Shown here: in pieces, positions 1 to 64,000 of the stretch
Numbering within the stretch: the stretch's first letter is position 1
How the letters are laid out: every line of letters begins with the position of its first letter
Source of the DNA: an uncultured Flavobacteriaceae bacterium
GTDB taxonomy: Bacteria; Bacteroidota; Bacteroidia; Flavobacteriales; Flavobacteriaceae
Reading direction: 5' to 3'
Assembly (NCBI GenBank): GCA_938011315.1
Contig: CALLUG010000004.1
Location: forward strand, 1 to 64,000
Length of the DNA: 64,000 nucleotides
The notes under the pieces: generated by a model
The model's database searches: none
Seen by the model: the letters and a program-made list of their open reading frames with translations, nothing else
Told to the model about the DNA's origin: nothing
Position numbers and translations under genes: made by a program

Positions 1-156
1 ATTGTTGACTTTGCCGTAGCAGTAGTTTTTCTTATTGCTCCATTTGTTTTTTCTTTTGAGGGCATAGATGCGTACTACTATTGGATTAATGGCGCTGCAG
101 TAATTTCTGTAGTTAGCTTGCACAAACCCGAAGTGGCAACAACACAAACAACATAA
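1..156 (+). CDS. C-terminal fragment of a small membrane protein (5' end outside window)
   Basis: Reading frame 1 is open from the first base to a TAA at 154-156 and encodes 51 residues. The fragment starts with a hydrophobic stretch (FAVAVVFLIAPFVFSF), then an aromatic-rich turn (DAYYYW), then a second hydrophobic segment (INGAAVISVVSL), and ends in a short polar tail. This looks like the last two membrane segments of a small integral membrane protein. A strong terminator follows 27 nt after the stop, which supports this being a real 3' end. The family cannot be named from the fragment. Confidence 0.6.
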   Translation: MVDFAVAVVFLIAPFVFSFEGIDAYYYWINGAAVISVVSLHKPEVATTQTT

Positions 157-183
157 ATAATTGCTATATATTTAGGTTGAAAA

Positions 184-213
184 AGGTGGTCTGAAAAGGC
201 CATCTTTTTTTTG
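184..213 (+). terminator. Rho-independent terminator after the partial membrane-protein gene
   Basis: A 10-bp stem (184-193 with 198-207, two G-U wobbles) closes a GAAA tetraloop and runs into eight T residues. It is placed to end transcription of the gene that stops at 156. Confidence 0.85.
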
Positions 214-415
214 TGTTAAAGCATTATTTTTATCTTACAAGAGACCTTTTTAATTAACGTAACTAATGCTAAAAACACAAGCGCATAGCACCATAACAGA
301 TGTTAATAATTAATATAGAGTCCTAATTTTAAATAATAAGCGTAAAATATAAACTAGGTTTTACTAATCTCAATAAATTTTTATATTTTCGAACTTCTAA
401 ATTTACAGTCCAAAT

Positions 416-982
416 TTGAATAACAAGATAAAAGACCTTGCTAAAAGCACACGTTTTTACAGGAAATTTCATAAATACATTGCTATCCCAATGTTATTAT
501 TTATGTTTTTGCTTGGAGCAACAGGACTATTACTAGCTTGGAAAGCAGAGTTACATTTAACACCGCCTTCTCAAAAAATAAAACAGACCAACATAGCGAC
601 GTTATCATTAAATACAATACAAAAAAAAGCTATTGATTATGCAAAGCATTCAAAATTGGATACTACTATAAATAGAATAGATTATCGTCCTTCAAAAGGA
701 ATTGCTAAAATACGTTTTGAAACACACTTTACAGAGCTACAAATTAATTGTTATACAGGTAAGATTGTGTCTCACAAACAACGTACGGCAGATATTATAG
801 AGATGATTCATGATGGTTCAATATTAGATTATTTATTTAAAAATAAGTCTAAAAATATAAAACTGTTATATTCTTCAACAACTTCAATAGCTCTTATTTT
901 GTTAGCAATTAGTGGGTTTTGGTTATGGTTAAAACCAAGACGCATAAAAGAAATTAAAATAAAAAATAAAAAAGAATTATAA
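416..982 (+). CDS. PepSY-associated transmembrane protein
   Basis: This 188-residue protein resembles the PepSY-associated TM family of Bacteroidota (short relatives of FhuF/PiuB-like PepSY proteins). A hydrophobic helix at about residues 20-43 follows a basic, aromatic start (FYRKFHKYIAIP). A periplasmic PepSY-like middle follows, with the typical 'yTGkIVSHKQRTADIIEMIHDGS' style of motif at about 108-130. A second helix lies near 150-172, ending in a positively charged tail. The start used is a TTG at 416. No in-frame ATG exists upstream, and the next Met falls inside the first helix, so TTG is the best choice. The 3' end overlaps the convergent MoxR-like gene by 6 nt. Such proteins are often tied to iron or redox metabolism, but no iron gene lies next to it here, so the role is unknown. 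Confidence 0.75.
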   Translation: MNNKIKDLAKSTRFYRKFHKYIAIPMLLFMFLLGATGLLLAWKAELHLTPPSQKIKQTNIATLSLNTIQKKAIDYAKHSKLDTTINRIDYRPSKGIAKIRFETHFTELQINCYTGKIVSHKQRTADIIEMIHDGSILDYLFKNKSKNIKLLYSSTTSIALILLAISGFWLWLKPRRIKEIKIKNKKEL

Positions 983-2443
983 ATCGTTTATAAAACTTCC
1001 ATAAGGATCCTTAAACTGAATACTATCGGAATATCGATATTTGCTTAATTTTTTGTATTCAGCTAATCCCCAAAGTACAAATTCTTTTACAAAATAGCGC
1101 TCTATTTTTGCAGCTTTTGGTTGGTATTTTTGCAATAAATCTTCTAGAGGCGCAATACGATCTAAAAGCGCTTTATAGGAACTGTCGTCCAATTCATCTA
1201 CTAATTCAAAACCCTCACTGTGGTTAAAAAACCACGATACAATTGCATCGTAGGGAGTGTCTTCATCTTGACGTTCTAATTTTTCTATAGCAGGAAAAAA
1301 CTCCGGATATAAGGCCTTAATAGCTTTACCTATTAGGCTAAAAGCAACAACGTCTGCACCTTCTTGTTCCCCTTCATAAACAAGCTCTACTTTACCTGTA
1401 ATTGCAGGAATAATTCCCATAAAGTCACTCATTCTAACCGCTGTTTTTTCGTCGCCAGTAAAAAGCGTTCGTCGTTCTGCACTACTCAGTAAGTTTTGAT
1501 ACGCCGTAATGCTTAGCCTAGCACTCACACCACTTTTAGCGTCTATATATTCACTATCTCTAGCCTCAAACACAATTTGCTCCAACAAATCTTTTGCTAA
1601 TTCGGGGACATTAACTACAGAGGCTTGACGGCTGTCTAGTTGTGCTTCTTGCTCTGTAATTAATTTTGCTGTTTCAATGTCTTCCGGATAGTGTGTTAAT
1701 ATTTGGGAGCCTATTCTGTCTTTTAGTGGGGTTACAATACTTCCTCTGTTAGTATAATCTTCTGGATTTGCTGTAAATACAAACTGCATGTCTAGTGGTA
1801 AGCGCAACTTAAACCCTCTAATTTGAATGTCGCCCTCTTGCAAAATATTAAATAATGCTACTTGTATTCGAGCTTGTAAATCTGGTAACTCGTTAATAAC
1901 AAAAATACAACGGTTAGCACGAGGAATCATACCGTAGTGGATAACGCGATCATCGGCGTAGCTTAACTTTAGGTTGGCTGCTTTTATAGGATCTACATCT
2001 CCTATAATATCTGCAACAGTAACGTCTGGAGTTGCTAATTTTTCTGCAAATCGTTCGCTTCTGTGCATCCAATATATTGGTGTTTTATCGCCTTGTTGTT
2101 GTATTAACTCGGTAGCATATCTTGAAATCGGATTTAAGGGGTCATCATTAACTTCGGAGCCTTTAACAACAGGAATGTACTCGTCTAGCAAGTTTAACAT
2201 TAGTCGTGCTAAACGTGTTTTTGCCTGTCCTCGTAAGCCTAATAGATTAATATTGTGCCTAGAAAGAATAGCGCGTTCTAACTCTGGAATTACAGTATTT
2301 TCGTATCCATGCACGCCTTCAAAGGTATTTTGTTTATGTTGTATTTTATAAATTAGGTTTTGCCTTAGTTCATCTTTTATAGATTTACTTAGGTATTTAG
2401 TTTTTTTTAAATCGCCTAAGGTTGTTATGTGTTCTATAGTCAT
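977..2443 (-). CDS. MoxR/ChlI-like AAA+ ATPase
   Basis: A 488-residue AAA+ ATPase related to magnesium-chelatase subunit I and MoxR proteins. The N-terminal half carries Walker A (GLRGQAKTR, about 69-77), Walker B (FVINELP, about 181-187; Asn-Glu in place of Asp-Glu), sensor 1 (TANPEDY, about 224-230) and a likely arginine finger (KDRIGS, about 241-246). The C-terminal part is helical and lacks a VWA domain. That domain is supplied by the next gene upstream on the same strand (VWA protein, 85 nt apart). MoxR-VWA pairs act as ATP-driven chaperones that insert cofactors or assemble protein complexes. There is no chlorophyll or cobalamin gene nearby, so a Mg-chelatase role is unlikely. The client is unknown. 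Confidence 0.85.
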   Translation of the reverse strand: MTIEHITTLGDLKKTKYLSKSIKDELRQNLIYKIQHKQNTFEGVHGYENTVIPELERAILSRHNINLLGLRGQAKTRLARLMLNLLDEYIPVVKGSEVNDDPLNPISRYATELIQQQGDKTPIYWMHRSERFAEKLATPDVTVADIIGDVDPIKAANLKLSYADDRVIHYGMIPRANRCIFVINELPDLQARIQVALFNILQEGDIQIRGFKLRLPLDMQFVFTANPEDYTNRGSIVTPLKDRIGSQILTHYPEDIETAKLITEQEAQLDSRQASVVNVPELAKDLLEQIVFEARDSEYIDAKSGVSARLSITAYQNLLSSAERRTLFTGDEKTAVRMSDFMGIIPAITGKVELVYEGEQEGADVVAFSLIGKAIKALYPEFFPAIEKLERQDEDTPYDAIVSWFFNHSEGFELVDELDDSSYKALLDRIAPLEDLLQKYQPKAAKIERYFVKEFVLWGLAEYKKLSKYRYSDSIQFKDPYGSFINDL

Positions 2444-2527
2444 ATATTGTTTTTACAAATAGGGGTATTTATTATAATATTTTTTTAAAAATAGTTTACT
2501 TTTTGTAGCATCAAGATTATGTATATA

Positions 2528-3649
2528 TTATCTCTTAATTCTTTTTTTTCTGTTAGTTTCGTAATCTTCAAAAATCATTTCTCCTAGGCTCTTAAGACCT
2601 GTATATAAAGCTTTACCTTGGTTAGCTTGGGTAAACTTTCTGACAAACTGCATAAGATAAGGATCTTCAGCAATCATAAACGTTGTAATAGGAATGTGTA
2701 ACTTGCGAGCTTGTTGCGCCATAGCATAGCACTTATTTGTAATGTAAGAGTCTAGACCATTACTATTTTTGTAATACTCGCCAGTAGGAAGTCGTAAACA
2801 ACTTGGTTTGCCGTCTGTAATCATAAAAATTTGCTTGTTTGTATTCCGTTTACGGCGTAATAAATCCATTGCTAATTGTAGCCCAGCAACAGTATTTGTA
2901 TGATAGGGACCTACTTGTAAGTAGGGTAAATCTTTAATTTTAATAGTCCAAGCATCATTTCCAAATACCAAAATATCTAAGGTGTCCTTTGGATAGCGTG
3001 TCGTTATTAATTCGGCGAGTGCCATAGCAACTTTTTTGGCAGGTGTAATTCTATCTTCGCCATACAAAATCATGCTATGGCTAATATCAATCATTAGTAC
3101 CGTACTCATTTGAGATTTGTGCATAGACTCTTCTACAACCAAATCATTTTCGGAAAGCATGAAGTTTGAAATGCCGTGATTAATTTGAGCATTTTTAAGG
3201 CTTTCTGTAATAGATACTCTATCTAAAGCATCACCAAATTGGTAATTTCTAAAATCGCCAGTGTGTTCGTCGCCTATTCCTGGATTTTTACTTTTGTGAT
3301 TTCCAGAGCCGCTACGTTTTATCTTTCCAAAAATACGATTTAACGCTTGTTGCCGTATAGCACGTTCTGTTTTAGCAGTAATTTTAGTGGCTTCGCCACT
3401 TGGTGTTACAATATCTTTTATAAATCCCTTTTTTTTAAGGTCTTCAATAAAGTCATCGATAGTATAATTTTGATCTGTAAGTTGATATTCTTTATCTAGT
3501 TCTCTTAGCCAACTAATTGCTTCATCAAAATCGCCAGAGGTATGTGTTATAAGCTCTTTAAAAATATCAAAAAGCTTTTCAAAAGGCGATATATTGGGCG
3601 CTTTGTAGGTTTTAAAAACAAACCCTTTTTGTTTACCAGCATTTTTCAT
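2528..3649 (-). CDS. VWA-domain protein, partner of the MoxR-like ATPase
   Basis: 373 residues with a C-terminal von Willebrand factor A domain. The metal-ion-dependent adhesion site is visible as DISHS (about 188-192), with a conserved Asp in FMITDGKP later in the domain. The N-terminal 170 residues are charged and helical, with a basic linker (KRSGSGNHKSK, about 111-121). There is no signal peptide, so the protein is cytoplasmic, unlike the membrane-anchored BatA/BatB proteins. It is the first gene of a two-gene operon with the MoxR-like ATPase downstream. By analogy with ChlD/CobT/CoxE pairs it should be the adaptor that links the ATPase to a substrate. The substrate cannot be told from the sequence. 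Confidence 0.85.
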   Translation of the reverse strand: MKNAGKQKGFVFKTYKAPNISPFEKLFDIFKELITHTSGDFDEAISWLRELDKEYQLTDQNYTIDDFIEDLKKKGFIKDIVTPSGEATKITAKTERAIRQQALNRIFGKIKRSGSGNHKSKNPGIGDEHTGDFRNYQFGDALDRVSITESLKNAQINHGISNFMLSENDLVVEESMHKSQMSTVLMIDISHSMILYGEDRITPAKKVAMALAELITTRYPKDTLDILVFGNDAWTIKIKDLPYLQVGPYHTNTVAGLQLAMDLLRRKRNTNKQIFMITDGKPSCLRLPTGEYYKNSNGLDSYITNKCYAMAQQARKLHIPITTFMIAEDPYLMQFVRKFTQANQGKALYTGLKSLGEMIFEDYETNRKKRIKR

Positions 3650-3771
3650 ATACTGGTAAAAATACTATTTTTTGAAATATAAATAACTTACTTAACAGAG
3701 CTTTAAGAATAGTATGATAAGTTTTTATTAAATTTAAACTTTTATTTTAATAGCCTAACTCAAAAAACATA

Positions 3772-6700
3772 ATGAAAAAAATAGTTTTGTCCGTAATGCT
3801 ACTCTGTGTTACAGCTCTTTTTGCACAAGAATTTTCAATAGATTTAGTAAAAAATATGACACCACGTAGTATTGGTCCTGGCGGAATGTCTGGTCGTGTT
3901 ACGGCTATAGATGTCGTAACAAGTAATCCCGACATAATGTATGTTGGTACTGCCTCTGGTGGCTTATGGAAATCTACTTCTGGTGGTATAAAATGGGCAC
4001 CTATTTTTGAAAAAGAAATTACAGCATCTATAGGAGCGGTTGCTATACAGCAGTCTAATCCTAGTGTGATTTGGGTAGGAACAGGCGAAGGTAATCCTAG
4101 AAATAGTCTAAACGGAGGGTATGGAATTTACAAATCTTTAGATGGAGGTAAAAATTGGATGGCTATGGGCTTAGAAAAAACAAGACATATCCATCGTGTT
4201 ATTATAAATCCTACAAACCCAGATATTGTTTATGTTGCCGCCATAGGTTCTCCATGGGGAGAGCACCCAGAGCGTGGTGTTTTTAAAACTATAGATGGTG
4301 GCAAAACGTGGCGTAAAATTCTTTATGCTAATCCTAAAACTGGAGCTGCAGACTTAGTTATGGACCCTTCAAACCCTAATAAACTAATTGCAGCAATGTG
4401 GGAACACAAACGAGATCCTTGGTTTTTTAAATCAGGAGGTAGTGGTTCTGGACTTCATATAACTTATGACGCTGGTAAAACTTGGAAAAAAATAACAGAA
4501 AAAGAAGGCTTGCCTAAAGGCGAATTGGGGCGCATAGGAATTAGTATTGCTAAAAACAAGCCTAACATTATTTACGCATTAATAGAGTCGAAAAAAAATG
4601 CCTTGTATAAAAGTAACGATGGAGGTTTTAATTGGCATAAAGTAAATGATAAGAGCGATATTGGTAACCGTCCTTTTTACTATTCAGATATTTATGTAGA
4701 TCCTCAAAATGAAAATCGCCTCTTTTCCATATTTACTTATGTCAATGTAAGTGAAGATGGCGGACGCAATTTTTCTCAACTTATGGGAGCTTATGGCGTA
4801 GATAATGGTGTACACCCCGATCATCATGCTTGGTGGATTCATCCAAATAACGGACAATTTATGATTGATGGTAATGATGGAGGATTAAACATTACAAAAG
4901 ATGGTGGCAAGACATGGCGTTTTGTAGGGAACTTACCTGTAGCTCAGTTTTATCATATTAATATCGATAACGAATTTCCTTACAATGTGTATGGAGGAAT
5001 GCAAGATAATGGATCTTGGCGAGGCCCTGCTTACGTATGGAAAGCTCAAGGAATACGAAATTCTTATTGGCAAGAAATTAGTTTTGGTGACGGCTTTGAT
5101 GTCGTACCAGATAAGGATAATTCTCGTTATGGTTGGTCTATGAGTCAGCAAGGCTTTGTAAGTAGATACGACTGGAAAACAGGCAATAATTATGGCGTAA
5201 AACCTACTCATAAAGACCCTAATATATCGCTTCGATTTAACTGGAACTCTGCCATAAACATAGATCCTTTTAATACAAGTACAATTTACTTTGGAAGTCA
5301 GTTTGTACACAAATCTACAGACAAAGGGCTTACGTGGTCTGTAATTTCTCCAGATTTAACCACTAACGATCCAAAAAAACAAAATCAAAACGAGAGTGGA
5401 GGGCTATCCCTCGATGCTACTGGGGCAGAAAATTACTGTACCATACTAGTAATAGAACCGTCTCCGGTAGAAAAAAATATGCTTTGGGCAGGCACAGACG
5501 ATGGTCGCGTACATTATACGCTAAACGGAGGAATAGATTGGGTTGACGTGTCTAAAAATATTAAAGAACTACCAAAAGGAAGCTGGATTACACAAATAAA
5601 AGCTTCTAACAAAAATAGGGGAGAAGCTTTACTTGTAGCTAACGACTACAGACGATTTAATTTTACACCCTACGCCTTTAGAACTAAAAATTATGGAAAA
5701 ACTTGGGAACGTATTGTTGATGCTAATGATGCAGAAAGTTATGCCCTAGCTATTATTGAAGATATAGAAGAACCCAACCTTCTTTTTTTAGGAACAGATG
5801 ATGGCTTATACGTGTCTGTCAACGCGGGAAAAGAATGGAATAAATGGACAAAAGGATTTCCTACAGTTTCTGTTAAAGACTTGGTAATACACCCAAGAGA
5901 ACATGACTTAATAATAGGAACATTTGGTCGTGCTGCTTGGGTGCTAGATGATATTAGACCCTTGCGCGCTATTGCAAAAAATAATAGAATTTTAAAATCT
6001 AAGTTAAAATTATTCCCCCCTCCAGTAGCTTACCAAGCAGCTTACCAGCAACCTACAGGAAGTCGTTTTGGAGCAGATGCACTTTTTAATGGAGAAAATA
6101 GACCTAGAGGTGCATTAATATCTTATTATATAAAAGTTGATGAAAAACAAAAAACTAATGCTAATGAAGATGATGCTACCACAAAAGAAGTTGATGAAAT
6201 TTCTGAAGTTGAAAATGATAGACCAGCCGTAGCATGGGATTCTATTCACCTTAAAATATACGATGGAGAGCGGCAAATACGTCATCTTAAATGGAAAACG
6301 CCAGATAGTACTGGAATACATAAAACGGTTTGGTTTATGACAGAAAAAGGAGTCAATAGGCCCTCACGAACAATACGCAAACAAACTAGAGAGCCTGCAG
6401 GAGTTAGAGTAAAGCCTGGTAATTATAAACTTGTTATGACTTACGGAAACCAACAATCTGAACAGCGCATTAGTGTGAAAAGCGACCCTCGCACAGAAGT
6501 GTCTTTAAGCTCTATAAATGAGGTTTATGCAGCATCAAAAACACTAGAACTTATGACACAAAAAACTAGCGATGCCGTTAAGCAATTGGTTGAAAATAAA
6601 ACTATAGCTAACAATTATATTGATAAGTTGTCGAAACTAGATAAAAAAGAATATAAAAACCAAATTAAGGATTCTAAACAAATAGTAAAAAAAATAGATA

Positions 6701-6990
6701 CACTTATTGCAGCTTATATAGGAAAAGTAGATAATAGACAAGGTATTACTCGAAATTCAGAAAGTAGTGTTATGCAACGTATAGGAACAGCAAATAATTA
6801 TGTGAGTTCGCGAAAAAATGGCATTACAACTACAGAAAAAACATTAATTGAGCATGCTAAAAATGACTTAAAAAATGCCCTAACTAAAACCAATATGTTC
6901 TTTTCTAAATTTTGGTTGCCTTATCAAACTAAAATGGAGCAATTAAAACTATCGCCTTTTAAAGCAATAAAAACGTTTAGTATAGATTAG
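3772..6990 (+). CDS. Secreted sortilin/VPS10-like beta-propeller protein with BNR (Asp-box) repeats
   Basis: A 1072-residue exported protein. A signal peptide (MKKIVLSVMLLCVTALFAQ) is followed by many Asp-box motifs of the S-x-D-x-G-x-x-W type, such as STSGGIKW, SLDGGKNW, TIDGGKTW, SNDGGFNW and TKDGGKTW. They are spread over about residues 60-730 and form one or two sortilin-like propellers. The last 300 residues hold a beta-rich domain with a charged insert and then a helical, Lys-rich C-terminus. This architecture is common in Bacteroidota, usually labelled 'glycosyl hydrolase' or 'VPS10 domain protein', but no glycosidase activity is implied by the repeats. No C-terminal type IX sorting domain is obvious. 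It stands alone, divergent from the VWA gene. The function is unknown, possibly extracellular binding or a peptidase-linked role. Confidence 0.8.
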   Translation: MKKIVLSVMLLCVTALFAQEFSIDLVKNMTPRSIGPGGMSGRVTAIDVVTSNPDIMYVGTASGGLWKSTSGGIKWAPIFEKEITASIGAVAIQQSNPSVIWVGTGEGNPRNSLNGGYGIYKSLDGGKNWMAMGLEKTRHIHRVIINPTNPDIVYVAAIGSPWGEHPERGVFKTIDGGKTWRKILYANPKTGAADLVMDPSNPNKLIAAMWEHKRDPWFFKSGGSGSGLHITYDAGKTWKKITEKEGLPKGELGRIGISIAKNKPNIIYALIESKKNALYKSNDGGFNWHKVNDKSDIGNRPFYYSDIYVDPQNENRLFSIFTYVNVSEDGGRNFSQLMGAYGVDNGVHPDHHAWWIHPNNGQFMIDGNDGGLNITKDGGKTWRFVGNLPVAQFYHINIDNEFPYNVYGGMQDNGSWRGPAYVWKAQGIRNSYWQEISFGDGFDVVPDKDNSRYGWSMSQQGFVSRYDWKTGNNYGVKPTHKDPNISLRFNWNSAINIDPFNTSTIYFGSQFVHKSTDKGLTWSVISPDLTTNDPKKQNQNESGGLSLDATGAENYCTILVIEPSPVEKNMLWAGTDDGRVHYTLNGGIDWVDVSKNIKELPKGSWITQIKASNKNRGEALLVANDYRRFNFTPYAFRTKNYGKTWERIVDANDAESYALAIIEDIEEPNLLFLGTDDGLYVSVNAGKEWNKWTKGFPTVSVKDLVIHPREHDLIIGTFGRAAWVLDDIRPLRAIAKNNRILKSKLKLFPPPVAYQAAYQQPTGSRFGADALFNGENRPRGALISYYIKVDEKQKTNANEDDATTKEVDEISEVENDRPAVAWDSIHLKIYDGERQIRHLKWKTPDSTGIHKTVWFMTEKGVNRPSRTIRKQTREPAGVRVKPGNYKLVMTYGNQQSEQRISVKSDPRTEVSLSSINEVYAASKTLELMTQKTSDAVKQLVENKTIANNYIDKLSKLDKKEYKNQIKDSKQIVKKIDTLIAAYIGKVDNRQGITRNSESSVMQRIGTANNYVSSRKNGITTTEKTLIEHAKNDLKNALTKTNMFFSKFWLPYQTKMEQLKLSPFKAIKTFSID

Positions 6991-7050
6991 TAGTTTCTAA
7001 ATTACAATTGCTAAAAATAATAATAAGAACTATTTGTAATACTACAATAT

Positions 7051-7719
7051 ATGGAAATTAGGATTCATAATAGTTGGACGAAATATCTTGAAAAAGAATT
7101 TAATAAATTGTATTTTAGGCAGTTAACAGATTTTGTGAATCTAGAATACAAAATAGGTGAATGTTACCCGAAAAAAGCAGAAATTTTTAATGCCTTTTTA
7201 CATTGTTCTTTTCAAAACATAAAAGTTGTTATTATTGGCCAAGACCCATATCACGGAGAAAATCAAGCTAATGGACTGTGTTTTTCTGTTAATGAAGGGA
7301 TAAAACATCCACCTTCTCTAAAAAATATTTTTAAAGAAATAGAAACCGATTTGAATATACCATATCCTAAAAATGGAAATTTAGAACGCTGGGCTAAACA
7401 AGGTGTGCTATTACTAAACACAGTACTAACAGTAAGACATTCCAAACCTGCAAGCCATAAAGCCAAAGGTTGGGAAAAGTTTACAGATGCCGTAATTAAA
7501 ACAATTAACGAAAAAAAACGTAATACTATTTTTTTATTATGGGGTGCATCGGCAAAGAAGAAAGCAAAATTAATTAATGAAAATCATCACTTTATACTTC
7601 CTTCAGGACATCCTTCTCCTTTAAGTGCCAATAAAGGGTACTGGTTCAATAACAAACACTTTAGTACAGCTAACTCCCTGTTGAAGACAGCTCATTTGTC
7701 GACAATTGACTGGTCGTAA
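7051..7719 (+). CDS. ung: Uracil-DNA glycosylase
   Basis: A family-1 uracil-DNA glycosylase of 222 residues, the usual length. It removes uracil from DNA at the start of base excision repair. The water-activating loop GQDPYHG is at about residues 63-69 (catalytic Asp65). The uracil-pocket and specificity segments LLLNTVLTV and the minor-groove loop GHPSPLS are intact. It begins with ATG 60 nt after the beta-propeller gene and is probably transcribed separately or by read-through. Its last 50 nt overlap a likely small membrane-protein gene on the other strand. Confidence 0.97.
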   Translation: MEIRIHNSWTKYLEKEFNKLYFRQLTDFVNLEYKIGECYPKKAEIFNAFLHCSFQNIKVVIIGQDPYHGENQANGLCFSVNEGIKHPPSLKNIFKEIETDLNIPYPKNGNLERWAKQGVLLLNTVLTVRHSKPASHKAKGWEKFTDAVIKTINEKKRNTIFLLWGASAKKKAKLINENHHFILPSGHPSPLSANKGYWFNNKHFSTANSLLKTAHLSTIDWS

Positions 7720-7849
7720 TTGAACGTATTTTAGTAACTTGTTTTGTTTTTCTAGATTTTTTAAGAGGTTTCAATTTATTACATGTAATTTTAAGCAGTA
7801 TAAAATTAGCAATAAATACTCCAATGAAGAATACTAATAGTGAGGTCAT
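7670..7849 (-). CDS. Possible small single-pass membrane protein (59 aa)
   Basis: A 59-codon reading frame with ATG at 7847-7849 (minus strand) and TAG at 7670-7672. The product begins MTSLLVFFIGVFIANFILLK, a clean N-terminal hydrophobic helix. A strongly basic segment (KLKPLKKSRKTKQ, about 25-37) and a Ser/Thr-rich tail follow. The layout fits a type II/III membrane miniprotein with a cytoplasmic basic region. It fills most of an otherwise empty 335-bp gap and overlaps the 3' end of ung by 50 nt. No promoter box was identified with confidence. It could be chance, but the amphipathic arrangement is not what random AT-rich sequence usually gives. Confidence 0.4.
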   Translation of the reverse strand: MTSLLVFFIGVFIANFILLKITCNKLKPLKKSRKTKQVTKIRSITTSQLSTNELSSTGS

Positions 7850-8053
7850 TGTGTGTTAATTTAAAATTTAGGGTACAACGAATTTATATAAAAAAAATAG
7901 TAAGAGTTAATTGTTTATCAAAAAATGTTATTAATAACATAATAATAGTTAAACGGTACAAAAAAAAAGTTAAACAGGCTGTTTGATGCTAAAAAAATGT
8001 AGGTCTTTAAAAAAGTAATACGCTGTAGGCTAATAAATTATACTTGCGTATTA

Positions 8054-8761
8054 TTATCCCATAGTATGATATACATTTTGCACATCATCATCCTCTTCTA
8101 TTTTTTCTAATAGTTTTTCTACATCTGCAACTTGCGTTGCGTTTAATGTTTTTGTAACTTGTGGTATTCTTTCAAAACCAGAGGATAAAATTTCAATTTT
8201 TCTAGTTTCTAATTCGGTTTGTATTGCGCCAAAACTTTCAAAAGGAGCATAAATTAAAATTCCATCGTCATCAGCAAAAACTTCTTCTGCTCCAAAATCA
8301 ATAAATTCTAGCTCTAAGTCCTCTGGATCTAAGCCCTCTGCATTAATCCTAAAATTACAAGTATGGTCAAACATAAATACAACAGAGCCAGAGGTACCTA
8401 GGCTGCCATCACATTTATTAAAGTAGCTTCGTATGTTGGCTACAGTTCTAGTATTATTGTCTGTTGCTGTTTCTACCAAAATCGCAATACCGTGTGGTGC
8501 GTAACCTTCAAAAAGGACTTCTTTGTAATCTCCTTGCCCTTTTTCGCTTGCTTTTTTTATAGCACGCTCTACATTATCTTTAGGCATATTTACAGCCTTT
8601 GCATTTTGTATTACAGCTCTTAGCCTAGAGTTGCTTGTTGGGTCTGGACCACCTTCCTTTACCGCCATAACAATATCTTTGCCTATGCGTGTAAAGGCTT
8701 TGCTCATAGCCGACCAACGTTTCATTTTGCGTGCTTTACGAAATTCAAAAGCTCTTCCCAT
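8054..8761 (-). CDS. yebC: YebC/PmpR (TACO1) family protein
   Basis: A 235-residue member of the YebC/TACO1 family, full length. The start (MGRAFEFRKARKMKRWSAMSKAF...) matches the conserved N-terminus, in which most members read 'AGHSKWxNIKHRK'. The Bacteroidota version with GRAFEFRKARK is seen here. The NSRLR, KAVNMPKDNVERAIKK and GYAPHG segments are present. Family members bind DNA as regulators in some bacteria. Others act on the ribosome to relieve stalling at polyproline, as TACO1 does in mitochondria. The gene is monocistronic. The minus-strand sequence TATATTTG at 8861-8868 could be its promoter -7 box. Confidence 0.93.
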   Translation of the reverse strand: MGRAFEFRKARKMKRWSAMSKAFTRIGKDIVMAVKEGGPDPTSNSRLRAVIQNAKAVNMPKDNVERAIKKASEKGQGDYKEVLFEGYAPHGIAILVETATDNNTRTVANIRSYFNKCDGSLGTSGSVVFMFDHTCNFRINAEGLDPEDLELEFIDFGAEEVFADDDGILIYAPFESFGAIQTELETRKIEILSSGFERIPQVTKTLNATQVADVEKLLEKIEEDDDVQNVYHTMG

Positions 8762-8879
8762 CTAAAAAAAATATAGTTTTATACCACCATACTGTGGTAG
8801 GTGTATTGATATTGTTTTGTTTTTTAAAGAGTACAAATTTAAAAATGCAATTTGTAAAAACAAATATATTGTAGCTTTA

Positions 8880-8987
8880 ATACCAAATTGTTGCTCAAAA
8901 TAAGCTATATAATTCGTTTCTATTGTGTCTATATATCACTATATAATTCCAAATTAGTTATAACTCGTTTTAAATAACAATTGGTAT
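8880..8987. repeat. Imperfect inverted repeat (MITE/REP-like intergenic element)
   Basis: The arms ATACCAAATTGTT (from 8880) and AACAATTGGTAT (to 8987) are near-perfect inverted copies, and the AAAA/TTTT tracts that follow also pair. Inside, the 11-mer CTATATAATTC occurs twice in direct orientation (near 8905 and 8939). The unit could fold into a long hairpin. It lies between yebC and the rhodanese genes in DNA with no coding potential. Confidence 0.45.
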
Positions 8988-9048
8988 AACACAAAGTTTC
9001 ATTGAAGTTTTGTAGTTAAAAGTATTTTTAAAATTTACTTTATGGGTT

Positions 9049-9447
9049 TTATTTTTTTTCTAAAGGAAATCCTTTAAATTTCCATTTTGCAATACCACCT
9101 TCTAGTTCGTAAATTTTAACAAAACCTGCTTTCTTCATTTTGTCCACACAGCTACTACTTCTTCCTCCTTTTTCGCAATACACTACTACAGGTTTAGATT
9201 TATCTAGTTGTTGTATTTCTAAATCGAAGGTAGGGGATAGGTAGTCTATATTTTGAGCTTTTTGGATGTATCCATTTTTATATTCATTATTGGTTCTTAC
9301 ATCTACTACTTGTACGTTTTCAAGCTGTGTTATTTGCTTCATCTCTTCGGCAGTTATAATTTCTACAACACTTGCATTACTAGAGTTTAAACAACTATAG
9401 TTAATACTTGTTAATACGATGAGCAAAAGAGTTAAATATGGTTTCAT
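9049..9447 (-). CDS. Rhodanese-like lipoprotein
   Basis: A single-domain sulfurtransferase with a lipoprotein signal. The start chosen is the ATG at 9447, giving 132 residues (MKPYLTLLLIVLTSINYSC). The first hydrophobic stretch then ends in a lipobox-like SINYSC, whereas an upstream Met would bury the signal and overlap the preceding gene. The rhodanese domain follows, with VVDVRTNNEY and the active-site loop CEKGGRS, in which the Cys carries the persulfide. It probably acts at the periplasmic face of the inner or outer membrane. It is the second gene of a pair of rhodaneses, 10 nt apart, so they are likely co-transcribed. The substrate is unknown. Confidence 0.85.
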   Translation of the reverse strand: MKPYLTLLLIVLTSINYSCLNSSNASVVEIITAEEMKQITQLENVQVVDVRTNNEYKNGYIQKAQNIDYLSPTFDLEIQQLDKSKPVVVYCEKGGRSSSCVDKMKKAGFVKIYELEGGIAKWKFKGFPLEKK

Positions 9448-9457
9448 ATAGTGCTGT

Positions 9458-9772
9458 TTAACGCGTTGTAATTTCTCCATTCCACTCATTAATTCCCCCT
9501 AGTAGATTGTAGGTATTAGCAAAGCCTAATTGTTCCATAATATTACAGGCTTGATTGCTTCTGTTTCCTGACCTACAATAAATATAATAGTTTTTAGATT
9601 TGTCTAAGGCCTCTATTTCGTTAATAAATTCTTGACCTAGATAGAGGTCTATGTGTTTTGCGTTGGGTATCATTCCGTCTTCTATTTCGGCATCTGTCCT
9701 GACATCTAAAATGCAAGCATTAGCATCGTTTTGTATTCTTTCCTTCCACTGTGTTTGGTTTAAATCTGCCAT
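9458..9772 (-). CDS. Cytoplasmic single-domain rhodanese
   Basis: A 104-residue rhodanese without signal sequence. The CDC25-like substrate motif (ILDVRTDAEIEDGMIPNAKHID) and active-site loop CRSGNRS (within YYIYCRSGNRSNQA) are intact. Single-domain rhodaneses pass sulfane sulfur between thiols in sulfur trafficking or cyanide/thiosulfate detoxification. The stop codon lies 10 nt from the start of the lipoprotein rhodanese, giving a cytoplasmic and an exported copy in one transcript. Confidence 0.9.
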   Translation of the reverse strand: MADLNQTQWKERIQNDANACILDVRTDAEIEDGMIPNAKHIDLYLGQEFINEIEALDKSKNYYIYCRSGNRSNQACNIMEQLGFANTYNLLGGINEWNGEITTR

Positions 9773-9972
9773 AGTTTTGTGTGGGTAAATTTAACATTAT
9801 TTTATGATATATTTATTATAGACGTAAAAAAAATATAAACGTTACATTTGAAAAAAAATATATAACACTATAAATGTAATAACATAGAGTTAACGTGTTT
9901 TTTTTCTTAATTAAAATTTTGTTATATTCTGCTTTAGCCTATTTTGCATGAGTTTGTAAAAAAAATAGATTG

Positions 9973-10538
9973 ATGAAGAAGTTAGTAGTGGTGCTATTAG
10001 TTGTTGTAAGTTTTAGCTGTAAAAAAAAACAAGGCGTACACGTATTATTTTCAAACAGAAAATGGTGAATTTTTTGAAAACAAGTACGACTTAGAGGAAG
10101 TAGAAAGAATAACGTTTCCTCTAGATGATGTTTCAGGATATTTACATCATTCTGTTGGATTCAATAAATCCTCTTCTGATAATGAGTACTATTATTCGTT
10201 TTTGAACAATCAAGACAAATCCATTACTTTTTATAACTTAAAAGAAAAAAAACAAGAAAAGTTTAACAAGTAATGTTACAAATACAATGATTGAAATAAT
10301 TGATAGCCTTGAAAAAGAAACAGCTGTAGTGTTTACAGGAGTAAGGGATATGAAGTTGTTTAAACTACAGGTTGATACTTCGTTTTTAACGAAACCCAAT
10401 ATCGTAATTGACAGCGAAAATATTTTTAAAAGATCCGAAGTATCATCCATCTACCCTCAGGTAATATTTCTTAAAAAAGAGCGTGTTGCTGCGATTAACA
10501 TTTTTGACAAATCGTTGTTACTGCCTCAAATACCTTAA
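9973..10538 (+). pseudogene. Frameshifted lipoprotein gene related to the gene at 30149-31339
   Basis: An ATG at 9973 opens a lipoprotein signal (MKKLVVVLLVVVSFSC), but the frame stops after about 31 codons. Reading on after the A9 tract at 10021-10029 with one A fewer gives YYFQTENGEFFE and then a long segment that aligns with the start of the 396-residue lipoprotein at 30149 (shared QTENG, I-x-x-PL, Y-x-S-x-LN and SxTFxNL). It stops again at 10270-10272. Removing one A from the A8 tract at 10245-10252 opens the frame to the stop at 10536-10538. The repaired product would be 187 residues, about half the length of the paralogue. So this is a remnant with two +1 shifts at homopolymers, or two sequencing errors in a shorter intact gene. 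Confidence 0.75.
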
Positions 10539-10673
10539 TTTTTGCCAAATCAAAAATTGAGTTTTCAAATTAAGTAAAACCAATCCCTTTATGTTACAAA
10601 CAAAATAAAGATTTTATATTATAATTGGTATAAAACAGCATTACTTCTTTAAGGGCGAGTCATTTTTTTTATC

Positions 10674-10708
10674 AAAAAAAGGCTACCTTTTTGAGGTAAC
10701 CTTTTTTT
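10674..10708 (-). terminator. Rho-independent terminator downstream of rplS
   Basis: A GGTTACC/GGTAGCC stem flanked by paired A7/T7 tracts, with a loop of about seven bases, lies 32 nt beyond the rplS stop. It could work in both directions, because T runs are present on both strands. Confidence 0.85.
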
Positions 10709-10739
10709 GTAATTATTTTTGTTAATAACAAGAAGTGGA

Positions 10740-11090
10740 TTAACGTCTTCTTTCTTTAATTCTCGCTTTTTTACCAGTAAGTTCTCTAAAGTAAAAGATT
10801 CTTGCTCTACGCACTTTACCTCTTTTATTGACTTCAATTTTTTGCAAAGCAGGTAAGTTTAATGGAAAAATACGCTCTACACCAACGGTGCCTGACATTT
10901 TTCTAATCGTAAAGGTTTCGGAGGTTCCTGTTCCTCGTCGTTGCAACACAACGCCTCTAAAAAACTGTGTTCGTACTTTTTCACCTTCTCTAATTTCGTA
11001 AAATACAGTAATTGTATCTCCTGCTCCGAATTCGGGAAATTCTTTTTTTGCTACAAATTCGTCTTGTACAAATTTTATTAAAGCTTCCAT
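10740..11090 (-). CDS. rplS: 50S ribosomal protein L19
   Basis: A 116-residue L19, full length. It sits at the 30S-50S interface and helps form intersubunit bridges. The sequence shows the family core GDTITVFYEIREGEKVRTQFFRGVV, the basic RRGTGTSETFTIRKMS segment and the C-terminal KVRRARIFYFRELTGKKARIKE. It lies downstream of trmD on the same strand, the usual rpsP-rimM-trmD-rplS neighbourhood in bacteria, although rpsP and rimM are not here. A 180-nt gap with dyad symmetry separates it from trmD, and a strong terminator follows. Confidence 0.97.
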   Translation of the reverse strand: MEALIKFVQDEFVAKKEFPEFGAGDTITVFYEIREGEKVRTQFFRGVVLQRRGTGTSETFTIRKMSGTVGVERIFPLNLPALQKIEVNKRGKVRRARIFYFRELTGKKARIKERRR

Positions 11091-11170
11091 TTTTTGTAGT
11101 ATTTAATAGATTTTTTCAAAATAACATTCACGATTTTCGCTAGAGGTTAGTTCAAAATTAGGCGCAAAAC

Positions 11171-11230
11171 TAAGTATTATTTAATCGTTAAGCAATACTT
11201 ATAGTGTTTTTTTTTGTAGAGGTACCTCTA
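11171..11230 (-). promoter_or_regulatory. Dyad-symmetry elements in the rplS leader region
   Basis: Between trmD and rplS lie a perfect 14-bp palindrome TAGAGGTACCTCTA (11217-11230) and a hairpin with 8-bp arms (11171-11178 with 11194-11201). They sit where the 5' leader of an rplS transcript, or a trmD terminator, would be. A ribosomal-protein leader role is possible but not shown by sequence alone. Confidence 0.35.
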
Positions 11231-11271
11231 TTATTTTTAGTACGTTCATAAATTTAAAAAAAAAATCTAAA

Positions 11272-11949
11272 TTAATCTTTTAACAAATCTGGTCTGCGTT
11301 GTTGTGTACGCTTATAGGCTTGTTCTTCTCTCCATTTATCAATTTCAGGAAAGTTACCACTGCACAATACTTCGGGAACGGTCATCCCTTTATACTCTCT
11401 AGGTTTGGTGTAAATAGGGGGGGCTAGCATGTTATCTTGAAATGAATCTGTTAGGGCAGAGGTTTCGTTGCCTAGCACTCCTGGGATTAGTCGTATTATA
11501 GCATCGCATAGTACTGCTGCGCCAAGCTCTCCTCCCGATAGGACGTAGTCTCCAATAGAAATTTCTTTGGTAATAAAATAATCTCGTACACGTTGGTCTA
11601 CGCCTTTATAATGCCCACAAAGGATAATAATATTTTTTTTTAGCGAGATATGGTTTGCAGTGCTTTGGTTTAAGGTTTCCCCATCGGGCGTCATGTATAT
11701 CACTTCATCATAATCACGTTCTGCTTTTAGTTTACTAATACAGTTATCGATAGGTGCTATAGTCATTACCATACCAGCACCACCACCAAACTGGGTATCG
11801 TCTACAGATTTGCGTTTGTCTGTAGTATAATCGCGTAAGTTATGAAAATGAACATTGACCAAGTTGGCCTGTATGGCGCGCTGTAGTATAGAGGCCTCAA
11901 ACGGACTTTTTAGTAATTCTGGTAACACCGTAATAATGTCGATTCGCAT
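11272..11949 (-). CDS. trmD: tRNA (guanine-N1-)-methyltransferase
   Basis: A 225-residue SPOUT methyltransferase that makes m1G37 in tRNAs with a G36, preventing +1 frameshifting. The trefoil-knot cofactor region is clear: [12 protein letters not shown], then [14 protein letters not shown]. The conserved FGGGAGMV loop and the C-terminal DNA/RNA-binding helix are also present. The start [13 protein letters not shown] is the standard N-terminus. It lies 44 nt after the coiled-coil membrane-protein gene and upstream of rplS on the same strand. Confidence 0.97.
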
Positions 11950-11993
11950 GGTTTAATTTATTTTAATGCTTCAAATTACAGTGTGTTATGTAG

Positions 11994-12647
11994 TTATATG
12001 CCTTTTTGCTTGTTAATTTCATCTTGTAACTGCCGACGCACTTTTTGTTCACGTTCTAGGGCGTTACGTCTATGTGCTTCAAAATCTTCTTCAATTTCAA
12101 TTAAAGATTTTTTGGCAGATTTGGTAATAATATTGCTATTTCGATACTTAAAAATAAAGATAAAAAGAAGAATAAACAGCAGGCTTATAATTGCCCACAT
12201 TAATACATTGTAAGAGGTTTTAGACAGCTGCGTTCCAAATACATTAATACTGTCTGTTTTGCTATTGGTTTCGTCTAGTATTGCTTGTGTATTATTTAGG
12301 TTTAGTTTTAGCTTTGTAATTTGTTCTTCTTGTTGTTTAATAACATTACTAGCGTCATCATTTTTGCTTTGTAGAGCTTTGAGTGAGTCTAAGGTTTGTT
12401 TTTTTAATTCGTTTAGGAGGTTCGTTCTAATTATTTTATAGGGACGCCCCCTTTTGTCGGTCCAATTACTAGCTTTTCCTACAGTAATCTCAAATTGAGA
12501 TTTGATGGTTTCTTTTGTTTCAGTAGTTTTGGTTTGAGTTGTTTGTTGTGCAAAAACAGGGTTACCAAAACTGAATAGACAAATGACGACTAGAATAAGT
12601 TTTGCATTAAGTGTCGCAAACAACATTTGTAAGTTTTTAAAATTCAT
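11994..12647 (-). CDS. Coiled-coil inner-membrane protein of unknown function
   Basis: A 217-residue protein. The N-terminus has a hydrophobic export signal (AKLILVVICLFSFGNPVFAQ, about 16-35). A Thr/Lys-rich segment and a periplasmic helical, coiled-coil-prone region (about 75-135) follow. A strong transmembrane helix at about 148-167 (VLMWAIISLLFILLFIFIFK) leads into a charged cytoplasmic helix with heptad character. It lies directly upstream of trmD in the same orientation and is a common neighbour of trmD in Flavobacteriaceae. It has no methyltransferase motif, so any RNA-modification label taken from its neighbour would be wrong. The function is unknown. Confidence 0.75.
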   Translation of the reverse strand: MNFKNLQMLFATLNAKLILVVICLFSFGNPVFAQQTTQTKTTETKETIKSQFEITVGKASNWTDKRGRPYKIIRTNLLNELKKQTLDSLKALQSKNDDASNVIKQQEEQITKLKLNLNNTQAILDETNSKTDSINVFGTQLSKTSYNVLMWAIISLLFILLFIFIFKYRNSNIITKSAKKSLIEIEEDFEAHRRNALEREQKVRRQLQDEINKQKGI

Positions 12648-12684
12648 GGGTTAGGTTACGAGTTAGGTTTAATTGGTTTTTGTA

Positions 12685-14133
12685 TTAGTAGTAAGTATAA
12701 CGTCTTACCTTAGCAATATATTTTGCTAGTCTAATAACTTGGTGGCTATAGCCGTATTCATTATCATACCATATATAGAGTATAATATTTTTGCCATCTT
12801 TACGGACAATAGTTGCTTTACTATCGTATATTGCTGGTGCAGGAGAGCCAACAATATCGCTAGAAACAAGTTCATCGCTTAATTCATACTTTATTTGCTC
12901 GACCAAATCGCCTTCTAGGGCGTATTTTTTCACAATAGAGTTAATGGCTTCTTTAGAGGTTTCTTTGTCTATTTCTAAATTTAGAATAGCTAGAGAGCCG
13001 TTAGGTACAGGAACTCGAATAGCATTAGAGGTTAGTTTGCCTTCTAGGTCTGGTAAGGCTTTACTTACAGCTTTGCCTGCTCCAGTTTCTGTAATTACCA
13101 TATTTAATGCAGCAGCTCTTCCTCTACGGTATTTGCTGTGCATATTATCGACCAAGTTTTGGTCGTTTGTATAAGCATGTATGGTTTCTAAATGTCCAGA
13201 TTTTATACCAAAGGAATCGTCTATAACCTTTAACACAGGGGTAATAGCGTTGGTTGTACAAGATGCTGCCGAAAAAATATCAATCTCATTAGGATTATTT
13301 TCAAACTGATTTACACCGTGTACAATATTTGGAATGCCTTTTCCTGGTGCGGTTAGTAATACTTTGCTCACCCCTTTAGAAACTAAATGGCGGCTTAAAG
13401 CTTCTTTATCTCTAAAAGCACCTGTATTATCGATAACTAAAGCATTGTTTATACCATACGTTGTGTAATCTATATCTTCTGGTGCATTTGCAGATATTAT
13501 ATTTACGGTTGTTCCATTAATAAGCAGGGCATTATTTTTTGCATCTGCAATAACAGTTCCAGAAAAATCTCCATGCACAGAATCGTTACGCAATAGTGAA
13601 GCTCTTTTTTCTAAAACAGTTTCGTTAATTGCGCCACGCGTAACGATAGCTCTTAGCCTCATTTGACTTCCTTTGCCTGTTTTGGACATGAGTTCGCGGG
13701 CAACTAAGCGACCAATTCTGCCAAAACCATAAAGCACTACATCTTTTGGAGAAATAACTTCGTTTGTGCCTGCATCTCTAAGCTTGTCGGCGACAAAAGC
13801 TATGGCATTGCTGTATTTGTCGTCTTCTAGATGATATTCGTAAGTTAGTTTTCCTATATCTAGTTTTGCGGGAGGGATGTCTAGAGTTTTTATTGCTTGA
13901 GCAATTTCGACCGAATCAAATATTGAAATTGGCTTTTGAACAAATTCTCCAGCATACTCGTGAAGATTTAATATATCACTAACATTTTTATCTATTAGTT
14001 GATTTCTAAAAATAACAAGTTCAATAGATTTATCGTACCATAAATCGCTTATTATTTTTATAAACTCAACAGTGGCTCTTCTACGATCGCCTTGAAAGGC
14101 TAATTCTTTTTCATAAGCTTCGTTAACACTCAT
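12685..14133 (-). CDS. gap: Glyceraldehyde-3-phosphate dehydrogenase, long form
   Basis: 482 residues, about 145 longer than the classical enzyme because of a helical N-terminal extension (about 1-125) typical of one Bacteroidota isoform. The Rossmann motif VVLYGFGRIGRLVAREL starts near 130. The catalytic Cys is in SAASCTTNAITP (near 292), and the phosphate-site segments HAYTNDQ and NIILYIWYDNEYGYSHQVIRL are intact. It oxidises glyceraldehyde 3-phosphate to 1,3-bisphosphoglycerate. The extended form may be favoured in one direction, for instance gluconeogenesis, but that is inference. A TACTTTTG box upstream and the degQ terminator indicate its own transcription unit. Confidence 0.93.
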   Translation of the reverse strand: MSVNEAYEKELAFQGDRRRATVEFIKIISDLWYDKSIELVIFRNQLIDKNVSDILNLHEYAGEFVQKPISIFDSVEIAQAIKTLDIPPAKLDIGKLTYEYHLEDDKYSNAIAFVADKLRDAGTNEVISPKDVVLYGFGRIGRLVARELMSKTGKGSQMRLRAIVTRGAINETVLEKRASLLRNDSVHGDFSGTVIADAKNNALLINGTTVNIISANAPEDIDYTTYGINNALVIDNTGAFRDKEALSRHLVSKGVSKVLLTAPGKGIPNIVHGVNQFENNPNEIDIFSAASCTTNAITPVLKVIDDSFGIKSGHLETIHAYTNDQNLVDNMHSKYRRGRAAALNMVITETGAGKAVSKALPDLEGKLTSNAIRVPVPNGSLAILNLEIDKETSKEAINSIVKKYALEGDLVEQIKYELSDELVSSDIVGSPAPAIYDSKATIVRKDGKNIILYIWYDNEYGYSHQVIRLAKYIAKVRRYTYY

Positions 14134-14169
14134 TATGTTTTATTTTTTTGTTATTAAAAAAAATTTTGT

Positions 14170-14177
14170 CAAAAGTA
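14170..14177 (-). promoter_or_regulatory. Putative -7 promoter box for gap
   Basis: The minus strand reads TACTTTTG, matching the Bacteroidota TAnnTTTG element, 36 nt upstream of the gap ATG. No clear -33 TTG was found. Confidence 0.4.
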
Positions 14178-14210
14178 ATGTTTTAAAATGTTTACTCAGT
14201 TTTTTTAATT

Positions 14211-14249
14211 AAAAAAACTTTAAGACCTAGGTTAAGGTCTTAAAGTTTT
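14211..14249 (-). terminator. Strong terminator downstream of degQ
   Basis: A perfect 15-bp stem (14214-14228 with 14235-14249) with a 6-nt loop is followed on the minus strand by a T7 run. It lies 24 nt after the degQ stop and before the gap promoter region. Confidence 0.92.
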
Positions 14250-14272
14250 AATTTAGAATAAGGCTAAATATA

Positions 14273-15709
14273 TTAACGAAATATAATTTCTCTTTTTGTT
14301 TCTCCGTTGGGGTCAGAAATTTCCAATTTATAGATTTCTTCTTCAAAAGTAGAGCCGTATTTTTGTTTCAATTTATTAATATCGCTAATGTTGTTTATAG
14401 GCGTATCATTTATACTTGTTATAATATAACCTGAAGCGATACCAAAATTTCTATAAAGCTGATAATTTTGTGTATTGGCAATAATTACTCCATTTTTAAC
14501 TTCTGTGTTTTGTTTTAATTTTTCAGGAATATTTCTTAAATCCATTTTTAAAACATTGGTACTTATTAGTTCACTCTTAGATAATGTTACAGGAATTATT
14601 TTTTCTGTACCATCTCGTTGTATCGTTAGGTTAACAATGTCATTAGGGCGTTTTGATCCTAAGTAACCTCTTAAATCTGAAAATTTAGAAATTTTTACAT
14701 TATCCAATTTTTTTATAACATCTCCGGGTTTAATTCCTGCTTTTTCTGCTCCAGAACTTTCTTCTACGCCGCTAATATGAAACCCTTCTGTAATGTCTAA
14801 ATTTAGGTCTCTTGCTCTTGTGCTATTTAAGGCATCTCCAGAAATTCCTAAAATTCCTTTTTGTACGTTACCAAATTCTAAAATGTCTTCTACAACTTTG
14901 CGTGCAATATTACTTGGTACAGCAAATGAGTAGCCAACATAAGTGCCTGTTTCGGAGGTAATGGCTGTATTAATGCCTATAAGGTCTCCTTTGGTATTTA
15001 CAAGCGCACCACCAGAATTACCTGGATTTACTGCAGCATCTGTTTGTATAAAAGATTGTGTGTTTCTTCCAGACTTATCTAAATCTCGAGACTTTGCGCT
15101 AATAATGCCTGCTGTTACTGTAGAGGTTAGGTTAAAAGGATTGCCAACGGCTAGTACCCATTCGCCTATTTGTGCATTATCACTATCTGCAAAGGCGGTG
15201 TAAGGAAGCTCTTCTTCGGCATCGACTTTTAATAAAGCGATGTCTGTTTCTATGCTTGTCCCTACAAGTTTTGCTTCGTATATTTTATTATCGTTTGTAG
15301 TAATAGATATTTTTTCGGCTTTTTCTATAACATGGTTATTGGTAATAATATAACCGTCTGGCGAAATAATGACTCCCGATCCACTACCTTCTGTTGGTCT
15401 TGAACGCGGGTTTCCGTAGAGTAATAATTCAAAAGAAGTAAGTCCAGAATTACTGCCTTTAGCCATATTTTTAACATGCACAACAGAGTTTATGGTTTTG
15501 TTTGCTGCATCTACAAAATTTGGAACCTCTTTTGGTGTCAAATTAATAGTGTTACCAGTGTAGGATGTGGGAATAAATTTTGGGCTTTGATAAAATTCCT
15601 CAGCTTGGTAAGTGCTGTTAGTATCGTTTTCTATAAACGACTTGTATCCAATTAAAGTTAATGCACCCCCTATTGCAGAAACTAATACGAGTGTAAAAAT
15701 CTTTTTCAT
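14273..15709 (-). CDS. degQ: DegP/DegQ (HtrA) family periplasmic serine protease
   Basis: A 478-residue trypsin-like protease with PDZ domains that degrades or refolds misfolded envelope proteins. An N-terminal membrane/signal helix (MKKIFTLVLVSAIGGALTLIGY) is followed by the protease domain with an intact triad: His in ITNNHVIEK (about 125), Asp in ETDIALLKV (about 154) and Ser in NPGNSGGAL (about 231). PDZ1 starts at about 283 (GILGISGDALNS). A second, shorter PDZ-like region near 405-470 (NYQLYRNFGIASGYIITSIND) is atypical. A strong terminator follows. Upstream is the divergent dapF operon. Expression is probably stress-linked, but no stress element was identified. Confidence 0.93.
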   Translation of the reverse strand: MKKIFTLVLVSAIGGALTLIGYKSFIENDTNSTYQAEEFYQSPKFIPTSYTGNTINLTPKEVPNFVDAANKTINSVVHVKNMAKGSNSGLTSFELLLYGNPRSRPTEGSGSGVIISPDGYIITNNHVIEKAEKISITTNDNKIYEAKLVGTSIETDIALLKVDAEEELPYTAFADSDNAQIGEWVLAVGNPFNLTSTVTAGIISAKSRDLDKSGRNTQSFIQTDAAVNPGNSGGALVNTKGDLIGINTAITSETGTYVGYSFAVPSNIARKVVEDILEFGNVQKGILGISGDALNSTRARDLNLDITEGFHISGVEESSGAEKAGIKPGDVIKKLDNVKISKFSDLRGYLGSKRPNDIVNLTIQRDGTEKIIPVTLSKSELISTNVLKMDLRNIPEKLKQNTEVKNGVIIANTQNYQLYRNFGIASGYIITSINDTPINNISDINKLKQKYGSTFEEEIYKLEISDPNGETKREIIFR

Positions 15710-15829
15710 TTTTAGTTTAATTTTTAGTTTTTATATTACTGTAATTACAACGTTAAAATTAAAGAAATATTAGGTATTTACATTAACTTTAACTGCTTTT
15801 TAACAGCCTTACTAACCATTTAATAGTTA

Positions 15830-15837
15830 TATATTTG
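15830..15837 (+). promoter_or_regulatory. Putative -7 promoter box for the dapF-GNAT-mltG operon
   Basis: TATATTTG matches the TAnnTTTG consensus, 48 nt upstream of the dapF ATG. Confidence 0.45.
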
Positions 15838-15885
15838 CCATAATATATCAATTTTTTTTGTAATAAAAATGAAAACTGATTTTTA

Positions 15886-16671
15886 ATGACTTATACTTTT
15901 TATAAATATCAAGGTACGGGAAATGATTTTGTAATATTAGATAACCGCTTAAACACGTTTGATAAAAATAGTACTAAAGCGATTCGTTTTCTTTGCGACA
16001 GAAAATTTGGAGTAGGGGCAGACGGTCTTATACTACTAGAAACTCATCCAAAGTACGATTTTAAAATGATATATTACAATGCAGACGGAAAGGAAAGCTC
16101 TATGTGTGGTAATGGGGCACGTTGCTTAGTAGCTTTTGCTAAAGCCTTAGGACTAGTAAAAAATAAGGCAGTTTTTGAGGCTATAGATGGGGTGCACCAA
16201 GCTATTATAGCGAGTGATGTTATAAAATTACAAATGCAAGATGTAACCGCTATAGAAAACCACCAATCGCACTTATTTTTGGATACAGGATCGCCCCATC
16301 ACGTACAGATGGAAACAGAATTAAAGCATATAGATGTTAAAGCTAAAGGTGCAAAAATTCGTTATTCGTCTCCTTATACGCAGGTAGGAGTTAATGTGAA
16401 TTTTGTAGAAAAACTAGATAATACTACCTTTTCGGTTAGAACATACGAACGAGGCGTGGAAAACGAAACGTTATCTTGTGGCACAGGAGTAACAGCTGTT
16501 GCCTTGGCAATGCACCACAGTAAGCAAACACAAAGCGAATTAATTACCTTAGCAACCGTAGGAGGCGAGCTACAGGTATCTTTTAAATTTAATAACGGAA
16601 ACTATACTGATATTTGGCTAATAGGTCCTGCAGTATGTGTGTTTAAGGGAGAAGTGCAATGCGAAGTATAA
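15886..16671 (+). CDS. dapF: Diaminopimelate epimerase
   Basis: A 261-residue PLP-independent epimerase that converts LL- to meso-diaminopimelate for lysine and peptidoglycan synthesis. Both catalytic cysteines are present: Cys74 in SSMCGNGARC and Cys198 in ETLSCGTGVTA. The N-terminus MTYTFYKYQGTGNDFVILDNR is canonical. It heads a three-gene run (dapF, GNAT, mltG) with 13-nt and 11-nt overlaps, implying one transcript. The pairing with mltG fits a cell-wall theme. Confidence 0.97.
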   Translation: MTYTFYKYQGTGNDFVILDNRLNTFDKNSTKAIRFLCDRKFGVGADGLILLETHPKYDFKMIYYNADGKESSMCGNGARCLVAFAKALGLVKNKAVFEAIDGVHQAIIASDVIKLQMQDVTAIENHQSHLFLDTGSPHHVQMETELKHIDVKAKGAKIRYSSPYTQVGVNVNFVEKLDNTTFSVRTYERGVENETLSCGTGVTAVALAMHHSKQTQSELITLATVGGELQVSFKFNNGNYTDIWLIGPAVCVFKGEVQCEV

Positions 16672-17195
16672 AAGGAAAACATATTTATCTGCGTGCTTTG
16701 GAACCCGAAGATTTAGAATACGTTTATGATATTGAAAATGACGAAACAATTTGGGAAATTAGTAATACAAAAACCCCATATTCAAAGTTTTTAATTAAAC
16801 AATATTTAGATCAAGCACATAAAGATATATTTGAAGTTAAACAATTACGACTAGTCATCTCTAATTATAATCACAAAGCCTTAGGTTTTATAGATATTTT
16901 TGATTTTGATTTTTCAAATTATCGTGCAGGAATAGGAATCTTAATAAAAAATAAAATAGATAGGCAATTAGGCTATGGGGATGAAGCCTTAAATTTGCTG
17001 ATTAGTTATTGCTTTACACACTTAAATTTGCATCAATTATATTGTAATATTTCTGAAGACAATACCGCCAGTCAACATTTGTTTGAAAAACATGGCTTTA
17101 AAAGAGTAGGACTTAAAAAAGATTGGATTTTTACTAACGGTATTTATAAAAACGAATACCTATATCAATTAATACATACCACTAATGTACATTAA
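16659..17195 (+). CDS. GNAT family N-acetyltransferase (RimJ/RimL-like)
   Basis: A 178-residue acetyltransferase. The start (MRSIKGKHIYLRALEPEDLEYVYDIEND) and the acetyl-CoA-binding segment (GIGILIKNKIDRQLGYGDEALNLLISY, about 88-114) match the RimJ/RimL/SpeG-like branch. The C-terminal HGFKRVGLKKDWIFTNGIYKNEYLYQL is typical. The substrate could be a ribosomal-protein N-terminus, a polyamine or a small amine. The context between dapF and mltG does not settle this. It overlaps dapF by 13 nt and mltG by 11 nt, so translation is probably coupled. Confidence 0.88.
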   Translation: MRSIKGKHIYLRALEPEDLEYVYDIENDETIWEISNTKTPYSKFLIKQYLDQAHKDIFEVKQLRLVISNYNHKALGFIDIFDFDFSNYRAGIGILIKNKIDRQLGYGDEALNLLISYCFTHLNLHQLYCNISEDNTASQHLFEKHGFKRVGLKKDWIFTNGIYKNEYLYQLIHTTNVH

Positions 17196-18228
17196 AAAAA
17201 TACTTTTAATAATTGCTTTAATAGGTTTAATAGTAGTAGGTTACTTTGCTTACTACGTATATTCTGCAATGTTTGTGCCCAATACAGCTTTTAATAATAA
17301 GGAGGCTTATATTTACATTAACACGGGTGCTTCCTATGAAGAAGTGAAGGTTGATATAGCTCCGCTTTTAAAAAACACAAAAACTTTTGACGCATTAGCT
17401 CGCAGAAAAAAATATATTAATAACATAAAAGCTGGAAAATATAGCATTAAAAAAAATATGACCAATAATGATATTATTAACGCTATAAGGAGTAAAAATA
17501 TTCCAGTTCGTGTTTCTTTTAATAATCAAAATTCGTTAGAAGCCTTAGCAGGACGTATAGCAAAGCAAATTGAACCAGACAGCATAAGCTTACTCAAATC
17601 CTTTAAGGATGTTGAATTTTATAAAAAAAATAATTTTTCTGAAAGTACAGCTTTAGGAATGTATATCCCGAATAGTTATGAGTTTTTTTGGAACACAACT
17701 GCAAATAAGTTTAGAGCTAGAATGCTAAAAGAATACAAGGTATTTTGGAATAATAGTAGGCTTAGTAAAGCAAAAGCGTTAGGCTTAAAGCAAGACGAAG
17801 TTATTACATTAGCCTCTATAGTATATGAAGAGTCCAAACAAAAAGAAGAACAACCACGCATAGCAGGAGTTTACATAAATCGTTTAAACAATAAATGGTC
17901 TTTAGATGCAGATCCTACCATAAAATTTGCAGCATACCAACTGCCTCAATATAAAAATACTTTAATTAGACGTGTTTTAAATATTCATAAAACAATTACA
18001 TCTCCTTACAATACATACAAAAATGTAGGCTTGCCTCCAGGACTAATTGCAATGCCTGACATTTCTGCAATTGATGCTGTTTTAAACTACGAAAAACACC
18101 ACTATTTTTTCTTTGCAGCTAGTGCTAAAAACCCTGGGTTTCACAATTTTGCAAAAACCCTTGCACAGCATAATCAAAATGCGAAAAAATACCAGCAATA
18201 CTTAAATAGTAAAGGGATTAGGAAGTAA
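17185..18228 (+). CDS. mltG: Endolytic murein transglycosylase MltG (YceG-like)
   Basis: A 347-residue inner-membrane lytic transglycosylase that cuts nascent glycan strands and so sets their length. One N-terminal transmembrane helix (about 4-28) is followed by a LysM-like region and the YceG catalytic domain. The conserved segment LASIVYEESKQKEEQPRIAGVYINRL (about 209-234) holds the catalytic-region acidic residues, and the DPTIKFA and YNTYKNVGLPPGLI motifs that follow are diagnostic. The usual first Glu of the SIVEKE segment is Tyr here, with Glu at the next two positions. It is the last gene of the dapF operon. Confidence 0.93.
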   Translation: MYIKKILLIIALIGLIVVGYFAYYVYSAMFVPNTAFNNKEAYIYINTGASYEEVKVDIAPLLKNTKTFDALARRKKYINNIKAGKYSIKKNMTNNDIINAIRSKNIPVRVSFNNQNSLEALAGRIAKQIEPDSISLLKSFKDVEFYKKNNFSESTALGMYIPNSYEFFWNTTANKFRARMLKEYKVFWNNSRLSKAKALGLKQDEVITLASIVYEESKQKEEQPRIAGVYINRLNNKWSLDADPTIKFAAYQLPQYKNTLIRRVLNIHKTITSPYNTYKNVGLPPGLIAMPDISAIDAVLNYEKHHYFFFAASAKNPGFHNFAKTLAQHNQNAKKYQQYLNSKGIRK

Positions 18229-18451
18229 AACAAGGTTCTATTGTTTTAAATCTTTAGGACTAATTTTAGGACCATTTACTTCTAATTTTATAAATTGAAA
18301 AAACAGATTAGTAACGAATAATGGGACTAGTTTTTACCTCTAATTCTACAAAGTAAACACTTAAACGATTAATTTTCATAAAATTAAAAAAGAGTTTTAA
18401 TCTTGCATTTTTAAAAAATGAGCCCCTAATTTTGAGACAAAATAGATAATA

Positions 18452-19102
18452 ATGGATAAAAAAAACGCAGTATTTTATTACATAATGCCTTTATTAATTT
18501 TTATAAGTTTGTTACTTACAACAAGTTCCAAGCCTAAATTAGATCGTGACAAATATTCAGTAGGCTGTTTGGATTTAGATTATAGCGTACCTAATTACAC
18601 CAACACAAAGCTACAAGTAACGACTACTCCTAGCTTTGCAATACCTCAAATAGGCAAAACGTTTGTGGGGTTTAAAGAAGCTTTAGCCTTTAAGGAGTCT
18701 AGGTGTAATTATTTTGCAGTAAATACTTTAGGATATCTCGGCAAATATCAATTTGGAAAAAGCACTTTAGATGTTATAGGGATACATAACACTAAAGCTT
18801 TTTTAAGCAATCCAGAATTGCAAGAAAAAGCATTTATTGTAAACTCAGAGCGCAATAAATGGATTTTAAGACGTGATATTAAGCAATTTGTAGGCAAAAC
18901 TATTGATGGTGTTTGTGTTACAGAGTCAGGAATTCTTGCAGCAGCACATTTGGCAGGGCCTGGAAGTGTAAAAAAATACTTAAGAAGTTATGGTGCAATT
19001 GGATTTTCGGATGTTTATGGTGCAAGTGTTTTTGAATATTTAAAGCGTTTTTCTGGCTACGACACCTCTACTATTGTTGGTAATAAAAAAGCAAGGATAT
19101 AA
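18452..19102 (+). CDS. Lysozyme-like / lytic transglycosylase-like protein
   Basis: A 216-residue protein with an N-terminal membrane or signal helix (about 8-24). From about 70 on it reads FKEALAFKESRCNYFAVNTLGYLGKYQFGKSTL. The E-S-x-x-N-Y-x-A-x-N...G-x-x-G-x-Y-Q-F pattern is that of soluble lytic transglycosylases, with Glu in 'KESR' as the likely general acid. The later segment ESGILAAAHLAGPGSVKKYL also fits the fold. It lies 223 nt downstream of mltG in the same orientation, so a peptidoglycan role is likely. The catalytic activity is inferred, not certain. Confidence 0.7.
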   Translation: MDKKNAVFYYIMPLLIFISLLLTTSSKPKLDRDKYSVGCLDLDYSVPNYTNTKLQVTTTPSFAIPQIGKTFVGFKEALAFKESRCNYFAVNTLGYLGKYQFGKSTLDVIGIHNTKAFLSNPELQEKAFIVNSERNKWILRRDIKQFVGKTIDGVCVTESGILAAAHLAGPGSVKKYLRSYGAIGFSDVYGASVFEYLKRFSGYDTSTIVGNKKARI

Positions 19103-19127
19103 ATGCTTATAAAAAAGTAAAACGTTA

Positions 19128-19844
19128 TTAATCTTTATGAATTATAAAAATTGTAGGGCGCTTGTGCAAATCTACTTTAATGTGCTGCCATTCTGCAACT
19201 GTTGTCGTTTTTATAAACTCTGTAGATAATGTAATGTCGCAGGCAACACATACTCTTGTGTTTTTATGAAGCGTAGCACAAATATCGTCCAATATTTTAT
19301 TGTTTCGATAAGGTGTTTCTATAAAAATTTGCGATTGATTATTCTCTACCGATAAGCGCTCTAATTTTTTAAGGTATGTTTTTCGTTCTTTTTGCTCAAT
19401 AGGAATATAGCCATTAAATGTAAAGTGTTGTCCATTCATTCCAGAACTCATTAATGCTAGCAAAATAGAAGATGGCCCTACCAATGGAATGACTTTAATG
19501 TCATTTTGGTGAGCAATATTTACGATATCCGATCCAGGATCTGCAACACCAGGGCATCCTGCTTCGGAGAGTAATCCTATATGTTTTCCTTCTAAGCAAG
19601 GAGTTATGAATAGGGGTAATTCGTCAGGCTTGGTAAACTTATTTAAAATATTTATTTTAAGGTTTTGTTGCGATTTGTTAGAACTGATTAGTTTTATAAA
19701 CCGTCTTGCTGTTTTTTCGTTCTCAACAATATAGTAGTCAACTTGTTCTATGATTTTTTTTATAGAAATGGGTAAAACCTCTAGAGGAGCATTTTCTCCA
19801 AGTCTAGTTGGTATTAAATAAAGCTTTCCTTTAGAAATAGTCAC
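19128..19844 (-). CDS. RsmI-like SAM-dependent methyltransferase (tetrapyrrole-methylase fold)
   Basis: A 238-residue member of the RsmI (16S rRNA 2'-O-methyl C1402) superfamily. The start GKLYLIPTRLGENAPLEVLP and the segments SEAGCPGVADPGSDIV and VPLVGPSSILLALMSSGMNGQHF form the SAM-binding cleft, and IFIETPYRNNKILDDI is the family's late motif. It is about 45 residues shorter than E. coli RsmI and lacks its C-terminal tail, as in many Bacteroidota paralogues. The rRNA target is therefore likely but not certain. It shares strand and close spacing (33 nt) with the phosphatase gene and then dnaA. Confidence 0.85.
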   Translation of the reverse strand: MTISKGKLYLIPTRLGENAPLEVLPISIKKIIEQVDYYIVENEKTARRFIKLISSNKSQQNLKINILNKFTKPDELPLFITPCLEGKHIGLLSEAGCPGVADPGSDIVNIAHQNDIKVIPLVGPSSILLALMSSGMNGQHFTFNGYIPIEQKERKTYLKKLERLSVENNQSQIFIETPYRNNKILDDICATLHKNTRVCVACDITLSTEFIKTTTVAEWQHIKVDLHKRPTIFIIHKD

Positions 19845-19877
19845 AAATTATAATTTTTATTCAATAATTGAAATTAG

Positions 19878-20348
19878 TTAGTTCTTAAAATGCTTTTGCT
19901 TTAATGTTTTAGCTATATTATCGCAGGCTACATCTAGTAGTTGATATGTAGTTTCAAACCCAGAATTGTCGCCATAATAAGGATCAGGAACTTCCATTGT
20001 ATTAGTTGTATCTAACTCGCTTAGTATAAGTTTAATCTTTTTAATATCCTTATCCGTTCTTGCCAACTTAGTAATGGCTTTGTAATTTGAATTATCCATT
20101 ACGTATATATAATGAAACGTATCGAAATCAGAAACTCTAAATTGTTTAGCACGCTGCCTTGAAATATCGATACCCTTATGTTTTGCAATAGCAATAGACC
20201 TACTATCGGGTGGTTCGCCCTCATGATGTGCCGAAGTACCAGCAGAATGGATGTTAAATTTTGATTTAGGTAATTTTGATTTTAAAATTCCCTCTGCTAA
20301 TGGAGAACGACAGATGTTTCCTAGACAAACCATTAGTATATTAATCAT
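19878..20348 (-). CDS. Low-molecular-weight protein tyrosine phosphatase
   Basis: A 156-residue LMW-PTP. The P-loop CLGNICRSP (Cys8 nucleophile, Arg14) opens the protein and the general-acid loop EVPDPYYGD closes it, both intact. No tyrosine kinase or capsule gene lies nearby, so the substrate is open (protein phosphotyrosine or arginine phosphate are known for the family). It lies 13 nt downstream of dnaA on the same strand, so it is likely co-transcribed with it. Confidence 0.93.
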   Translation of the reverse strand: MINILMVCLGNICRSPLAEGILKSKLPKSKFNIHSAGTSAHHEGEPPDSRSIAIAKHKGIDISRQRAKQFRVSDFDTFHYIYVMDNSNYKAITKLARTDKDIKKIKLILSELDTTNTMEVPDPYYGDNSGFETTYQLLDVACDNIAKTLKQKHFKN

Positions 20349-20361
20349 TCGTAAAACAATA

Positions 20362-21789
20362 TTAAATGGATAGTTTTTTGCTAAGATCTTCTACATATTT
20401 TTTAAATTGTTTATCGGTAGAAGACAAGTTATTTACTGTTTTACAAGCATGTAATACTGTAGCGTGATCGCGTTTGCCTATTTGGGAACCAATACTTGCT
20501 AAAGAAGCTTTGGTAAGTTTTTTTGCAAAAAACATAGCTAATTGCCTTGCTTGTACAATATGACGCTTTCTTGTTTTGGACTGTAATGTATCTACATCCA
20601 TTTGAAAGTAGTCTGAAACTATTTTCTGAATATAATCAATAGATACTTCTCGTTTCGTATTTTTTACAAATTTTTCTACAACGTCTTTTGCTAGGCTAAT
20701 AGTCACTTCTTTTTTATTAAAAGATGATTGTGCAATCAAAGAAATAATAGCACCTTCAAGTTCTCTAACGTTCGACTTTATATTTTTTGCAACGTATTCT
20801 ATAATATCCTCGGGAATTTCTACACCATCACGATATAATTTATTTTTTAATATCGATACTCGTGTTTCAAAATCTGGTGTTTGCAATTCTGCGGATAATC
20901 CCCATTTAAAACGAGATAGCAAGCGTTGCTCAATATCTTGCATATCTACGGGAGCCTTGTCGCTAGTTAAGATTACCTGTTTCCCGTTTTGGTGCAGGTG
21001 ATTAAAAATATGAAAAAACACATCTTGAGTACCAGATTTACCCGATAAAAATTGAACATCATCAATAATGAGCACATCAATAATTTGATAAAAATGAATA
21101 AAGTCATTTCTATTATTTTTCTTTACAGCATCGATATATTGTTGTGTGAATTTTTCGGCAGAGATGTATAATACGGTTTTTTCTGGATACTTATCTTTAA
21201 TGTCAACTCCAATAGCGTGTGCTAAATGTGTTTTTCCTAAACCAACACCACCAAAAATAAGTAGAGGATTAAAGGAAGTCCCCCCCGGTTTATTAGCTAC
21301 TGCAATACCTGCGTTTCTAGCTAAGCGATTAGAGTCGCCTTCTAAAAAATTTTCAAAACTATAGTTGGGGTTTAATTGAGACTCAATTTTAACATTTCTA
21401 ATTCCAGGAATTATAAACGGATTTTTAAGTTCTGGATTTTTATTTTTTAAGGGAACTTCTACATTTTGAGATTTTAGACTTCCCCTATTTGTACTCGGTA
21501 TTTTTTCCGTAAAAGGTTCTTTATTGCCATAGGTGTTTTCCATTTTAATAATGTAAACGAGTTTGGCATTTTCTCCTAATTGTTTGGTAAGTGCTACTTT
21601 TAAAATTTTTACGTAATGCTCTTCTAACCATTCATAAAAAAATTTACTAGGCACTTGAATGCTTAATGAATTATCTGTAAACTTAACTGCTTTTATAGGG
21701 GCAAACCAAGTTTTGTATGCCTGCGGCTGAATATTATCTTTTATAAAAGATAGACAATTGTTCCATACCGTTTGTGCAGTTTGATTCAT
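20362..21789 (-). CDS. dnaA: Chromosomal replication initiator protein DnaA
   Basis: 475 residues with all four domains. Domain I is MNQTAQTVWNNCLSFIKDNIQPQAYKTWF. A variable linker (about 85-150) follows, then the AAA+ domain with Walker A GGVGLGKTHL and Walker B VLIIDDVQFL. Domain IV has the DnaA signature RDHATVLHACKTV, which binds DnaA boxes. It opens replication origins in its ATP form. The leader upstream (21790-21978) holds no recognisable TTATCCACA box cluster, so the origin is not visibly here, in line with many Bacteroidota in which dnaA is not adjacent to oriC. Confidence 0.98.
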   Translation of the reverse strand: MNQTAQTVWNNCLSFIKDNIQPQAYKTWFAPIKAVKFTDNSLSIQVPSKFFYEWLEEHYVKILKVALTKQLGENAKLVYIIKMENTYGNKEPFTEKIPSTNRGSLKSQNVEVPLKNKNPELKNPFIIPGIRNVKIESQLNPNYSFENFLEGDSNRLARNAGIAVANKPGGTSFNPLLIFGGVGLGKTHLAHAIGVDIKDKYPEKTVLYISAEKFTQQYIDAVKKNNRNDFIHFYQIIDVLIIDDVQFLSGKSGTQDVFFHIFNHLHQNGKQVILTSDKAPVDMQDIEQRLLSRFKWGLSAELQTPDFETRVSILKNKLYRDGVEIPEDIIEYVAKNIKSNVRELEGAIISLIAQSSFNKKEVTISLAKDVVEKFVKNTKREVSIDYIQKIVSDYFQMDVDTLQSKTRKRHIVQARQLAMFFAKKLTKASLASIGSQIGKRDHATVLHACKTVNNLSSTDKQFKKYVEDLSKKLSI

Positions 21790-21978
21790 GGTTATAAAAT
21801 AGGTTTCAGTTAATTTTGTAATCTAAAAAATAATTAAGGAATGAACCTTTCCTTTGTCATTTCTATAACGCAAATATGTGAACAATATTCTTAATAAAAA
21901 AATGTAATAAGGTTGAATATTAAGTTTTTTTTTACCACGTTTGACACTTGTAAAATTACAAAAAAAAAGTAAAAAAAA

Positions 21979-22392
21979 ATGAACTTATTAAATCAAAATT
22001 TGTATATAACTCAAATACGAGTTCGCTATGGTGAGACAGACCAAATGGGTGTTGTGTATCATGGCAATTATGCACAGTATCTAGAAATAGGACGAATTGA
22101 ATGGTTAAGAAATTTAGGAGTTTCATATAAAAATATGGAAAAAAATGGAATTATGTTACCTGTAGTTTCATTATCTTTAAATTATAAAAAATCTGCTTAT
22201 TACGACGACGTAATTAATGTCAAAACATGGCTTACAAAAACGCCTACTGCATCAATTGAGTTTTCTTACGAAATTACTAACGAATTTGACGAAATTTTGA
22301 CAACAGCAACTACTGTTTTGGTCTTTATTGATACGAAAACAAAAAAACCAACTCGATGTCCTGGTTTTATATTAGATAAATTGCAAATTTAA
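21979..22392 (+). CDS. 4HBT-family acyl-CoA thioesterase (YbgC-like)
   Basis: A 137-residue hot-dog-fold thioesterase. The active-site segment TDQMGVVYHGNYAQYLEIGRIEW (about 20-42) contains the catalytic Asp in the form seen in YbgC/FadM-like enzymes (here TDQMGVVYHGNY). It hydrolyses acyl-CoAs or acyl-ACP. It is divergent from dnaA and its last 4 nt overlap the convergent YigZ gene. The substrate chain length is unknown. Confidence 0.92.
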   Translation: MNLLNQNLYITQIRVRYGETDQMGVVYHGNYAQYLEIGRIEWLRNLGVSYKNMEKNGIMLPVVSLSLNYKKSAYYDDVINVKTWLTKTPTASIEFSYEITNEFDEILTTATTVLVFIDTKTKKPTRCPGFILDKLQI

Positions 22393-23003
22393 TCGGTGTA
22401 TTTTTTTATCCTTATTTCAAATAAAGTGTTGAATATATTAAAAATAACTTCTGAATCTCTTTTTCTAACAGAAATATCAATGCTACAGTCTAATTCTAAT
22501 TTTTGATTTATAATAGTTATATTCTTTTCTTTAATAATGCGCATGACTTTACTCATGTTTTTATAATCAAACATAATGCGATATGATACATTTATTGTTT
22601 TTTCAATAATACTAGCATTTTCTAAAGCCATTTTTGCAGAAGTCTTGTAAGCGTTTATAAGTCCAGCAACGCCTAACTTGACTCCTCCAAAGTACCGTAC
22701 AATTACAACCAAAACATTGGTAAGTTTATAAGATTGTATTTGTCCGTATATAGGCTGTCCAGCACTATTGTTTGGTTCTCCATCGTCATTAGCACGATAT
22801 TGTATTTGCTCTGTTCCTAATTGGTAAGCATAGCACCAGTGGCCTGCATTATGGTGTTGTTTTTTTAAGATATCGATATACGTTTTTACCTCATCTATTT
22901 TTGTTATAGGATAAGCATAACCAAAAAACTTACTGTTTTTGTCTTTGTATATTATTTCAGTAGACGCTTCTATTAACGTATTGTAAGTGTCTTTTTTATT
23001 CAT
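22389..23003 (-). CDS. YigZ/IMPACT family protein
   Basis: 204 residues, the normal length. The N-terminal UPF0029 domain is recognised by the segments KNSKFFGYAYPI, HNAGHWCYAYQLG, RANDDGEPNNSAGQPI and VVIVRYFGGVKLGVAGLINAYKTSAK. A DUF1949-like ferredoxin fold follows in the last 70 residues. The family is related to eukaryotic IMPACT, which modulates translation control. The bacterial function is unsettled. Convergent with the thioesterase and 64 nt from ribD on the same strand. Confidence 0.9.
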   Translation of the reverse strand: MNKKDTYNTLIEASTEIIYKDKNSKFFGYAYPITKIDEVKTYIDILKKQHHNAGHWCYAYQLGTEQIQYRANDDGEPNNSAGQPIYGQIQSYKLTNVLVVIVRYFGGVKLGVAGLINAYKTSAKMALENASIIEKTINVSYRIMFDYKNMSKVMRIIKEKNITIINQKLELDCSIDISVRKRDSEVIFNIFNTLFEIRIKKYTD

Positions 23004-23067
23004 GCTAAACGAAAATTAAAGTAGCGTTGTATTAAAATCATGCAACTTAAAGTGAGTCTGTTTTGTG

Positions 23068-24072
23068 TTATACATTATTGTAGGTTTTAATAACATCTTT
23101 AAGAATATGTTTTTCATGAGTTTTTACACCCTTTAGTATAGGAGCCTTTATACCGTCTTTTATTTCGGTGCGTCCAATACATACACGGGCTTCATCCCAA
23201 AGATTTTCGTCAATAAAGCGTTGAAGTGTTTTTGCCCCTCCTTCAACAATAAGTGAAGTCATGTTGGCTTCAAATAAGATATTACAAATTTGCTGTACAG
23301 TATTGGTATTAAAATTAATATTATCTTTAGTTAGTATTACAGTAGGTGCAGCATTATTAAAAACAGTTAGTTTTTTTGGTAAGACCTTGCTTTTATCAAT
23401 TACGACTCTAACTGGATTTTTTCCTTTCCAATCTCTTGTGGTCAATGCTGGGTTGTCTTTTAATACCGTTGTTGTACCAACTAAAATAGCCTGTTCTTCG
23501 GCACGCCACTTATGAACTAATTGTCTTGAAATAGGATTGCTAATCCAAACAGGGCATTGTTGATCTTGCTGTTTTGGTGCAATAAATCCTGAACTGGTTT
23601 CTGCCCATTTCAAAATAATATAAGGTCGTTTTTTGTTGTGAAATGTAAAAAAACGTTTATGGTGTGCTTTGCATTGATCTTCCAAAACTCCCACGATAAC
23701 ATTACAATTGTTGGCTTTTAATTTTTCAATTCCTTTTCCGGCAACTTTGCTGTGCGTGTCTATAGTACCAATAACGATGTTAGGGATTTTGTGTTTAACA
23801 ATTAAGTCGCAACAAGGAGGTGTTTTTCCAAAATGCGAACAGGGTTCTAGAGTAACATACAGTGTTGCTTTAGTAAGTAATTTTTTGTCCTTAACAGACC
23901 GTATAGCTATAACCTCAGCATGAGCATTACCATAAGGTTGCGTATATCCTTCGCCAATAATTTTGTTTTGATACACAATGACACTACCTACCATAGGGTT
24001 GGGAGCCGTTGTGCCTAATCCATTTTTAGCAATTTCAATACAGCGTTTTATATATAATTCATGTATCTTCAC
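23068..24072 (-). CDS. ribD: Bifunctional riboflavin biosynthesis protein RibD
   Basis: 334 residues, deaminase plus reductase. The N-terminal cytidine-deaminase-like zinc site is complete: HAEVIAI (His, Glu) and the paired cysteines of LEPCSHFGKTPPC. The C-terminal reductase (from about 148: RPYIILKWAETSSGFIA) shows the NADPH-binding segments AILVGTTTVLKDNPALT and SLIVEGGAKTLQRFID. It catalyses the second and third steps from the GTP-derived pyrimidine toward riboflavin. It is divergent from prmC with only 30 nt between starts. No FMN riboswitch fits in that space. Confidence 0.95.
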   Translation of the reverse strand: MKIHELYIKRCIEIAKNGLGTTAPNPMVGSVIVYQNKIIGEGYTQPYGNAHAEVIAIRSVKDKKLLTKATLYVTLEPCSHFGKTPPCCDLIVKHKIPNIVIGTIDTHSKVAGKGIEKLKANNCNVIVGVLEDQCKAHHKRFFTFHNKKRPYIILKWAETSSGFIAPKQQDQQCPVWISNPISRQLVHKWRAEEQAILVGTTTVLKDNPALTTRDWKGKNPVRVVIDKSKVLPKKLTVFNNAAPTVILTKDNINFNTNTVQQICNILFEANMTSLIVEGGAKTLQRFIDENLWDEARVCIGRTEIKDGIKAPILKGVKTHEKHILKDVIKTYNNV

Positions 24073-24102
24073 ATTGTAAAAATACTATATTATACCAAGT
24101 AA

Positions 24103-24963
24103 ATGCTATTAAAAACACTAAAAACAAACTTCATACAATCATTATCAAAACAGTATGTTAAGGAGGAAGCCGAATCATTTTTTTATATACTATTAGAGTA
24201 TTTCTTGAAAATGAAGCGCATTGATTTTAGTTTGAATCCCAATAGACTTATTAGTGATACAGAACAAACTCACTTTAACATTACAATATTTAGGTTACTT
24301 AAAAATGAACCCATACAATATATTATAGGTGAAACTGAGTTTTATGGGTTACGCTTTTTTGTAAATAAATACACATTAATTCCTAGGCCAGAAACAGAAG
24401 AGCTTGTAAATTGGATTGTAAAAGATTTTGAACGCAGTCCTGCTGAAAAGGTAATACTAGATATTGGCACAGGTAGTGGGTGTATTGCTGTAACACTAGC
24501 AAAAATGCTGAACAACGCCAAAGTTACAGCACTAGATGTAAGTGCAAACGCCTTAAAAGTGGCTGAAAGCAACGCTGTTATTAATAAAGTTAGCTTGCAG
24601 TATATAGAAGGTAGTATTTTTAATACCATTAAAAATTTGCCTAACAACCTAGATATCATCGTGTCTAACCCGCCTTATGTGAAAAGTCAAGAAAAGAAAA
24701 AAATGCAGCGTAATGTACTAGACTATGAACCACATTTAGCATTATTTGTTACTAATGACGATCCTTTAATTTTTTATAAAACTATTAGTGAATTTGCAAA
24801 AAATAATTTAAAATATGGAGGAGCGTTATATGTTGAAATTAATGAATATCTTGCTAATGAAACCATTAAATTGCTGAAAACACAGGGGTTTTCTAATATT
24901 GAGCTAAAACAAGACATTTTTGGTAAAGATAGAATGATAAAAGCAGTAAAGTTGCTAAATTAA
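24103..24963 (+). CDS. prmC: Release-factor glutamine methyltransferase
   Basis: A 286-residue N5-glutamine methyltransferase that modifies the GGQ glutamine of release factors RF1 and RF2. SAM motif I is VILDIGTGSGCIAVTLA, and the substrate-glutamine motif NPPYV (in VSNPPYVKSQEKKKM) is intact. The N-terminal helical domain (about 1-100), with PIQYIIGETEFYGLRF, is typical. It is transcribed divergently from ribD. The ytxJ promoter overlaps its 3' end. Confidence 0.95.
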   Translation: MLLKTLKTNFIQSLSKQYVKEEAESFFYILLEYFLKMKRIDFSLNPNRLISDTEQTHFNITIFRLLKNEPIQYIIGETEFYGLRFFVNKYTLIPRPETEELVNWIVKDFERSPAEKVILDIGTGSGCIAVTLAKMLNNAKVTALDVSANALKVAESNAVINKVSLQYIEGSIFNTIKNLPNNLDIIVSNPPYVKSQEKKKMQRNVLDYEPHLALFVTNDDPLIFYKTISEFAKNNLKYGGALYVEINEYLANETIKLLKTQGFSNIELKQDIFGKDRMIKAVKLLN

Positions 24964-24983
24964 ATTTAAAAATAGTAGCTTTG
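24952..24983 (+). promoter_or_regulatory. Bacteroidota-type promoter for ytxJ
   Basis: TTG (24952-24954), 21 nt, TAGCTTTG (24976-24983) matches the TTG-N17-23-TAnnTTTG consensus. It would give a leader of about 130 nt before the ytxJ ATG. Confidence 0.55.
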
Positions 24984-25118
24984 TATGAATAGGTAATTTT
25001 TGTTTGCTAAAACAATAGAAATCAAAAAACTTACTTAAAAATGTGTATTAATACGTTAAAAGCGCCTTAAAGTATGTAAGCTTCTTGGCACTATTCAAAC
25101 TATATAAAGAAAACAATA

Positions 25119-25505
25119 ATGGGATTATTTAATAAAATTTTTAAACAAACAGAGTCTAAAGAAGAAAAGAGTTTACCGTGGATTCCTCTAAACACAATCC
25201 CTCAATTAAGTCATATAGCAAAAAAATCTAATACCAAAACTCAAGTTATTTTTAAGCATTCTACACGATGTGGTATTAGTAGAATGGTAATAAAACAGTT
25301 TGTAGATAGTTTTAACTTAACCGAAGATAATTTAGACCTATACTACCTCGATTTGTTAGCCTACAGGGACGTGTCTGACGAAGTTGGATTTAAGTTTCAA
25401 GTTATGCACCAATCTCCTCAAATGCTAGTAATAAAAAAAGGTGTTACTGTTGCCAACGCTTCTCATGGTGCCATTAATCAAATTGATTTGAATGCTTATG
25501 TTTAA
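25119..25505 (+). CDS. ytxJ: YtxJ-like bacillithiol-system redox protein
   Basis: A 128-residue thioredoxin-fold protein. The single-cysteine active site in FKHSTRCGISRMV (about 48-60) is the YtxJ form (usually HSTRCPIS, here Gly for Pro), and the cis-Pro loop HQSPQMLVIKKG is present. YtxJ proteins are predicted monothiol bacilliredoxins that remove bacillithiol from proteins. Their presence suggests the organism makes bacillithiol, as many Flavobacteria do, although no bsh gene is in the window. It lies 92 nt before selO in the same direction. Confidence 0.88.
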   Translation: MGLFNKIFKQTESKEEKSLPWIPLNTIPQLSHIAKKSNTKTQVIFKHSTRCGISRMVIKQFVDSFNLTEDNLDLYYLDLLAYRDVSDEVGFKFQVMHQSPQMLVIKKGVTVANASHGAINQIDLNAYV

Positions 25506-25597
25506 GCCTTTAAGCTGTTATTAGAGAACAAAGTATTAAGATAAAATTACATAGCGTACTTTAAGCAACTTAAATCTAGCTTAAAATAAAGTGTATT

Positions 25598-27169
25598 ATG
25601 AAATTAAAAATAAAAAATACCTTTACTAAGCATTTACCAGCAGATCCTATAACAGATACTAAAAGACGAGAAGTAGCAAGGGCATGCTTTTCTTACGTAA
25701 ATCCAAAACTACCTTTACAGCCTAAATTAATTCACGCTAGTGATGATGTTGCCAAATTGTTAGGCATAGCTAAAGAAGAATTGCAAACAAAAGCGTTTTT
25801 AAATATTGTTACAGGTACTGCCCTTATAGATAACACAAGACCTTACGCCATGTGCTACGGAGGGCATCAATTTGGGCATTGGGCAGGACAACTAGGTGAT
25901 GGACGTGCTATAAATCTAGCTGAAATTGAGTACAATATGCAGCGTTGGGCTTTACAACTTAAAGGTGCTGGAGAAACGCCTTATTCGCGTACAGCAGACG
26001 GCTTGGCTGTTTTGCGCTCTTCTATAAGAGAGCACTTGTGTAGTGAAGCTATGCACTATTTAGGAGTGCCCACAACACGCTCATTATCCTTAGCTCTTTC
26101 TGGTAATAAAGTGCTACGTGATGTGCTTTACAATGGAAATGCAAATTACGAAAAAGGAGCTATTGTGTGTAGAGTAGCAGCAAGTTTTATCCGTTTTGGA
26201 AATTTTGAAATTTTTGCAAGTAGACAAGATGTTAAAACACTCAAAGCACTTACAGATTATACTATTAATGAACATTATCCTAATATAATAACCAATACTA
26301 AATTTGGCTACTTAGAGTTTTTTAAGACCGTGGCAGAGAATACTCTAAATATGATTATAAATTGGCAGCGAGTAGGATTTGTACATGGAGTTATGAACAC
26401 CGATAACATGTCTATTCTTGGCTTAACTATAGATTATGGTCCTTACGGATGGCTAGAGGCCTACGATGTTAACTGGACGCCTAACACAACCGATAACCAG
26501 TTTAAACGCTACCGATATGGCAACCAACCAAAAATTGCACTTTGGAATTTGCTCCAGTTGGCAAATGCGCTGTACCCTTTAATAGAGGACGCTGAGGCTT
26601 TGGAACAGATATTACATGACTTTAATATAGATTACAAATCGAAATATTTGGATATGATGCGAAGTAAACTAGGATTACAAGACAAGAATGAGTCTGATGC
26701 AGAATTGGTTACAACCCTAGAAAAGGTATTGCAACTAACAGAAACTGATATGACTATTTTTTTTAGAAACCTAGCCAATATATCAAAAACTAGGATTATT
26801 GATGATGAAGCATTTTTGGATGCTATTAAAGACGCATTTTATAAGCCTCAACATGTTACAGGAACAATCTTAAAGCAATGGCAAAATTGGTTTTTGTTAT
26901 ACACTAATCGTCTTAAAAAAGAGGCTTTACCAGATGCAGAACGTAAACGTAAAATGAATGCCGTAAATCCCAAATACATACTGCGCAATTATATAGCACA
27001 GCTTATTATTAACGATGCCGATAAAGGAAACTATACCCTATTAAACAAAATACATACATTGCTCAAAAACCCTTACAATGAACAAGAAGAGCACCAAGAG
27101 TGGTTTGTTAAACGTCCAGAATGGGCAAGGAATAAAGTAGGCTGTTCGATGCTATCTTGCAGTTCTTAA
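25598..27169 (+). CDS. selO: SelO/YdiU family protein AMPylase
   Basis: A 523-residue pseudokinase-fold enzyme that transfers AMP from ATP to Ser, Thr or Tyr of redox proteins. Diagnostic segments: YGGHQFGHWAGQLGDGRAINLAE, LKGAGETPYSRTADGLAVLRSSIREHLCSEAMH, GFVHGVMNTDNMSILGLTIDYGPYGWLEAYD. The C-terminus ends GCSMLSCSS, with Cys at the antepenultimate position, where eukaryotic SelO carries selenocysteine. The neighbour ytxJ also belongs to thiol redox, so the two may serve one oxidative-stress response (inference). Convergent with the photolyase-family pair, with 32 nt between stops. Confidence 0.95.
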   Translation: MKLKIKNTFTKHLPADPITDTKRREVARACFSYVNPKLPLQPKLIHASDDVAKLLGIAKEELQTKAFLNIVTGTALIDNTRPYAMCYGGHQFGHWAGQLGDGRAINLAEIEYNMQRWALQLKGAGETPYSRTADGLAVLRSSIREHLCSEAMHYLGVPTTRSLSLALSGNKVLRDVLYNGNANYEKGAIVCRVAASFIRFGNFEIFASRQDVKTLKALTDYTINEHYPNIITNTKFGYLEFFKTVAENTLNMIINWQRVGFVHGVMNTDNMSILGLTIDYGPYGWLEAYDVNWTPNTTDNQFKRYRYGNQPKIALWNLLQLANALYPLIEDAEALEQILHDFNIDYKSKYLDMMRSKLGLQDKNESDAELVTTLEKVLQLTETDMTIFFRNLANISKTRIIDDEAFLDAIKDAFYKPQHVTGTILKQWQNWFLLYTNRLKKEALPDAERKRKMNAVNPKYILRNYIAQLIINDADKGNYTLLNKIHTLLKNPYNEQEEHQEWFVKRPEWARNKVGCSMLSCSS

Positions 27170-27201
27170 TCATAAAGCTAAAATGGAATAGGTATAGACT
27201 T

Positions 27202-28668
27202 TCATGTGTTTTGAGGATTATTAACATGGATACGCAATATGCGTTTCGTTTCGTTTTGTACTACAGGGTGTTTTTTGTGTCCCCAAATTTTATTGCGGGC
27301 TAACTTTGCGCTTTCTTGCAAATTTACAATAGGTAAGGGGTAATCTACACCTATAGTAACGCCACAAAAACTCTGTTCCATTAAGGTCATTTCCCAAGGG
27401 CTATGAATATAAGCTATGGGTACATTGGTTAGTTCCGGAATCCATTTTTTTATAAACACCCCTTGAGTATCGTGCTCTTGTGAGTTTTTTACAGGATTAT
27501 ATAATCTAACGGTATTAATTCCTGTAGTGCCAGCTTGCATTTGAAATTGTGGATAGTGTATTCCTGGTTCGTAATCTAAAAATTGTTTTGCTAAATAATA
27601 GGCGCCATCTCTCCAATCTTGATCTAGGTTAAATGTAAAAAATGAGACTAGCATTGCCCGCATTCTAAAATTTATCCATCCTGTTTGTTTTACAGCACGC
27701 ATACAAGCATCGACTAAGGGATAACCCGTTTGTCCTTTTTTCCAAGCATTAATAAACGCTGCATTTTTTTTATGATGTAATAGCTCATAACCTTTATTAA
27801 TACATAAAGTTTCATAGCTGCACTCTACTTCAAACTTTTGTATAAAATGGCAATGCCAATGCAGTCTAGTAAGCATTGCCGAAAAGGCTTTTTTATGTCT
27901 TGGAGCATTAGTATGTGTACTTACAAACTGAAAAGCTTGTTTGATACTCATATTTCCCCAAGCCAAATATGGCGATAGCCTGCTGCAAGACAATCTGCTG
28001 TCTTTAGGTTTCGAAATGTGTTTTTGATAGTTAAATCCTCGGTTTTCGGTAAACGATTGTAAGTAGCGCCACGCATTTTTTTCGCCTGCAGGCTGGTAGT
28101 GTTTAGGATAAGTTTTTAAGTTGCTTTCTAACACTTTTGGCAGTGTAAAAGGATGTACAATATTTGCTAGTTTTGAAACAGTATAAGTATTCCTAATACT
28201 GGGGGTGCGCATTGTTTCGTGCCATTTTTTACTCCAATGATGTCTGTTTTTAATACCGCGTAAAATACCGTCACGTTGAGACTCCTGCCAGTCAATATGC
28301 CGAGCTTTGCAAAGTGCCGCAATGTCTTTATCGCGCTGCCAAGTTATATTGGTGCCGCTTTCTTGAACACTATACAGGGTTTTAATGTTAAAAAATTTTA
28401 AGAGGTAATTAAAAACATTAGTAGCTTCGCCATAACAAACGGTAACACGTCGGTTAAAAGGGCTTAACCTATTATTCATTGCAAGAATAGAATGATATAC
28501 AAACTGCAAGTGCCTCAAACTTGTATCTGGATGATTAATAAGTTTAGGTTCAAAAAGATATATAATATAATAAGGAGTACCACATTGTTCTGCCTTTAGT
28601 AGAGGTTCGTGATCTTGTAAGCGTAAATCACGTTTTAACCAAACAATATTTATAGTTTTCTTTTTCAA
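27202..28668 (-). CDS. Cryptochrome/photolyase family protein
   Basis: 488 residues. The N-terminal antenna-chromophore Rossmann domain starts [21 protein letters not shown]. The C-terminal helical FAD domain is seen in [42 protein letters not shown] and [21 protein letters not shown]. The latter differs from the 'NWQWvAG' of classical CPD photolyases (compare 50124-51431), so it may be another repair class or a light sensor. The start is a TTG at 28668 that overlaps the TGA of the preceding gene (TTGA), a tight coupling. No regulator is adjacent. Confidence 0.85.
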
Positions 28669-29813
28669 TAGTTAAGTTCTTTTTTGCACCGTTTCCAAAA
28701 CGCAAAAAAAGAAGGGTAGTAGCCTTGCACACTAAACATCCAATCTCTAGCAACTTCTGTACCTACATAATGTGTACTTAGAGGATGTTCTTTATAATAA
28801 ACATCTGTAAGCCTATGCTGAGTCATTAAGTCATTAAACTCTCCTATAAAAATTTGAATATTGCTAAGGTTTGTCGTGGCTAAATCAATTATGAAATTGA
28901 GTGTTTTTTGTGAAATAGGATATGTTTTAAAATGGGAAGGTTCTAATAATAATATTCTATTGGCTAAGATTTCTTTTCCCCAGTTAGGATCTAGGTTATA
29001 AAAATTGTAAATATATGTTGGCAGTGTTTCGTTAAGGCTAATTGTAGTTTGCTTTGGTAAAGACGTTTTTAAATCTAATGTTGTTAAGTTTGTTAAAACC
29101 TTAGGAACTTGCATCGTAGCAAATTCATGATATGCTACATCTAAGAAAGTGTTGCGTTGTTTTGTAAAACAATACGTGTTAATATTAGCCTGATTGGCAA
29201 CATATTTTTTGTTAGCATTCGCTCCAGCAACCCATTGCCAACTTAACGCGTTACTAGCCCAGTCGGCATCTAGTAAATGGTAATACATCCATTGAGCAGG
29301 GTTGTACCAGTGACTTTTAGCAATATTACAAGCTATAGAGGCTATATACATACGCAAATGATTGTGTAAGTACCCCGTGTTATAAAATAATTTTATGGCA
29401 TTATCTATGGCATAAATACCTGTATTTGCTTTTACAATGGCTGTAGCAATATTTGTATTTAGCACAGGATTTTGTTTGTGTTTTAAATCATTATTAATCT
29501 CCTCTTTCTTTGCAACCCATACTTGCTGCCAATAATCTCGCCACGCAAGTTCTTGAATAAGTTTTTCTATTGTAATGGGTTTATAACCTTTACTTAAAAG
29601 AGATGATAATATCAGTTTTGTAGAGATAACCCCTCTAGAAATATAAGGCGATAAGTAAGTAACAGCACCATTAATATAGTTGCGTGTGCTTCCATATTTA
29701 GCTCCATTTATATTGTTAACCCGCTCAAGTATTTTAGTATAACAAACAGGAAACATCGTATTGTCTTCTTTAAATAACTGTGTTTGCTTTGTTGTTGTCA
29801 TACTAATTGGCAC
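28665..29813 (-). CDS. FAD-domain-only photolyase-like protein with extra C-terminal domain
   Basis: 382 residues. It starts directly in the photolyase FAD-binding helical domain ([88 protein letters not shown]). There is no N-terminal antenna domain. After the FAD domain (to about 215), roughly 170 residues follow with a Rossmann-like pattern ([14 protein letters not shown]..., [14 protein letters not shown]...) and an aromatic-rich tail ([19 protein letters not shown]). The MTTTKQ Met or the first Met could each be the start. It is the upstream member of a two-gene operon with the cryptochrome-family gene. FAD binding is likely. DNA repair or light sensing cannot be told apart. Confidence 0.8.
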
Positions 29814-30148
29814 CTAAATTTATAATATTCTTAAATTAAAAAATAGAAGTATAAAGATACAAATTGTTTAGCAATATGTGTTTTTTATTAAACAAACTGT
29901 AATAAGTAATATTATTACAAGGCTTACCGCTTGTATGAAGCACAACACTTTAAGATAAAATTATTTTTAAGTTATTATTTAAATATGTTTATCAACAAAT
30001 TAACATTTAAACATTTGTTTTTGTATAATTTAGGCAAATAATTTTCAGATTATGCATAAAAAGTTTATATCTAATTAGTGACAATATTTAGCATTAGTTA
30101 TTCTTTATTAAAAAAACTAAAATTCACAATAACTTTAATTATTATATT
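29814..30148. other. Intergenic region between divergent genes, no gene seen
   Basis: 335 bp, very AT-rich. It separates the photolyase-like operon (minus) from the lipoprotein gene (plus) and should hold both promoters. A 6-bp hairpin TACAAG...CTTGTA lies near 29920-29940. No convincing small gene or TAnnTTTG box with partner was found. Confidence 0.5.
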
Positions 30149-31339
30149 ATGAAACGTTATACTTTCACGTTACTTATTTGCTGTGTTCTTTTCTTATTTA
30201 GTTGTAACAAAAAAGAACAAATATTAATCCCTTTTCAAACAGAAAATGGTTCAGACTTTAAGGAAATTGCTCAAATAACAGAAACAGAGGTTATAAAATT
30301 ACCTTTAGGTGCTAATGCTGCATTCAATCAAGCCTCAATAGCTTTTGATAGTATCGGGAAAGATGGACAATACTTGAGTTATCTTAATTTTACAGATAAT
30401 TCTTTAACTTTTCATAACCTATTAACTAAAGTTAAAAAGAAAATCACATTTTACAAAGAAGGGCCTTCTGGTGTTGGCACTATAGGATATACTACCGCAC
30501 ATTTGTTTGAAAATGAAAATAGTTACTTTATTTATCAACCCGATGGAGGTGTACTATACAATTTGGATAGTTTGGCGTCTATCAAAAAAAAATATCAAAT
30601 TATAGATCCAGATAAGGATACTAATGATTCAAAACCCATTGGTTATGGTGCACAAATGATAAAGGTAAATAATTGTATGTATTTTTATTGCTTACCTAAT
30701 CGCAATCAAAAAACATATTTTGGGTATCCAATGATTGGGAAATTTAATTTAGAAACCAATACTTTTGAAAGAATAGTTTCTTTACCACAGGTTTACGATG
30801 CTGGGTTTTGGAGTTCGTTACTACTTTTCAAACCTTTTTTTACTTACAACGACAAAAAAAATACGATGGTTGTTTCGTTTCCTGTAACGCCATACCTATA
30901 TGAAACAGATTTAGATGGAAAAATACTAAACAACTTTTATGTTGGGTCTAAATTTTTTGGTAAAACAAAACCGATGTACGAGGATATGGATTACCAATTT
31001 AATAAAGCTAGAAACTTTGATAAAGAAGCCGATTATACCTTTTCTAACAGTAGATATTCAAAAATACATTACGATAAGGTAAACAAGCAGTATTTTAGGA
31101 TAACTAACCCTGAAAAAGAAAAAATTAATGTTAACGATAGGGATAGAAACAGTGATTTTACGATTATTGTTACCGACGAAAATTTTATTAAAATTACAGA
31201 AAAAAAATTCAATTATAAAAAATATGATATCCATAGGTCTGGATTTATAAACGGTACCGTCTATTTGGCTAGGAAAGATTTGTACGCCGAAGACGAAAAC
31301 CATATGTTTTTTTCAAAATTCAAATTAACTTTTGATTAG
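30149..31339 (+). CDS. DUF4221-like lipoprotein
   Basis: A 396-residue predicted lipoprotein: MKRYTFTLLICCVLFLFSCNKK, with lipobox FLFSC. The rest is a beta-rich sequence with repeated strand pairs (for example YLSYLNFTDNSLTFHNL, YFIYQPDGGVLYNLDSL, PYLYETDLDGKILNNFY), suggesting a six-bladed propeller-like fold as in DUF4221-type Bacteroidota lipoproteins. The family assignment is from general resemblance. A decayed paralogue lies at 9973-10538. It stands alone, followed by a hairpin that can terminate from both sides. Surface location likely, function unknown. Confidence 0.7.
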   Translation: MKRYTFTLLICCVLFLFSCNKKEQILIPFQTENGSDFKEIAQITETEVIKLPLGANAAFNQASIAFDSIGKDGQYLSYLNFTDNSLTFHNLLTKVKKKITFYKEGPSGVGTIGYTTAHLFENENSYFIYQPDGGVLYNLDSLASIKKKYQIIDPDKDTNDSKPIGYGAQMIKVNNCMYFYCLPNRNQKTYFGYPMIGKFNLETNTFERIVSLPQVYDAGFWSSLLLFKPFFTYNDKKNTMVVSFPVTPYLYETDLDGKILNNFYVGSKFFGKTKPMYEDMDYQFNKARNFDKEADYTFSNSRYSKIHYDKVNKQYFRITNPEKEKINVNDRDRNSDFTIIVTDENFIKITEKKFNYKKYDIHRSGFINGTVYLARKDLYAEDENHMFFSKFKLTFD

Positions 31340-31363
31340 CTATCCAAATGTTACAATAATTAA

Positions 31364-31397
31364 AAAAGCCCTTACAAGTTAATTTGTAAGGGCTTTT
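31364..31397 (-). terminator. Terminator downstream of tRNA-Ser (also usable by the lipoprotein gene)
   Basis: A perfect 14-bp stem (31364-31377 with 31384-31397) with a 6-nt loop. On the minus strand it is followed by a T run and lies 3 nt beyond the tRNA. On the plus strand it is 25 nt after the lipoprotein stop with a short T4 tail. Confidence 0.9.
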
Positions 31398-31399
31398 AG

Positions 31400-31484
31400 C
31401 GGAGAGTAAGGGATTCGAACCCCTGGAGGTGTGACCCTCAACAGTTTTCAAGACTGCCGCATTCGACCACTCTGCCAACTCTCC
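31400..31484 (-). tRNA. tRNA-Ser (anticodon TGA)
   Basis: An 85-nt class II tRNA. The acceptor stem GGAGAGT/ACTCTCC pairs perfectly with discriminator G. The anticodon loop reads C-T-TGA-A-A (anticodon at 31448-31450 of the plus strand). A long variable arm with a GAGG/CCTC stem identifies serine, and the T-arm is AGGG-GTTCGAAT-CCCT. The 3' CCA is not encoded. It reads UCN codons, mainly UCA. Confidence 0.97.
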
Positions 31485-31522
31485 TGTAATAATCACATTA
31501 AGTATGTTTCCTAACGAGGGTG

Positions 31523-31530
31523 CAAATATA
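31523..31530 (-). promoter_or_regulatory. Putative -7 promoter box for tRNA-Ser
   Basis: The minus strand reads TATATTTG, a match to TAnnTTTG, 38 nt upstream of the tRNA 5' end. Confidence 0.5.
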
Positions 31531-31753
31531 AGATGCTTTTTCAAAAAAAAGAAGTTTTAACGTATTATTTTATTGCTAAATATTTCATGAAATTCAATAG
31601 TATTTTTAAACCCATTACCTCAATGTTTGGTTAGAGATTATAATTTGCACAAAGGCTACGATAAGGAATAAAAAAACGTATAAAGGCATAAATAAACTCA
31701 CGTTGTATTAATCTTTAGTATATTTATGAGCAAATTAATAAGAGACTAATTTT

Positions 31754-33130
31754 ATGGAAACATTAGATAAAATGATTGAGTCATTTTCTGGTTTTGTTTG
31801 GGGCTTACCTTTACTTATTTTATTAGTAGGTGGAGGTTTATATCTTTTAATATTATCAAGGTTTTTACCTTTTCGTTATTTAGGGCATGCGATACAAGTT
31901 CTTCGTGGAAAGTACGATAATCCTAATGATCCGGGTGAGATTAGTCATTTTCAAGCGTTGGCTACAGCATTATCTGCAACAGTAGGTATGGGCAACATAT
32001 CTGGAGTAGCTGTAGCAATTGCTATAGGCGGTCCTGGTGCTGTATTTTGGATGTGGATAAGTGCTATTGTAGGGATGTCTACCAAGTTTTTTACCTCGTC
32101 TTTAGCAATTATGTACCGTGGTAAAGATAGTCGAGGAGAGCTTCAAGGAGGGTCGATGTATTTTATTATAGAGGGCTTAGGTAAAGCATGGAAACCCTTG
32201 GCGATAATGTTTGCTGTTAGTGGATTAATAGGTGCTTTGCCCGTGTTTAACGTCAATCAACTAACTCAAGCAGTCAATGATATTTTACTAATCCCTAATG
32301 GTGTTAAGGTTGGGTTAACATCAAACTTAATCATCGCTTCAATTCTTGTAGCAATTACAGCAATTGTAATTTTGGGGGGCTTAAACAGGATTAGCAAAAC
32401 GACTTCAAAGCTAGTTCCTATAATGGTTGTAATTTATTTTATATTAGTTTTAATTGTTTTAGCTATTCATATTGATGTTGTTCCAAAATATATTAGTCTA
32501 ATCTTTACAGACGCATTTACTGCCCAGCACATCAAACCAGATGCATTTTTTGGAGGAGCTTTAGGGACTTTAATTGTTTTGGGTATTCGCCGTGGCGCTT
32601 TTTCAAACGAAGCAGGTATTGGTACAGCACCAATGGCACATGGAGCTGCAAAAACATCCGAACCTGTACGAGAAGGCTTGGTTGCAATGCTTGGTCCAGC
32701 CATAGATACTTTGGTTGTATGCACACTAACGGCATTAACAATATTAGTTACTGGAGTTTGGCAAACTTCAGATAGCAATGGTGTAAGCCTAACAGCAACG
32801 GCTTTTAATAGTGCAATACCAAGTATTGGTAAATATTTGTTATTAGTATGTATTGTAATATTTAGTGTGTCGTCCTTGTTTTCGTATTCGTATTATGGTA
32901 CAAAATGTATGTCTTTTTTATTTGGAGCAAATAATAAGCAATACTATAATTACTTTTACATTATTAGTATTGTGCTAGGAGCAACAACGAGTTTGAATAT
33001 GATGATAAACCTTATTGATGGTGTTTTTGCTCTTATGGCAATACCTACAATGCTTGCAACTATTATAATGGCACCTAGAGTTATGAAGGAAGTTAAACGT
33101 TATGTTACGAGATTAAAAAATGAGTCATAA
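31754..33130 (+). CDS. AGCS-family sodium:alanine (amino acid) symporter
   Basis: A 458-residue inner-membrane transporter with about ten hydrophobic helices. The AGCS signatures are clear: ALATALSATVGMGNISGVAVAI near the N-terminus, GGLNRISKTTSKLVPIM in the middle, and RRGAFSNEAGIGTAPMAHGAAKTSEPVREG. Family members import alanine, glycine or glutamine with Na+. It is followed 55 nt later by a TauE/SafE-type permease with its own promoter box. Confidence 0.93.
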   Translation: METLDKMIESFSGFVWGLPLLILLVGGGLYLLILSRFLPFRYLGHAIQVLRGKYDNPNDPGEISHFQALATALSATVGMGNISGVAVAIAIGGPGAVFWMWISAIVGMSTKFFTSSLAIMYRGKDSRGELQGGSMYFIIEGLGKAWKPLAIMFAVSGLIGALPVFNVNQLTQAVNDILLIPNGVKVGLTSNLIIASILVAITAIVILGGLNRISKTTSKLVPIMVVIYFILVLIVLAIHIDVVPKYISLIFTDAFTAQHIKPDAFFGGALGTLIVLGIRRGAFSNEAGIGTAPMAHGAAKTSEPVREGLVAMLGPAIDTLVVCTLTALTILVTGVWQTSDSNGVSLTATAFNSAIPSIGKYLLLVCIVIFSVSSLFSYSYYGTKCMSFLFGANNKQYYNYFYIISIVLGATTSLNMMINLIDGVFALMAIPTMLATIIMAPRVMKEVKRYVTRLKNES

Positions 33131-33157
33131 AAAAGACAAACAAAGTAACTATTTTAA

Positions 33158-33165
33158 TATTTTTG
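33158..33165 (+). promoter_or_regulatory. Putative -7 promoter box for the TauE/SafE-family gene
   Basis: TATTTTTG fits TAnnTTTG, 20 nt before the ATG at 33186. This suggests the permease has its own start besides any read-through. Confidence 0.35.
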
Positions 33166-33185
33166 AATTATAATATATACGCATT

Positions 33186-33908
33186 ATGGAACCCACAACA
33201 CTAATAGTTATTATTATTGGCATTTTTTTTGGTTTTTTTGTGCAATCTGTAATTGGGTTTGCAGGGGCTTTAATTGCCATGCCAATATTGCTACTCGTTA
33301 TTGGGCTTACCGACGCCGTTACTTATGTTACAATATTCTATTGTTTTTCCAGCGCTTATCTTGTTGCAAAAGAGTGGAAAAATATAGATAAAAAAATAGT
33401 GCTTAGTATTATTTTATCCTCTCTTGTAGGGGTAGCTATTGGTACTTGGGTGCTAACTTTTGGAAACCCTAAGTTTTTAAAAAAAGCACTAGGCGTATTT
33501 ATTTTACTTTATGTAACCTATACCTACTTTGATAAAAAAGAAAAACGAAATTGGTCTAAATTAGAGTTTTTATTTGGATTTTTAGGAGGGTTTAGCGCAA
33601 CACTTTTTTCTATAGGGGGACCTATGTATGTTATTATTGTAAAAAACATAACACCCAATGTTAAAATATTTAGAGCAACAATGTTTGGTGTTTTAGGCGT
33701 TGTAACTTATATGAGAATTCCAGCTTTAGTTATAGGAGGGTTACTTAACAGTACACATTTGTATTATTCATTATTTATCTTTCCGTTTTTTGTGTTTTCT
33801 ATTTATTTAGGAAAAAAAATGTACACGGTACTAAATGAAGCCACACTAAAAAAAGGACTCTTAGTGTTACTAATTATATCTGGATTCATGCTTATACTTA
33901 AACCTTAG
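33186..33908 (+). CDS. TauE/SafE family sulfite/anion exporter
   Basis: 240 residues, largely hydrophobic, with about seven or eight transmembrane segments in two similar halves. Each half begins with the family's Gly-rich pattern (FFGFFVQSVIGFAGALIAMPIL; FLGGFSATLFSIGGPMYVI). TauE/SafE proteins export sulfite, sulfoacetate or similar organosulfonates. No sulfonate catabolic gene lies next to it, so the substrate is open. Confidence 0.88.
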   Translation: MEPTTLIVIIIGIFFGFFVQSVIGFAGALIAMPILLLVIGLTDAVTYVTIFYCFSSAYLVAKEWKNIDKKIVLSIILSSLVGVAIGTWVLTFGNPKFLKKALGVFILLYVTYTYFDKKEKRNWSKLEFLFGFLGGFSATLFSIGGPMYVIIVKNITPNVKIFRATMFGVLGVVTYMRIPALVIGGLLNSTHLYYSLFIFPFFVFSIYLGKKMYTVLNEATLKKGLLVLLIISGFMLILKP

Positions 33909-34100
33909 GGTTTTCTATAAATTAAGTTGATATGCTATTTATAAAAACCACCCACAAAATGATAAAATACGTAAACATAATTGGCCTTTGATATTTATGA
34001 TTTTAGCAACTCAATATGTCTATTAATTCTATATATTTACGTTATACAATAAAATTGCTACAGTAATAATATAATTAAAATATAAACAATACAGTAATAA

Positions 34101-36509
34101 ATGACTAAGCGTAGTATAAAAAAAGTAGCCGTTATTGGTTCCGGAATTATGGGTAGTGGTATAGCGTGTCATTTTGCTAACATTGGACTTGATGTTTTAC
34201 TTCTAGACATTTCACCTAAAACACTTAATGACAACGAAAAGCGTAAAAAATTAAATCTAAATCATAAATCTGTCAAAAATCGCATTGTAAATGATTCACT
34301 GTCTTTAGCATTAGCATCCCAACCAAGCCCTATGTATCATAGTGCTTTTGAAACTCGTATTACTACAGGAAACTTAGAAGACGATATTGCCAAGATAAAA
34401 CACGTAGATTGGATTATAGAGGCTGTAGTAGAACGTTTGGACACAAAGCAACAAGTGCTTGAGATGTTAGATAAGCACAGAAGCCTAGGAACTCTAGTAA
34501 GCTCTAATACCTCTGGCATACCAATAGCATTTTTGGCAAAAGGACGTAGTGAAGATTTTAAAACGCATTTTTGTGGAACTCATTTTTTTAATCCAGTACG
34601 TTATTTAAAATTATTAGAAATCATACCTGGGCCAAAAACCCACAAATCTGTGATACGTTTTTTAAGTAATTACGGCGAACATTACCTTGGTAAAACAACA
34701 GTAATAGCAAAAGATACCCCAGCATTTATTGCAAACAGAATTGGCGTATTTAGTATGATGAGTTTACTACATATTACAAAAGATATAGGCTTAACAATCC
34801 CCGAAGTAGATGTATTAACAGGCTCTTTACTAGGAAGACCAAAGTCGGCAACCTTTCGTACAGCCGATTTAGTGGGTTTAGACACTCTCGTTCATGTTGC
34901 AAATGGCATAAAAGAAAATTGTGATGCAGACCAACAGCAGGAGGTGTTTAACTTACCAGAGTTTATGAGCGTAATGTTAAAAAACAAATGGTTGGGACAA
35001 AAAACAAAGCAAGGATTCTACAAAAAAACTATTTCAAATCAAGGCAAAAAAGAAATTTTATCACTAAACCTAAATACTTTAGTATATGAAAAGCCTAAAC
35101 CTTTAATATTTAAGTTTTTAAAAGATGTAAACGAAACAGACACATTAACAAATCGTTTTAAATTATTATTAGGTCAAACGGGAAAAGTTGGAGATTTTTA
35201 CAAAAGATCATTTGCCGCTTTATTTACCTATGTAAGTTATCGAGTTTCAGAAATTTCAGACAAGTTATATCATATAGATGACGCTATGAGAGCTGGTTTT
35301 GGGTGGGAGCAAGGCCCTTTCCAAATTTGGGATGCTATAGGTGTTAAAGAAGGTTTTAGATTAATGCAGGCCCAAAAGCTACAGCCTGCCCTATGGGTAA
35401 CTGAAATGCTTGCTACTGGTATTGATTCATTTTATACAACAAAAAATGGATTAATCTACGTTTATGATGTTCATAAAAAAACAATAGAAAAACGCGCTGG
35501 ACAAGATGCTTTTATCATTTTAGATTCTATTAGAAAAACAACCCAAGTATACCAAAATTCGGGAGTTGTTATTGAAGATTTGGGTGATGGTATTTTAAAT
35601 TTAGAATTTCGTTCCAAAATGAATACCATAGGCGGAGAAGTGCTTGAAGGTTTAAACAAAGCTATAGATTTAGCCGAAAAAAACTACCAAGGCCTTGTAA
35701 TCGCAAATCAAGCTTCAAATTTTTCTGTAGGTGCAAATATTGAAATGGTCTTTAAGATGGCTTCAGAAAAAGAGTATGTAGCATTAAATGATGCTATTAA
35801 GTATTTTCAAGATAGTATGATGCGTGTTCGTTACTCCTCTATACCAACAGTTGTAGCGCCATACGGAATGACTTTAGGGGGTGGTTGCGAATTGTCTATG
35901 CACGCCGACAGTATTGTAGCTGCCGCAGAAACTTATATTGGACTTGTAGAGTTTGCTGTAGGTCTTATCCCTGCTGGAGGAGGGACTAAAGAAATGATTT
36001 TAAGAGCATCGAACACGTTTAAAAAAGGTGACGTGCAACTCAATGTCTTACAAGATTATTTTTTAACAATCGCTATGGCAAAAGTAGCAAACTCTGCCTA
36101 TGAAGCCTTCGATTTAGGTTTTTTTCAAAAGGGAAGAGATACTATTGTCGTTAATAACGATAGGCAAATTACTGTAGCCAAAGCTAAAGCTAAATTTATA
36201 GCAGAGTTAGGATATACACAACCCCTAAAACGGAATGACATAAAAGTATTAGGAAAACAAGCCTTAGCAATGTTTTTGGTAGGAACAGATAGTATGTCGG
36301 CGAGTCGTTATATTTCTGATCATGACAAAAAAATAGCAAACAAACTAGCCTATGTTATGGCTGGGGGAGACTTATCGGAGCCAACCTTAGTAAGCGAACA
36401 GTATTTACTCGATTTAGAGCGAGATATGTTTTTGTCACTCTGTAAAGAGCAAAAAACCTTAGAGCGTATTAAACATATGTTACAAACAGGAAAACCATTA
36501 AGAAACTAG
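34101..36509 (+). CDS. fadN: FadN-type 3-hydroxyacyl-CoA dehydrogenase / enoyl-CoA hydratase
   Basis: An 802-residue multifunctional beta-oxidation protein. The N-terminal NAD-binding hydroxyacyl-CoA dehydrogenase (VAVIGSGIMGSGIACHFANIGLDVLLLD, about 8-36; GTHFFNPVRYLKLLEIIPG) precedes the enoyl-CoA hydratase domain (from about 490: oxyanion loop FSVGANIEM; Glu residues in GGGCELSMHAD and GLVEFAVGLIPAGGG). This order is that of Bacillus FadN and the reverse of E. coli FadB. It is 51 nt upstream of the thiolase gene, so hydration, dehydrogenation and thiolysis are in one operon. The acyl-CoA dehydrogenase usually found third (fadE) is not in the window. Confidence 0.95.
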   Translation: MTKRSIKKVAVIGSGIMGSGIACHFANIGLDVLLLDISPKTLNDNEKRKKLNLNHKSVKNRIVNDSLSLALASQPSPMYHSAFETRITTGNLEDDIAKIKHVDWIIEAVVERLDTKQQVLEMLDKHRSLGTLVSSNTSGIPIAFLAKGRSEDFKTHFCGTHFFNPVRYLKLLEIIPGPKTHKSVIRFLSNYGEHYLGKTTVIAKDTPAFIANRIGVFSMMSLLHITKDIGLTIPEVDVLTGSLLGRPKSATFRTADLVGLDTLVHVANGIKENCDADQQQEVFNLPEFMSVMLKNKWLGQKTKQGFYKKTISNQGKKEILSLNLNTLVYEKPKPLIFKFLKDVNETDTLTNRFKLLLGQTGKVGDFYKRSFAALFTYVSYRVSEISDKLYHIDDAMRAGFGWEQGPFQIWDAIGVKEGFRLMQAQKLQPALWVTEMLATGIDSFYTTKNGLIYVYDVHKKTIEKRAGQDAFIILDSIRKTTQVYQNSGVVIEDLGDGILNLEFRSKMNTIGGEVLEGLNKAIDLAEKNYQGLVIANQASNFSVGANIEMVFKMASEKEYVALNDAIKYFQDSMMRVRYSSIPTVVAPYGMTLGGGCELSMHADSIVAAAETYIGLVEFAVGLIPAGGGTKEMILRASNTFKKGDVQLNVLQDYFLTIAMAKVANSAYEAFDLGFFQKGRDTIVVNNDRQITVAKAKAKFIAELGYTQPLKRNDIKVLGKQALAMFLVGTDSMSASRYISDHDKKIANKLAYVMAGGDLSEPTLVSEQYLLDLERDMFLSLCKEQKTLERIKHMLQTGKPLRN

Positions 36510-36560
36510 GAAATATCACTGTTTAACCTGTTTCATAAACTAATAAAAGTAAAATTATAA

Positions 36561-37754
36561 ATGACACAAGCTTATATTGTAAAAGCATACAGAACTGCGG
36601 TCGGTAAAGCCACAAAAGGAGTATTTCGTTTTAAAAGGACAGATGAGTTAGCTGCAGAAACTATTAAGCACATCATGAAAGCGTTACCTAACTTAGATCC
36701 AAAGCGTATTGATGATATTATGGTAGGTAATGCAATGCCAGAAGCATCGCAAGGGCTTAATATGGCACGCCTTATCTCTTTAATGGGCTTGAATATTGTA
36801 GATGTTCCTGGGGTTACGGTAAATCGGTTTTGTGCTTCAGGAATTGAAAGTATTGGTATGGCAGCAGCAAAAATACGTGCTGGGATGGCTAATTGTATCA
36901 TTGCAGGAGGTGCAGAAAGTATGAGTGCAGTACCAATGACAGGATTTAAGCCAGAATTAAACTATGATGCGATTGTTAAGGCAGGTCACGAAGATTACTA
37001 CTGGGGGATGGGAAATACAGCAGAAGCAGTTGCACAACAATTTAACATTACTAGAACAGCACAAGACGAGTTTGCATTACATTCTCATAAAAAAGCGCTA
37101 AAGGCACAAAGTGAAAATCGTTTTCAAGACCAAATTGTCCCTATAACAATCGAACAAACCTATATTGATGATAACGGAAAAAGAGCGACAAAAACTTATA
37201 CCGTAACAAAAGATGAAGGCCCTAGAAACGACACTAATATAGAGCAACTTACAAAATTACGTCCTGTTTTTGCTCAAGACGGAAGTGTTACCGCAGGAAA
37301 CTCATCGCAAGTAAGCGATGGAGCTGCTTTTGTAATGCTTATGAGCGAGACTATGGTAAAAGAACTAAACTTAATGCCTATTGCACGGCTAGTGAGTTAC
37401 GCAGCAGCAGGTGTGGCTCCTCGCATTATGGGTATAGGTCCCGTAAAAGCAATTCCATTAGCATTAAAACAAGCAGGTCTAAAACAACAAGACTTAGCGT
37501 TAATAGAGCTAAATGAAGCGTTTGCCTCTCAATCTTTAGCTGTAATTAATGAGTTGGATCTAAATCCAAACCTTGTCAATGTTAACGGTGGTGCTATTGC
37601 GTTAGGACACCCACTAGGATGTACTGGTGCAAAATTATCAGTACAATTATTTGATGAAATGCGCAAACAAAATATGACAAACAAATACGCTGCAGTTAGT
37701 ATGTGTGTAGGAACAGGTCAGGGTGCCTGTGGTGTTTTTGAGTTTTTTGGATAA
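36561..37754 (+). CDS. fadA: Acetyl-CoA C-acyltransferase (3-ketoacyl-CoA thiolase)
   Basis: A 397-residue degradative thiolase. The nucleophile Cys is in VNRFCASGIESIGMAA (about 95), and the two late signatures are complete: GGAIALGHPLGCTGAK (His and Cys region) and CVGTGQGACGVFEF (second catalytic Cys). It cleaves 3-ketoacyl-CoA with CoA in the last step of beta-oxidation. It forms an operon with fadN, and a short hairpin with a T run follows its stop. Confidence 0.95.
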   Translation: MTQAYIVKAYRTAVGKATKGVFRFKRTDELAAETIKHIMKALPNLDPKRIDDIMVGNAMPEASQGLNMARLISLMGLNIVDVPGVTVNRFCASGIESIGMAAAKIRAGMANCIIAGGAESMSAVPMTGFKPELNYDAIVKAGHEDYYWGMGNTAEAVAQQFNITRTAQDEFALHSHKKALKAQSENRFQDQIVPITIEQTYIDDNGKRATKTYTVTKDEGPRNDTNIEQLTKLRPVFAQDGSVTAGNSSQVSDGAAFVMLMSETMVKELNLMPIARLVSYAAAGVAPRIMGIGPVKAIPLALKQAGLKQQDLALIELNEAFASQSLAVINELDLNPNLVNVNGGAIALGHPLGCTGAKLSVQLFDEMRKQNMTNKYAAVSMCVGTGQGACGVFEFFG

Positions 37755-37787
37755 TACCTCACCACAAAAATCCGTATATATTATTAC

Positions 37788-37807
37788 AATGCGATAGCAT
37801 TTTTTTA
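37788..37807 (+). terminator. Short terminator downstream of fadA
   Basis: AATGC-GATA-GCATT forms a 5-bp stem and tetraloop followed by a T run. The stem is short, so it is weak. Confidence 0.4.
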
Positions 37808-37831
37808 CTTGTATAAACAAGAAAAACAGTA

Positions 37832-37862
37832 TTGGCTCTATGCTTTCAATTAATTACATTTG
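37832..37862 (+). promoter_or_regulatory. Bacteroidota-type promoter for ychF
   Basis: TTG (37832-37834), 20 nt, TACATTTG (37855-37862). A start just downstream leaves a leader of about 100 nt before the ychF ATG. Confidence 0.55.
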
Positions 37863-37967
37863 CATTCGCAAAATAGATATGCATACTGTAAATATCTATA
37901 ATTGCAATGTTAAAACAATCACTAAACGTTTTACCCTTGTAAAAACGAATAAAAAGACATTTTGTTT

Positions 37968-39062
37968 ATGAAAGCTGGAATTGTAGGCCTCCCAAATGTA
38001 GGAAAATCAACATTATTTAACTGTTTATCTAACGCAAAAGCACAAAGTGCTAATTTCCCTTTTTGTACTATCGAGCCCAATATAGGTATCGTAAATGTAC
38101 CTGATTTAAGACTTCAAAAATTAGAAACATTAGTGAAACCAGAGCGTGTATTGCCCGCTACAGTAGAAATTGTAGATATCGCTGGCTTAGTAAAAGGCGC
38201 GAGTAAAGGAGAGGGCTTAGGAAATCAATTTCTAGCAAATATTAGAGAAACAGATGCTATACTTCACGTATTGCGTTGTTTTGATAACGACAATATTGTA
38301 CACGTTGATGGTAATGTTAATCCTATTAGAGATAAAGAAACTATAGACATAGAACTTCAGCTTAAAGATCTAGAAACTGTCGATAAGAAACTTGATAAGG
38401 TTAAACGTGCTGCAAAAACAGGAAATAAAGACGCACAAAAAGAAGAAGCAGTCTTACTACAACTTAAAGCAGGTTTAGAAGCGGGAATTTCTGTGAGAGC
38501 ATTGGAGTTTTCTGAAGAAATCTACAATGAGTACGTAAAACCTTCACAACTAATCACAGACAAACCCGTAATGTATGTTTGTAATGTCGATGAAACTGCT
38601 GCTGTTTCTGGTAACGATTATGTAAACCAAGTTAAAAATGCAGTTAAAGACGAAAAGGCTGAAGTTTTGGTCCTCGCCGTTGGTACGGAAGCAGATATTA
38701 ATGAATTGGAAGACTATGATGAAAGAAAAATGTTTTTAGACGATATTGGTTTGCAAGAACCAGGAGCCTCTAAGTTAATTCGTTCTGCATACAAATTACT
38801 AAACCAACAAACATACTTTACTGCAGGCCCCAAGGAAGTACGTGCTTGGACAATTACTACAGGTGCTACAGCACCACAAGCCGCAGGAGTAATTCATACC
38901 GATTTTGAAAAAGGATTTATTAGAGCCGAAGTTATTGCTTATGACGACTATATAAGCTTTGGTACAGAAGCCAAAGTTAAAGAGGCTGGAAAAATGAAAG
39001 TAGAAGGAAAACATTATATTGTTAATGATGGCGATGTAATGCATTTTCTTTTTAACGTATAA
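37968..39062 (+). CDS. ychF: Redox-regulated ATPase YchF (Obg-like)
   Basis: A 364-residue TRAFAC GTPase-family protein that prefers ATP. The standard start MKAGIVGLPNVGKSTLFN places the ATG at 37968, two codons inside a longer TTG-initiated frame. The P-loop GLPNVGKST, switch segment (VEIVDIAGLVKGASKGEGLGNQFL) and coiled-coil insert (LKDLETVDKKLDKVKRAAK) are intact, as is the C-terminal TGS domain (AWTITTGATAPQAAGVIHTDFEKGFIRAEV). YchF binds ribosomes and influences oxidative-stress responses. Confidence 0.96.
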   Translation: MKAGIVGLPNVGKSTLFNCLSNAKAQSANFPFCTIEPNIGIVNVPDLRLQKLETLVKPERVLPATVEIVDIAGLVKGASKGEGLGNQFLANIRETDAILHVLRCFDNDNIVHVDGNVNPIRDKETIDIELQLKDLETVDKKLDKVKRAAKTGNKDAQKEEAVLLQLKAGLEAGISVRALEFSEEIYNEYVKPSQLITDKPVMYVCNVDETAAVSGNDYVNQVKNAVKDEKAEVLVLAVGTEADINELEDYDERKMFLDDIGLQEPGASKLIRSAYKLLNQQTYFTAGPKEVRAWTITTGATAPQAAGVIHTDFEKGFIRAEVIAYDDYISFGTEAKVKEAGKMKVEGKHYIVNDGDVMHFLFNV

Positions 39063-39178
39063 GAAACATAACTCCAAAAAACTTATTAAAATAGGTTGTT
39101 AATTATTTTGTGTGTGCAATATTTCATTTTTTAAATTCATATACTATATTAGCGTTCTTGTAAAATTTCAACTGTTTT

Positions 39179-41038
39179 ATGTCTCAAGAAACTAAGTACA
39201 CCGAAGATAATATTCGCTCTCTCGACTGGAAAGAACATATCAGGATGCGTCCAGGAATGTACATTGGTAAGCTTGGTGATGGTTCCTCTGCAGACGATGG
39301 CATTTATATTCTTCTAAAAGAAGTTTTAGACAACTCTATTGATGAGTATGTTATGGGGTCAGGTAAAACCATAGAAATTTCTATTCAAGAAGACACTGTT
39401 AGCGTTAGAGATTACGGTCGTGGTATTCCGTTAGGAAAAGTAGTAGACGTTGTTTCTAAGATGAATACGGGCGGTAAGTACGACTCTAAAGCGTTTAAAA
39501 AATCGGTAGGACTTAATGGCGTAGGAACAAAAGCAGTAAACGCCCTATCATCTTATTTTAGGGTGGAGTCTAATAGAGACGGAAAATCTGCTTGGGCTGA
39601 GTTTACACAAGGAAATCTTACTAGTAAAGACCTGCTAGAAGATGTATCGCGAAGAAAAGGAACTAAAGTTTCTTTTGTTCCTGATACCAGTATTTTCAAA
39701 AATTACAAATACAGAAACGAGTATGTTGTAAAAATGCTTAAAAACTACGTGTATCTTAATCCAGGATTAACTATTGTTTTTAATGGCGAAAAATACTTTA
39801 GTAAAAACGGCTTAAAAGACTTACTTTCAGAAACTATAAAAGAGTCCGATTTACTCTACCCAATTATTCATTTGCGTGGCGACGATATAGAAATTGCATT
39901 AACTCATAGTAAAACGCAGTATAGCGAAGAATACCACTCGTTTGTAAACGGACAAAATACGACTCAAGGCGGTACACACTTAACTGCTTTTAGAGAAGCT
40001 TTGGTAAAAACAACACGAGAGTTTTATGGTAAAAGTTATGATGCTTCAGATATTAGAAAATCTGTAGTTTGTGCCATTTCAATAAAAGTAATGGAACCCG
40101 TTTTTGAGAGTCAAACAAAAACAAAATTAGGATCTACAGACATGGGGGGTAACCTTCCAACAGTGCGTACGTATGTTAATGATTTTTTAAAAACCCACCT
40201 CGATAATTTTTTACACAAAAATCCTGAAGTAGCAGAGCAATTGCAACGCAAAATCTTACAAGCGGAGCGAGAACGAAAAGAACTCTCGGGTATTAGAAAA
40301 TTAGCAAAAGACCGTGCTAAAAAAGCCAGTTTGCACAATAAGAAACTACGTGACTGTCGTGTGCATTTTGGTGATGCAAAAAATCCTAGAAATCTCGAAT
40401 CGACATTATTTATTACAGAGGGAGATTCTGCTTCTGGTAGTATTACAAAATCTAGAGATGTTAATACTCAAGCTGTATTTAGCCTAAAAGGAAAACCCTT
40501 AAATTCCTATGGGTTAAGTAAAAAAATTGTTTATGAAAATGAAGAATTTAACTTACTACAAGCCGCGTTAAATATTGAAGAATCTCTTGAAGATTTGCGT
40601 TATAACAATGTTGTCATTGCTACAGATGCTGATGTAGATGGCATGCACATTCGTTTGTTGTTAATTACCTTTTTTTTACAATTCTTCCCAGAGGTTATTA
40701 AAGAGGGACATTTGTTTATTCTACAAACCCCTTTATTTAGGGTTCGAAATAAAAAAGAAACGATATATTGCTATACTGAAGAGGAACGAGTTACCGCGAT
40801 AGAAAAACTAAAACCAAAACCAGAAATTACCCGATTCAAGGGGTTGGGGGAAATCTCTCCAGACGAGTTTAAACATTTTATAGGTGAAGATATCCGTTTA
40901 GACCCTATTATGCTAGATCATAACATGTCTATAGAAGATTTACTATCATTCTACATGGGAAAAAATACAGCAACACGACAAGAGTTTATTATTGATAATC
41001 TAAAAGTTGAATTAGATTTAATAGAAGATAATAATTAA
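39179..41038 (+). CDS. parE: DNA topoisomerase IV subunit B
   Basis: A 619-residue type IIA topoisomerase ATPase subunit. The GHKL ATPase domain starts [37 protein letters not shown] and carries [12 protein letters not shown]. The Toprim region has [10 protein letters not shown] and the metal-binding [10 protein letters not shown]. It is shorter than GyrB and has the ParE-like layout. The stop TAA (41036-41038) is followed immediately by the parC ATG, so the two are translated from one mRNA. It decatenates daughter chromosomes. Confidence 0.93.
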
Positions 41039-43645
41039 ATGATAGAAGAAAACGACGCAACCAACAGTGGCTTAGACAATATAGAACCACAAGAGACCAT
41101 TACTAGGGTTACAGGAATGTACAAAGAATGGTTTCTAGATTATGCTTCTTATGTTATTTTAGAAAGAGCAGTGCCTGCTATAGAAGATGGCTTTAAGCCT
41201 GTGCAACGCCGTATTATGCACTCTATGAAAGATCTAGACGATGGTCGGTATAATAAAGTTGCAAATATTGTAGGGCATACAATGCAATACCACCCACATG
41301 GCGATGCTAGTATTGCAGATGCTATGGTGCAGATCGGGCAAAAAGATTTACTAATAGATACTCAAGGCAACTGGGGTAATATCTTAACTGGCGACAGAGC
41401 TGCCGCATCTCGTTATATTGAAGCTCGTATTTCTAAATTTGGTCTAGACGTTGTTTATAATCCTAAAATTACAGAATGGCAAGCCTCTTACGATGGTCGT
41501 CGTAAAGAGCCGATTAACCTGCCCGTAATGTTTCCTTTATTGCTAGCGCAAGGTGGAGAGGGTATTGCCGTTGGTTTATCAACAAAAATTCTCCCCCATA
41601 ACTTTATAGAGCTTATAGATGCTTCGGTAAAACATCTTCAAGGCAAGCCATTTACAATAGTTCCAGATTTTCCAACCGCAGGTATTGCGGATGTCACAAA
41701 TTATAACGATGGCTTACGAGGAGGGAAAGTACGTGTGCGGGCAAAAATTTCGCAGCACGATAAAAACACACTTGTTATTAACGAAATTCCGTTTGGTACT
41801 ACAACATCGTCATTAATAGATTCTATTTTAAAGGCTAATGAAAAAGGCAAAATAAAGATAAAAAAAATTGAAGATAATACAGCTGCAGAAGTAGAGATTT
41901 TAATACATCTACCTTCTGGCTTATCTCCAGACAAAACAATCGACGCTTTATATGCCTTTACAAATTGTGAAAATTCAATCTCACCTTTAGGCTGTGTTAT
42001 CGAAAATAACAAACCTTTGTTTGTTGGAGTTTCAGAAATGTTACGTCGCAGTACAGACCACACCGTAAAGCTTTTAAAAAACGAATTAGAAATTACCTTA
42101 GGGGAATTAGAGCATCAATGGCATTTTGCTTCTTTAGAACGTATTTTTATAGAACATAGAATTTATCGCGACATAGAAGAGCAAGAAACCTGGGAAGGTG
42201 TTATTGATGCAATTGATAAAGGTTTAAAACCTCATACCACACATTTAAAGCGTGCAGTAACCGAAGACGATATTGTGAGGCTAACTGAAATTAGAATTAA
42301 GCGTATTTCTAAATTTGATATTGATAAGGCACAACAAAAAATAGAAGCTTTAGAGGATGAAATTGATAATACAAAACACCATTTAGCACACCTTATAGAT
42401 TATGCTATTGCCTATTTTACGCGTCTGAAAAAAGACTATGGAAAAGGCAAAGAACGAAAAACAAATATTAAAGTATTTGATGATGTTGATGCCACTAAAG
42501 TAGTGATTAGAAGCACAAAACTATACGTAAATAGAGATGAAGGATTTATAGGCACCTCATTGCGACGCGACGAGTATGTTTGTGATTGTAGTGATATAGA
42601 CGATATTATTGTGTTTACTAAAAACGGTAAACTAATGATTACAAAAGTAGATGCTAAAACATTTGTTGATAAGGACATTATACATGTTGCGGTATTCAAA
42701 AAGAAAGATACCCGAACAATTTACAACATGATTTATCGCGACGGTACAAAAGGCGCTTCTATGATTAAGCGTTTTGCTGTTACTGGAATAACGCGCGATA
42801 AACTATATGATTTAACCACAGGAAACAAAAATTCTCTTGTTTGGTATTTTTCAGCCAACCCCAATGGAGAGGCTGAAGTGGTTAGTGTGCTATTAAGACA
42901 AGTAGGAAGTGTTAAAAAACTAAAATGGGATATTAATTTTGCAGATATCTTAATAAAAGGACGTGCTACAAAAGGAAACCTAGTCACAAAACATGCCATA
43001 AAACGCATAGAACTTAAAGAAAAAGGCGTTTCAACCTTAAAGCCTCGTAAAATTTGGTTTGACGATACAGTACAACGTCTCAATGTTGATGGGAGAGGGG
43101 AGCTTATAGGAGAATTTAAAGGTGAAGACAAACTCCTAATTATTACCCAATCTGGCTTAGTAAAAATAATTACACCAGAACTTGTAACCCATTTTGATAC
43201 CGACATGATTGTGTTAGAAAAATGGAATCCTAAAAAACCCATTTCGGTTATTTATTTTGATGGGGAAAAGGAGCGTTACTATGTTAAACGTTTTTTAGTT
43301 GAAAATGAAAACAAAGAAGAGCGTTTTATTACCGAACACGCTAACTCTCAATTAGAAATTGCGTGTACAGATTGGAGACCAATGGTGGAAATTGTGTTTG
43401 CTAAAGAACGTGGTAAAGACCGCAAAGATAATCTAGAAGTTAACCTAGAAGATTTTATCTCCGTTAAAGGAATCTCTGCACTAGGAAACCAACTTACTAA
43501 AGATAAAATAAATCAAATTAATATACTGCAACCATTACCACACGAAACTATAGTTACAGACACAGAACTAAATAGCAATGCAAACGATTTAGGTAACACT
43601 GAAAATCAAAAGGATAGCACAGACAGTCAAGGAACTTTGTTTTAA
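41039..43645 (+). CDS. parC: DNA topoisomerase IV subunit A
   Basis: An 868-residue breakage-reunion subunit. The N-terminal YASYVILERAVPAIEDGFKPVQRRIMHSM leads to the winged-helix active site, with catalytic Tyr in GDRAAASRYIEARISKFG. The long C-terminal region (from about 500) contains degenerate beta-pinwheel repeats (FTKNGKLMITKVD, ITQSGLVKIITPE). The acidic, Asn-rich tail is unconserved. It abuts parE without a gap and its last 4 nt overlap the convergent lipoprotein gene. Confidence 0.93.
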   Translation: MIEENDATNSGLDNIEPQETITRVTGMYKEWFLDYASYVILERAVPAIEDGFKPVQRRIMHSMKDLDDGRYNKVANIVGHTMQYHPHGDASIADAMVQIGQKDLLIDTQGNWGNILTGDRAAASRYIEARISKFGLDVVYNPKITEWQASYDGRRKEPINLPVMFPLLLAQGGEGIAVGLSTKILPHNFIELIDASVKHLQGKPFTIVPDFPTAGIADVTNYNDGLRGGKVRVRAKISQHDKNTLVINEIPFGTTTSSLIDSILKANEKGKIKIKKIEDNTAAEVEILIHLPSGLSPDKTIDALYAFTNCENSISPLGCVIENNKPLFVGVSEMLRRSTDHTVKLLKNELEITLGELEHQWHFASLERIFIEHRIYRDIEEQETWEGVIDAIDKGLKPHTTHLKRAVTEDDIVRLTEIRIKRISKFDIDKAQQKIEALEDEIDNTKHHLAHLIDYAIAYFTRLKKDYGKGKERKTNIKVFDDVDATKVVIRSTKLYVNRDEGFIGTSLRRDEYVCDCSDIDDIIVFTKNGKLMITKVDAKTFVDKDIIHVAVFKKKDTRTIYNMIYRDGTKGASMIKRFAVTGITRDKLYDLTTGNKNSLVWYFSANPNGEAEVVSVLLRQVGSVKKLKWDINFADILIKGRATKGNLVTKHAIKRIELKEKGVSTLKPRKIWFDDTVQRLNVDGRGELIGEFKGEDKLLIITQSGLVKIITPELVTHFDTDMIVLEKWNPKKPISVIYFDGEKERYYVKRFLVENENKEERFITEHANSQLEIACTDWRPMVEIVFAKERGKDRKDNLEVNLEDFISVKGISALGNQLTKDKINQINILQPLPHETIVTDTELNSNANDLGNTENQKDSTDSQGTLF

Positions 43646-44025
43646 TTACGAATACGCTTAGCAAAACCCTTCTGTTTTACAACATCACCAACATAAGAAT
43701 ATTCAAAATAATACCCAGAAGAGGTTGTTGTTAATATTTTTAAATGAATTTCTTTTCTTTCAATTCTATTTTTAGGATTTAAAGTTTTAAAAATTACTTC
43801 GCAGTCGTTTATCCATCGTACTGTTGAGGAGTCTGTTTTTTTTTCAAAAGTTTCTATTTGTAATTTTGGTGTCCTTTCAAACTTGGAGCGATATTCCTTA
43901 TCGTTTATTGTAATAACGCTTTCAAAAATTCCTGTTTTAAAGTCGGAGCAATTTCGCTCTACGGTATAACAACTTGTTGCGATTACAATAAGACTAAAGG
44001 GCAATATTTTTTTTATCAAATCCAT
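43642..44025 (-). CDS. Small lipoprotein of unknown function
   Basis: 127 residues with a lipoprotein signal (MDLIKKILPFSLIVIATSC, lipobox IATSC). The mature part is a small beta-rich domain with a second Cys soon after the first (YTVERNC) and a strand series ending SGYYFEYSYVGDVVKQKGFAKRIRN. It recurs beside parC in Flavobacteriaceae, but nothing in it suggests a topoisomerase role. It overlaps the parC stop by 4 nt on the opposite strand. Confidence 0.75.
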   Translation of the reverse strand: MDLIKKILPFSLIVIATSCYTVERNCSDFKTGIFESVITINDKEYRSKFERTPKLQIETFEKKTDSSTVRWINDCEVIFKTLNPKNRIERKEIHLKILTTTSSGYYFEYSYVGDVVKQKGFAKRIRN

Positions 44026-44067
44026 ATTCTTTTCGACAAAATTAATAAATAGAATAGGAGAGGGAGC

Positions 44068-44439
44068 TTAATTTTTAAAGTTTTTGAAAGTGCCGTCTTT
44101 ATAAAAAATAATAATCCGATCAATAGCATCGTCCGTTACATTAGACGTATTATTTTTCAAACTAAACAAAGTGTTGCTATCATCATGTGCTTTTGGGGTT
44201 TCAGTATTCGCTAGAGTAGGGAAGGTGCCTTTGCCATTTAGCAGCCAGTACAAATCAACATCATGACAATGTGAAAGGATTTTCATAATAAACTCTAAAC
44301 TAGGTTTATTTCTGCCAGACAAAATATGTGAAATACTAGAGCGTTGTACACCAATCTTATCGGCAAAAACAGAAGCAGACATATTGTAGTGAGTCATGAT
44401 TTTTTGAAGTCTGTATATGAAATCTTGAGTGTTTATCAT
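44068..44439 (-). CDS. XRE-family transcriptional regulator
   Basis: A 123-residue protein with an N-terminal Cro/CI helix-turn-helix (about 6-60: ASVFADKIGVQRSSISHILSGRNKPSLEFIMKIL). A segment typical of Bacteroidota XRE proteins follows (VDLYWLLNGKGTFP), then a polar tail. It is divergent from the M14 carboxypeptidase gene across a 311-bp region packed with TTTGTAAAY-type half-sites, so it may control its own promoter, the peptidase, or both. The ligand is unknown. Confidence 0.88.
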   Translation of the reverse strand: MINTQDFIYRLQKIMTHYNMSASVFADKIGVQRSSISHILSGRNKPSLEFIMKILSHCHDVDLYWLLNGKGTFPTLANTETPKAHDDSNTLFSLKNNTSNVTDDAIDRIIIFYKDGTFKNFKN

Positions 44440-44750
44440 AATAATACAAAAGTAAACAAACTAAGCAAATATAAAAAGTAAATCTATCTATTAGATTTGT
44501 AATATTTAATTATATTAAAAATATATATTTAAATAAAAACTTTAATAAATTATAATTAAATATTTGATTATTAAATATTTAAATAAAAAATATAACACTA
44601 ATTTACAAATGTATATCGAGAGCAGTTAATTGATTACTAACGTAAACAAAAATTGTACAAGCTTAAAGACATAGTTTACAATTGTTACACATATAAGTTA
44701 TTTTTGTAAACTGAGCTTTAGTTACATTTGTAAATTGAAAAGCTTACAAC
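44440..44750. promoter_or_regulatory. Divergent regulatory region with repeated TTTGTAAAY half-sites
   Basis: No gene is seen in this very AT-rich 311-bp gap. TTTGTAAAC/T or close variants occur at 44703-44711 and 44727-44735 (direct), 44601-44609 and 44674-44682 (inverted), with related GTAAACAAA at 44452-44460 and 44642-44650. TACATTTG at 44723-44730 is a good -7 box for the peptidase gene, 20 nt before its ATG, and overlaps one of the half-sites. This looks like an operator cluster for the adjacent XRE regulator. Confidence 0.5.
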
Positions 44751-45905
44751 ATGTGCTTAAACTTTAATTATAATCAAGCTTATAAAATTCATAAAGAAGC
44801 TGCTTTATTTGGTAGGTATATTACAAATACATCCATTAAACCTCTACTGGATAAATTGAGTATTGATGCTAAAGTTAGTGTCTTAGGATGGTCTGTAAAC
44901 AAGCAACCTATATATGCTATTAATATTGGTAGCGGTTCTAAGAAAATTTTGATGTGGTCGCAAATGCATGGTAATGAATCGACGACCACAAAAGCGTTAT
45001 TTGATCTTTTAAACACCTTAAAGTCTCCATCTTTCAAACCTATTTTGAGCAATTGCACCCTATGTATAATTCCTATTTTAAACCCAGATGGCGCATTGCT
45101 TTATACTAGATTAAATGCAAATGGTGTAGATTTAAACAGAGATGCTCAAAACCTGAGTCAACCCGAAAGTCTTGTATTGAACAAAGTTTATACTGATTTT
45201 AAACCTGACTACTGCCTTAATCTCCATGGGCAGCGCACTATATTTAATGTCGGAACTTCCAATAAGCCTGCAACAGTTAGTTTTTTGGCCCCGGCACAAG
45301 ATACAAACTGCACTCTTAGTAATAATAGGAAGCGAGCCATGAAACTTATTACCGTAATCAATAACGAGTTACAACGCTATATTCCTAATCAAGTTGGACT
45401 TTATGACGATAATTTTAATATTAACTGTGTAGGGGATACTTTTCAGGCTAATAATACGCCAACATTACTATTTGAAGCAGGTCATATTGATCAAGATTAC
45501 CAAAGGGAACGCGTTAGGGAGTACATCTACATTGCTTTATTATCTTTCATAAAATATATTTCTAACGAAACTCATATTTCAGAAGATAACTATGAACACT
45601 ATTTTAAAATCCCTAAAAATGGCACGCAGTTTTACGATATTATTATTAAGAATACTGTTTTAAATGAATACAAAAGAGAAGACCTCGTAGATATTGCCAT
45701 TCAGTTTGAAGAAGTTTTAAAGGGGGAAACCATTAATTTTATGCCAAAAATTTCACAAATAGGAGATCTAAACACTTTTTTTGGTCATAGAATCATAGAT
45801 GCTCAAGGAGGAAGGATTACATTAAATAATAAATTACCAATACTTGTTGGGGCATTATTTAGAGATATTATAATCAATAATCAAAATATTTTGTTAAAAA
45901 TATAA
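44751..45905 (+). CDS. M14-family zinc carboxypeptidase
   Basis: A 384-residue cytoplasmic peptidase-like protein without signal sequence. The zinc ligands are visible: H-x-x-E in WSQMHGNESTTT (about 73-76) and a later His in LNLHGQR. NPDGALLYTRLNANGVDLNRDAQ is the M14 substrate-binding signature, and the catalytic Glu is in LLFEAGHID. The C-terminal 130 residues form an extra domain. It may trim peptides such as murein fragments. The substrate is inferred only by family. It is divergent from the XRE regulator and followed by an Lrp gene with its own promoter. Confidence 0.88.
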   Translation: MCLNFNYNQAYKIHKEAALFGRYITNTSIKPLLDKLSIDAKVSVLGWSVNKQPIYAINIGSGSKKILMWSQMHGNESTTTKALFDLLNTLKSPSFKPILSNCTLCIIPILNPDGALLYTRLNANGVDLNRDAQNLSQPESLVLNKVYTDFKPDYCLNLHGQRTIFNVGTSNKPATVSFLAPAQDTNCTLSNNRKRAMKLITVINNELQRYIPNQVGLYDDNFNINCVGDTFQANNTPTLLFEAGHIDQDYQRERVREYIYIALLSFIKYISNETHISEDNYEHYFKIPKNGTQFYDIIIKNTVLNEYKREDLVDIAIQFEEVLKGETINFMPKISQIGDLNTFFGHRIIDAQGGRITLNNKLPILVGALFRDIIINNQNILLKI

Positions 45906-45919
45906 TTAATTAACAATCA

Positions 45920-45951
45920 TTGTATTATTTTAGAAAAAATATGTAATTTTG
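45920..45951 (+). promoter_or_regulatory. Bacteroidota-type promoter for the Lrp gene
   Basis: TTG (45920-45922), 21 nt, TAATTTTG (45944-45951), 23 nt before the ATG at 45975. Confidence 0.6.
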
Positions 45952-45974
45952 CATTTTATATAAAAGATATTATT

Positions 45975-46454
45975 ATGGCAAAATTTAAGTTAGACGAAAC
46001 AGATCACCAAATTCTTGACATGTTAATAGATAATACAAGAATCCCATTTACAGACATTTCAAAGAAATTATCTATATCTGCTGGAACTGTTCATGTTAGA
46101 GTAAAAAAAATGGAAGATGCAGGCATTATTATAGGATCATCCTTAACATTTGATTTTGAAAAATTAGGGTATTCTTTTGTAGCTTATATAGGTGTTTTTC
46201 TTCAAAATACATCTCAAGTAAAATTCGTTTTACAACGTATTAATGATATTCCTAATGTGATAGAAGCACATATAACTACGGGGAAATTTAACATTTTTTG
46301 CAAGATTAGAGCAAGAGACACCAAGCATGCTAAAGATATCATTTTTATGTTAGACGATATTGAAGGGGTATATAGAACAGAAACTATGCTTTCTTTAGAA
46401 GAAAGTATAAACGATGAAAAACGCTTAATGCACTCTGTATTTAATGAAATGTAA
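45975..46454 (+). CDS. Lrp/AsnC family transcriptional regulator
   Basis: 159 residues. The N-terminal winged HTH (KLDETDHQILDMLIDNTRIPFTDISKKLSISAGTVHVRVKKMEDAGII, about 4-51) is followed by the RAM ligand-binding/oligomerisation domain (AYIGVFLQNTSQVKFVLQRINDIPNVIEAHITTGKFNIFCKIRARD). Lrp proteins sense amino acids as octamers. The proline dehydrogenase gene 1.7 kb away or the M14 peptidase are plausible targets, but this is inference. DinB starts 8 nt after its stop, suggesting co-transcription. Confidence 0.93.
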   Translation: MAKFKLDETDHQILDMLIDNTRIPFTDISKKLSISAGTVHVRVKKMEDAGIIIGSSLTFDFEKLGYSFVAYIGVFLQNTSQVKFVLQRINDIPNVIEAHITTGKFNIFCKIRARDTKHAKDIIFMLDDIEGVYRTETMLSLEESINDEKRLMHSVFNEM

Positions 46455-46462
46455 TTTGTATA

Positions 46463-46981
46463 ATGAAAGCATCTCAACTGAGCATAGACGAATATAACCC
46501 TTATTACAGTAATTTTATTATTTCCCTTGATGAAACAGAATTGATTGGAGGGCTACAAAATAACTTAAACACTACCGTATCTTTTTTTGAGTCAATTCCG
46601 GAAGCTAAGTTAAACCATGCATACCAAAAAGGGAAATGGACTATAAAAAATATATTACAACATCTCATTGATACAGAGAGGATATTTAGCTACCGTGCCC
46701 TTGGATTTTCTAGAAATGATTCTACAGATTTTCCTGGTTTTGAACAAGATGATTATGTAACTAATGCAGATGTTAGTTGCAAAACAAAAGCAGAATTGTT
46801 AGAAGAGTATAAAGCTGTGCGTTGTGCTAGTATTGCATTTTTCAAAAATACCCCAACAAGTGCCTTAGCTATAATAGGTAAGGCTAGTGGTAGCGAAATG
46901 TCTGCAAGAGCCGCTGGGTTTATCATTATTGGACATGAACGTCACCACTGTGAGGTCATTAAAAATAAATATTTAAGTTAA
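46463..46981 (+). CDS. DinB-family putative metal-dependent protein
   Basis: A 172-residue four-helix-bundle protein of the DinB/YfiT type. The three potential metal-binding histidines are present: WTIKNILQHLIDTERIF (His about 68) and the late pair in IIGHERHHCEVIK. Members act as thiol-dependent transferases, often with bacillithiol, which fits ytxJ elsewhere in the window. It follows the Lrp gene by 8 nt and its stop overlaps the aroB stop on the other strand. Confidence 0.88.
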   Translation: MKASQLSIDEYNPYYSNFIISLDETELIGGLQNNLNTTVSFFESIPEAKLNHAYQKGKWTIKNILQHLIDTERIFSYRALGFSRNDSTDFPGFEQDDYVTNADVSCKTKAELLEEYKAVRCASIAFFKNTPTSALAIIGKASGSEMSARAAGFIIIGHERHHCEVIKNKYLS

Positions 46982-48045
46982 ATCGCATAATCGTAAAATG
47001 CTTCTAAAATTAAATCATTACTTACAGTAACATCTATTTTTGGAAGACCGATATCTTCTAAAAGAACAAAATTAATATTGCCGTGTGCATTTTTTTTATC
47101 AAATTTTAAAAGCTCGATAATTTTGTTGTAATCGGTGTCGCTAAAGCTTACTTTTTTATATAATTTTAAAAGTATTGCTTTAATATGCTTTCTTTTATTC
47201 TCAGGAAATCCAACTAGCTTACTCGAAATGTACAGTGCTAATATCATTCCTATAGCAATAGCTTCACCGTGTAATAAGGTTTGTTGATTAGGATTTTGTA
47301 AACCGTAAGACTCAATGGCATGACCTAGCGTGTGCCCAAAATTTAATGTTTTTCTAAGGCCATTTTCGGTGGGATCTTTTTCTACAATCCCTTTTTTTAT
47401 CATAACAGACTCGTAAATTAAGCCATCTAAGTTGTCTAAATGTAACTCATTAAGTTTTGATAATTTTGTCCAATACGCTTCGTCTTGTATAAGGCTATGT
47501 TTTAGCATTTCTGCTAAGCCAGAGCGCATTTGGTTTGGGGCTAAGGTCTGTAAAAAAGAAGTGTCAATTAGCACTAATGCAGCATAATTAATCAGTCCGA
47601 CTTGATTTTTGAGATGCCCTAAGTTAACACCTGTTTTTCCACCAATAGAGGCATCTACCATTGCTAGCAATGTTGTTGGCACATTAACATACGAGATACC
47701 ACGCTTGTAGGTAGAGGCAATAAAACCGCCTAAATCGGTAAGAACACCGCCTCCTAAGTTAATGAGTAATGCTTTTCGATCAGCATTTAACTCGGTTAGC
47801 ACCTCCCATAGGTTTGTGCAAGTTTGTATCGTTTTGTGCGTTTCGCCATCTTCTATTTCAATAAGCTCTATAGGGATGTTGGTTTCTAGTTTTGATATAA
47901 AGTTTGGAAGACATTTTTGATGAGTATTAGAGTCTACCAAAATAAATAGTTTAGAAAAATCAATACGCTTCATATAAGCGTTCAATTGAGTATAACAGTT
48001 TGAATTAAAATGAATTGCGTACTCTTTTGTTACAATAGAAGTCAT
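46978..48045 (-). CDS. aroB: 3-dehydroquinate synthase
   Basis: A 355-residue enzyme of the shikimate pathway converting DAHP to 3-dehydroquinate with NAD+ and a metal. The sequence shows LINLGGGVLTDLGGFIASTYKRGISYVNVPTTLLAMVDASIGGKTGVN, and the metal ligands in RKTLNFGHTLGHAIES and LLHGEAIAIGM. It is monocistronic here. Another shikimate gene, aroC, lies at 62.4 kb. Confidence 0.97.
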   Translation of the reverse strand: MTSIVTKEYAIHFNSNCYTQLNAYMKRIDFSKLFILVDSNTHQKCLPNFISKLETNIPIELIEIEDGETHKTIQTCTNLWEVLTELNADRKALLINLGGGVLTDLGGFIASTYKRGISYVNVPTTLLAMVDASIGGKTGVNLGHLKNQVGLINYAALVLIDTSFLQTLAPNQMRSGLAEMLKHSLIQDEAYWTKLSKLNELHLDNLDGLIYESVMIKKGIVEKDPTENGLRKTLNFGHTLGHAIESYGLQNPNQQTLLHGEAIAIGMILALYISSKLVGFPENKRKHIKAILLKLYKKVSFSDTDYNKIIELLKFDKKNAHGNINFVLLEDIGLPKIDVTVSNDLILEAFYDYAI

Positions 48046-48115
48046 AGTCTATTATGAAAATAATTAGCCTATGAAAATAAGTAGAATTTTATTAAAAAAG
48101 CAATCTGCTAATAAA

Positions 48116-48123
48116 TATCTTTG
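48116..48123 (+). promoter_or_regulatory. Putative -7 promoter box for proline dehydrogenase
   Basis: TATCTTTG matches TAnnTTTG, 22 nt before the ATG at 48146. The -33 element is unclear. Confidence 0.45.
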
Positions 48124-48145
48124 CATTGTATAATTTGTTATTATT

Positions 48146-49315
48146 ATGGTTAATTCTCTTTTTGAAAACACAGAAATTGCTTTCTCCCTAAAATCTAATA
48201 CACAGTTAAAACGCGCTTATTTATTATTTAAAATGATATCCTACCCATTATTGGTTAAAGTAGGTGCTGCCGTAACAAAATTTGCCTTAAAACTAAATTT
48301 ACCTGTAACGAGTTTAATTAGAACAACCGTTTTTGATCATTTTTGCGCAGGGGTAACCCAAACCGATTGTTTGCCGGTAATAAAAGATTTATATTCCTGC
48401 AATGTATCTTCTGTTTTAGATTACTCTGTAGAAGGTAAGGAGAGTGAACTGCAATTTGATGCTGCTCTACAAAACATACTAGATACTGTAAGCTTTACTC
48501 ATACTAACGAGGCTATGTCTATAACCGTATTTAAACCTACTGGTTTTGGACGTTTTGATTTGTTTGTTAAAAAAAGTGAAGGTTTAGAGTTGTCTCATAA
48601 AGAAACTCTTGAGTGGGAGCGTGTTGTTAGTCGTTTTCATGAGGTCTGCCGCTTGGCAAAGACTAAAAATATTAAGGTATTAATTGATGCCGAAGAGAGC
48701 TGGATGCAGACTGCAGCCGATGCGCTAGTGGAAGATTTGATGCGCATTTATAACAAAGAATCTGTACTTATTTACAATACCATACAAACTTACCGATGGG
48801 ATAGGTTGCAGTATGTTAAGCAACTCCATGAGAGAAGTAAAAAAGAAGGGTTTAAGTTAGGGTTTAAAATTGTAAGAGGTGCTTATATGGAAAAAGAAAG
48901 GCAGCGTGCCTTACAAAAACAGTATAAATCGCCTATTTGTATAGATAAAAATGCTACAGATATTAACTTTGATGCCACGCTAACTTATATGCTAAACAAC
49001 TTAAACGATATATCGGTATTTATAGGCACACATAACGAGTCCAGTAATTACCTAGCTATAGATACCATGAGACAACAAAATATTGCTAAAAATCATACTA
49101 GTATTTGGTTTGGGCAACTTTATGGTATGAGCGATCATATTAGTTTCAACTTAGCCAAACAAGGTTATAATGTTGCAAAATATGTTCCCTTTGGTCCTGT
49201 AAGGGATGTTATGCCGTATTTAATACGTAGGGCTCAAGAAAACACATCTGTAAAAGGACAAACAGGTAGAGAATTAAGTTTAATACAAACGGAACGACAA
49301 CGGCGTAAAGTATAA
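48146..49315 (+). CDS. Proline dehydrogenase
   Basis: A 389-residue monofunctional FAD-dependent proline dehydrogenase oxidising L-proline to pyrroline-5-carboxylate. Typical segments: MSITVFKPTGFGRFDLF, KVLIDAEESWMQTAADAL, GFKLGFKIVRGAYMEKERQRA (FAD-binding), FIGTHNESS, and the substrate-binding end YLIRRAQENTSVKGQTGRELSLIQTERQRR. The partner pyrroline-5-carboxylate dehydrogenase is not in the window. An Lrp-type regulator lies 1.7 kb upstream. Confidence 0.93.
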   Translation: MVNSLFENTEIAFSLKSNTQLKRAYLLFKMISYPLLVKVGAAVTKFALKLNLPVTSLIRTTVFDHFCAGVTQTDCLPVIKDLYSCNVSSVLDYSVEGKESELQFDAALQNILDTVSFTHTNEAMSITVFKPTGFGRFDLFVKKSEGLELSHKETLEWERVVSRFHEVCRLAKTKNIKVLIDAEESWMQTAADALVEDLMRIYNKESVLIYNTIQTYRWDRLQYVKQLHERSKKEGFKLGFKIVRGAYMEKERQRALQKQYKSPICIDKNATDINFDATLTYMLNNLNDISVFIGTHNESSNYLAIDTMRQQNIAKNHTSIWFGQLYGMSDHISFNLAKQGYNVAKYVPFGPVRDVMPYLIRRAQENTSVKGQTGRELSLIQTERQRRKV

Positions 49316-49481
49316 TGTAATGTATTGATTATTAAATTTTTGCTTTTAAACAATATCTACTGAGTTACAATACAGGTAAGTTTATAAATTTTTTATTTAC
49401 TACTGTGGATGTAATTTAATATTAAAGATTAAAAATATTTTGAAAAGCTTTGTTTCAAACTACAATCCATCCAACACTCTT

Positions 49482-50057
49482 TTATTTACTAAATACTGCT
49501 GTTTTTGAAATCATATCATGAAAGGCTTGTCTTTTTTCGCCCAAAACAAAGAAGCATCCTACAAACATTACAAACCCCGCTAAACTAGCTAAGTTACCTA
49601 AAACACTGATACCTGCAATACCACTAATGAGTGCCAATACGATATAGACATATTTTAATGAAGCTCTAATCCATAAGCTTTTGGCGTCTGCGTATGTTCC
49701 GTCTTGGTTTGCATTTGTAATTTTCAAAATCATCTTTCCTAAGGATTGTCCTAAAACGCCTTCCATTATAAACATTAAAAAAGTAACTATAAAAATACCA
49801 GCCATTGCTGCTGTCATAGTATTAACTAACTCTGCAAAATTATCAATGCTACCTAAGAGTTGTTGGTACTCTTCACCAGCATAGACCTCAGACGAATCTG
49901 GAAAAAAGAGTTCGCTTAAACTTGTTCCTAAAAGCCCTCCAATAGAAGCACCAAGAAATATATTGACCACAATATCTATAAGGTGAGCTGCAAAGCGTTT
50001 TCCAAATTGCACACGATTTTCATTTTCATACTCGTTTAATGTATCATCGTTATTCAT
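49482..50057 (-). CDS. RDD-family membrane protein
   Basis: A 191-residue protein with a short acidic N-terminus and an RDD domain (VQFGKRFAAHLIDIVVNIFLGASIGGLLG). It has three to four transmembrane helices (about 25-48, 85-105, 135-175) and the family's internal motif VLGQSLGKMILKI. The RDD Arg-Asp pattern is retained in R...A..ID. The transported substrate, if any, is unknown. It lies downstream of the photolyase gene on the same strand, with a 66-nt gap. Confidence 0.85.
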   Translation of the reverse strand: MNNDDTLNEYENENRVQFGKRFAAHLIDIVVNIFLGASIGGLLGTSLSELFFPDSSEVYAGEEYQQLLGSIDNFAELVNTMTAAMAGIFIVTFLMFIMEGVLGQSLGKMILKITNANQDGTYADAKSLWIRASLKYVYIVLALISGIAGISVLGNLASLAGFVMFVGCFFVLGEKRQAFHDMISKTAVFSK

Positions 50058-50123
50058 AATTGTATATGTTATATTACTAATTGTTAAATATATTAAGTTT
50101 TTTTTAATTACAAAACAATAGCT

Positions 50124-51431
50124 TTAAGAAAGTGCTTCTTTATACACTTTTAGGCAACGTTCTCTTGCCGTTTTATGCTCTACTATTTGTGATGCTACAT
50201 AGCTTAATTCTTGATACTCTGGCACCCATTTTTTAATATAAATCAACTGTTTATCAAATTTTTCAATTTGAGTATGAGGATTAAATATCCTAAAGTAGGG
50301 AGCCGCATCTACTCCGCAACCAGCAACCCACTGCCAGTTACCCACATTACTAGATAGTTCATAATCGTTTAGCTTTTTTGCAAAATAGGCTTCTCCCCAT
50401 CGCCAATCGATAAGCAAATGTTTGCACAAAAAACTACCCACTAGCATTCGTACACGATTATGCATAAATCCTGTTGCATTTAGCTCTCGCATTCCTGCAT
50501 CTACAAAGGGATATCCTGTATTTCCTGCACACCATGCGTTAAACTCCTTGCTATTATTTCGCCATTTAATATTTTCATATTTTGGCTTAAAACTTTTAGT
50601 AACAGTGTGGGGGAAATGCCAAAGAATTTGCATAAAAAATTCTCTCCAAATCAGTTCTTTTAAAAACGTTATATCACTCTGTTGATTAGCTTGTTGTACA
50701 ATGTCCCTAATACTTACTGTTCCAAACCGTAGGTGAGGGGCTAACCTTGAAGTGCCTTGCACCCCCGGTAAATCTCGTGTAGCTTGATATGCACTAACTA
50801 ACTCTGGTGTTACTATGTAGGAAGCAACGCTAACAGGGTTAATTTTAAATCCTATAGCATTTAGGCTCAAAAAAGAAGATGGTTGTTCAATAAACGCCTT
50901 AATTAATTGCTGAGACGGGTATTGCTTTACGTTTTGTTTTTGATATGCAGCAAGCCATTTTTTTGAATAAGGCGTATAGACTTTATAAGGCAACCCATCG
51001 TCCTTTACAATTTCATTACGTTCAAAAATAACTTGATCTTTGTACGTTTTAAAGGCAATAGCATTTAGCTCTAAAAGGTCTTTAATCGTCTTATCTCTAT
51101 GAATTGCGTAAGGCTCATAATCGTGATTTGCAAATACAGTATTAACACGATATGTTTTAATTAATTCAGAAAAAACAGCCTTAGGGTCTCCTTTCAAGAT
51201 TTTTAGAGATCTATTATTTTGCTCTAGGACTTCGTTAATTTGTTTTAGTTGTTTATATATAAAAGTAATACGTGCATCATCTTCTGGTAACTTACTTATA
51301 ATTTGAGTATCAAAAATAAAAATGGGGAGAACATTTCCTGACTTTAAGGCATGGTATAGCCCTATATTGTCGTTGAGTCGTAAATCACGCCTAAACCAAA
51401 AAATATTAACTGTTTTATTAGTAGTTTCCAA
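50124..51431 (-). CDS. phr: Deoxyribodipyrimidine (CPD) photolyase
   Basis: 435 residues with both photolyase domains. The N-terminus is VNIFWFRRDLRLNDNIGLYHAL. In the FAD domain, ELIWREFFMQILWHFP, GNTGYPFVDAGMRELNATGFMHNRVRMLVGSFLCKHLLIDWRWGE and LSSNVGNWQWVAGCGVDAAPYFRIFNP match class I CPD photolyases. It repairs cyclobutane dimers with blue light. It overlaps the upstream SRPBCC gene by 14 nt, a common pairing in light-responsive Bacteroidota operons. A third family member beside the two at 27-30 kb. Confidence 0.95.
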   Translation of the reverse strand: METTNKTVNIFWFRRDLRLNDNIGLYHALKSGNVLPIFIFDTQIISKLPEDDARITFIYKQLKQINEVLEQNNRSLKILKGDPKAVFSELIKTYRVNTVFANHDYEPYAIHRDKTIKDLLELNAIAFKTYKDQVIFERNEIVKDDGLPYKVYTPYSKKWLAAYQKQNVKQYPSQQLIKAFIEQPSSFLSLNAIGFKINPVSVASYIVTPELVSAYQATRDLPGVQGTSRLAPHLRFGTVSIRDIVQQANQQSDITFLKELIWREFFMQILWHFPHTVTKSFKPKYENIKWRNNSKEFNAWCAGNTGYPFVDAGMRELNATGFMHNRVRMLVGSFLCKHLLIDWRWGEAYFAKKLNDYELSSNVGNWQWVAGCGVDAAPYFRIFNPHTQIEKFDKQLIYIKKWVPEYQELSYVASQIVEHKTARERCLKVYKEALS

Positions 51432-51879
51432 AAAGTTCGATTAATTTTTTTTGACGGTAATTAAATATTTCTTCTAATTTAGGCTTTACTAATATTGGAT
51501 GCACCAAACGGCCTAAAATACCAAAAGGAACTTTGTAATCTATAATGTCTTCCATCTCTACGCCACCATCAATAGCTTTTATAAAATGTTTATGATGCCA
51601 TAAAGCGTAGGGGCCAAAACGTTGTTCGTCTACAAAGTAAGCTTTGTCTACAACGTGTGTTATTTCTGTAACCCACTTAGTTTTGATATTAAAAACAGGG
51701 GTTACAATGTATTGAATAATTTGTCCTGCATACATAGGTTTTGTAATTTCTGTTAGAATGTCAAAACTCATATAATTCGGCGTAATGGTTTTTAGATTTT
51801 TAGGATCGGATAAAAATGCCCAAGCTTTGTCTACAGATATAGGTAGTTTTTGTGTTTTGTGTAGTCTGTATATTTTCAT
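51418..51879 (-). CDS. SRPBCC (START-like) family protein
   Basis: A 153-residue helix-grip protein: MKIYRLHKTQKLPISVDKAWAFLSDPKNLKTITPNYMSFDIL opens the START-like fold and EDIIDYKVPFGILGRLVHPILV closes it. Such proteins bind hydrophobic ligands and often sit next to photolyases and MerR/LitR regulators in light-induced clusters. Here the 3' end overlaps the photolyase start and aquaporin lies 6 nt upstream, making an aqp-SRPBCC-phr operon. Ligand unknown. Confidence 0.88.
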   Translation of the reverse strand: MKIYRLHKTQKLPISVDKAWAFLSDPKNLKTITPNYMSFDILTEITKPMYAGQIIQYIVTPVFNIKTKWVTEITHVVDKAYFVDEQRFGPYALWHHKHFIKAIDGGVEMEDIIDYKVPFGILGRLVHPILVKPKLEEIFNYRQKKLIELFGNY

Positions 51880-51885
51880 AATTTT

Positions 51886-52539
51886 TTAACAACAATTATC
51901 GTCTTTAATAAATTTACAACTCATTACCGCTAGTAAAGCCCCTATAAATGGTGCAATAAGATAAAGCCATAAATGCTTAAACTGTCCTGAAGCTATGGCA
52001 GGAGCTAAGGAGCGAATAGGATTCATCGAGGCTTTAGTTATAGGCCCAGCAAACATTGCTTCTAGTAATATTACGGCACCAACAGCGATAGCAGCCATAG
52101 TGCCAATTTCTTTGCTTCCTGTAGATACATTTATGATCACTACCATTAAAAAATAAGTTAATAACAGCTCCAATACAAATGCTTTATAAGGATTAAACCC
52201 TTCTATGAGGTTAGTGCCTCCAAGAAACTCACTTTCAGGAAATAAAAACAACAACATATAGGCTGCAGCTAATGCACCTAGAAATTGAGCAATAACGTAT
52301 TTAGGAACTTCCTTCCATGAAAATTTTTTGGCATAAGCAAACGCAACAGTAACTGCAGGATTAAAATGCGCACCAGATATTTCGCCAAAAGCGTAAATCA
52401 TACTCATTACAACCAACCCCCAAGTAATTGCAACACCAGAGTGAGTAATTGCTCCTGTAAGATTATTAATAATCATAGCGGCACAACCACAAAATACCAT
52501 AATAAAGGTACCTAAAAACTCAGCAGCATATTTTTTCAT
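51886..52539 (-). CDS. MIP-family aquaporin
   Basis: A 217-residue channel with six transmembrane helices. The first pore motif is canonical, GAHFNPAVTVAFA. The second reads SMNPIRSLAPA, with NPI in place of NPA but the selectivity-filter Arg kept. The protein ends in CKFIKDDNCC. Water or small-solute passage is expected, and the variant second box makes the substrate less certain. It is the first gene of the operon with the SRPBCC protein and photolyase. Confidence 0.9.
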   Translation of the reverse strand: MKKYAAEFLGTFIMVFCGCAAMIINNLTGAITHSGVAITWGLVVMSMIYAFGEISGAHFNPAVTVAFAYAKKFSWKEVPKYVIAQFLGALAAAYMLLFLFPESEFLGGTNLIEGFNPYKAFVLELLLTYFLMVVIINVSTGSKEIGTMAAIAVGAVILLEAMFAGPITKASMNPIRSLAPAIASGQFKHLWLYLIAPFIGALLAVMSCKFIKDDNCC

Positions 52540-52654
52540 CTGTCAAATTTTTTTTTCAAAGATACAATCTCTTAAATTAAGTTTTGCTTAAGTTTTTAAT
52601 TATGTAACTTTATACCCAAGAATTTTCTTAAATTAAAAATTAAAATTTATACAG

Positions 52655-53503
52655 ATGAAAAAATTACTGTTACTAGCCCTAATTTTTACTGTAAACTACT
52701 CAGTAAATGCACAAATTGAAACACCACAACCAAGCCCATTAAGCAAACTAGAGCAAAAGGTTGGCTTAACTAATATTACATTAGAGTACTCTAGACCAGG
52801 GGTTAAGGGTAGAAAAATATTTGGTGACTTACAAAAATTTGGAACGCTTTGGCGCACCGGAGCTAATCAAAGAACAAAAATAAGTTTTAGCGACGATGTT
52901 ATGATTGATGGACAAAGCCTAAAAGCAGGAACTTATGCTATATTTACTAAGCCTAATCCAAAATCGTGGGACGTGTACTTTTATACAGAATACCAAGGCG
53001 GAGGAACACCGCAAAATTGGGATGAGTCTAAAATTGCTGCAAAAACAACAGTTAATGTGGAAACAATCCCTTTTACAGTAGAAACACTTAGTATTGACAT
53101 TAATAACATTAAAAACGATGCTGCTACTATTGATATTATCTGGGAGCAAACTTATGTGAGTATTCCTTTTACAGTACCTACAGAAGCTAACGTACTTGCT
53201 TCTATAGAGACAACAATGAATGGACCATCGGCACAAGATTTTTATGCTTCTGCAGTGTACTATTTAGACGCTAATAAAGACATTACTAAAGCAGTAACAT
53301 GGATAGATAAAGCTGTAGAAATGACAAAAAATCAGCCTCGTTTTTGGTATTTAAGACAGCAATCTTTAATCCATGCGAAAGCAGGAAATAAAAAACAAGC
53401 GATTGCTGCAGCAAAAAAATCTTTAGCAGGAGCAAAAGCCGCAGGAAACGATGCTTATATTGAGTTTAACGAAAATTCGCTTAAAGAGTGGGGAGCACTG
53501 TGA
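52655..53503 (+). CDS. DUF2911 domain exported protein
   Basis: 282 residues with a signal peptide (MKKLLLLALIFTVNYSVNAQ). The DUF2911 core follows: PSPLSKLEQKVGLTNITLEYSRPGVKGRKIFG, WRTGANQRTKISFSDDVMIDGQSLKAGTYAIFTKPN, and SWDVYFYTEYQGGG. The C-terminal third is a TPR-like helical region (DFYASAVYYLDANKDITKAVTWIDKAVEM). It is periplasmic or surface-exposed, of unknown function, and common in Bacteroidota. A terminator follows. It marks the left end of core synteny before the accessory segment. Confidence 0.9.
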   Translation: MKKLLLLALIFTVNYSVNAQIETPQPSPLSKLEQKVGLTNITLEYSRPGVKGRKIFGDLQKFGTLWRTGANQRTKISFSDDVMIDGQSLKAGTYAIFTKPNPKSWDVYFYTEYQGGGTPQNWDESKIAAKTTVNVETIPFTVETLSIDINNIKNDAATIDIIWEQTYVSIPFTVPTEANVLASIETTMNGPSAQDFYASAVYYLDANKDITKAVTWIDKAVEMTKNQPRFWYLRQQSLIHAKAGNKKQAIAAAKKSLAGAKAAGNDAYIEFNENSLKEWGAL

Positions 53504-53530
53504 TTGTTATTTAAGTACAGTTTGAAACGA

Positions 53531-53573
53531 CCTTTGTTAGTATTGCATTTTTGAGTATTAACAAGGGTTTTTT
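53531..53573 (+). terminator. Terminator downstream of the DUF2911 gene
   Basis: CCTTTGTTA pairs with TAACAAGGG (one wobble) across a 19-nt loop and is followed by six T residues. Confidence 0.65.
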
Positions 53574-53682
53574 GGTTAGCTATATTTTATTTTGAAATAT
53601 TGTAAAATAAAAGTTAATGATACAATGAATTTACTATAAATAGTAATATTTTAATTGTATTATAATGTTCTGCGTTATGTAA

Positions 53683-53751
53683 CTTTGCTTGGGAGAAAAA
53701 AGTGATTATAAATAACTACTTTTCTTTTTAGATTTTTTTCCTTTCCCAAAG
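53683..53751. repeat. Imperfect purine/pyrimidine hairpin in a gene-free gap
   Basis: In the 327-bp gap between DUF2911 and the small minus-strand gene, CTTTGCTTGGGAGAAAAAAG (from 53683) faces CCTTTCCCAAAG (to 53751), with inner AAAAGT/ACTTTT pairing. It could be a weak terminator for the small minus-strand gene. The rest of the gap shows no gene. ATATTGTAAAATAAAA at 53597-53612 loosely resembles the 18-bp repeat found at 59511 and 60132. Confidence 0.35.
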
Positions 53752-53829
53752 TTTCTTTAAAAAATGTAATAGAATACTTTTTTTGCTGAAAGGGCAGAGG
53801 AGTGGAGGGAAAATATGTATGGAATGGGA

Positions 53830-54024
53830 TTATTTCTTGCCTGTTGAATAATTAACTTTCTTTTTAAAATCAATAATCTCATCTTTCAATTTCTTATTTG
53901 CACTTTCTATCAACTCATTTTGAAGTTTCATTACTCTAAGTAAATCGTGAATAGTATTTAAATTATCAAGTTGAGTATATACTACTCTTTCTAAGTCTGC
54001 TTTTGTATATTTTGGATATGGCAT
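53830..54024 (-). CDS. Small helical protein divergent from the accessory operon
   Basis: A 64-residue, mostly helical, charged protein (MPYPKYTKADLERVVYTQLDNL..., then a heptad-like region NELIESANKKLKDEIIDFKKKV). No family recognised. Support for it being real comes from the upstream DNA. A TATATTTG promoter box (54063-54070, minus strand) lies 38 nt before its ATG, and that box sits inside an inverted repeat related to the operator of the divergent XRE-led operon. It may be an accessory or regulatory member of the same system, or a leftover neighbour. Confidence 0.6.
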   Translation of the reverse strand: MPYPKYTKADLERVVYTQLDNLNTIHDLLRVMKLQNELIESANKKLKDEIIDFKKKVNYSTGKK

Positions 54025-54046
54025 TGTTCTTGTTTTAAGATTAAAT

Positions 54047-54083
54047 ATTCCGATTATCAGAACAAATATATCATAATTCGGAT
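54047..54083 (-). promoter_or_regulatory. Operator-like imperfect inverted repeat over the promoter of the 64-aa gene
   Basis: ATTCCGATTAT (54047-54057) and ATAATTCGGAT (54073-54083) are inverted copies apart from one-base shifts. They bracket the minus-strand -7 box TATATTTG (54063-54070). The core ATCAGAACAAAT (54056-54067) recurs as ATCAGAATAAAT at 54109-54120. Confidence 0.6.
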
Positions 54084-54107
54084 AAAATAAAAATTAATTA
54101 TTTAGAA

Positions 54108-54129
54108 AATCAGAATAAATTATCTGATT
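54108..54129 (+). promoter_or_regulatory. Operator-like inverted repeat upstream of the XRE-led operon
   Basis: AATCAGA (54108-54114), an 8-bp spacer, then TCTGATT (54123-54129) form a perfect 7-bp inverted repeat just upstream of the TAAATTTA box (54133-54140, close to TAnnTTTG). A dimeric HTH protein bound here would block the promoter, so autoregulation by the XRE protein is likely. Confidence 0.65.
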
Positions 54130-54161
54130 ATGTAAATTTATATTCATAAAAACAGACAAAA

Positions 54162-54386
54162 ATGACTGATTTAGGACTTTATTTGTCGAGAAAATCTGTA
54201 AACAGGTCTGACGTATCTCGTAAGACAGGGATTAGTAAAACTCGACTTAGTGAATTGGCTAATAATAAAAGTACAAAGCTTAGAGCTGACGAATTATACC
54301 TAATAGCTTTAGCTATAGATGTAGAACCTTGCGAAGTATTAAAAGAGGTTTGTAAAGATGTTGTACTCAAAGAAGATAATATATGA
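54162..54386 (+). CDS. Small XRE regulator (controller-protein-like)
   Basis: 74 residues, essentially one Cro/CI helix-turn-helix: VNRSDVSRKTGISKTRLSELANNKSTKLRADELYLIALAIDVEPCEVL. Size and position match controller (C) proteins that time expression of restriction-modification genes. Its stop codon overlaps the methyltransferase ATG (ATGA, 54383-54386). Two related inverted repeats lie in the 137-bp divergent region upstream, which suggests it represses or tunes both its own operon and the small opposite gene. The assignment as regulator is firm, the C-protein role is inferred. Confidence 0.85.
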   Translation: MTDLGLYLSRKSVNRSDVSRKTGISKTRLSELANNKSTKLRADELYLIALAIDVEPCEVLKEVCKDVVLKEDNI

Positions 54387-55441
54387 TTGGTATTGAAATT
54401 TTTGCAGGCGCTGGGGGAATGGCAACAGGTGCTGTGAATGCAGGTGTAGATGTTTTAATGGCGATAGAAAATAACCCTTATGCCGCACAAACTTATCTTG
54501 CTAATCATAAAAAAACTACAGTAGTAGTTGATGGTATAGAAAATATAAAAGAAATAAAATTTGAAAGGAATAATGAGGAAGTAATATTATTTGGTGGTCC
54601 ACCTTGTCAGGGTTATTCCTATTCAAATAGAAAGACAAGGTCTTCTAAAAACCCAAAAAACTGGCTTTTTAAGGAGTTTATGAGGAGTATTGAAATGGTA
54701 AAACCAGATTGGATTGTAATAGAAAATGTACCTGGTCTAAAAAAAATGGATAATGGTTTCTTTTTAAAAGCAATATGTGACGATTTGCATAAATTAAAAT
54801 ACACTCCAAGCTTTAAAATTCTTAATGCTGCTGATTTTGGTGTACCTCAAAAAAGGGAAAGGATTTTTATTGTAGCTTCTAGAAAAGGAATCGCTTTTGA
54901 TTTCCCCATTGGACAATTTGAAAACAATCATATTACAGTTAAAGAAGCTCTTTCTGATTTACCTAATCTAAAAAATGGTTCTACAGAGCATAAGCTAAAG
55001 TATAAAGCGAAAGCTACATCCACTTATGCAAAAAAAATGAGAGGTAATAAAAGAGTTGTTACTCAAAATTATGTATCTAAAAATTCACAAACTGTAATCG
55101 AAAGATATAAACACATAAAACAAGGCAACAATTGGAATGATATCCCAGCGAGTTTGATGGGAAATTATAAAGACCATACAAGGTGTCATAGCAGTATTTA
55201 TAGAAGACTAAATGAAAAAGAACCTGCTGTAATAATAGCTAATTACAGAAAGAGTATGATGATACATCCTTTGGAAGATAGAGGATTGTCTGTAAGAGAA
55301 GCAGCAAGGTTACAGTCTTTCCCAGACCATTATGAATTCATAGGCTCTTTAGACCAAAAGCAGCAACAAGTAGGTAATGCTGTACCTCCAATATTAGCTG
55401 AAGCTATTTTTAAAAAAATTAAAACATATTCTTTAGTATGA
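54383..55441 (+). CDS. DNA (cytosine-5-)-methyltransferase
   Basis: A 352-residue C5 methyltransferase with motifs in order: I (IEIFAGAGGMATG, about 4-16), IV (GGPPCQGYS, catalytic Cys75), VI (IENVPGL, about 113-119), VIII (QKRERIFIVA, about 156-165), a target-recognition region of about 185-290, then IX (REAARLQSFPDHY) and X (QQVGNAVPP). All catalytic motifs are intact, so it should be active. Length and layout are those of Type II modification enzymes. The target sequence cannot be read from the protein. It overlaps the genes on both sides by 4 nt (ATGA). It may mark self DNA for the proteins encoded downstream. Confidence 0.96.
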   Translation: MIGIEIFAGAGGMATGAVNAGVDVLMAIENNPYAAQTYLANHKKTTVVVDGIENIKEIKFERNNEEVILFGGPPCQGYSYSNRKTRSSKNPKNWLFKEFMRSIEMVKPDWIVIENVPGLKKMDNGFFLKAICDDLHKLKYTPSFKILNAADFGVPQKRERIFIVASRKGIAFDFPIGQFENNHITVKEALSDLPNLKNGSTEHKLKYKAKATSTYAKKMRGNKRVVTQNYVSKNSQTVIERYKHIKQGNNWNDIPASLMGNYKDHTRCHSSIYRRLNEKEPAVIIANYRKSMMIHPLEDRGLSVREAARLQSFPDHYEFIGSLDQKQQQVGNAVPPILAEAIFKKIKTYSLV

Positions 55442-56472
55442 GTTGGGTTGAAACTACATTTGAAAAGGCTATGAAACGCCACTTTATTGATAAATTAGAA
55501 AAACAAAAAGGGGAGCATTTATATGGTGAATATACTAGCGTTAGAAACGCTATGGAAGGAGATAACTTTTTTAAAGAAATAAAAGGACAAGAACCTGATT
55601 TGTCTGACCATAGCGAGCAACACATACAAGATGTTTTAGAAAGAGCATATAAAGTAATAGGAGAGGAAGAGTTTTTAAAGTTTACTCCAAAAGAAATTTA
55701 TTGTTTGGCATTAATGATTTTGTTTCACGATGTAGGAAATATTTATGGAAGAGAGGAACACGAATCAGTGAAAAAAATTGCTGAAATCTATAATAAATAT
55801 AGAAATAACGTTCAAAACTACAGAAATGAAAGAAGGCTTATAACATTAGGAGCAAGTTCACATAGTGGTATATCTAAAGACGGCTCTAGAGATACATTAA
55901 AGGATGTATCTGATAGTTTTTTAGGAGAAGACAAAATACAATTACAAGAATTAGCAGCTATCCTCAGATTTTCAGATGAATTAGCAGAAGGAAAACAAAG
56001 AACCTGTTCTTTACTGCTAGAAAAAGATTTAATAAAACAAGATAGTAAAGTTTATCACAGGTACGCTCAGGTAACCAATATAGAGATAGATAGAAACTTA
56101 GAAAGAATCTCTATCACTTATGATATTGATATACCAAAAGATTTTGATGAAAATGCACAAGAAGAATTTAAAGAATTAATGCACTTCACCTATTACAGGG
56201 CAGTTAAATTAGATATTGAAAGAAGATACACAAAATATTATTCGAATGTATTAAAGCGATTTAAATATGTATCAGTGCAATATAATTTCACAAAAGATGA
56301 AATGCCTATACAAATAGACTTAAGCCACATAAATTTTGAAGATAGATATCCTATACCAGGAGAAACTAGTACTGAAAAAATCAAAAAGGAAGCTGAAGAG
56401 TATTTTATAAGTAAAGATAAAGATTATGAAATCTCTACATTAATTGAAAATATAAACTCTTTAAACACTTAA
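55438..56472 (+). CDS. HD-domain phosphohydrolase-like protein
   Basis: 344 residues. The metal-site residues of an HD phosphohydrolase are present in order: LSDHSEQHIQDVL (His58/His62), LFHDVGN (His97-Asp98), REEHESV (His108), SSHSG (His142) and the late Asp of RFSDELAEG (Asp180). A phosphohydrolase activity on nucleotides or nucleic acid ends is therefore plausible. The C-terminal 150 residues are an alpha/beta region of unknown type (RISITYDIDIPKDF; VSVQYNFTKDEMPIQIDLSHINF). It is coupled to the methyltransferase by ATGA and lies 5 nt before the ATPase. The role is inferred: effector or messenger-degrading enzyme of the system. Confidence 0.8.
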   Translation: MSWVETTFEKAMKRHFIDKLEKQKGEHLYGEYTSVRNAMEGDNFFKEIKGQEPDLSDHSEQHIQDVLERAYKVIGEEEFLKFTPKEIYCLALMILFHDVGNIYGREEHESVKKIAEIYNKYRNNVQNYRNERRLITLGASSHSGISKDGSRDTLKDVSDSFLGEDKIQLQELAAILRFSDELAEGKQRTCSLLLEKDLIKQDSKVYHRYAQVTNIEIDRNLERISITYDIDIPKDFDENAQEEFKELMHFTYYRAVKLDIERRYTKYYSNVLKRFKYVSVQYNFTKDEMPIQIDLSHINFEDRYPIPGETSTEKIKKEAEEYFISKDKDYEISTLIENINSLNT

Positions 56473-56477
56473 TAATT

Positions 56478-58193
56478 ATGGAAAATCCTTTTGTATTTGA
56501 TAGGCCAAACAATGTTAGTGTTGAGCAATTCATAAAGTTTTATATTAAAGAAAATATTTATACTAGGTTCCTTGAATCGACCCGTAACATTTTATTAATA
56601 GGAGTACGAGGTAGTGGCAAAACCTCTACCTTAAGATACTATTCTTTTCCTGTTCAATACGCTAATCCAGAAGTGAAAAACAAGTTTGATGTAGTAGGGA
56701 TTCATATTCCCAGTAAACATCCTCTTTTTAGTAAAAGAGAATACTTATTGTATGAGAATAATAACAAAAAAAGTGTAGTTGTAGAGCACTTTTTGTGCAT
56801 AAACATAATTTCTTGCATTTGCGAAACTTTTATTGACAGTTCTGCAAATCTCGATTTAACAAAAGATATCGAAGAACTTATCTTAAAAAACCTTTCATTT
56901 ATTTTAGAATCTGACTTTCCTGTAGGTATGCCATTATTTAATAGTGTTAAGCTATTTCTTAATAAAGAGGCTAATGCTAGTCAAAGAAAATTAAATAATG
57001 AAGATTTTGAAAGTTTCATAGATTTTGCATTTTCTTTTAATAATACTGTTATCCCTTTTTTAGAACAACTTAAAAACATACCAAAATTAAAAAACTCTCA
57101 TTTCTCTCTATTTTTTGATGACATACAGGATTTAGGAAGCATACATCAAGAAATAATTAATTCTTGGGTATCTTATAGAGATAATAAATTATTCAGTTTT
57201 AAAGTAGCTACAGCAGATATTAAACCATCATTTGTAACATCTACAGGAGGTGTTATTTTAGAAGGTCACGATTTTGTCAAAATTGACTTAACAAGAAGAA
57301 TATTTAATAAAGATTCGGAATTTAATAAGTTCGCTAGAGATGTTATTTCTAAAAGGTTAAATATTGCTAAAATTGATGTTAGTGTTGATGAATTTCTGTC
57401 AGAAAGTGAAAGCTTTGAAAAAGGATTACAAGAAGGTAGAGAAAAAGCGAGGGAAAAGGCTAACGAAAAATATCCTAACCCAAAAAAAACTCAAATAGGC
57501 GACTACGTAGCTAAATATGGTAGAGCAATTTATTTTAGAGAAAGAAATTCAAAAGCCAATGTTCCTATTTATTCAGGTTTTGAAACTCTTGTTGACGTTT
57601 CAACGGGTGTAATACGAAACTTATTGACTCCACTTTACTATATGTACGAAAAACAATTAGCAAACTCTAGTTCTGATACGGTAACACAAATACCTCCAAA
57701 TATTCAAAGAGATATAATTCTGAATAGAAGTGAAACTTTTTGGGAAAAAATCAAGGATATTGATTCTGAAATAGAAAATTGTTCAGAAGAATTAGGGAAA
57801 AAAATAAATAATTTTTTCAATCAATTAATTATTTATTTGAAAAAAAGACTTAAAAATGAAGATATTTCAGAACCCAGAGCTCTAAATTTTATTGTTTCTC
57901 AGGTTTCTAATGAAGAAGAACAAAAACAAATAGATGAAATAATAAATGCATCTTTAAGAAGCACTTTATTATATAAAAGAATGGTAGGTCATAAAGCAAC
58001 AGGAATTAAAATACCTTTATATGTACCAAACAGAATAATGTTACCAGTATATGGATTAGATTCTCACGGACAATATTCTCATTTTCCAATTACCGCTAAA
58101 GCTTTTTTAGACGCCGCTATAAGGAATAAAGAGATTCCATTCTTTGCAGATGAAGATGATGCTAATGACAATCAACTTGAATTATTATTTTAA
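56478..58193 (+). CDS. AAA+/ORC-CDC6-like P-loop ATPase
   Basis: 571 residues. Walker A is GVRGSGKTS (about 42-50), Walker B is SLFFDDIQD (about 210-218) and a sensor-1-like segment FKVATADI follows (about 241-248). The first 280 residues form an AAA+ or STAND-like ATPase module. A Lys/Glu-rich helical stretch (EGREKAREKANEKYPNPKK) then links to a long helical C-terminus with a possible winged-helix end (KIPLYVPNRIMLPVYGLDSHGQYSHFPITAKAF). ORC-like ATPases of this type occur in prokaryotic conflict islands. It is probably the motor or sensor of the operon. It stops 1 nt before the next ATG. Confidence 0.82.
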   Translation: MENPFVFDRPNNVSVEQFIKFYIKENIYTRFLESTRNILLIGVRGSGKTSTLRYYSFPVQYANPEVKNKFDVVGIHIPSKHPLFSKREYLLYENNNKKSVVVEHFLCINIISCICETFIDSSANLDLTKDIEELILKNLSFILESDFPVGMPLFNSVKLFLNKEANASQRKLNNEDFESFIDFAFSFNNTVIPFLEQLKNIPKLKNSHFSLFFDDIQDLGSIHQEIINSWVSYRDNKLFSFKVATADIKPSFVTSTGGVILEGHDFVKIDLTRRIFNKDSEFNKFARDVISKRLNIAKIDVSVDEFLSESESFEKGLQEGREKAREKANEKYPNPKKTQIGDYVAKYGRAIYFRERNSKANVPIYSGFETLVDVSTGVIRNLLTPLYYMYEKQLANSSSDTVTQIPPNIQRDIILNRSETFWEKIKDIDSEIENCSEELGKKINNFFNQLIIYLKKRLKNEDISEPRALNFIVSQVSNEEEQKQIDEIINASLRSTLLYKRMVGHKATGIKIPLYVPNRIMLPVYGLDSHGQYSHFPITAKAFLDAAIRNKEIPFFADEDDANDNQLELLF

Positions 58194-58194
58194 A

Positions 58195-59088
58195 ATGGAG
58201 AATAAAACATTAATAACTGTTTTAGGTTGGGAAGATAGATTTATGTCTGGTACAGATATAATTTTAAAAGAGAATAATATAGAAAAGGTTATATTAATTT
58301 ATTATCAAGATTATGCTTTTATGAATAATGAAAGTAAATCTAATTTCATAAAGAAAATAGATGAATCAGGTGTTGAGATTAAAGTAAATGAAATAGAATT
58401 GAATTATTCGAGTTCAATAGATAATTGGAAAACATTGGACTTGTTTTTTAACGAATATGATATTGATTCGGATAATGTTTTATTAAATATCACTACTATT
58501 CCTCGTGAAACTATATGGACATTGTTATTTTTTCTTAAAAAAACACATAATAGTATTAACTATATATACTTTAAACCTGAAAAATATTGTGATGATTGGT
58601 TAACAAAAAATCACAAAAACCCACGTTTGCTATTTAAACATTCAGGAGTCTTTGACTTAGATAAAAACCTTGTATTATTTATAATCACTGGATTTGATGG
58701 TAGTCGTCTAAATTCTCTTACTGAATATTACGAGCCTTCAAAAGTTGTTGTATTCAGTCAGACAGGTAATCAATTTGATAACGATAAGAGAAATAATGGA
58801 CTAAATAACAATAACTTTATAGAAATAGAAAAAGTAGAGTTTAATAGTTATGATGTAATAAATTCTTCAAGAATATTAAATCAGAAAATAGAAGAATATA
58901 AAAATTGTAATATTATTATTTCATCACAAGGCCCAAAACTATCATCACTTAGTACTTATAAAAATTATATATCAAGTAAAAAAATTGCCTTATCATATGT
59001 TCCTGCAAGAGAATTTAATGATAAATACTCAATAGGAATTGATGAGAACTATATATCAGGAGTTTTCAGTTTTGAAAATAAAATCTAA
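58195..59088 (+). CDS. Protein with two Rossmann-like halves, unknown (CARF-like?)
   Basis: 297 residues from the ATG at 58195, one base after the ATPase stop. A longer in-frame start exists at 58144 but would overlap the ATPase by 50 nt. The protein appears internally duplicated: TLITVLGWEDRFMSGTDII...IEKVILIYYQD...VLLNITTIPRETIWTLLF...INYIYFKP in the first half, and LVLFIITGFDGSRLNSLTEYY...SKVVVFSQTG...NIIISSQGPKLSSLSTY...IALSYVPA in the second. Each half has the beta-alpha-beta rhythm of a Rossmann-like sensor and an early G-[WF]-x-D/E motif. That resembles CARF/SAVED-type ligand sensors in outline only. No catalytic motif is obvious. Confidence 0.7.
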   Translation: MENKTLITVLGWEDRFMSGTDIILKENNIEKVILIYYQDYAFMNNESKSNFIKKIDESGVEIKVNEIELNYSSSIDNWKTLDLFFNEYDIDSDNVLLNITTIPRETIWTLLFFLKKTHNSINYIYFKPEKYCDDWLTKNHKNPRLLFKHSGVFDLDKNLVLFIITGFDGSRLNSLTEYYEPSKVVVFSQTGNQFDNDKRNNGLNNNNFIEIEKVEFNSYDVINSSRILNQKIEEYKNCNIIISSQGPKLSSLSTYKNYISSKKIALSYVPAREFNDKYSIGIDENYISGVFSFENKI

Positions 59089-59503
59089 CGTGAATCACAT
59101 CGAAACATTCTTAATAAGTGAACTATCAACCTATAACTTAGAATTAACCACCAAAACCGATGGGAGGGAAGGAGTAGATTTTTTAATAGGAAAACATCAC
59201 ATATACTTACTACCACTAGATTTAGATACTGTAAAACAAAGTATTAAAATTGCAAAACAAGATTTAGGAGAACTAAACGACAACTTGTTTATCGCTTTAA
59301 TTTTAATTATAGATAAACAACCAAGAGTTGTTTATTTCATTCCATCTAAGGAATTACAAGATTCCAACAATAATTTCTTTGTAAATAATGAGGTTAGTTT
59401 AATGCCCAGTTTATCTAATTGGGAAATTAAAATATCAAGTAAAGCTATAGAGGAATTAGAAAAGTACGCTTTAAATAATATAGTAAATAAACTAAAAGTT
59501 TAG
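59042..59503 (+). CDS. Small alpha/beta protein, possible divergent PD-(D/E)XK-like fold
   Basis: 153 residues if the ATG at 59042 is used. TTG at 59072 and GTG at 59090 are alternatives, and all overlap or abut the end of the previous gene (stop 59086-59088), so coupling is likely. The layout is helix, DGREGVDFLIGKHHIYLLPLDLD, helix, LFIALILIIDKQPRVVYFIPSKEL, then LSNWEIKISSKAIEELEKY. This recalls small PD-(D/E)XK nucleases, where the GVDFLI segment gives the Asp. The usual E/QxK is not evident (LLPLD instead), so catalysis is doubtful. It is the last gene of the operon and the only candidate nuclease in it. Confidence 0.65.
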   Translation: MRTIYQEFSVLKIKSNVNHIETFLISELSTYNLELTTKTDGREGVDFLIGKHHIYLLPLDLDTVKQSIKIAKQDLGELNDNLFIALILIIDKQPRVVYFIPSKELQDSNNNFFVNNEVSLMPSLSNWEIKISSKAIEELEKYALNNIVNKLKV

Positions 59504-59510
59504 TTTTGTA

Positions 59511-59528
59511 ATATTATGTAAAATAGAA
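59511..59528 (+). repeat. 18-bp direct repeat, left copy
   Basis: ATATTATGTAAAATAGAA, identical to 60132-60149, 621 nt apart. It starts 7 nt after the stop of the accessory operon. Confidence 0.75.
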
Positions 59529-59571
59529 CTTGCATCTTTCCCCAGATGATGCGTTGGGCAAACGGCCTCAG

Positions 59572-59735
59572 AAAACTTTGGTCAAAACAATAGGCGAAAG
59601 AGCGTCTATATTTTAGAGGGCTAGCAATACATATTCTTAATAATAACAAGGCTTAAAGTTAGTTCAAAGTATTCTTAATGAGTTACAATGTTTTCTAAAA
59701 TATAGCGATTGAGTCGTGATTGTTTCCAAAGTTTT
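59572..59735. repeat. Imperfect long inverted repeat
   Basis: AAAACTTTGG (59572-59581) and CTATATTTTAGA (59606-59617) occur inverted at 59726-59735 and 59694-59705, with similar spacing. The intervening bases are only partly paired. It may be a fold-back element or a decayed mobile-element end. Confidence 0.55.
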
Positions 59736-60079
59736 GTGCAGCCTTGATTTTTTTGTTTCTTTTTTCATCAAGGAAAAAAGATAAATATTATGAGTTCTTG
59801 ACAATCGTAATTTTCAAATTCAGTTCTAAAGTTTTTAAAGCTCTCAAATCTAAAAATGTTTAATTGGAGTTCTACATTGAGCAAGTGTATAGAAATTTTT
59901 GTGTGGACGATGTGGTGGGGAAATTTTATACTCTTGCGGAAACCTAACGAGAATGTCGTAGGAAAAATCTTGTAGGATTATTATTAAATACGAGAATTAT
60001 GAAGCTATCTAAAAGCTAGACAAATGTTTAATAACCCCAGCAATACAGTTTTTTTTAAAAGACCGCGAACATTGTGGGA

Positions 60080-60095
60080 TATTTTACATAATATA
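60080..60095 (-). repeat. Inverted partial copy of the 18-bp repeat
   Basis: TATTTTACATAATATA is the reverse complement of 60131-60146, so this end of the segment can fold into a hairpin with a 16-bp stem. Confidence 0.65.
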
Positions 60096-60131
60096 GAATT
60101 ATAGCTTACAAATACTTTTGCTCTATAAATT

Positions 60132-60149
60132 ATATTATGTAAAATAGAA
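60132..60149 (+). repeat. 18-bp direct repeat, right copy
   Basis: Identical to 59511-59528. It lies 17 nt beyond the sulfurtransferase stop codon and marks the right end of the accessory segment. Confidence 0.75.
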
Positions 60150-60166
60150 TAATTCAATACAGTACA

Positions 60167-60997
60167 TTAACTTACTAAACTTCCCCACTCAGTCCATGAA
60201 CCATCATAAACAGATATGTTGTTATAGTTAAGCTGCGTTGCGGCTAAAGCTAATATACAAGCTGTAATTCCTGAGCCACAACTAAAAATTAAAGGTTTGT
60301 TTTTGTCAATATCTTTAAATATTACTTTTAAATCTTCAATAGGTTTTAAAGTATATCCATTAAGCAACGTTGTATAAGGAATATTTATAGAATTTGGAAT
60401 ACAGCCACTTCGCAACCCTGCTCTTGGTTCTTTTGTTTTTCCGCTAAATCGACTTGCAGATCGAGCATCTATAATAAGTTGGCTCTTGTCTGTTGAAGCT
60501 GTTTTAATAGTTTCAAAAAAGTGTATTAATTTAGGATTATATTTAGCTTCAAAATCACCTGCTTTGTTATTGTATTTTTCTACGAAAGGACTAGTGTTAT
60601 AGCCTTTAGATACCCATTCTGGAAGTCCACCATCTAAAACGGCTACATTATTAAATCCCATAGTTTTAAATAACCACCAAGCTCTCGGACTAGAGTAAAT
60701 GCCCATTTTGTCATAAATAACGATTGCACTATTTTTATAAACTCCTAAGGCTTGTGCTTCTTCAGTAAACTGAGTTTCTGTTGGTATCGTATTTGGAAAT
60801 TCCGCCGTTTGGTCACTAAAGTCTTGTTTTAAATCAAAAAAGCGAGTTTCAGGAATAGATAGTTCTTGCCCCAACGTGTTACTATGGCTATTTATTTTCT
60901 TTATTGTAGCATCCAAAATAATCAAATTACTAGCTTCGCGATTAGCGTGTAGCCAATGGGCAGAAACTAGGGGTTTAGTAATATTAATTAATGACAT
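60167..60997 (-). CDS. sseA: Thiosulfate/3-mercaptopyruvate sulfurtransferase
   Basis: 276 residues with two rhodanese domains. The N-terminal domain is inactive (LVSAHWLHANREASNLIILDATIKK; GLPEWVSKGY) and the C-terminal one is catalytic, with active-site loop SCGSGITACILALA. The CGSG-[IV]-TA form is typical of mercaptopyruvate sulfurtransferases, in place of the CRxGR-type rhodanese loop. It transfers sulfur from 3-mercaptopyruvate or thiosulfate to thiols. It lies 18 nt after the dicarboxylate symporter gene on the same strand and is likely co-transcribed. Confidence 0.93.
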   Translation of the reverse strand: MSLINITKPLVSAHWLHANREASNLIILDATIKKINSHSNTLGQELSIPETRFFDLKQDFSDQTAEFPNTIPTETQFTEEAQALGVYKNSAIVIYDKMGIYSSPRAWWLFKTMGFNNVAVLDGGLPEWVSKGYNTSPFVEKYNNKAGDFEAKYNPKLIHFFETIKTASTDKSQLIIDARSASRFSGKTKEPRAGLRSGCIPNSINIPYTTLLNGYTLKPIEDLKVIFKDIDKNKPLIFSCGSGITACILALAATQLNYNNISVYDGSWTEWGSLVS

Positions 60998-61015
60998 AAT
61001 GCTACTCCAGTAAAT

Positions 61016-62341
61016 TTATTTTACATTATTCAAATTGTCATCCCAATGTTTTGGTTTAGGGTCGCCTAATTTACCTAAAGATTTAGCTACTAGCATAGAT
61101 ACCGTAGCGTCGCCAGTAACATTAACAGTAGTTCTACACATATCTAGAGGGCGGTCTACTGCAAAAATTAATGCTAAACCTATAGGAAGTAATTCGGCAG
61201 GAAAATTTACAGTTTCCAAAACAATGACTAACATAACCATACCTGCACTAGGTACGGCGGCACTACCTATTGATGCTAGTAAGGCTGTAACGATTATTAA
61301 CAGTTGATTTGTAAAGGTCAAGCCTTCTGGCCAAATAACTTGCATAATAAATACAGCTGCTATAGCTTGATACAAACTCGTACCATCCATATTTATAGTT
61401 GCCCCTACAGGTAGTACAAATCCAGAAACTTCTTTATCTACGCCCAAATGCTCTTCTACACGCTCCATAGTTACTGGTAGAGTTGCTGCACTACTACTAG
61501 TTGAAAAAGCTAGTAACTGCGCTGGACTTATTTGTTTTAAAAACCATATTGGTGATTTTTTGGTATAGATACTAACCAAAAGCAAATAAAACACAATCAT
61601 CAATAATAACCCTGATACAACACAAAAAGCGTATAATAATAGTTTTATTAATACATCGGTATCATCAAAAGAAATAATAACATTGGCTAATAGAGCAAAA
61701 ACGGCATAGGGAGCAAAAAGCATAATCAAGTCAACCATTTTCATAACCACTTCGTTTAGCGAATCGAAAAATTTAATTAAAGGTTTCGCCTTCTTCTTTG
61801 GAATTAATAGTAAACAGATTCCTACAAATAGAGCAAAAAAGATAATTTGAAGCATTTTTGCATCCCCTAAAGCTTTAAATATATTTTTAGGAAAAATATC
61901 AATTACAGCTTGAAGTGGCCCTGCATCTGCTTGCATTTCAGCTTTCATGAGCTTATCTTTAACGCCATCAGAGTTTTGGTACGTGTTCTTTATTTTGGTA
62001 ATTGTTTCTGGGGACATTCCTGCGCCAGGTTTTACAATATTTACAATGCTTAGCCCTATAATAATAGCAATGACAGTAGTACCTACATAAATGCCTATAG
62101 TGCGAAGACCCATAACTTTTATTTTTGTAATATCTTTTAAATCGGCAATTCCTTTTATTAAGGAAGCTAAAATTAATGGAACGGCAATTAACTTTAATAA
62201 ATTGATGAATATAGTCCCCAAAGGAGACACCCAATCACCTACAAATTCTTTTCCTCCCGATATTGAATTCATTAAAAATCCAAAAATAATCCCGAGTATC
62301 ATTCCTATTAAAATTTTCCAATGTAATGCGAGTTTTTTCAT
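61016..62341 (-). CDS. DAACS-family dicarboxylate/amino acid:cation symporter
   Basis: A 441-residue GltP/DctA-like transporter. Eight helices and two re-entrant hairpins are implied by FSTSSSAATLPVTMERV (Ser-rich HP1), GATINMDGTSLYQAIAAVFIMQ (the NMDGT motif), SIGSAAVPSAGMVMLVIVLE (HP2) and DRPLDMCRTTVNVTGD (substrate-binding helix 8). It imports glutamate, aspartate or C4-dicarboxylates with Na+ or H+. A periplasmic insert near 105-145 is longer than in GltP. Confidence 0.94.
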   Translation of the reverse strand: MKKLALHWKILIGMILGIIFGFLMNSISGGKEFVGDWVSPLGTIFINLLKLIAVPLILASLIKGIADLKDITKIKVMGLRTIGIYVGTTVIAIIIGLSIVNIVKPGAGMSPETITKIKNTYQNSDGVKDKLMKAEMQADAGPLQAVIDIFPKNIFKALGDAKMLQIIFFALFVGICLLLIPKKKAKPLIKFFDSLNEVVMKMVDLIMLFAPYAVFALLANVIISFDDTDVLIKLLLYAFCVVSGLLLMIVFYLLLVSIYTKKSPIWFLKQISPAQLLAFSTSSSAATLPVTMERVEEHLGVDKEVSGFVLPVGATINMDGTSLYQAIAAVFIMQVIWPEGLTFTNQLLIIVTALLASIGSAAVPSAGMVMLVIVLETVNFPAELLPIGLALIFAVDRPLDMCRTTVNVTGDATVSMLVAKSLGKLGDPKPKHWDDNLNNVK

Positions 62342-62419
62342 AAAGAGTAATTTGATTTTTGTTTAAAAAAGTAAGTTTAATTTTAATCAATTATTTTATT
62401 TACAGTGATTTGTAGATTA

Positions 62420-63481
62420 TTATTTATACATATTATTTAATAGCATATAATCTACCAAGACCAATGCTGCCATAGCTTCTACAATAGGGACTGCTCTGGG
62501 GACTACACAAGGGTCATGGCGTCCTTTACCTTGCATCATTGTAAGATCTCCACGATTGTTTAAAGCCTCTTGTTTTTGCATAATTGTTGCTACGGGCTTA
62601 AACGCTACTTTAAAGTAAATATCCATTCCGTTAGTTATTCCTCCTTGAATACCTCCAGAAAAGTTAGTCCTAGTACTACCATCTGGATAGTACAAATCGT
62701 TATGTTGGCTACCCTTTAATTTAGTCCCTTGAAAACCACTACCATATTCAAATCCTTTTACAGCGTTTATAGATAGCATGGCCTTAGCTAATTCGGCATG
62801 TAATTTATTGAAAACAGGCTCACCTAGACCGATAGGAACATTTTGAATAACACAACTTACTACCCCTCCTATGGTGTCACCTTGTTTTCTAACGTCTTGT
62901 ATTTTATTAATCATTTTTTCTGCCGTTTCTTTATCGGGGCAGCGGACAGGGGTATCTTCTATTTTTGAAAAGTTTAATTTTTGATAAGGTTTATCCAAAC
63001 AGATATCGCCTACGGAAGTTGTAAACGCTGTTATTGTAATAGTATTTAAAATTTGTTTTGCTATAGCTCCTGCAACCACTCTAGAGGCTGTTTCACGTGC
63101 AGAACTACGCCCACCTCCTCTATAGTCGCGATGTCCATATTTTTTTTCATAAGTATAATCGGCATGGCTTGGACGATAAACGTCTTTAATATGCGAGTAA
63201 TCCTTAGATTTTTGATTTTCGTTTTCAATAATAAATCCAATAGGAGTTCCTGTTGTTTTTCCTTCAAAAATCCCAGATAAAAATTTAACCTTATCCGATT
63301 CCTTACGTTGTGTTACAATGTTTGATTGTCCAGGTTTGCGTTTATCCATTTCGGCTTGTATTGCTTCCAAATCAATGTTAAGCCCCGATGGACAACCGTC
63401 TATAACACCTCCGATAGCCTCTCCGTGCGACTCTCCAAATGTACTTATTCTAAATACAGAACCAAAAGTGTTTCCTGACAT
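62420..63481 (-). CDS. aroC: Chorismate synthase
   Basis: A 353-residue FMN-dependent enzyme making chorismate from EPSP. Signatures are intact: [21 protein letters not shown] at the N-terminus, [25 protein letters not shown] in the middle, and the C-terminal [27 protein letters not shown]. It is slightly short of the usual 355-365. It is monocistronic and complements aroB at 47 kb. Confidence 0.97.
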
Positions 63482-63600
63482 TTACTTGTATTTTATGCTA
63501 ATGTAAATTTATTATTAGAGATATAAAAATCCCTTGCAAAAATAAACAATGTTTTAGGTTAATATTTCTGTGGTTGAAATATAAATTGTCATTGCTAAAT

Positions 63601-63639
63601 AAAAAAAGAGTAGCTAGAAATACAATTTCTAACTACTCT
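63601..63639 (-). terminator. Terminator downstream of katG
   Basis: 15-bp arms (63607-63621 with 63625-63639, one wobble) and a 3-nt loop, followed on the minus strand by a T7 run, 27 nt beyond the katG stop. Confidence 0.9.
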
Positions 63640-63665
63640 CTGGATATAGAAATGATATTCAATAT

Positions 63666-64000
63666 TTATTTCAAATCAAAACGGTCTAAATTCATAACCT
63701 TAGTCCATGCGGCAACAAAATCGTTTACAAATTTTTTGTCAGCATCATCGCAGCCATACACTTCTGCTACGGCTCTTAATTCTGTATTAGAGCCAAAAAT
63801 TAAATCTGCTCTAGTAGCTGTCCATTGCAAGTTTCCTGTAGCTCGATTACGCCCTTCAAACAGACTATCATCTTCTGTAGTAGTTTTCCAAGTTGTCGCA
63901 AAATCTAAAATATTAGTAAAAAAATCGTTGGTTAATGCTCCTATGGTTTCTGTAAATACCCCGTGTTTGGAATTATTATAATTAATTCCTAAAACACGTA
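63666..64000 (-). CDS. katG: Catalase-peroxidase KatG, C-terminal part (5' end outside window)
   Basis: The last 111 codons of a bifunctional haem catalase-peroxidase. The segments [56 protein letters not shown] and [14 protein letters not shown] are the standard end of KatG's non-catalytic C-terminal domain. It detoxifies hydrogen peroxide. The catalytic N-terminal domain lies beyond position 64000. A strong terminator follows. Confidence 0.95.

Follow-up and report, generated by a model that had tools for sequence, protein, structure and literature searches.

A putative inverted-topology CPD photolyase of Bacteroidota that probably takes the place of DASH beside PhrB

The window analyzed here, a stretch of 64,000 nucleotides from an uncultured Flavobacteriaceae bacterium, encodes on its reverse strand an inverted-order photolyase that we refer to as SP. 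Judged from its sequence, SP is likely to be an inverted-topology (NewPHL/SPL) CPD photolyase driven by light, representing a branch that extends across the Bacteroidota, and it probably replaces DASH in these bacteria. The features described below are listed in Table 1.

Table 1. Photolyase-family features in the window
Feature	Coordinates	Strand	Basis or remark
SP, inverted-order photolyase, 382 aa from GTG start	28665..29813	-	ORF scan, Pfam, AlphaFold2
SP FAD domain, about residues 20-243	29085..29756	-	Pfam, fold search; CPD-pocket E88, W91, N151, M155, N188, W192, W194
SP C-terminal alpha/beta domain, residues 256-382, probable reduced antenna domain	28668..29048	-	AlphaFold2, Pfam, profile comparison
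488-aa photolyase/cryptochrome-family protein, normal order, DNA_photolyase then FAD_binding_7, CPD residues lost	27202..28668	-	Pfam, alignment
TTGA, SP TGA stop overlapping TTG start of 488-aa gene	28665..28668	-	Exact 4-bp overlap in 14/103 loci
Canonical photolyase of the window's genome, 435 aa, N-terminal PF00875 and FAD_binding_7	50124..51431	-	Pfam

Architecture and active site of SP

The SP reading frame is open across 382 codons and its product belongs to a conserved family, and it is therefore genuine and not a chance ORF. The true start is unsure, with the GTG, Met5 and Met20 all possible, since the first 20 residues are modelled poorly (pLDDT 55-60 by AlphaFold2) and many relatives begin near Met20 (window position 29756). 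FAD_binding_7 is the sole Pfam family above cut-off (E 1.9e-20; residues 86-206, corresponding to positions 2-127 of the 203-position profile). Pfam finds no DNA_photolyase domain in SP and no PF00875 at its N-terminus, and assignment as a class I CPD photolyase of normal order was rejected for lack of the latter. No alpha/beta domain lies ahead of the FAD domain, and the catalytic domain is N-terminal according to Pfam, AlphaFold2 and a fold search alike.

The AlphaFold2 model of SP (pLDDT 95.2, pTM 0.91) was built from a 79-sequence alignment, comprising the window protein and 78 of the best 80 of at least 583 loci, two shorter ORFs having been dropped. When the whole model was searched against solved folds, residues 14-243 matched photolyases (best Z 18.0, rmsd 3.1, 224 residues aligned); the search aligned mostly this region and is uninformative on the C-terminal domain. 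The preliminary description of this DNA had placed the FAD domain almost at the N-terminus, which is borne out by Pfam and by the match to solved photolyases, and had proposed that about 170 residues with Rossmann-like strands follow it. A separate alpha/beta unit does follow, including the RILLLEP and IQIFIGE strands, but it is shorter, at about 127 residues. Its strands are modelled at residues 266-270, 285-290, 319-323, 338-341 and 352-354 and its helices at 292-297, 302-315, 326-333 and 369-377.

Residue equivalences were taken from alignment to the Anacystis enzyme, using literature numbering. Anacystis E283, W286, N349 and M353 correspond to E88, W91, N151 and M155 of SP, and D380, D382, N386, W390 and W392 to D182, D184, N188, W192 and W194; these are positions of the CPD pocket and the FAD site. 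Equivalents of the nine Anacystis residues are kept in 76 to 79 of the 79 SP members, with W91, N151, N188, W192 and W194 present in all, E88 in 77 and M155 in 76. The counterpart of Anacystis W367, W169, is found in 78 of 79; the triad lacks its distal tryptophan, and where the Anacystis enzyme has W314 most members carry V, I, T or A. C162 (74/79) is the only cysteine retained in 65 or more members, and the four-cysteine Fe-S site is thus absent.

SP is a conserved and probably functional enzyme. It would bind FAD and take up blue light through the flavin itself, as the shrunken C-terminal domain leaves little room for an antenna pigment. It would repair CPDs by electron transfer, likeliest in single-stranded or unpaired DNA, the task that DASH performs elsewhere. 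The C-terminal domain would be a stripped antenna domain that has been relocated to the C-terminus, where it covers the FAD site.

Distribution, gene neighborhood and the coupled 488-aa protein

Full-length SP homologues are present in the genomes of 8 of 60 relatives (E 7e-130 or better); the next match stands at 5e-17, and matches at that level lie in photolyase-size ORFs. Across a phylum sample, SP was found in 18 of 395 Bacteroidota genomes (E up to 1e-30). A pattern search of a named genome collection returned at least 583 stretches encoding an SP relative, and the best 80, which were kept, all have Bacteroidota titles except for one Rhodobacteraceae record (L074) and two titled only 'bacterium' (L113 and L143). 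The L074 record, from an uncultured Rhodobacteraceae, holds an SP and 488-aa pair (9974-12546), the SP being 67% identical to that of the window, and either a label or binning error or transfer would account for it. Plasmid records gave 162 matches, of which two, from Persicobacter, span 80% or more of the query; 10 matches in phage records cover 30 to 50% of it, in the FAD region, and none of the 25 pattern matches in viral contigs was confirmed.

By profile comparison the SP FAD domain is nearer to inverted proteins of alphaproteobacteria (E 1e-42) and Deinococcus (E 3.5e-40, from two sequences) than to canonical CPD photolyases (E 8e-28). In the tree a single group (98/96) unites the 22 Bacteroidota proteins sampled, seven alphaproteobacterial inverted proteins group together, and likewise the four from Deinococcus; the comparison set consists of plasmid-borne relatives and contains no characterised NewPHL sequence. 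In a quick tree made without two long rows (Thermus and a Pseudoalteromonas DASH) and the 11 Fe-S photolyases, a branch separates all 33 inverted-order rows from the rest (SH-aLRT 100). With the Fe-S photolyases included, that group is nested in the inverted set at a weak fork (81/63), and a single inverted clade is not rejected (AU p 0.415).

PhrB is encoded by 132 of the 395 genomes of the phylum sample and DASH by 98 (96 over cut-off). Every one of the 18 SP genomes also encodes PhrB (Fisher p 1e-9, ignoring kinship), and a DASH gene occurs in 1 of these 18. Within the PhrB genomes, 1 carries both SP and DASH, 17 SP only, 87 DASH only and 27 neither (p 9e-9, again ignoring kinship); the sole genome with both (G138) has two DASH matches. 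Four families (codes f1, f22, f37 and f38) each hold SP-only and DASH-only genomes, and a single genus (g176) includes one species with SP and two with DASH. A similar pattern appears among the 60 relatives, 8 of which carry SP, 11 DASH over cut-off and none both. PhrB is present in 20 of them, including 7 of the 8 SP genomes and all 11 DASH genomes, with two PhrB genomes having neither, and TIGR03643 scores over cut-off in 24, including all 8 and all 11, respectively. In 9 of the 11, DASH precedes phrB on the same strand by 20 to 280 bp, and SP precedes it by 27, 147 and 172 bp in three of the seven genomes that have both SP and PhrB, all distances being between matched segments; in the remaining SP genomes with PhrB it lies 2.2 kb before phrB in one and elsewhere in three. 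It is the presence of PhrB in all carriers of the phylum sample, the single DASH among them and the shared slot before phrB that suggest that SP probably replaces DASH.

Of all 103 distinct loci, 52 have a PhrB-type gene on the strand of SP and within 4 kb of it, and 44 have a TIGR03643/DUF2805 gene no more than 500 bp upstream; a flavin-reductase-like gene was found within about 7.5 kb of SP in 5 of the first 25 loci. The cluster is scattered in the window's genome. SP and the 488-aa gene are together, and PhrB, which is the fourth photolyase-family member, is found farther along this contig, at about 73.8 kb and beyond the window. The TIGR03643 gene and a relative of the flavin-reductase gene follow one another on a different contig (L178, 9081-10060), and this is the pair that surrounds SP in other Bacteroidota. 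The canonical photolyase ORF, with a TTG start, overlaps its upstream ORF by 14 bp (50124-51879). Further along (54383-59503) is a conflict/defence-like gene run encoding a type II DNA methyltransferase, an HD-CE protein, an ORC-CDC6-like ATPase, a CARF-like protein and a small unknown.

The TTGA overlap between SP and the 488-aa gene, pointed out in the preliminary description, is confirmed. A gene of the 488-aa type lies directly downstream of SP in 20 of the 103 loci, and in the 14 with exact overlap it starts with TTG in 11, ATG in 2 and GTG in 1. Throughout the 28 members of the 488-aa family the CPD-pocket residues are replaced: Arg takes the place of the CPD glutamate in 27, Phe that of Asn349 in 28, Ala that of Met353 in 25, His that of Asn386 in 28, Phe that of Trp390 in 26 and Met that of Trp392 in 28. 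With such replacements the 488-aa protein is unlikely to be a CPD photolyase. The invariant histidine stands in place of an asparagine near the flavin N5.

Ten of the 60 relatives have the 488-aa type, 4 with SP and 6 with DASH and no SP, and 4 of the 8 SP carriers are without it; being present with either enzyme, it is linked to the cluster and not to SP alone. The pair is thus conserved yet not obligatory. That the two proteins work together, as had been suggested from the overlap, holds in so far as the coupling recurs and supports joint expression, and the overlap would keep the two in step within one UV-repair operon; these same counts do not favor a dedicated two-protein complex. They also weigh against a heterodimer of SP and the 488-aa protein, the intact antenna domain of the latter harvesting light in trans for SP. 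The overlap is conserved, and the 488-aa protein keeps a full antenna domain, which SP lacks, as such a heterodimer would have it, but with half of these SP carriers managing without the partner and six of its ten holders having DASH instead, we regard it as very improbable, and the lending of an antenna domain in trans is unsupported.

Two other explanations concern the function of SP itself. SP could be a cryptochrome-like blue-light sensor that performs no DNA repair and regulates the neighboring repair genes; the missing distal tryptophan of the triad fits this, as does coupling to a protein without the CPD residues, a state frequent in sensors. Every CPD-pocket residue that was checked is nevertheless kept in nearly all members, and the DASH-like distribution and gene slot suggest repair, such that a sensor is improbable. 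A decayed or truncated photolyase gene would be shorter than canonical photolyases, as SP is, and might match only part of the FAD profile, as SP does, although 79 members with the same architecture throughout, catalytic residues that do not vary and a mean column identity of 50% leave this explanation with almost no weight, and it was dropped in view of the conservation across the phylum.

Origin of the C-terminal domain

The preliminary description had raised circular permutation or an unrelated replacement domain as possible sources of the C-terminal domain. The antenna domain of photolyases has the order b1-a1-b2-a2-b3-a3-b4-a4-b5, followed by a helix, and the modelled SP C-terminal domain has its elements in this order, minus a1 and a4. 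Direct searches gave little. None of the 79 C-terminal domains matches PF00875; Pfam returned 21 families, each in 1 to 4 members and with a best E of 0.0076 or worse. A PDB profile search yielded four matches (E 0.4 to 0.7), none of them a photolyase, and an early direct profile comparison with canonical N-domains found no match, after which the sets were widened.

The background for ranking the widened comparisons came from 40 unrelated families, each run both ways (80 runs, three photolyase families of 43 having been removed); the tests share sequences and thus are not independent. The SP C-terminal domain ranks 1 of 81 with Deinococcus C-domains, mixed canonical N-domains, the 488-type N-domain and a merged canonical-plus-Deinococcus set (E 0.0009 to 0.0018), with reverse-direction ranks of 6, 20, 20 and 6, respectively. 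It ranks 4 with a class I-type set (22 in reverse) and 38 and 22 with the Fe-S photolyase N-domain. There is no direct match to the alphaproteobacterial C-domains (ranks 55 and 29) or to a merged Deinococcus-plus-alpha profile (35 and 38), and adding the alphaproteobacterial C-domains to the Deinococcus set abolishes the match. The SP C-terminal domain stays in register with the merged canonical-plus-Deinococcus profile over 95 columns, up to a terminal FW-K motif, and its terminal stretch of 10 residues was aligned against PYKVYTPYSKKW. A test in which the canonical halves were swapped was uninformative, the score being independent of order (60 controls, 59 column-shuffled and 1 reversed).

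The Deinococcus proteins serve as a stepping stone. Three of their four C-domains match PF00875, albeit below its cut-off, and the four taken together match canonical N-domains (E about 1e-7, rank 1 of 81); the alphaproteobacterial C-domains match them in turn (E 8e-5 and 2e-4). On a plasmid of Deinococcus sp. QL22 (L168, 1336-2627) the inverted photolyase is present as two genes with a 4 bp overlap, the FAD part followed by the part with the weak PF00875 match.

Direct sequence evidence for a permuted antenna domain in SP is weak, and it is this stepping stone, together with the order of the modelled elements, that leads us to favor permutation, which is not proved; the profile link to canonical N-domains is a poor one, ranking 1 in one direction versus 20 of 81 in the other. 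The alternative is that the antenna domain gave way to an unrelated alpha/beta domain, with the element order arising by convergence of a common fold. The absence of PF00875 from all 79 C-terminal domains, the four PDB matches without a photolyase and ranks of 20 to 22 for canonical sets in one direction all agree with it. However, two canonical sets, the Deinococcus set and the merged set rank first in the other direction with one register extending to FW-K, and the Deinococcus proteins, whose FAD domains are close kin, have C-domains that do resemble PF00875 and canonical N-domains; we consider an unrelated domain unlikely, albeit less so than a sensor. Taking permutation as the favored reading, a wider scenario is quite possible but tentative: in Bacteroidota a permuted, antenna-stripped photolyase may repeatedly have displaced DASH beside phrB, the two being alternative single-strand repair enzymes of a PhrB-centred UV-repair cluster, with the C-terminal domain a reduced antenna lid over the flavin.

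Comparison with known photolyases

The architecture of SP is already known, as inverted-topology photolyases (NewPHL/SPL and Phr4-Phr7) have been published. NewPHL reportedly substitute for DASH in many bacteria (a finding attributed to Emmerich 2020), and the DASH substitution idea is perhaps also known. The Bacteroidota branch, the phrB slot and the count versus DASH were not found in the literature searched, much of it in excerpt, and the founding papers (Emmerich 2020, Xu 2021) may describe the branch. The present family extends inverted-topology photolyases to a branch across a phylum in which the C-terminal domain has diverged past Pfam recognition, and this branch bears on the choice between circular permutation and domain replacement as the source of the inverted order. 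That SP and DASH are nearly mutually exclusive in PhrB genomes makes the stand-in idea directly testable in cultivated bacteria.

SP resembles DASH cryptochrome, the ssDNA photolyase, in its probable role and in its slot before phrB, although its domain order is opposite and membership of DASH was rejected at 58.4 bits versus a TIGR02765 cut-off of 317.05. According to the available excerpts, NewPHL/SPL repair CPDs in single-stranded DNA and have an inverted topology (PMC13274461), and are without the N-terminal domain (PMC9649867). SP likewise has its FAD domain first and a smaller domain last, has no N-terminal antenna domain and keeps the CPD residues, and the alphaproteobacterial relatives (388 to 410 aa) have the same layout. 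Unlike the NewPHL/SPL comparison set, SP forms a separate tree group, has a C-terminal domain that does not directly match the alphaproteobacterial ones, and is tied to phrB and the 488-aa gene.

Reversed domain order, in one gene or two, is also described for picocyanobacterial Phr4/Phr5 and Phr6, and Phr7 consists of an FAD domain and a short Z-domain (PMC9426592, in the part available). The Deinococcus relatives of SP similarly occur in one-gene and two-gene forms, the QL22 protein being split like the published phr4/phr5. Phr4/Phr5 and Phr6 have a photolyase domain that can be recognised as such and retain four Fe-S cysteines (same excerpt), whereas SP has neither. A UV-B inducible operon of two photolyases with overlapping gene ends, for which one transcript has been shown, is reported from Synechococcus PCC 7335 (PMC9649867, in excerpt), and SP and the 488-aa gene are likewise two photolyase-family genes with overlapping ends. 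The downstream gene of that operon, as given in the same excerpt, is of PhrSph98 type and keeps the lesion-stabilising Glu and Asn, in contrast to the 488-aa protein, which has Arg and Phe at the examined Glu and Asn positions.
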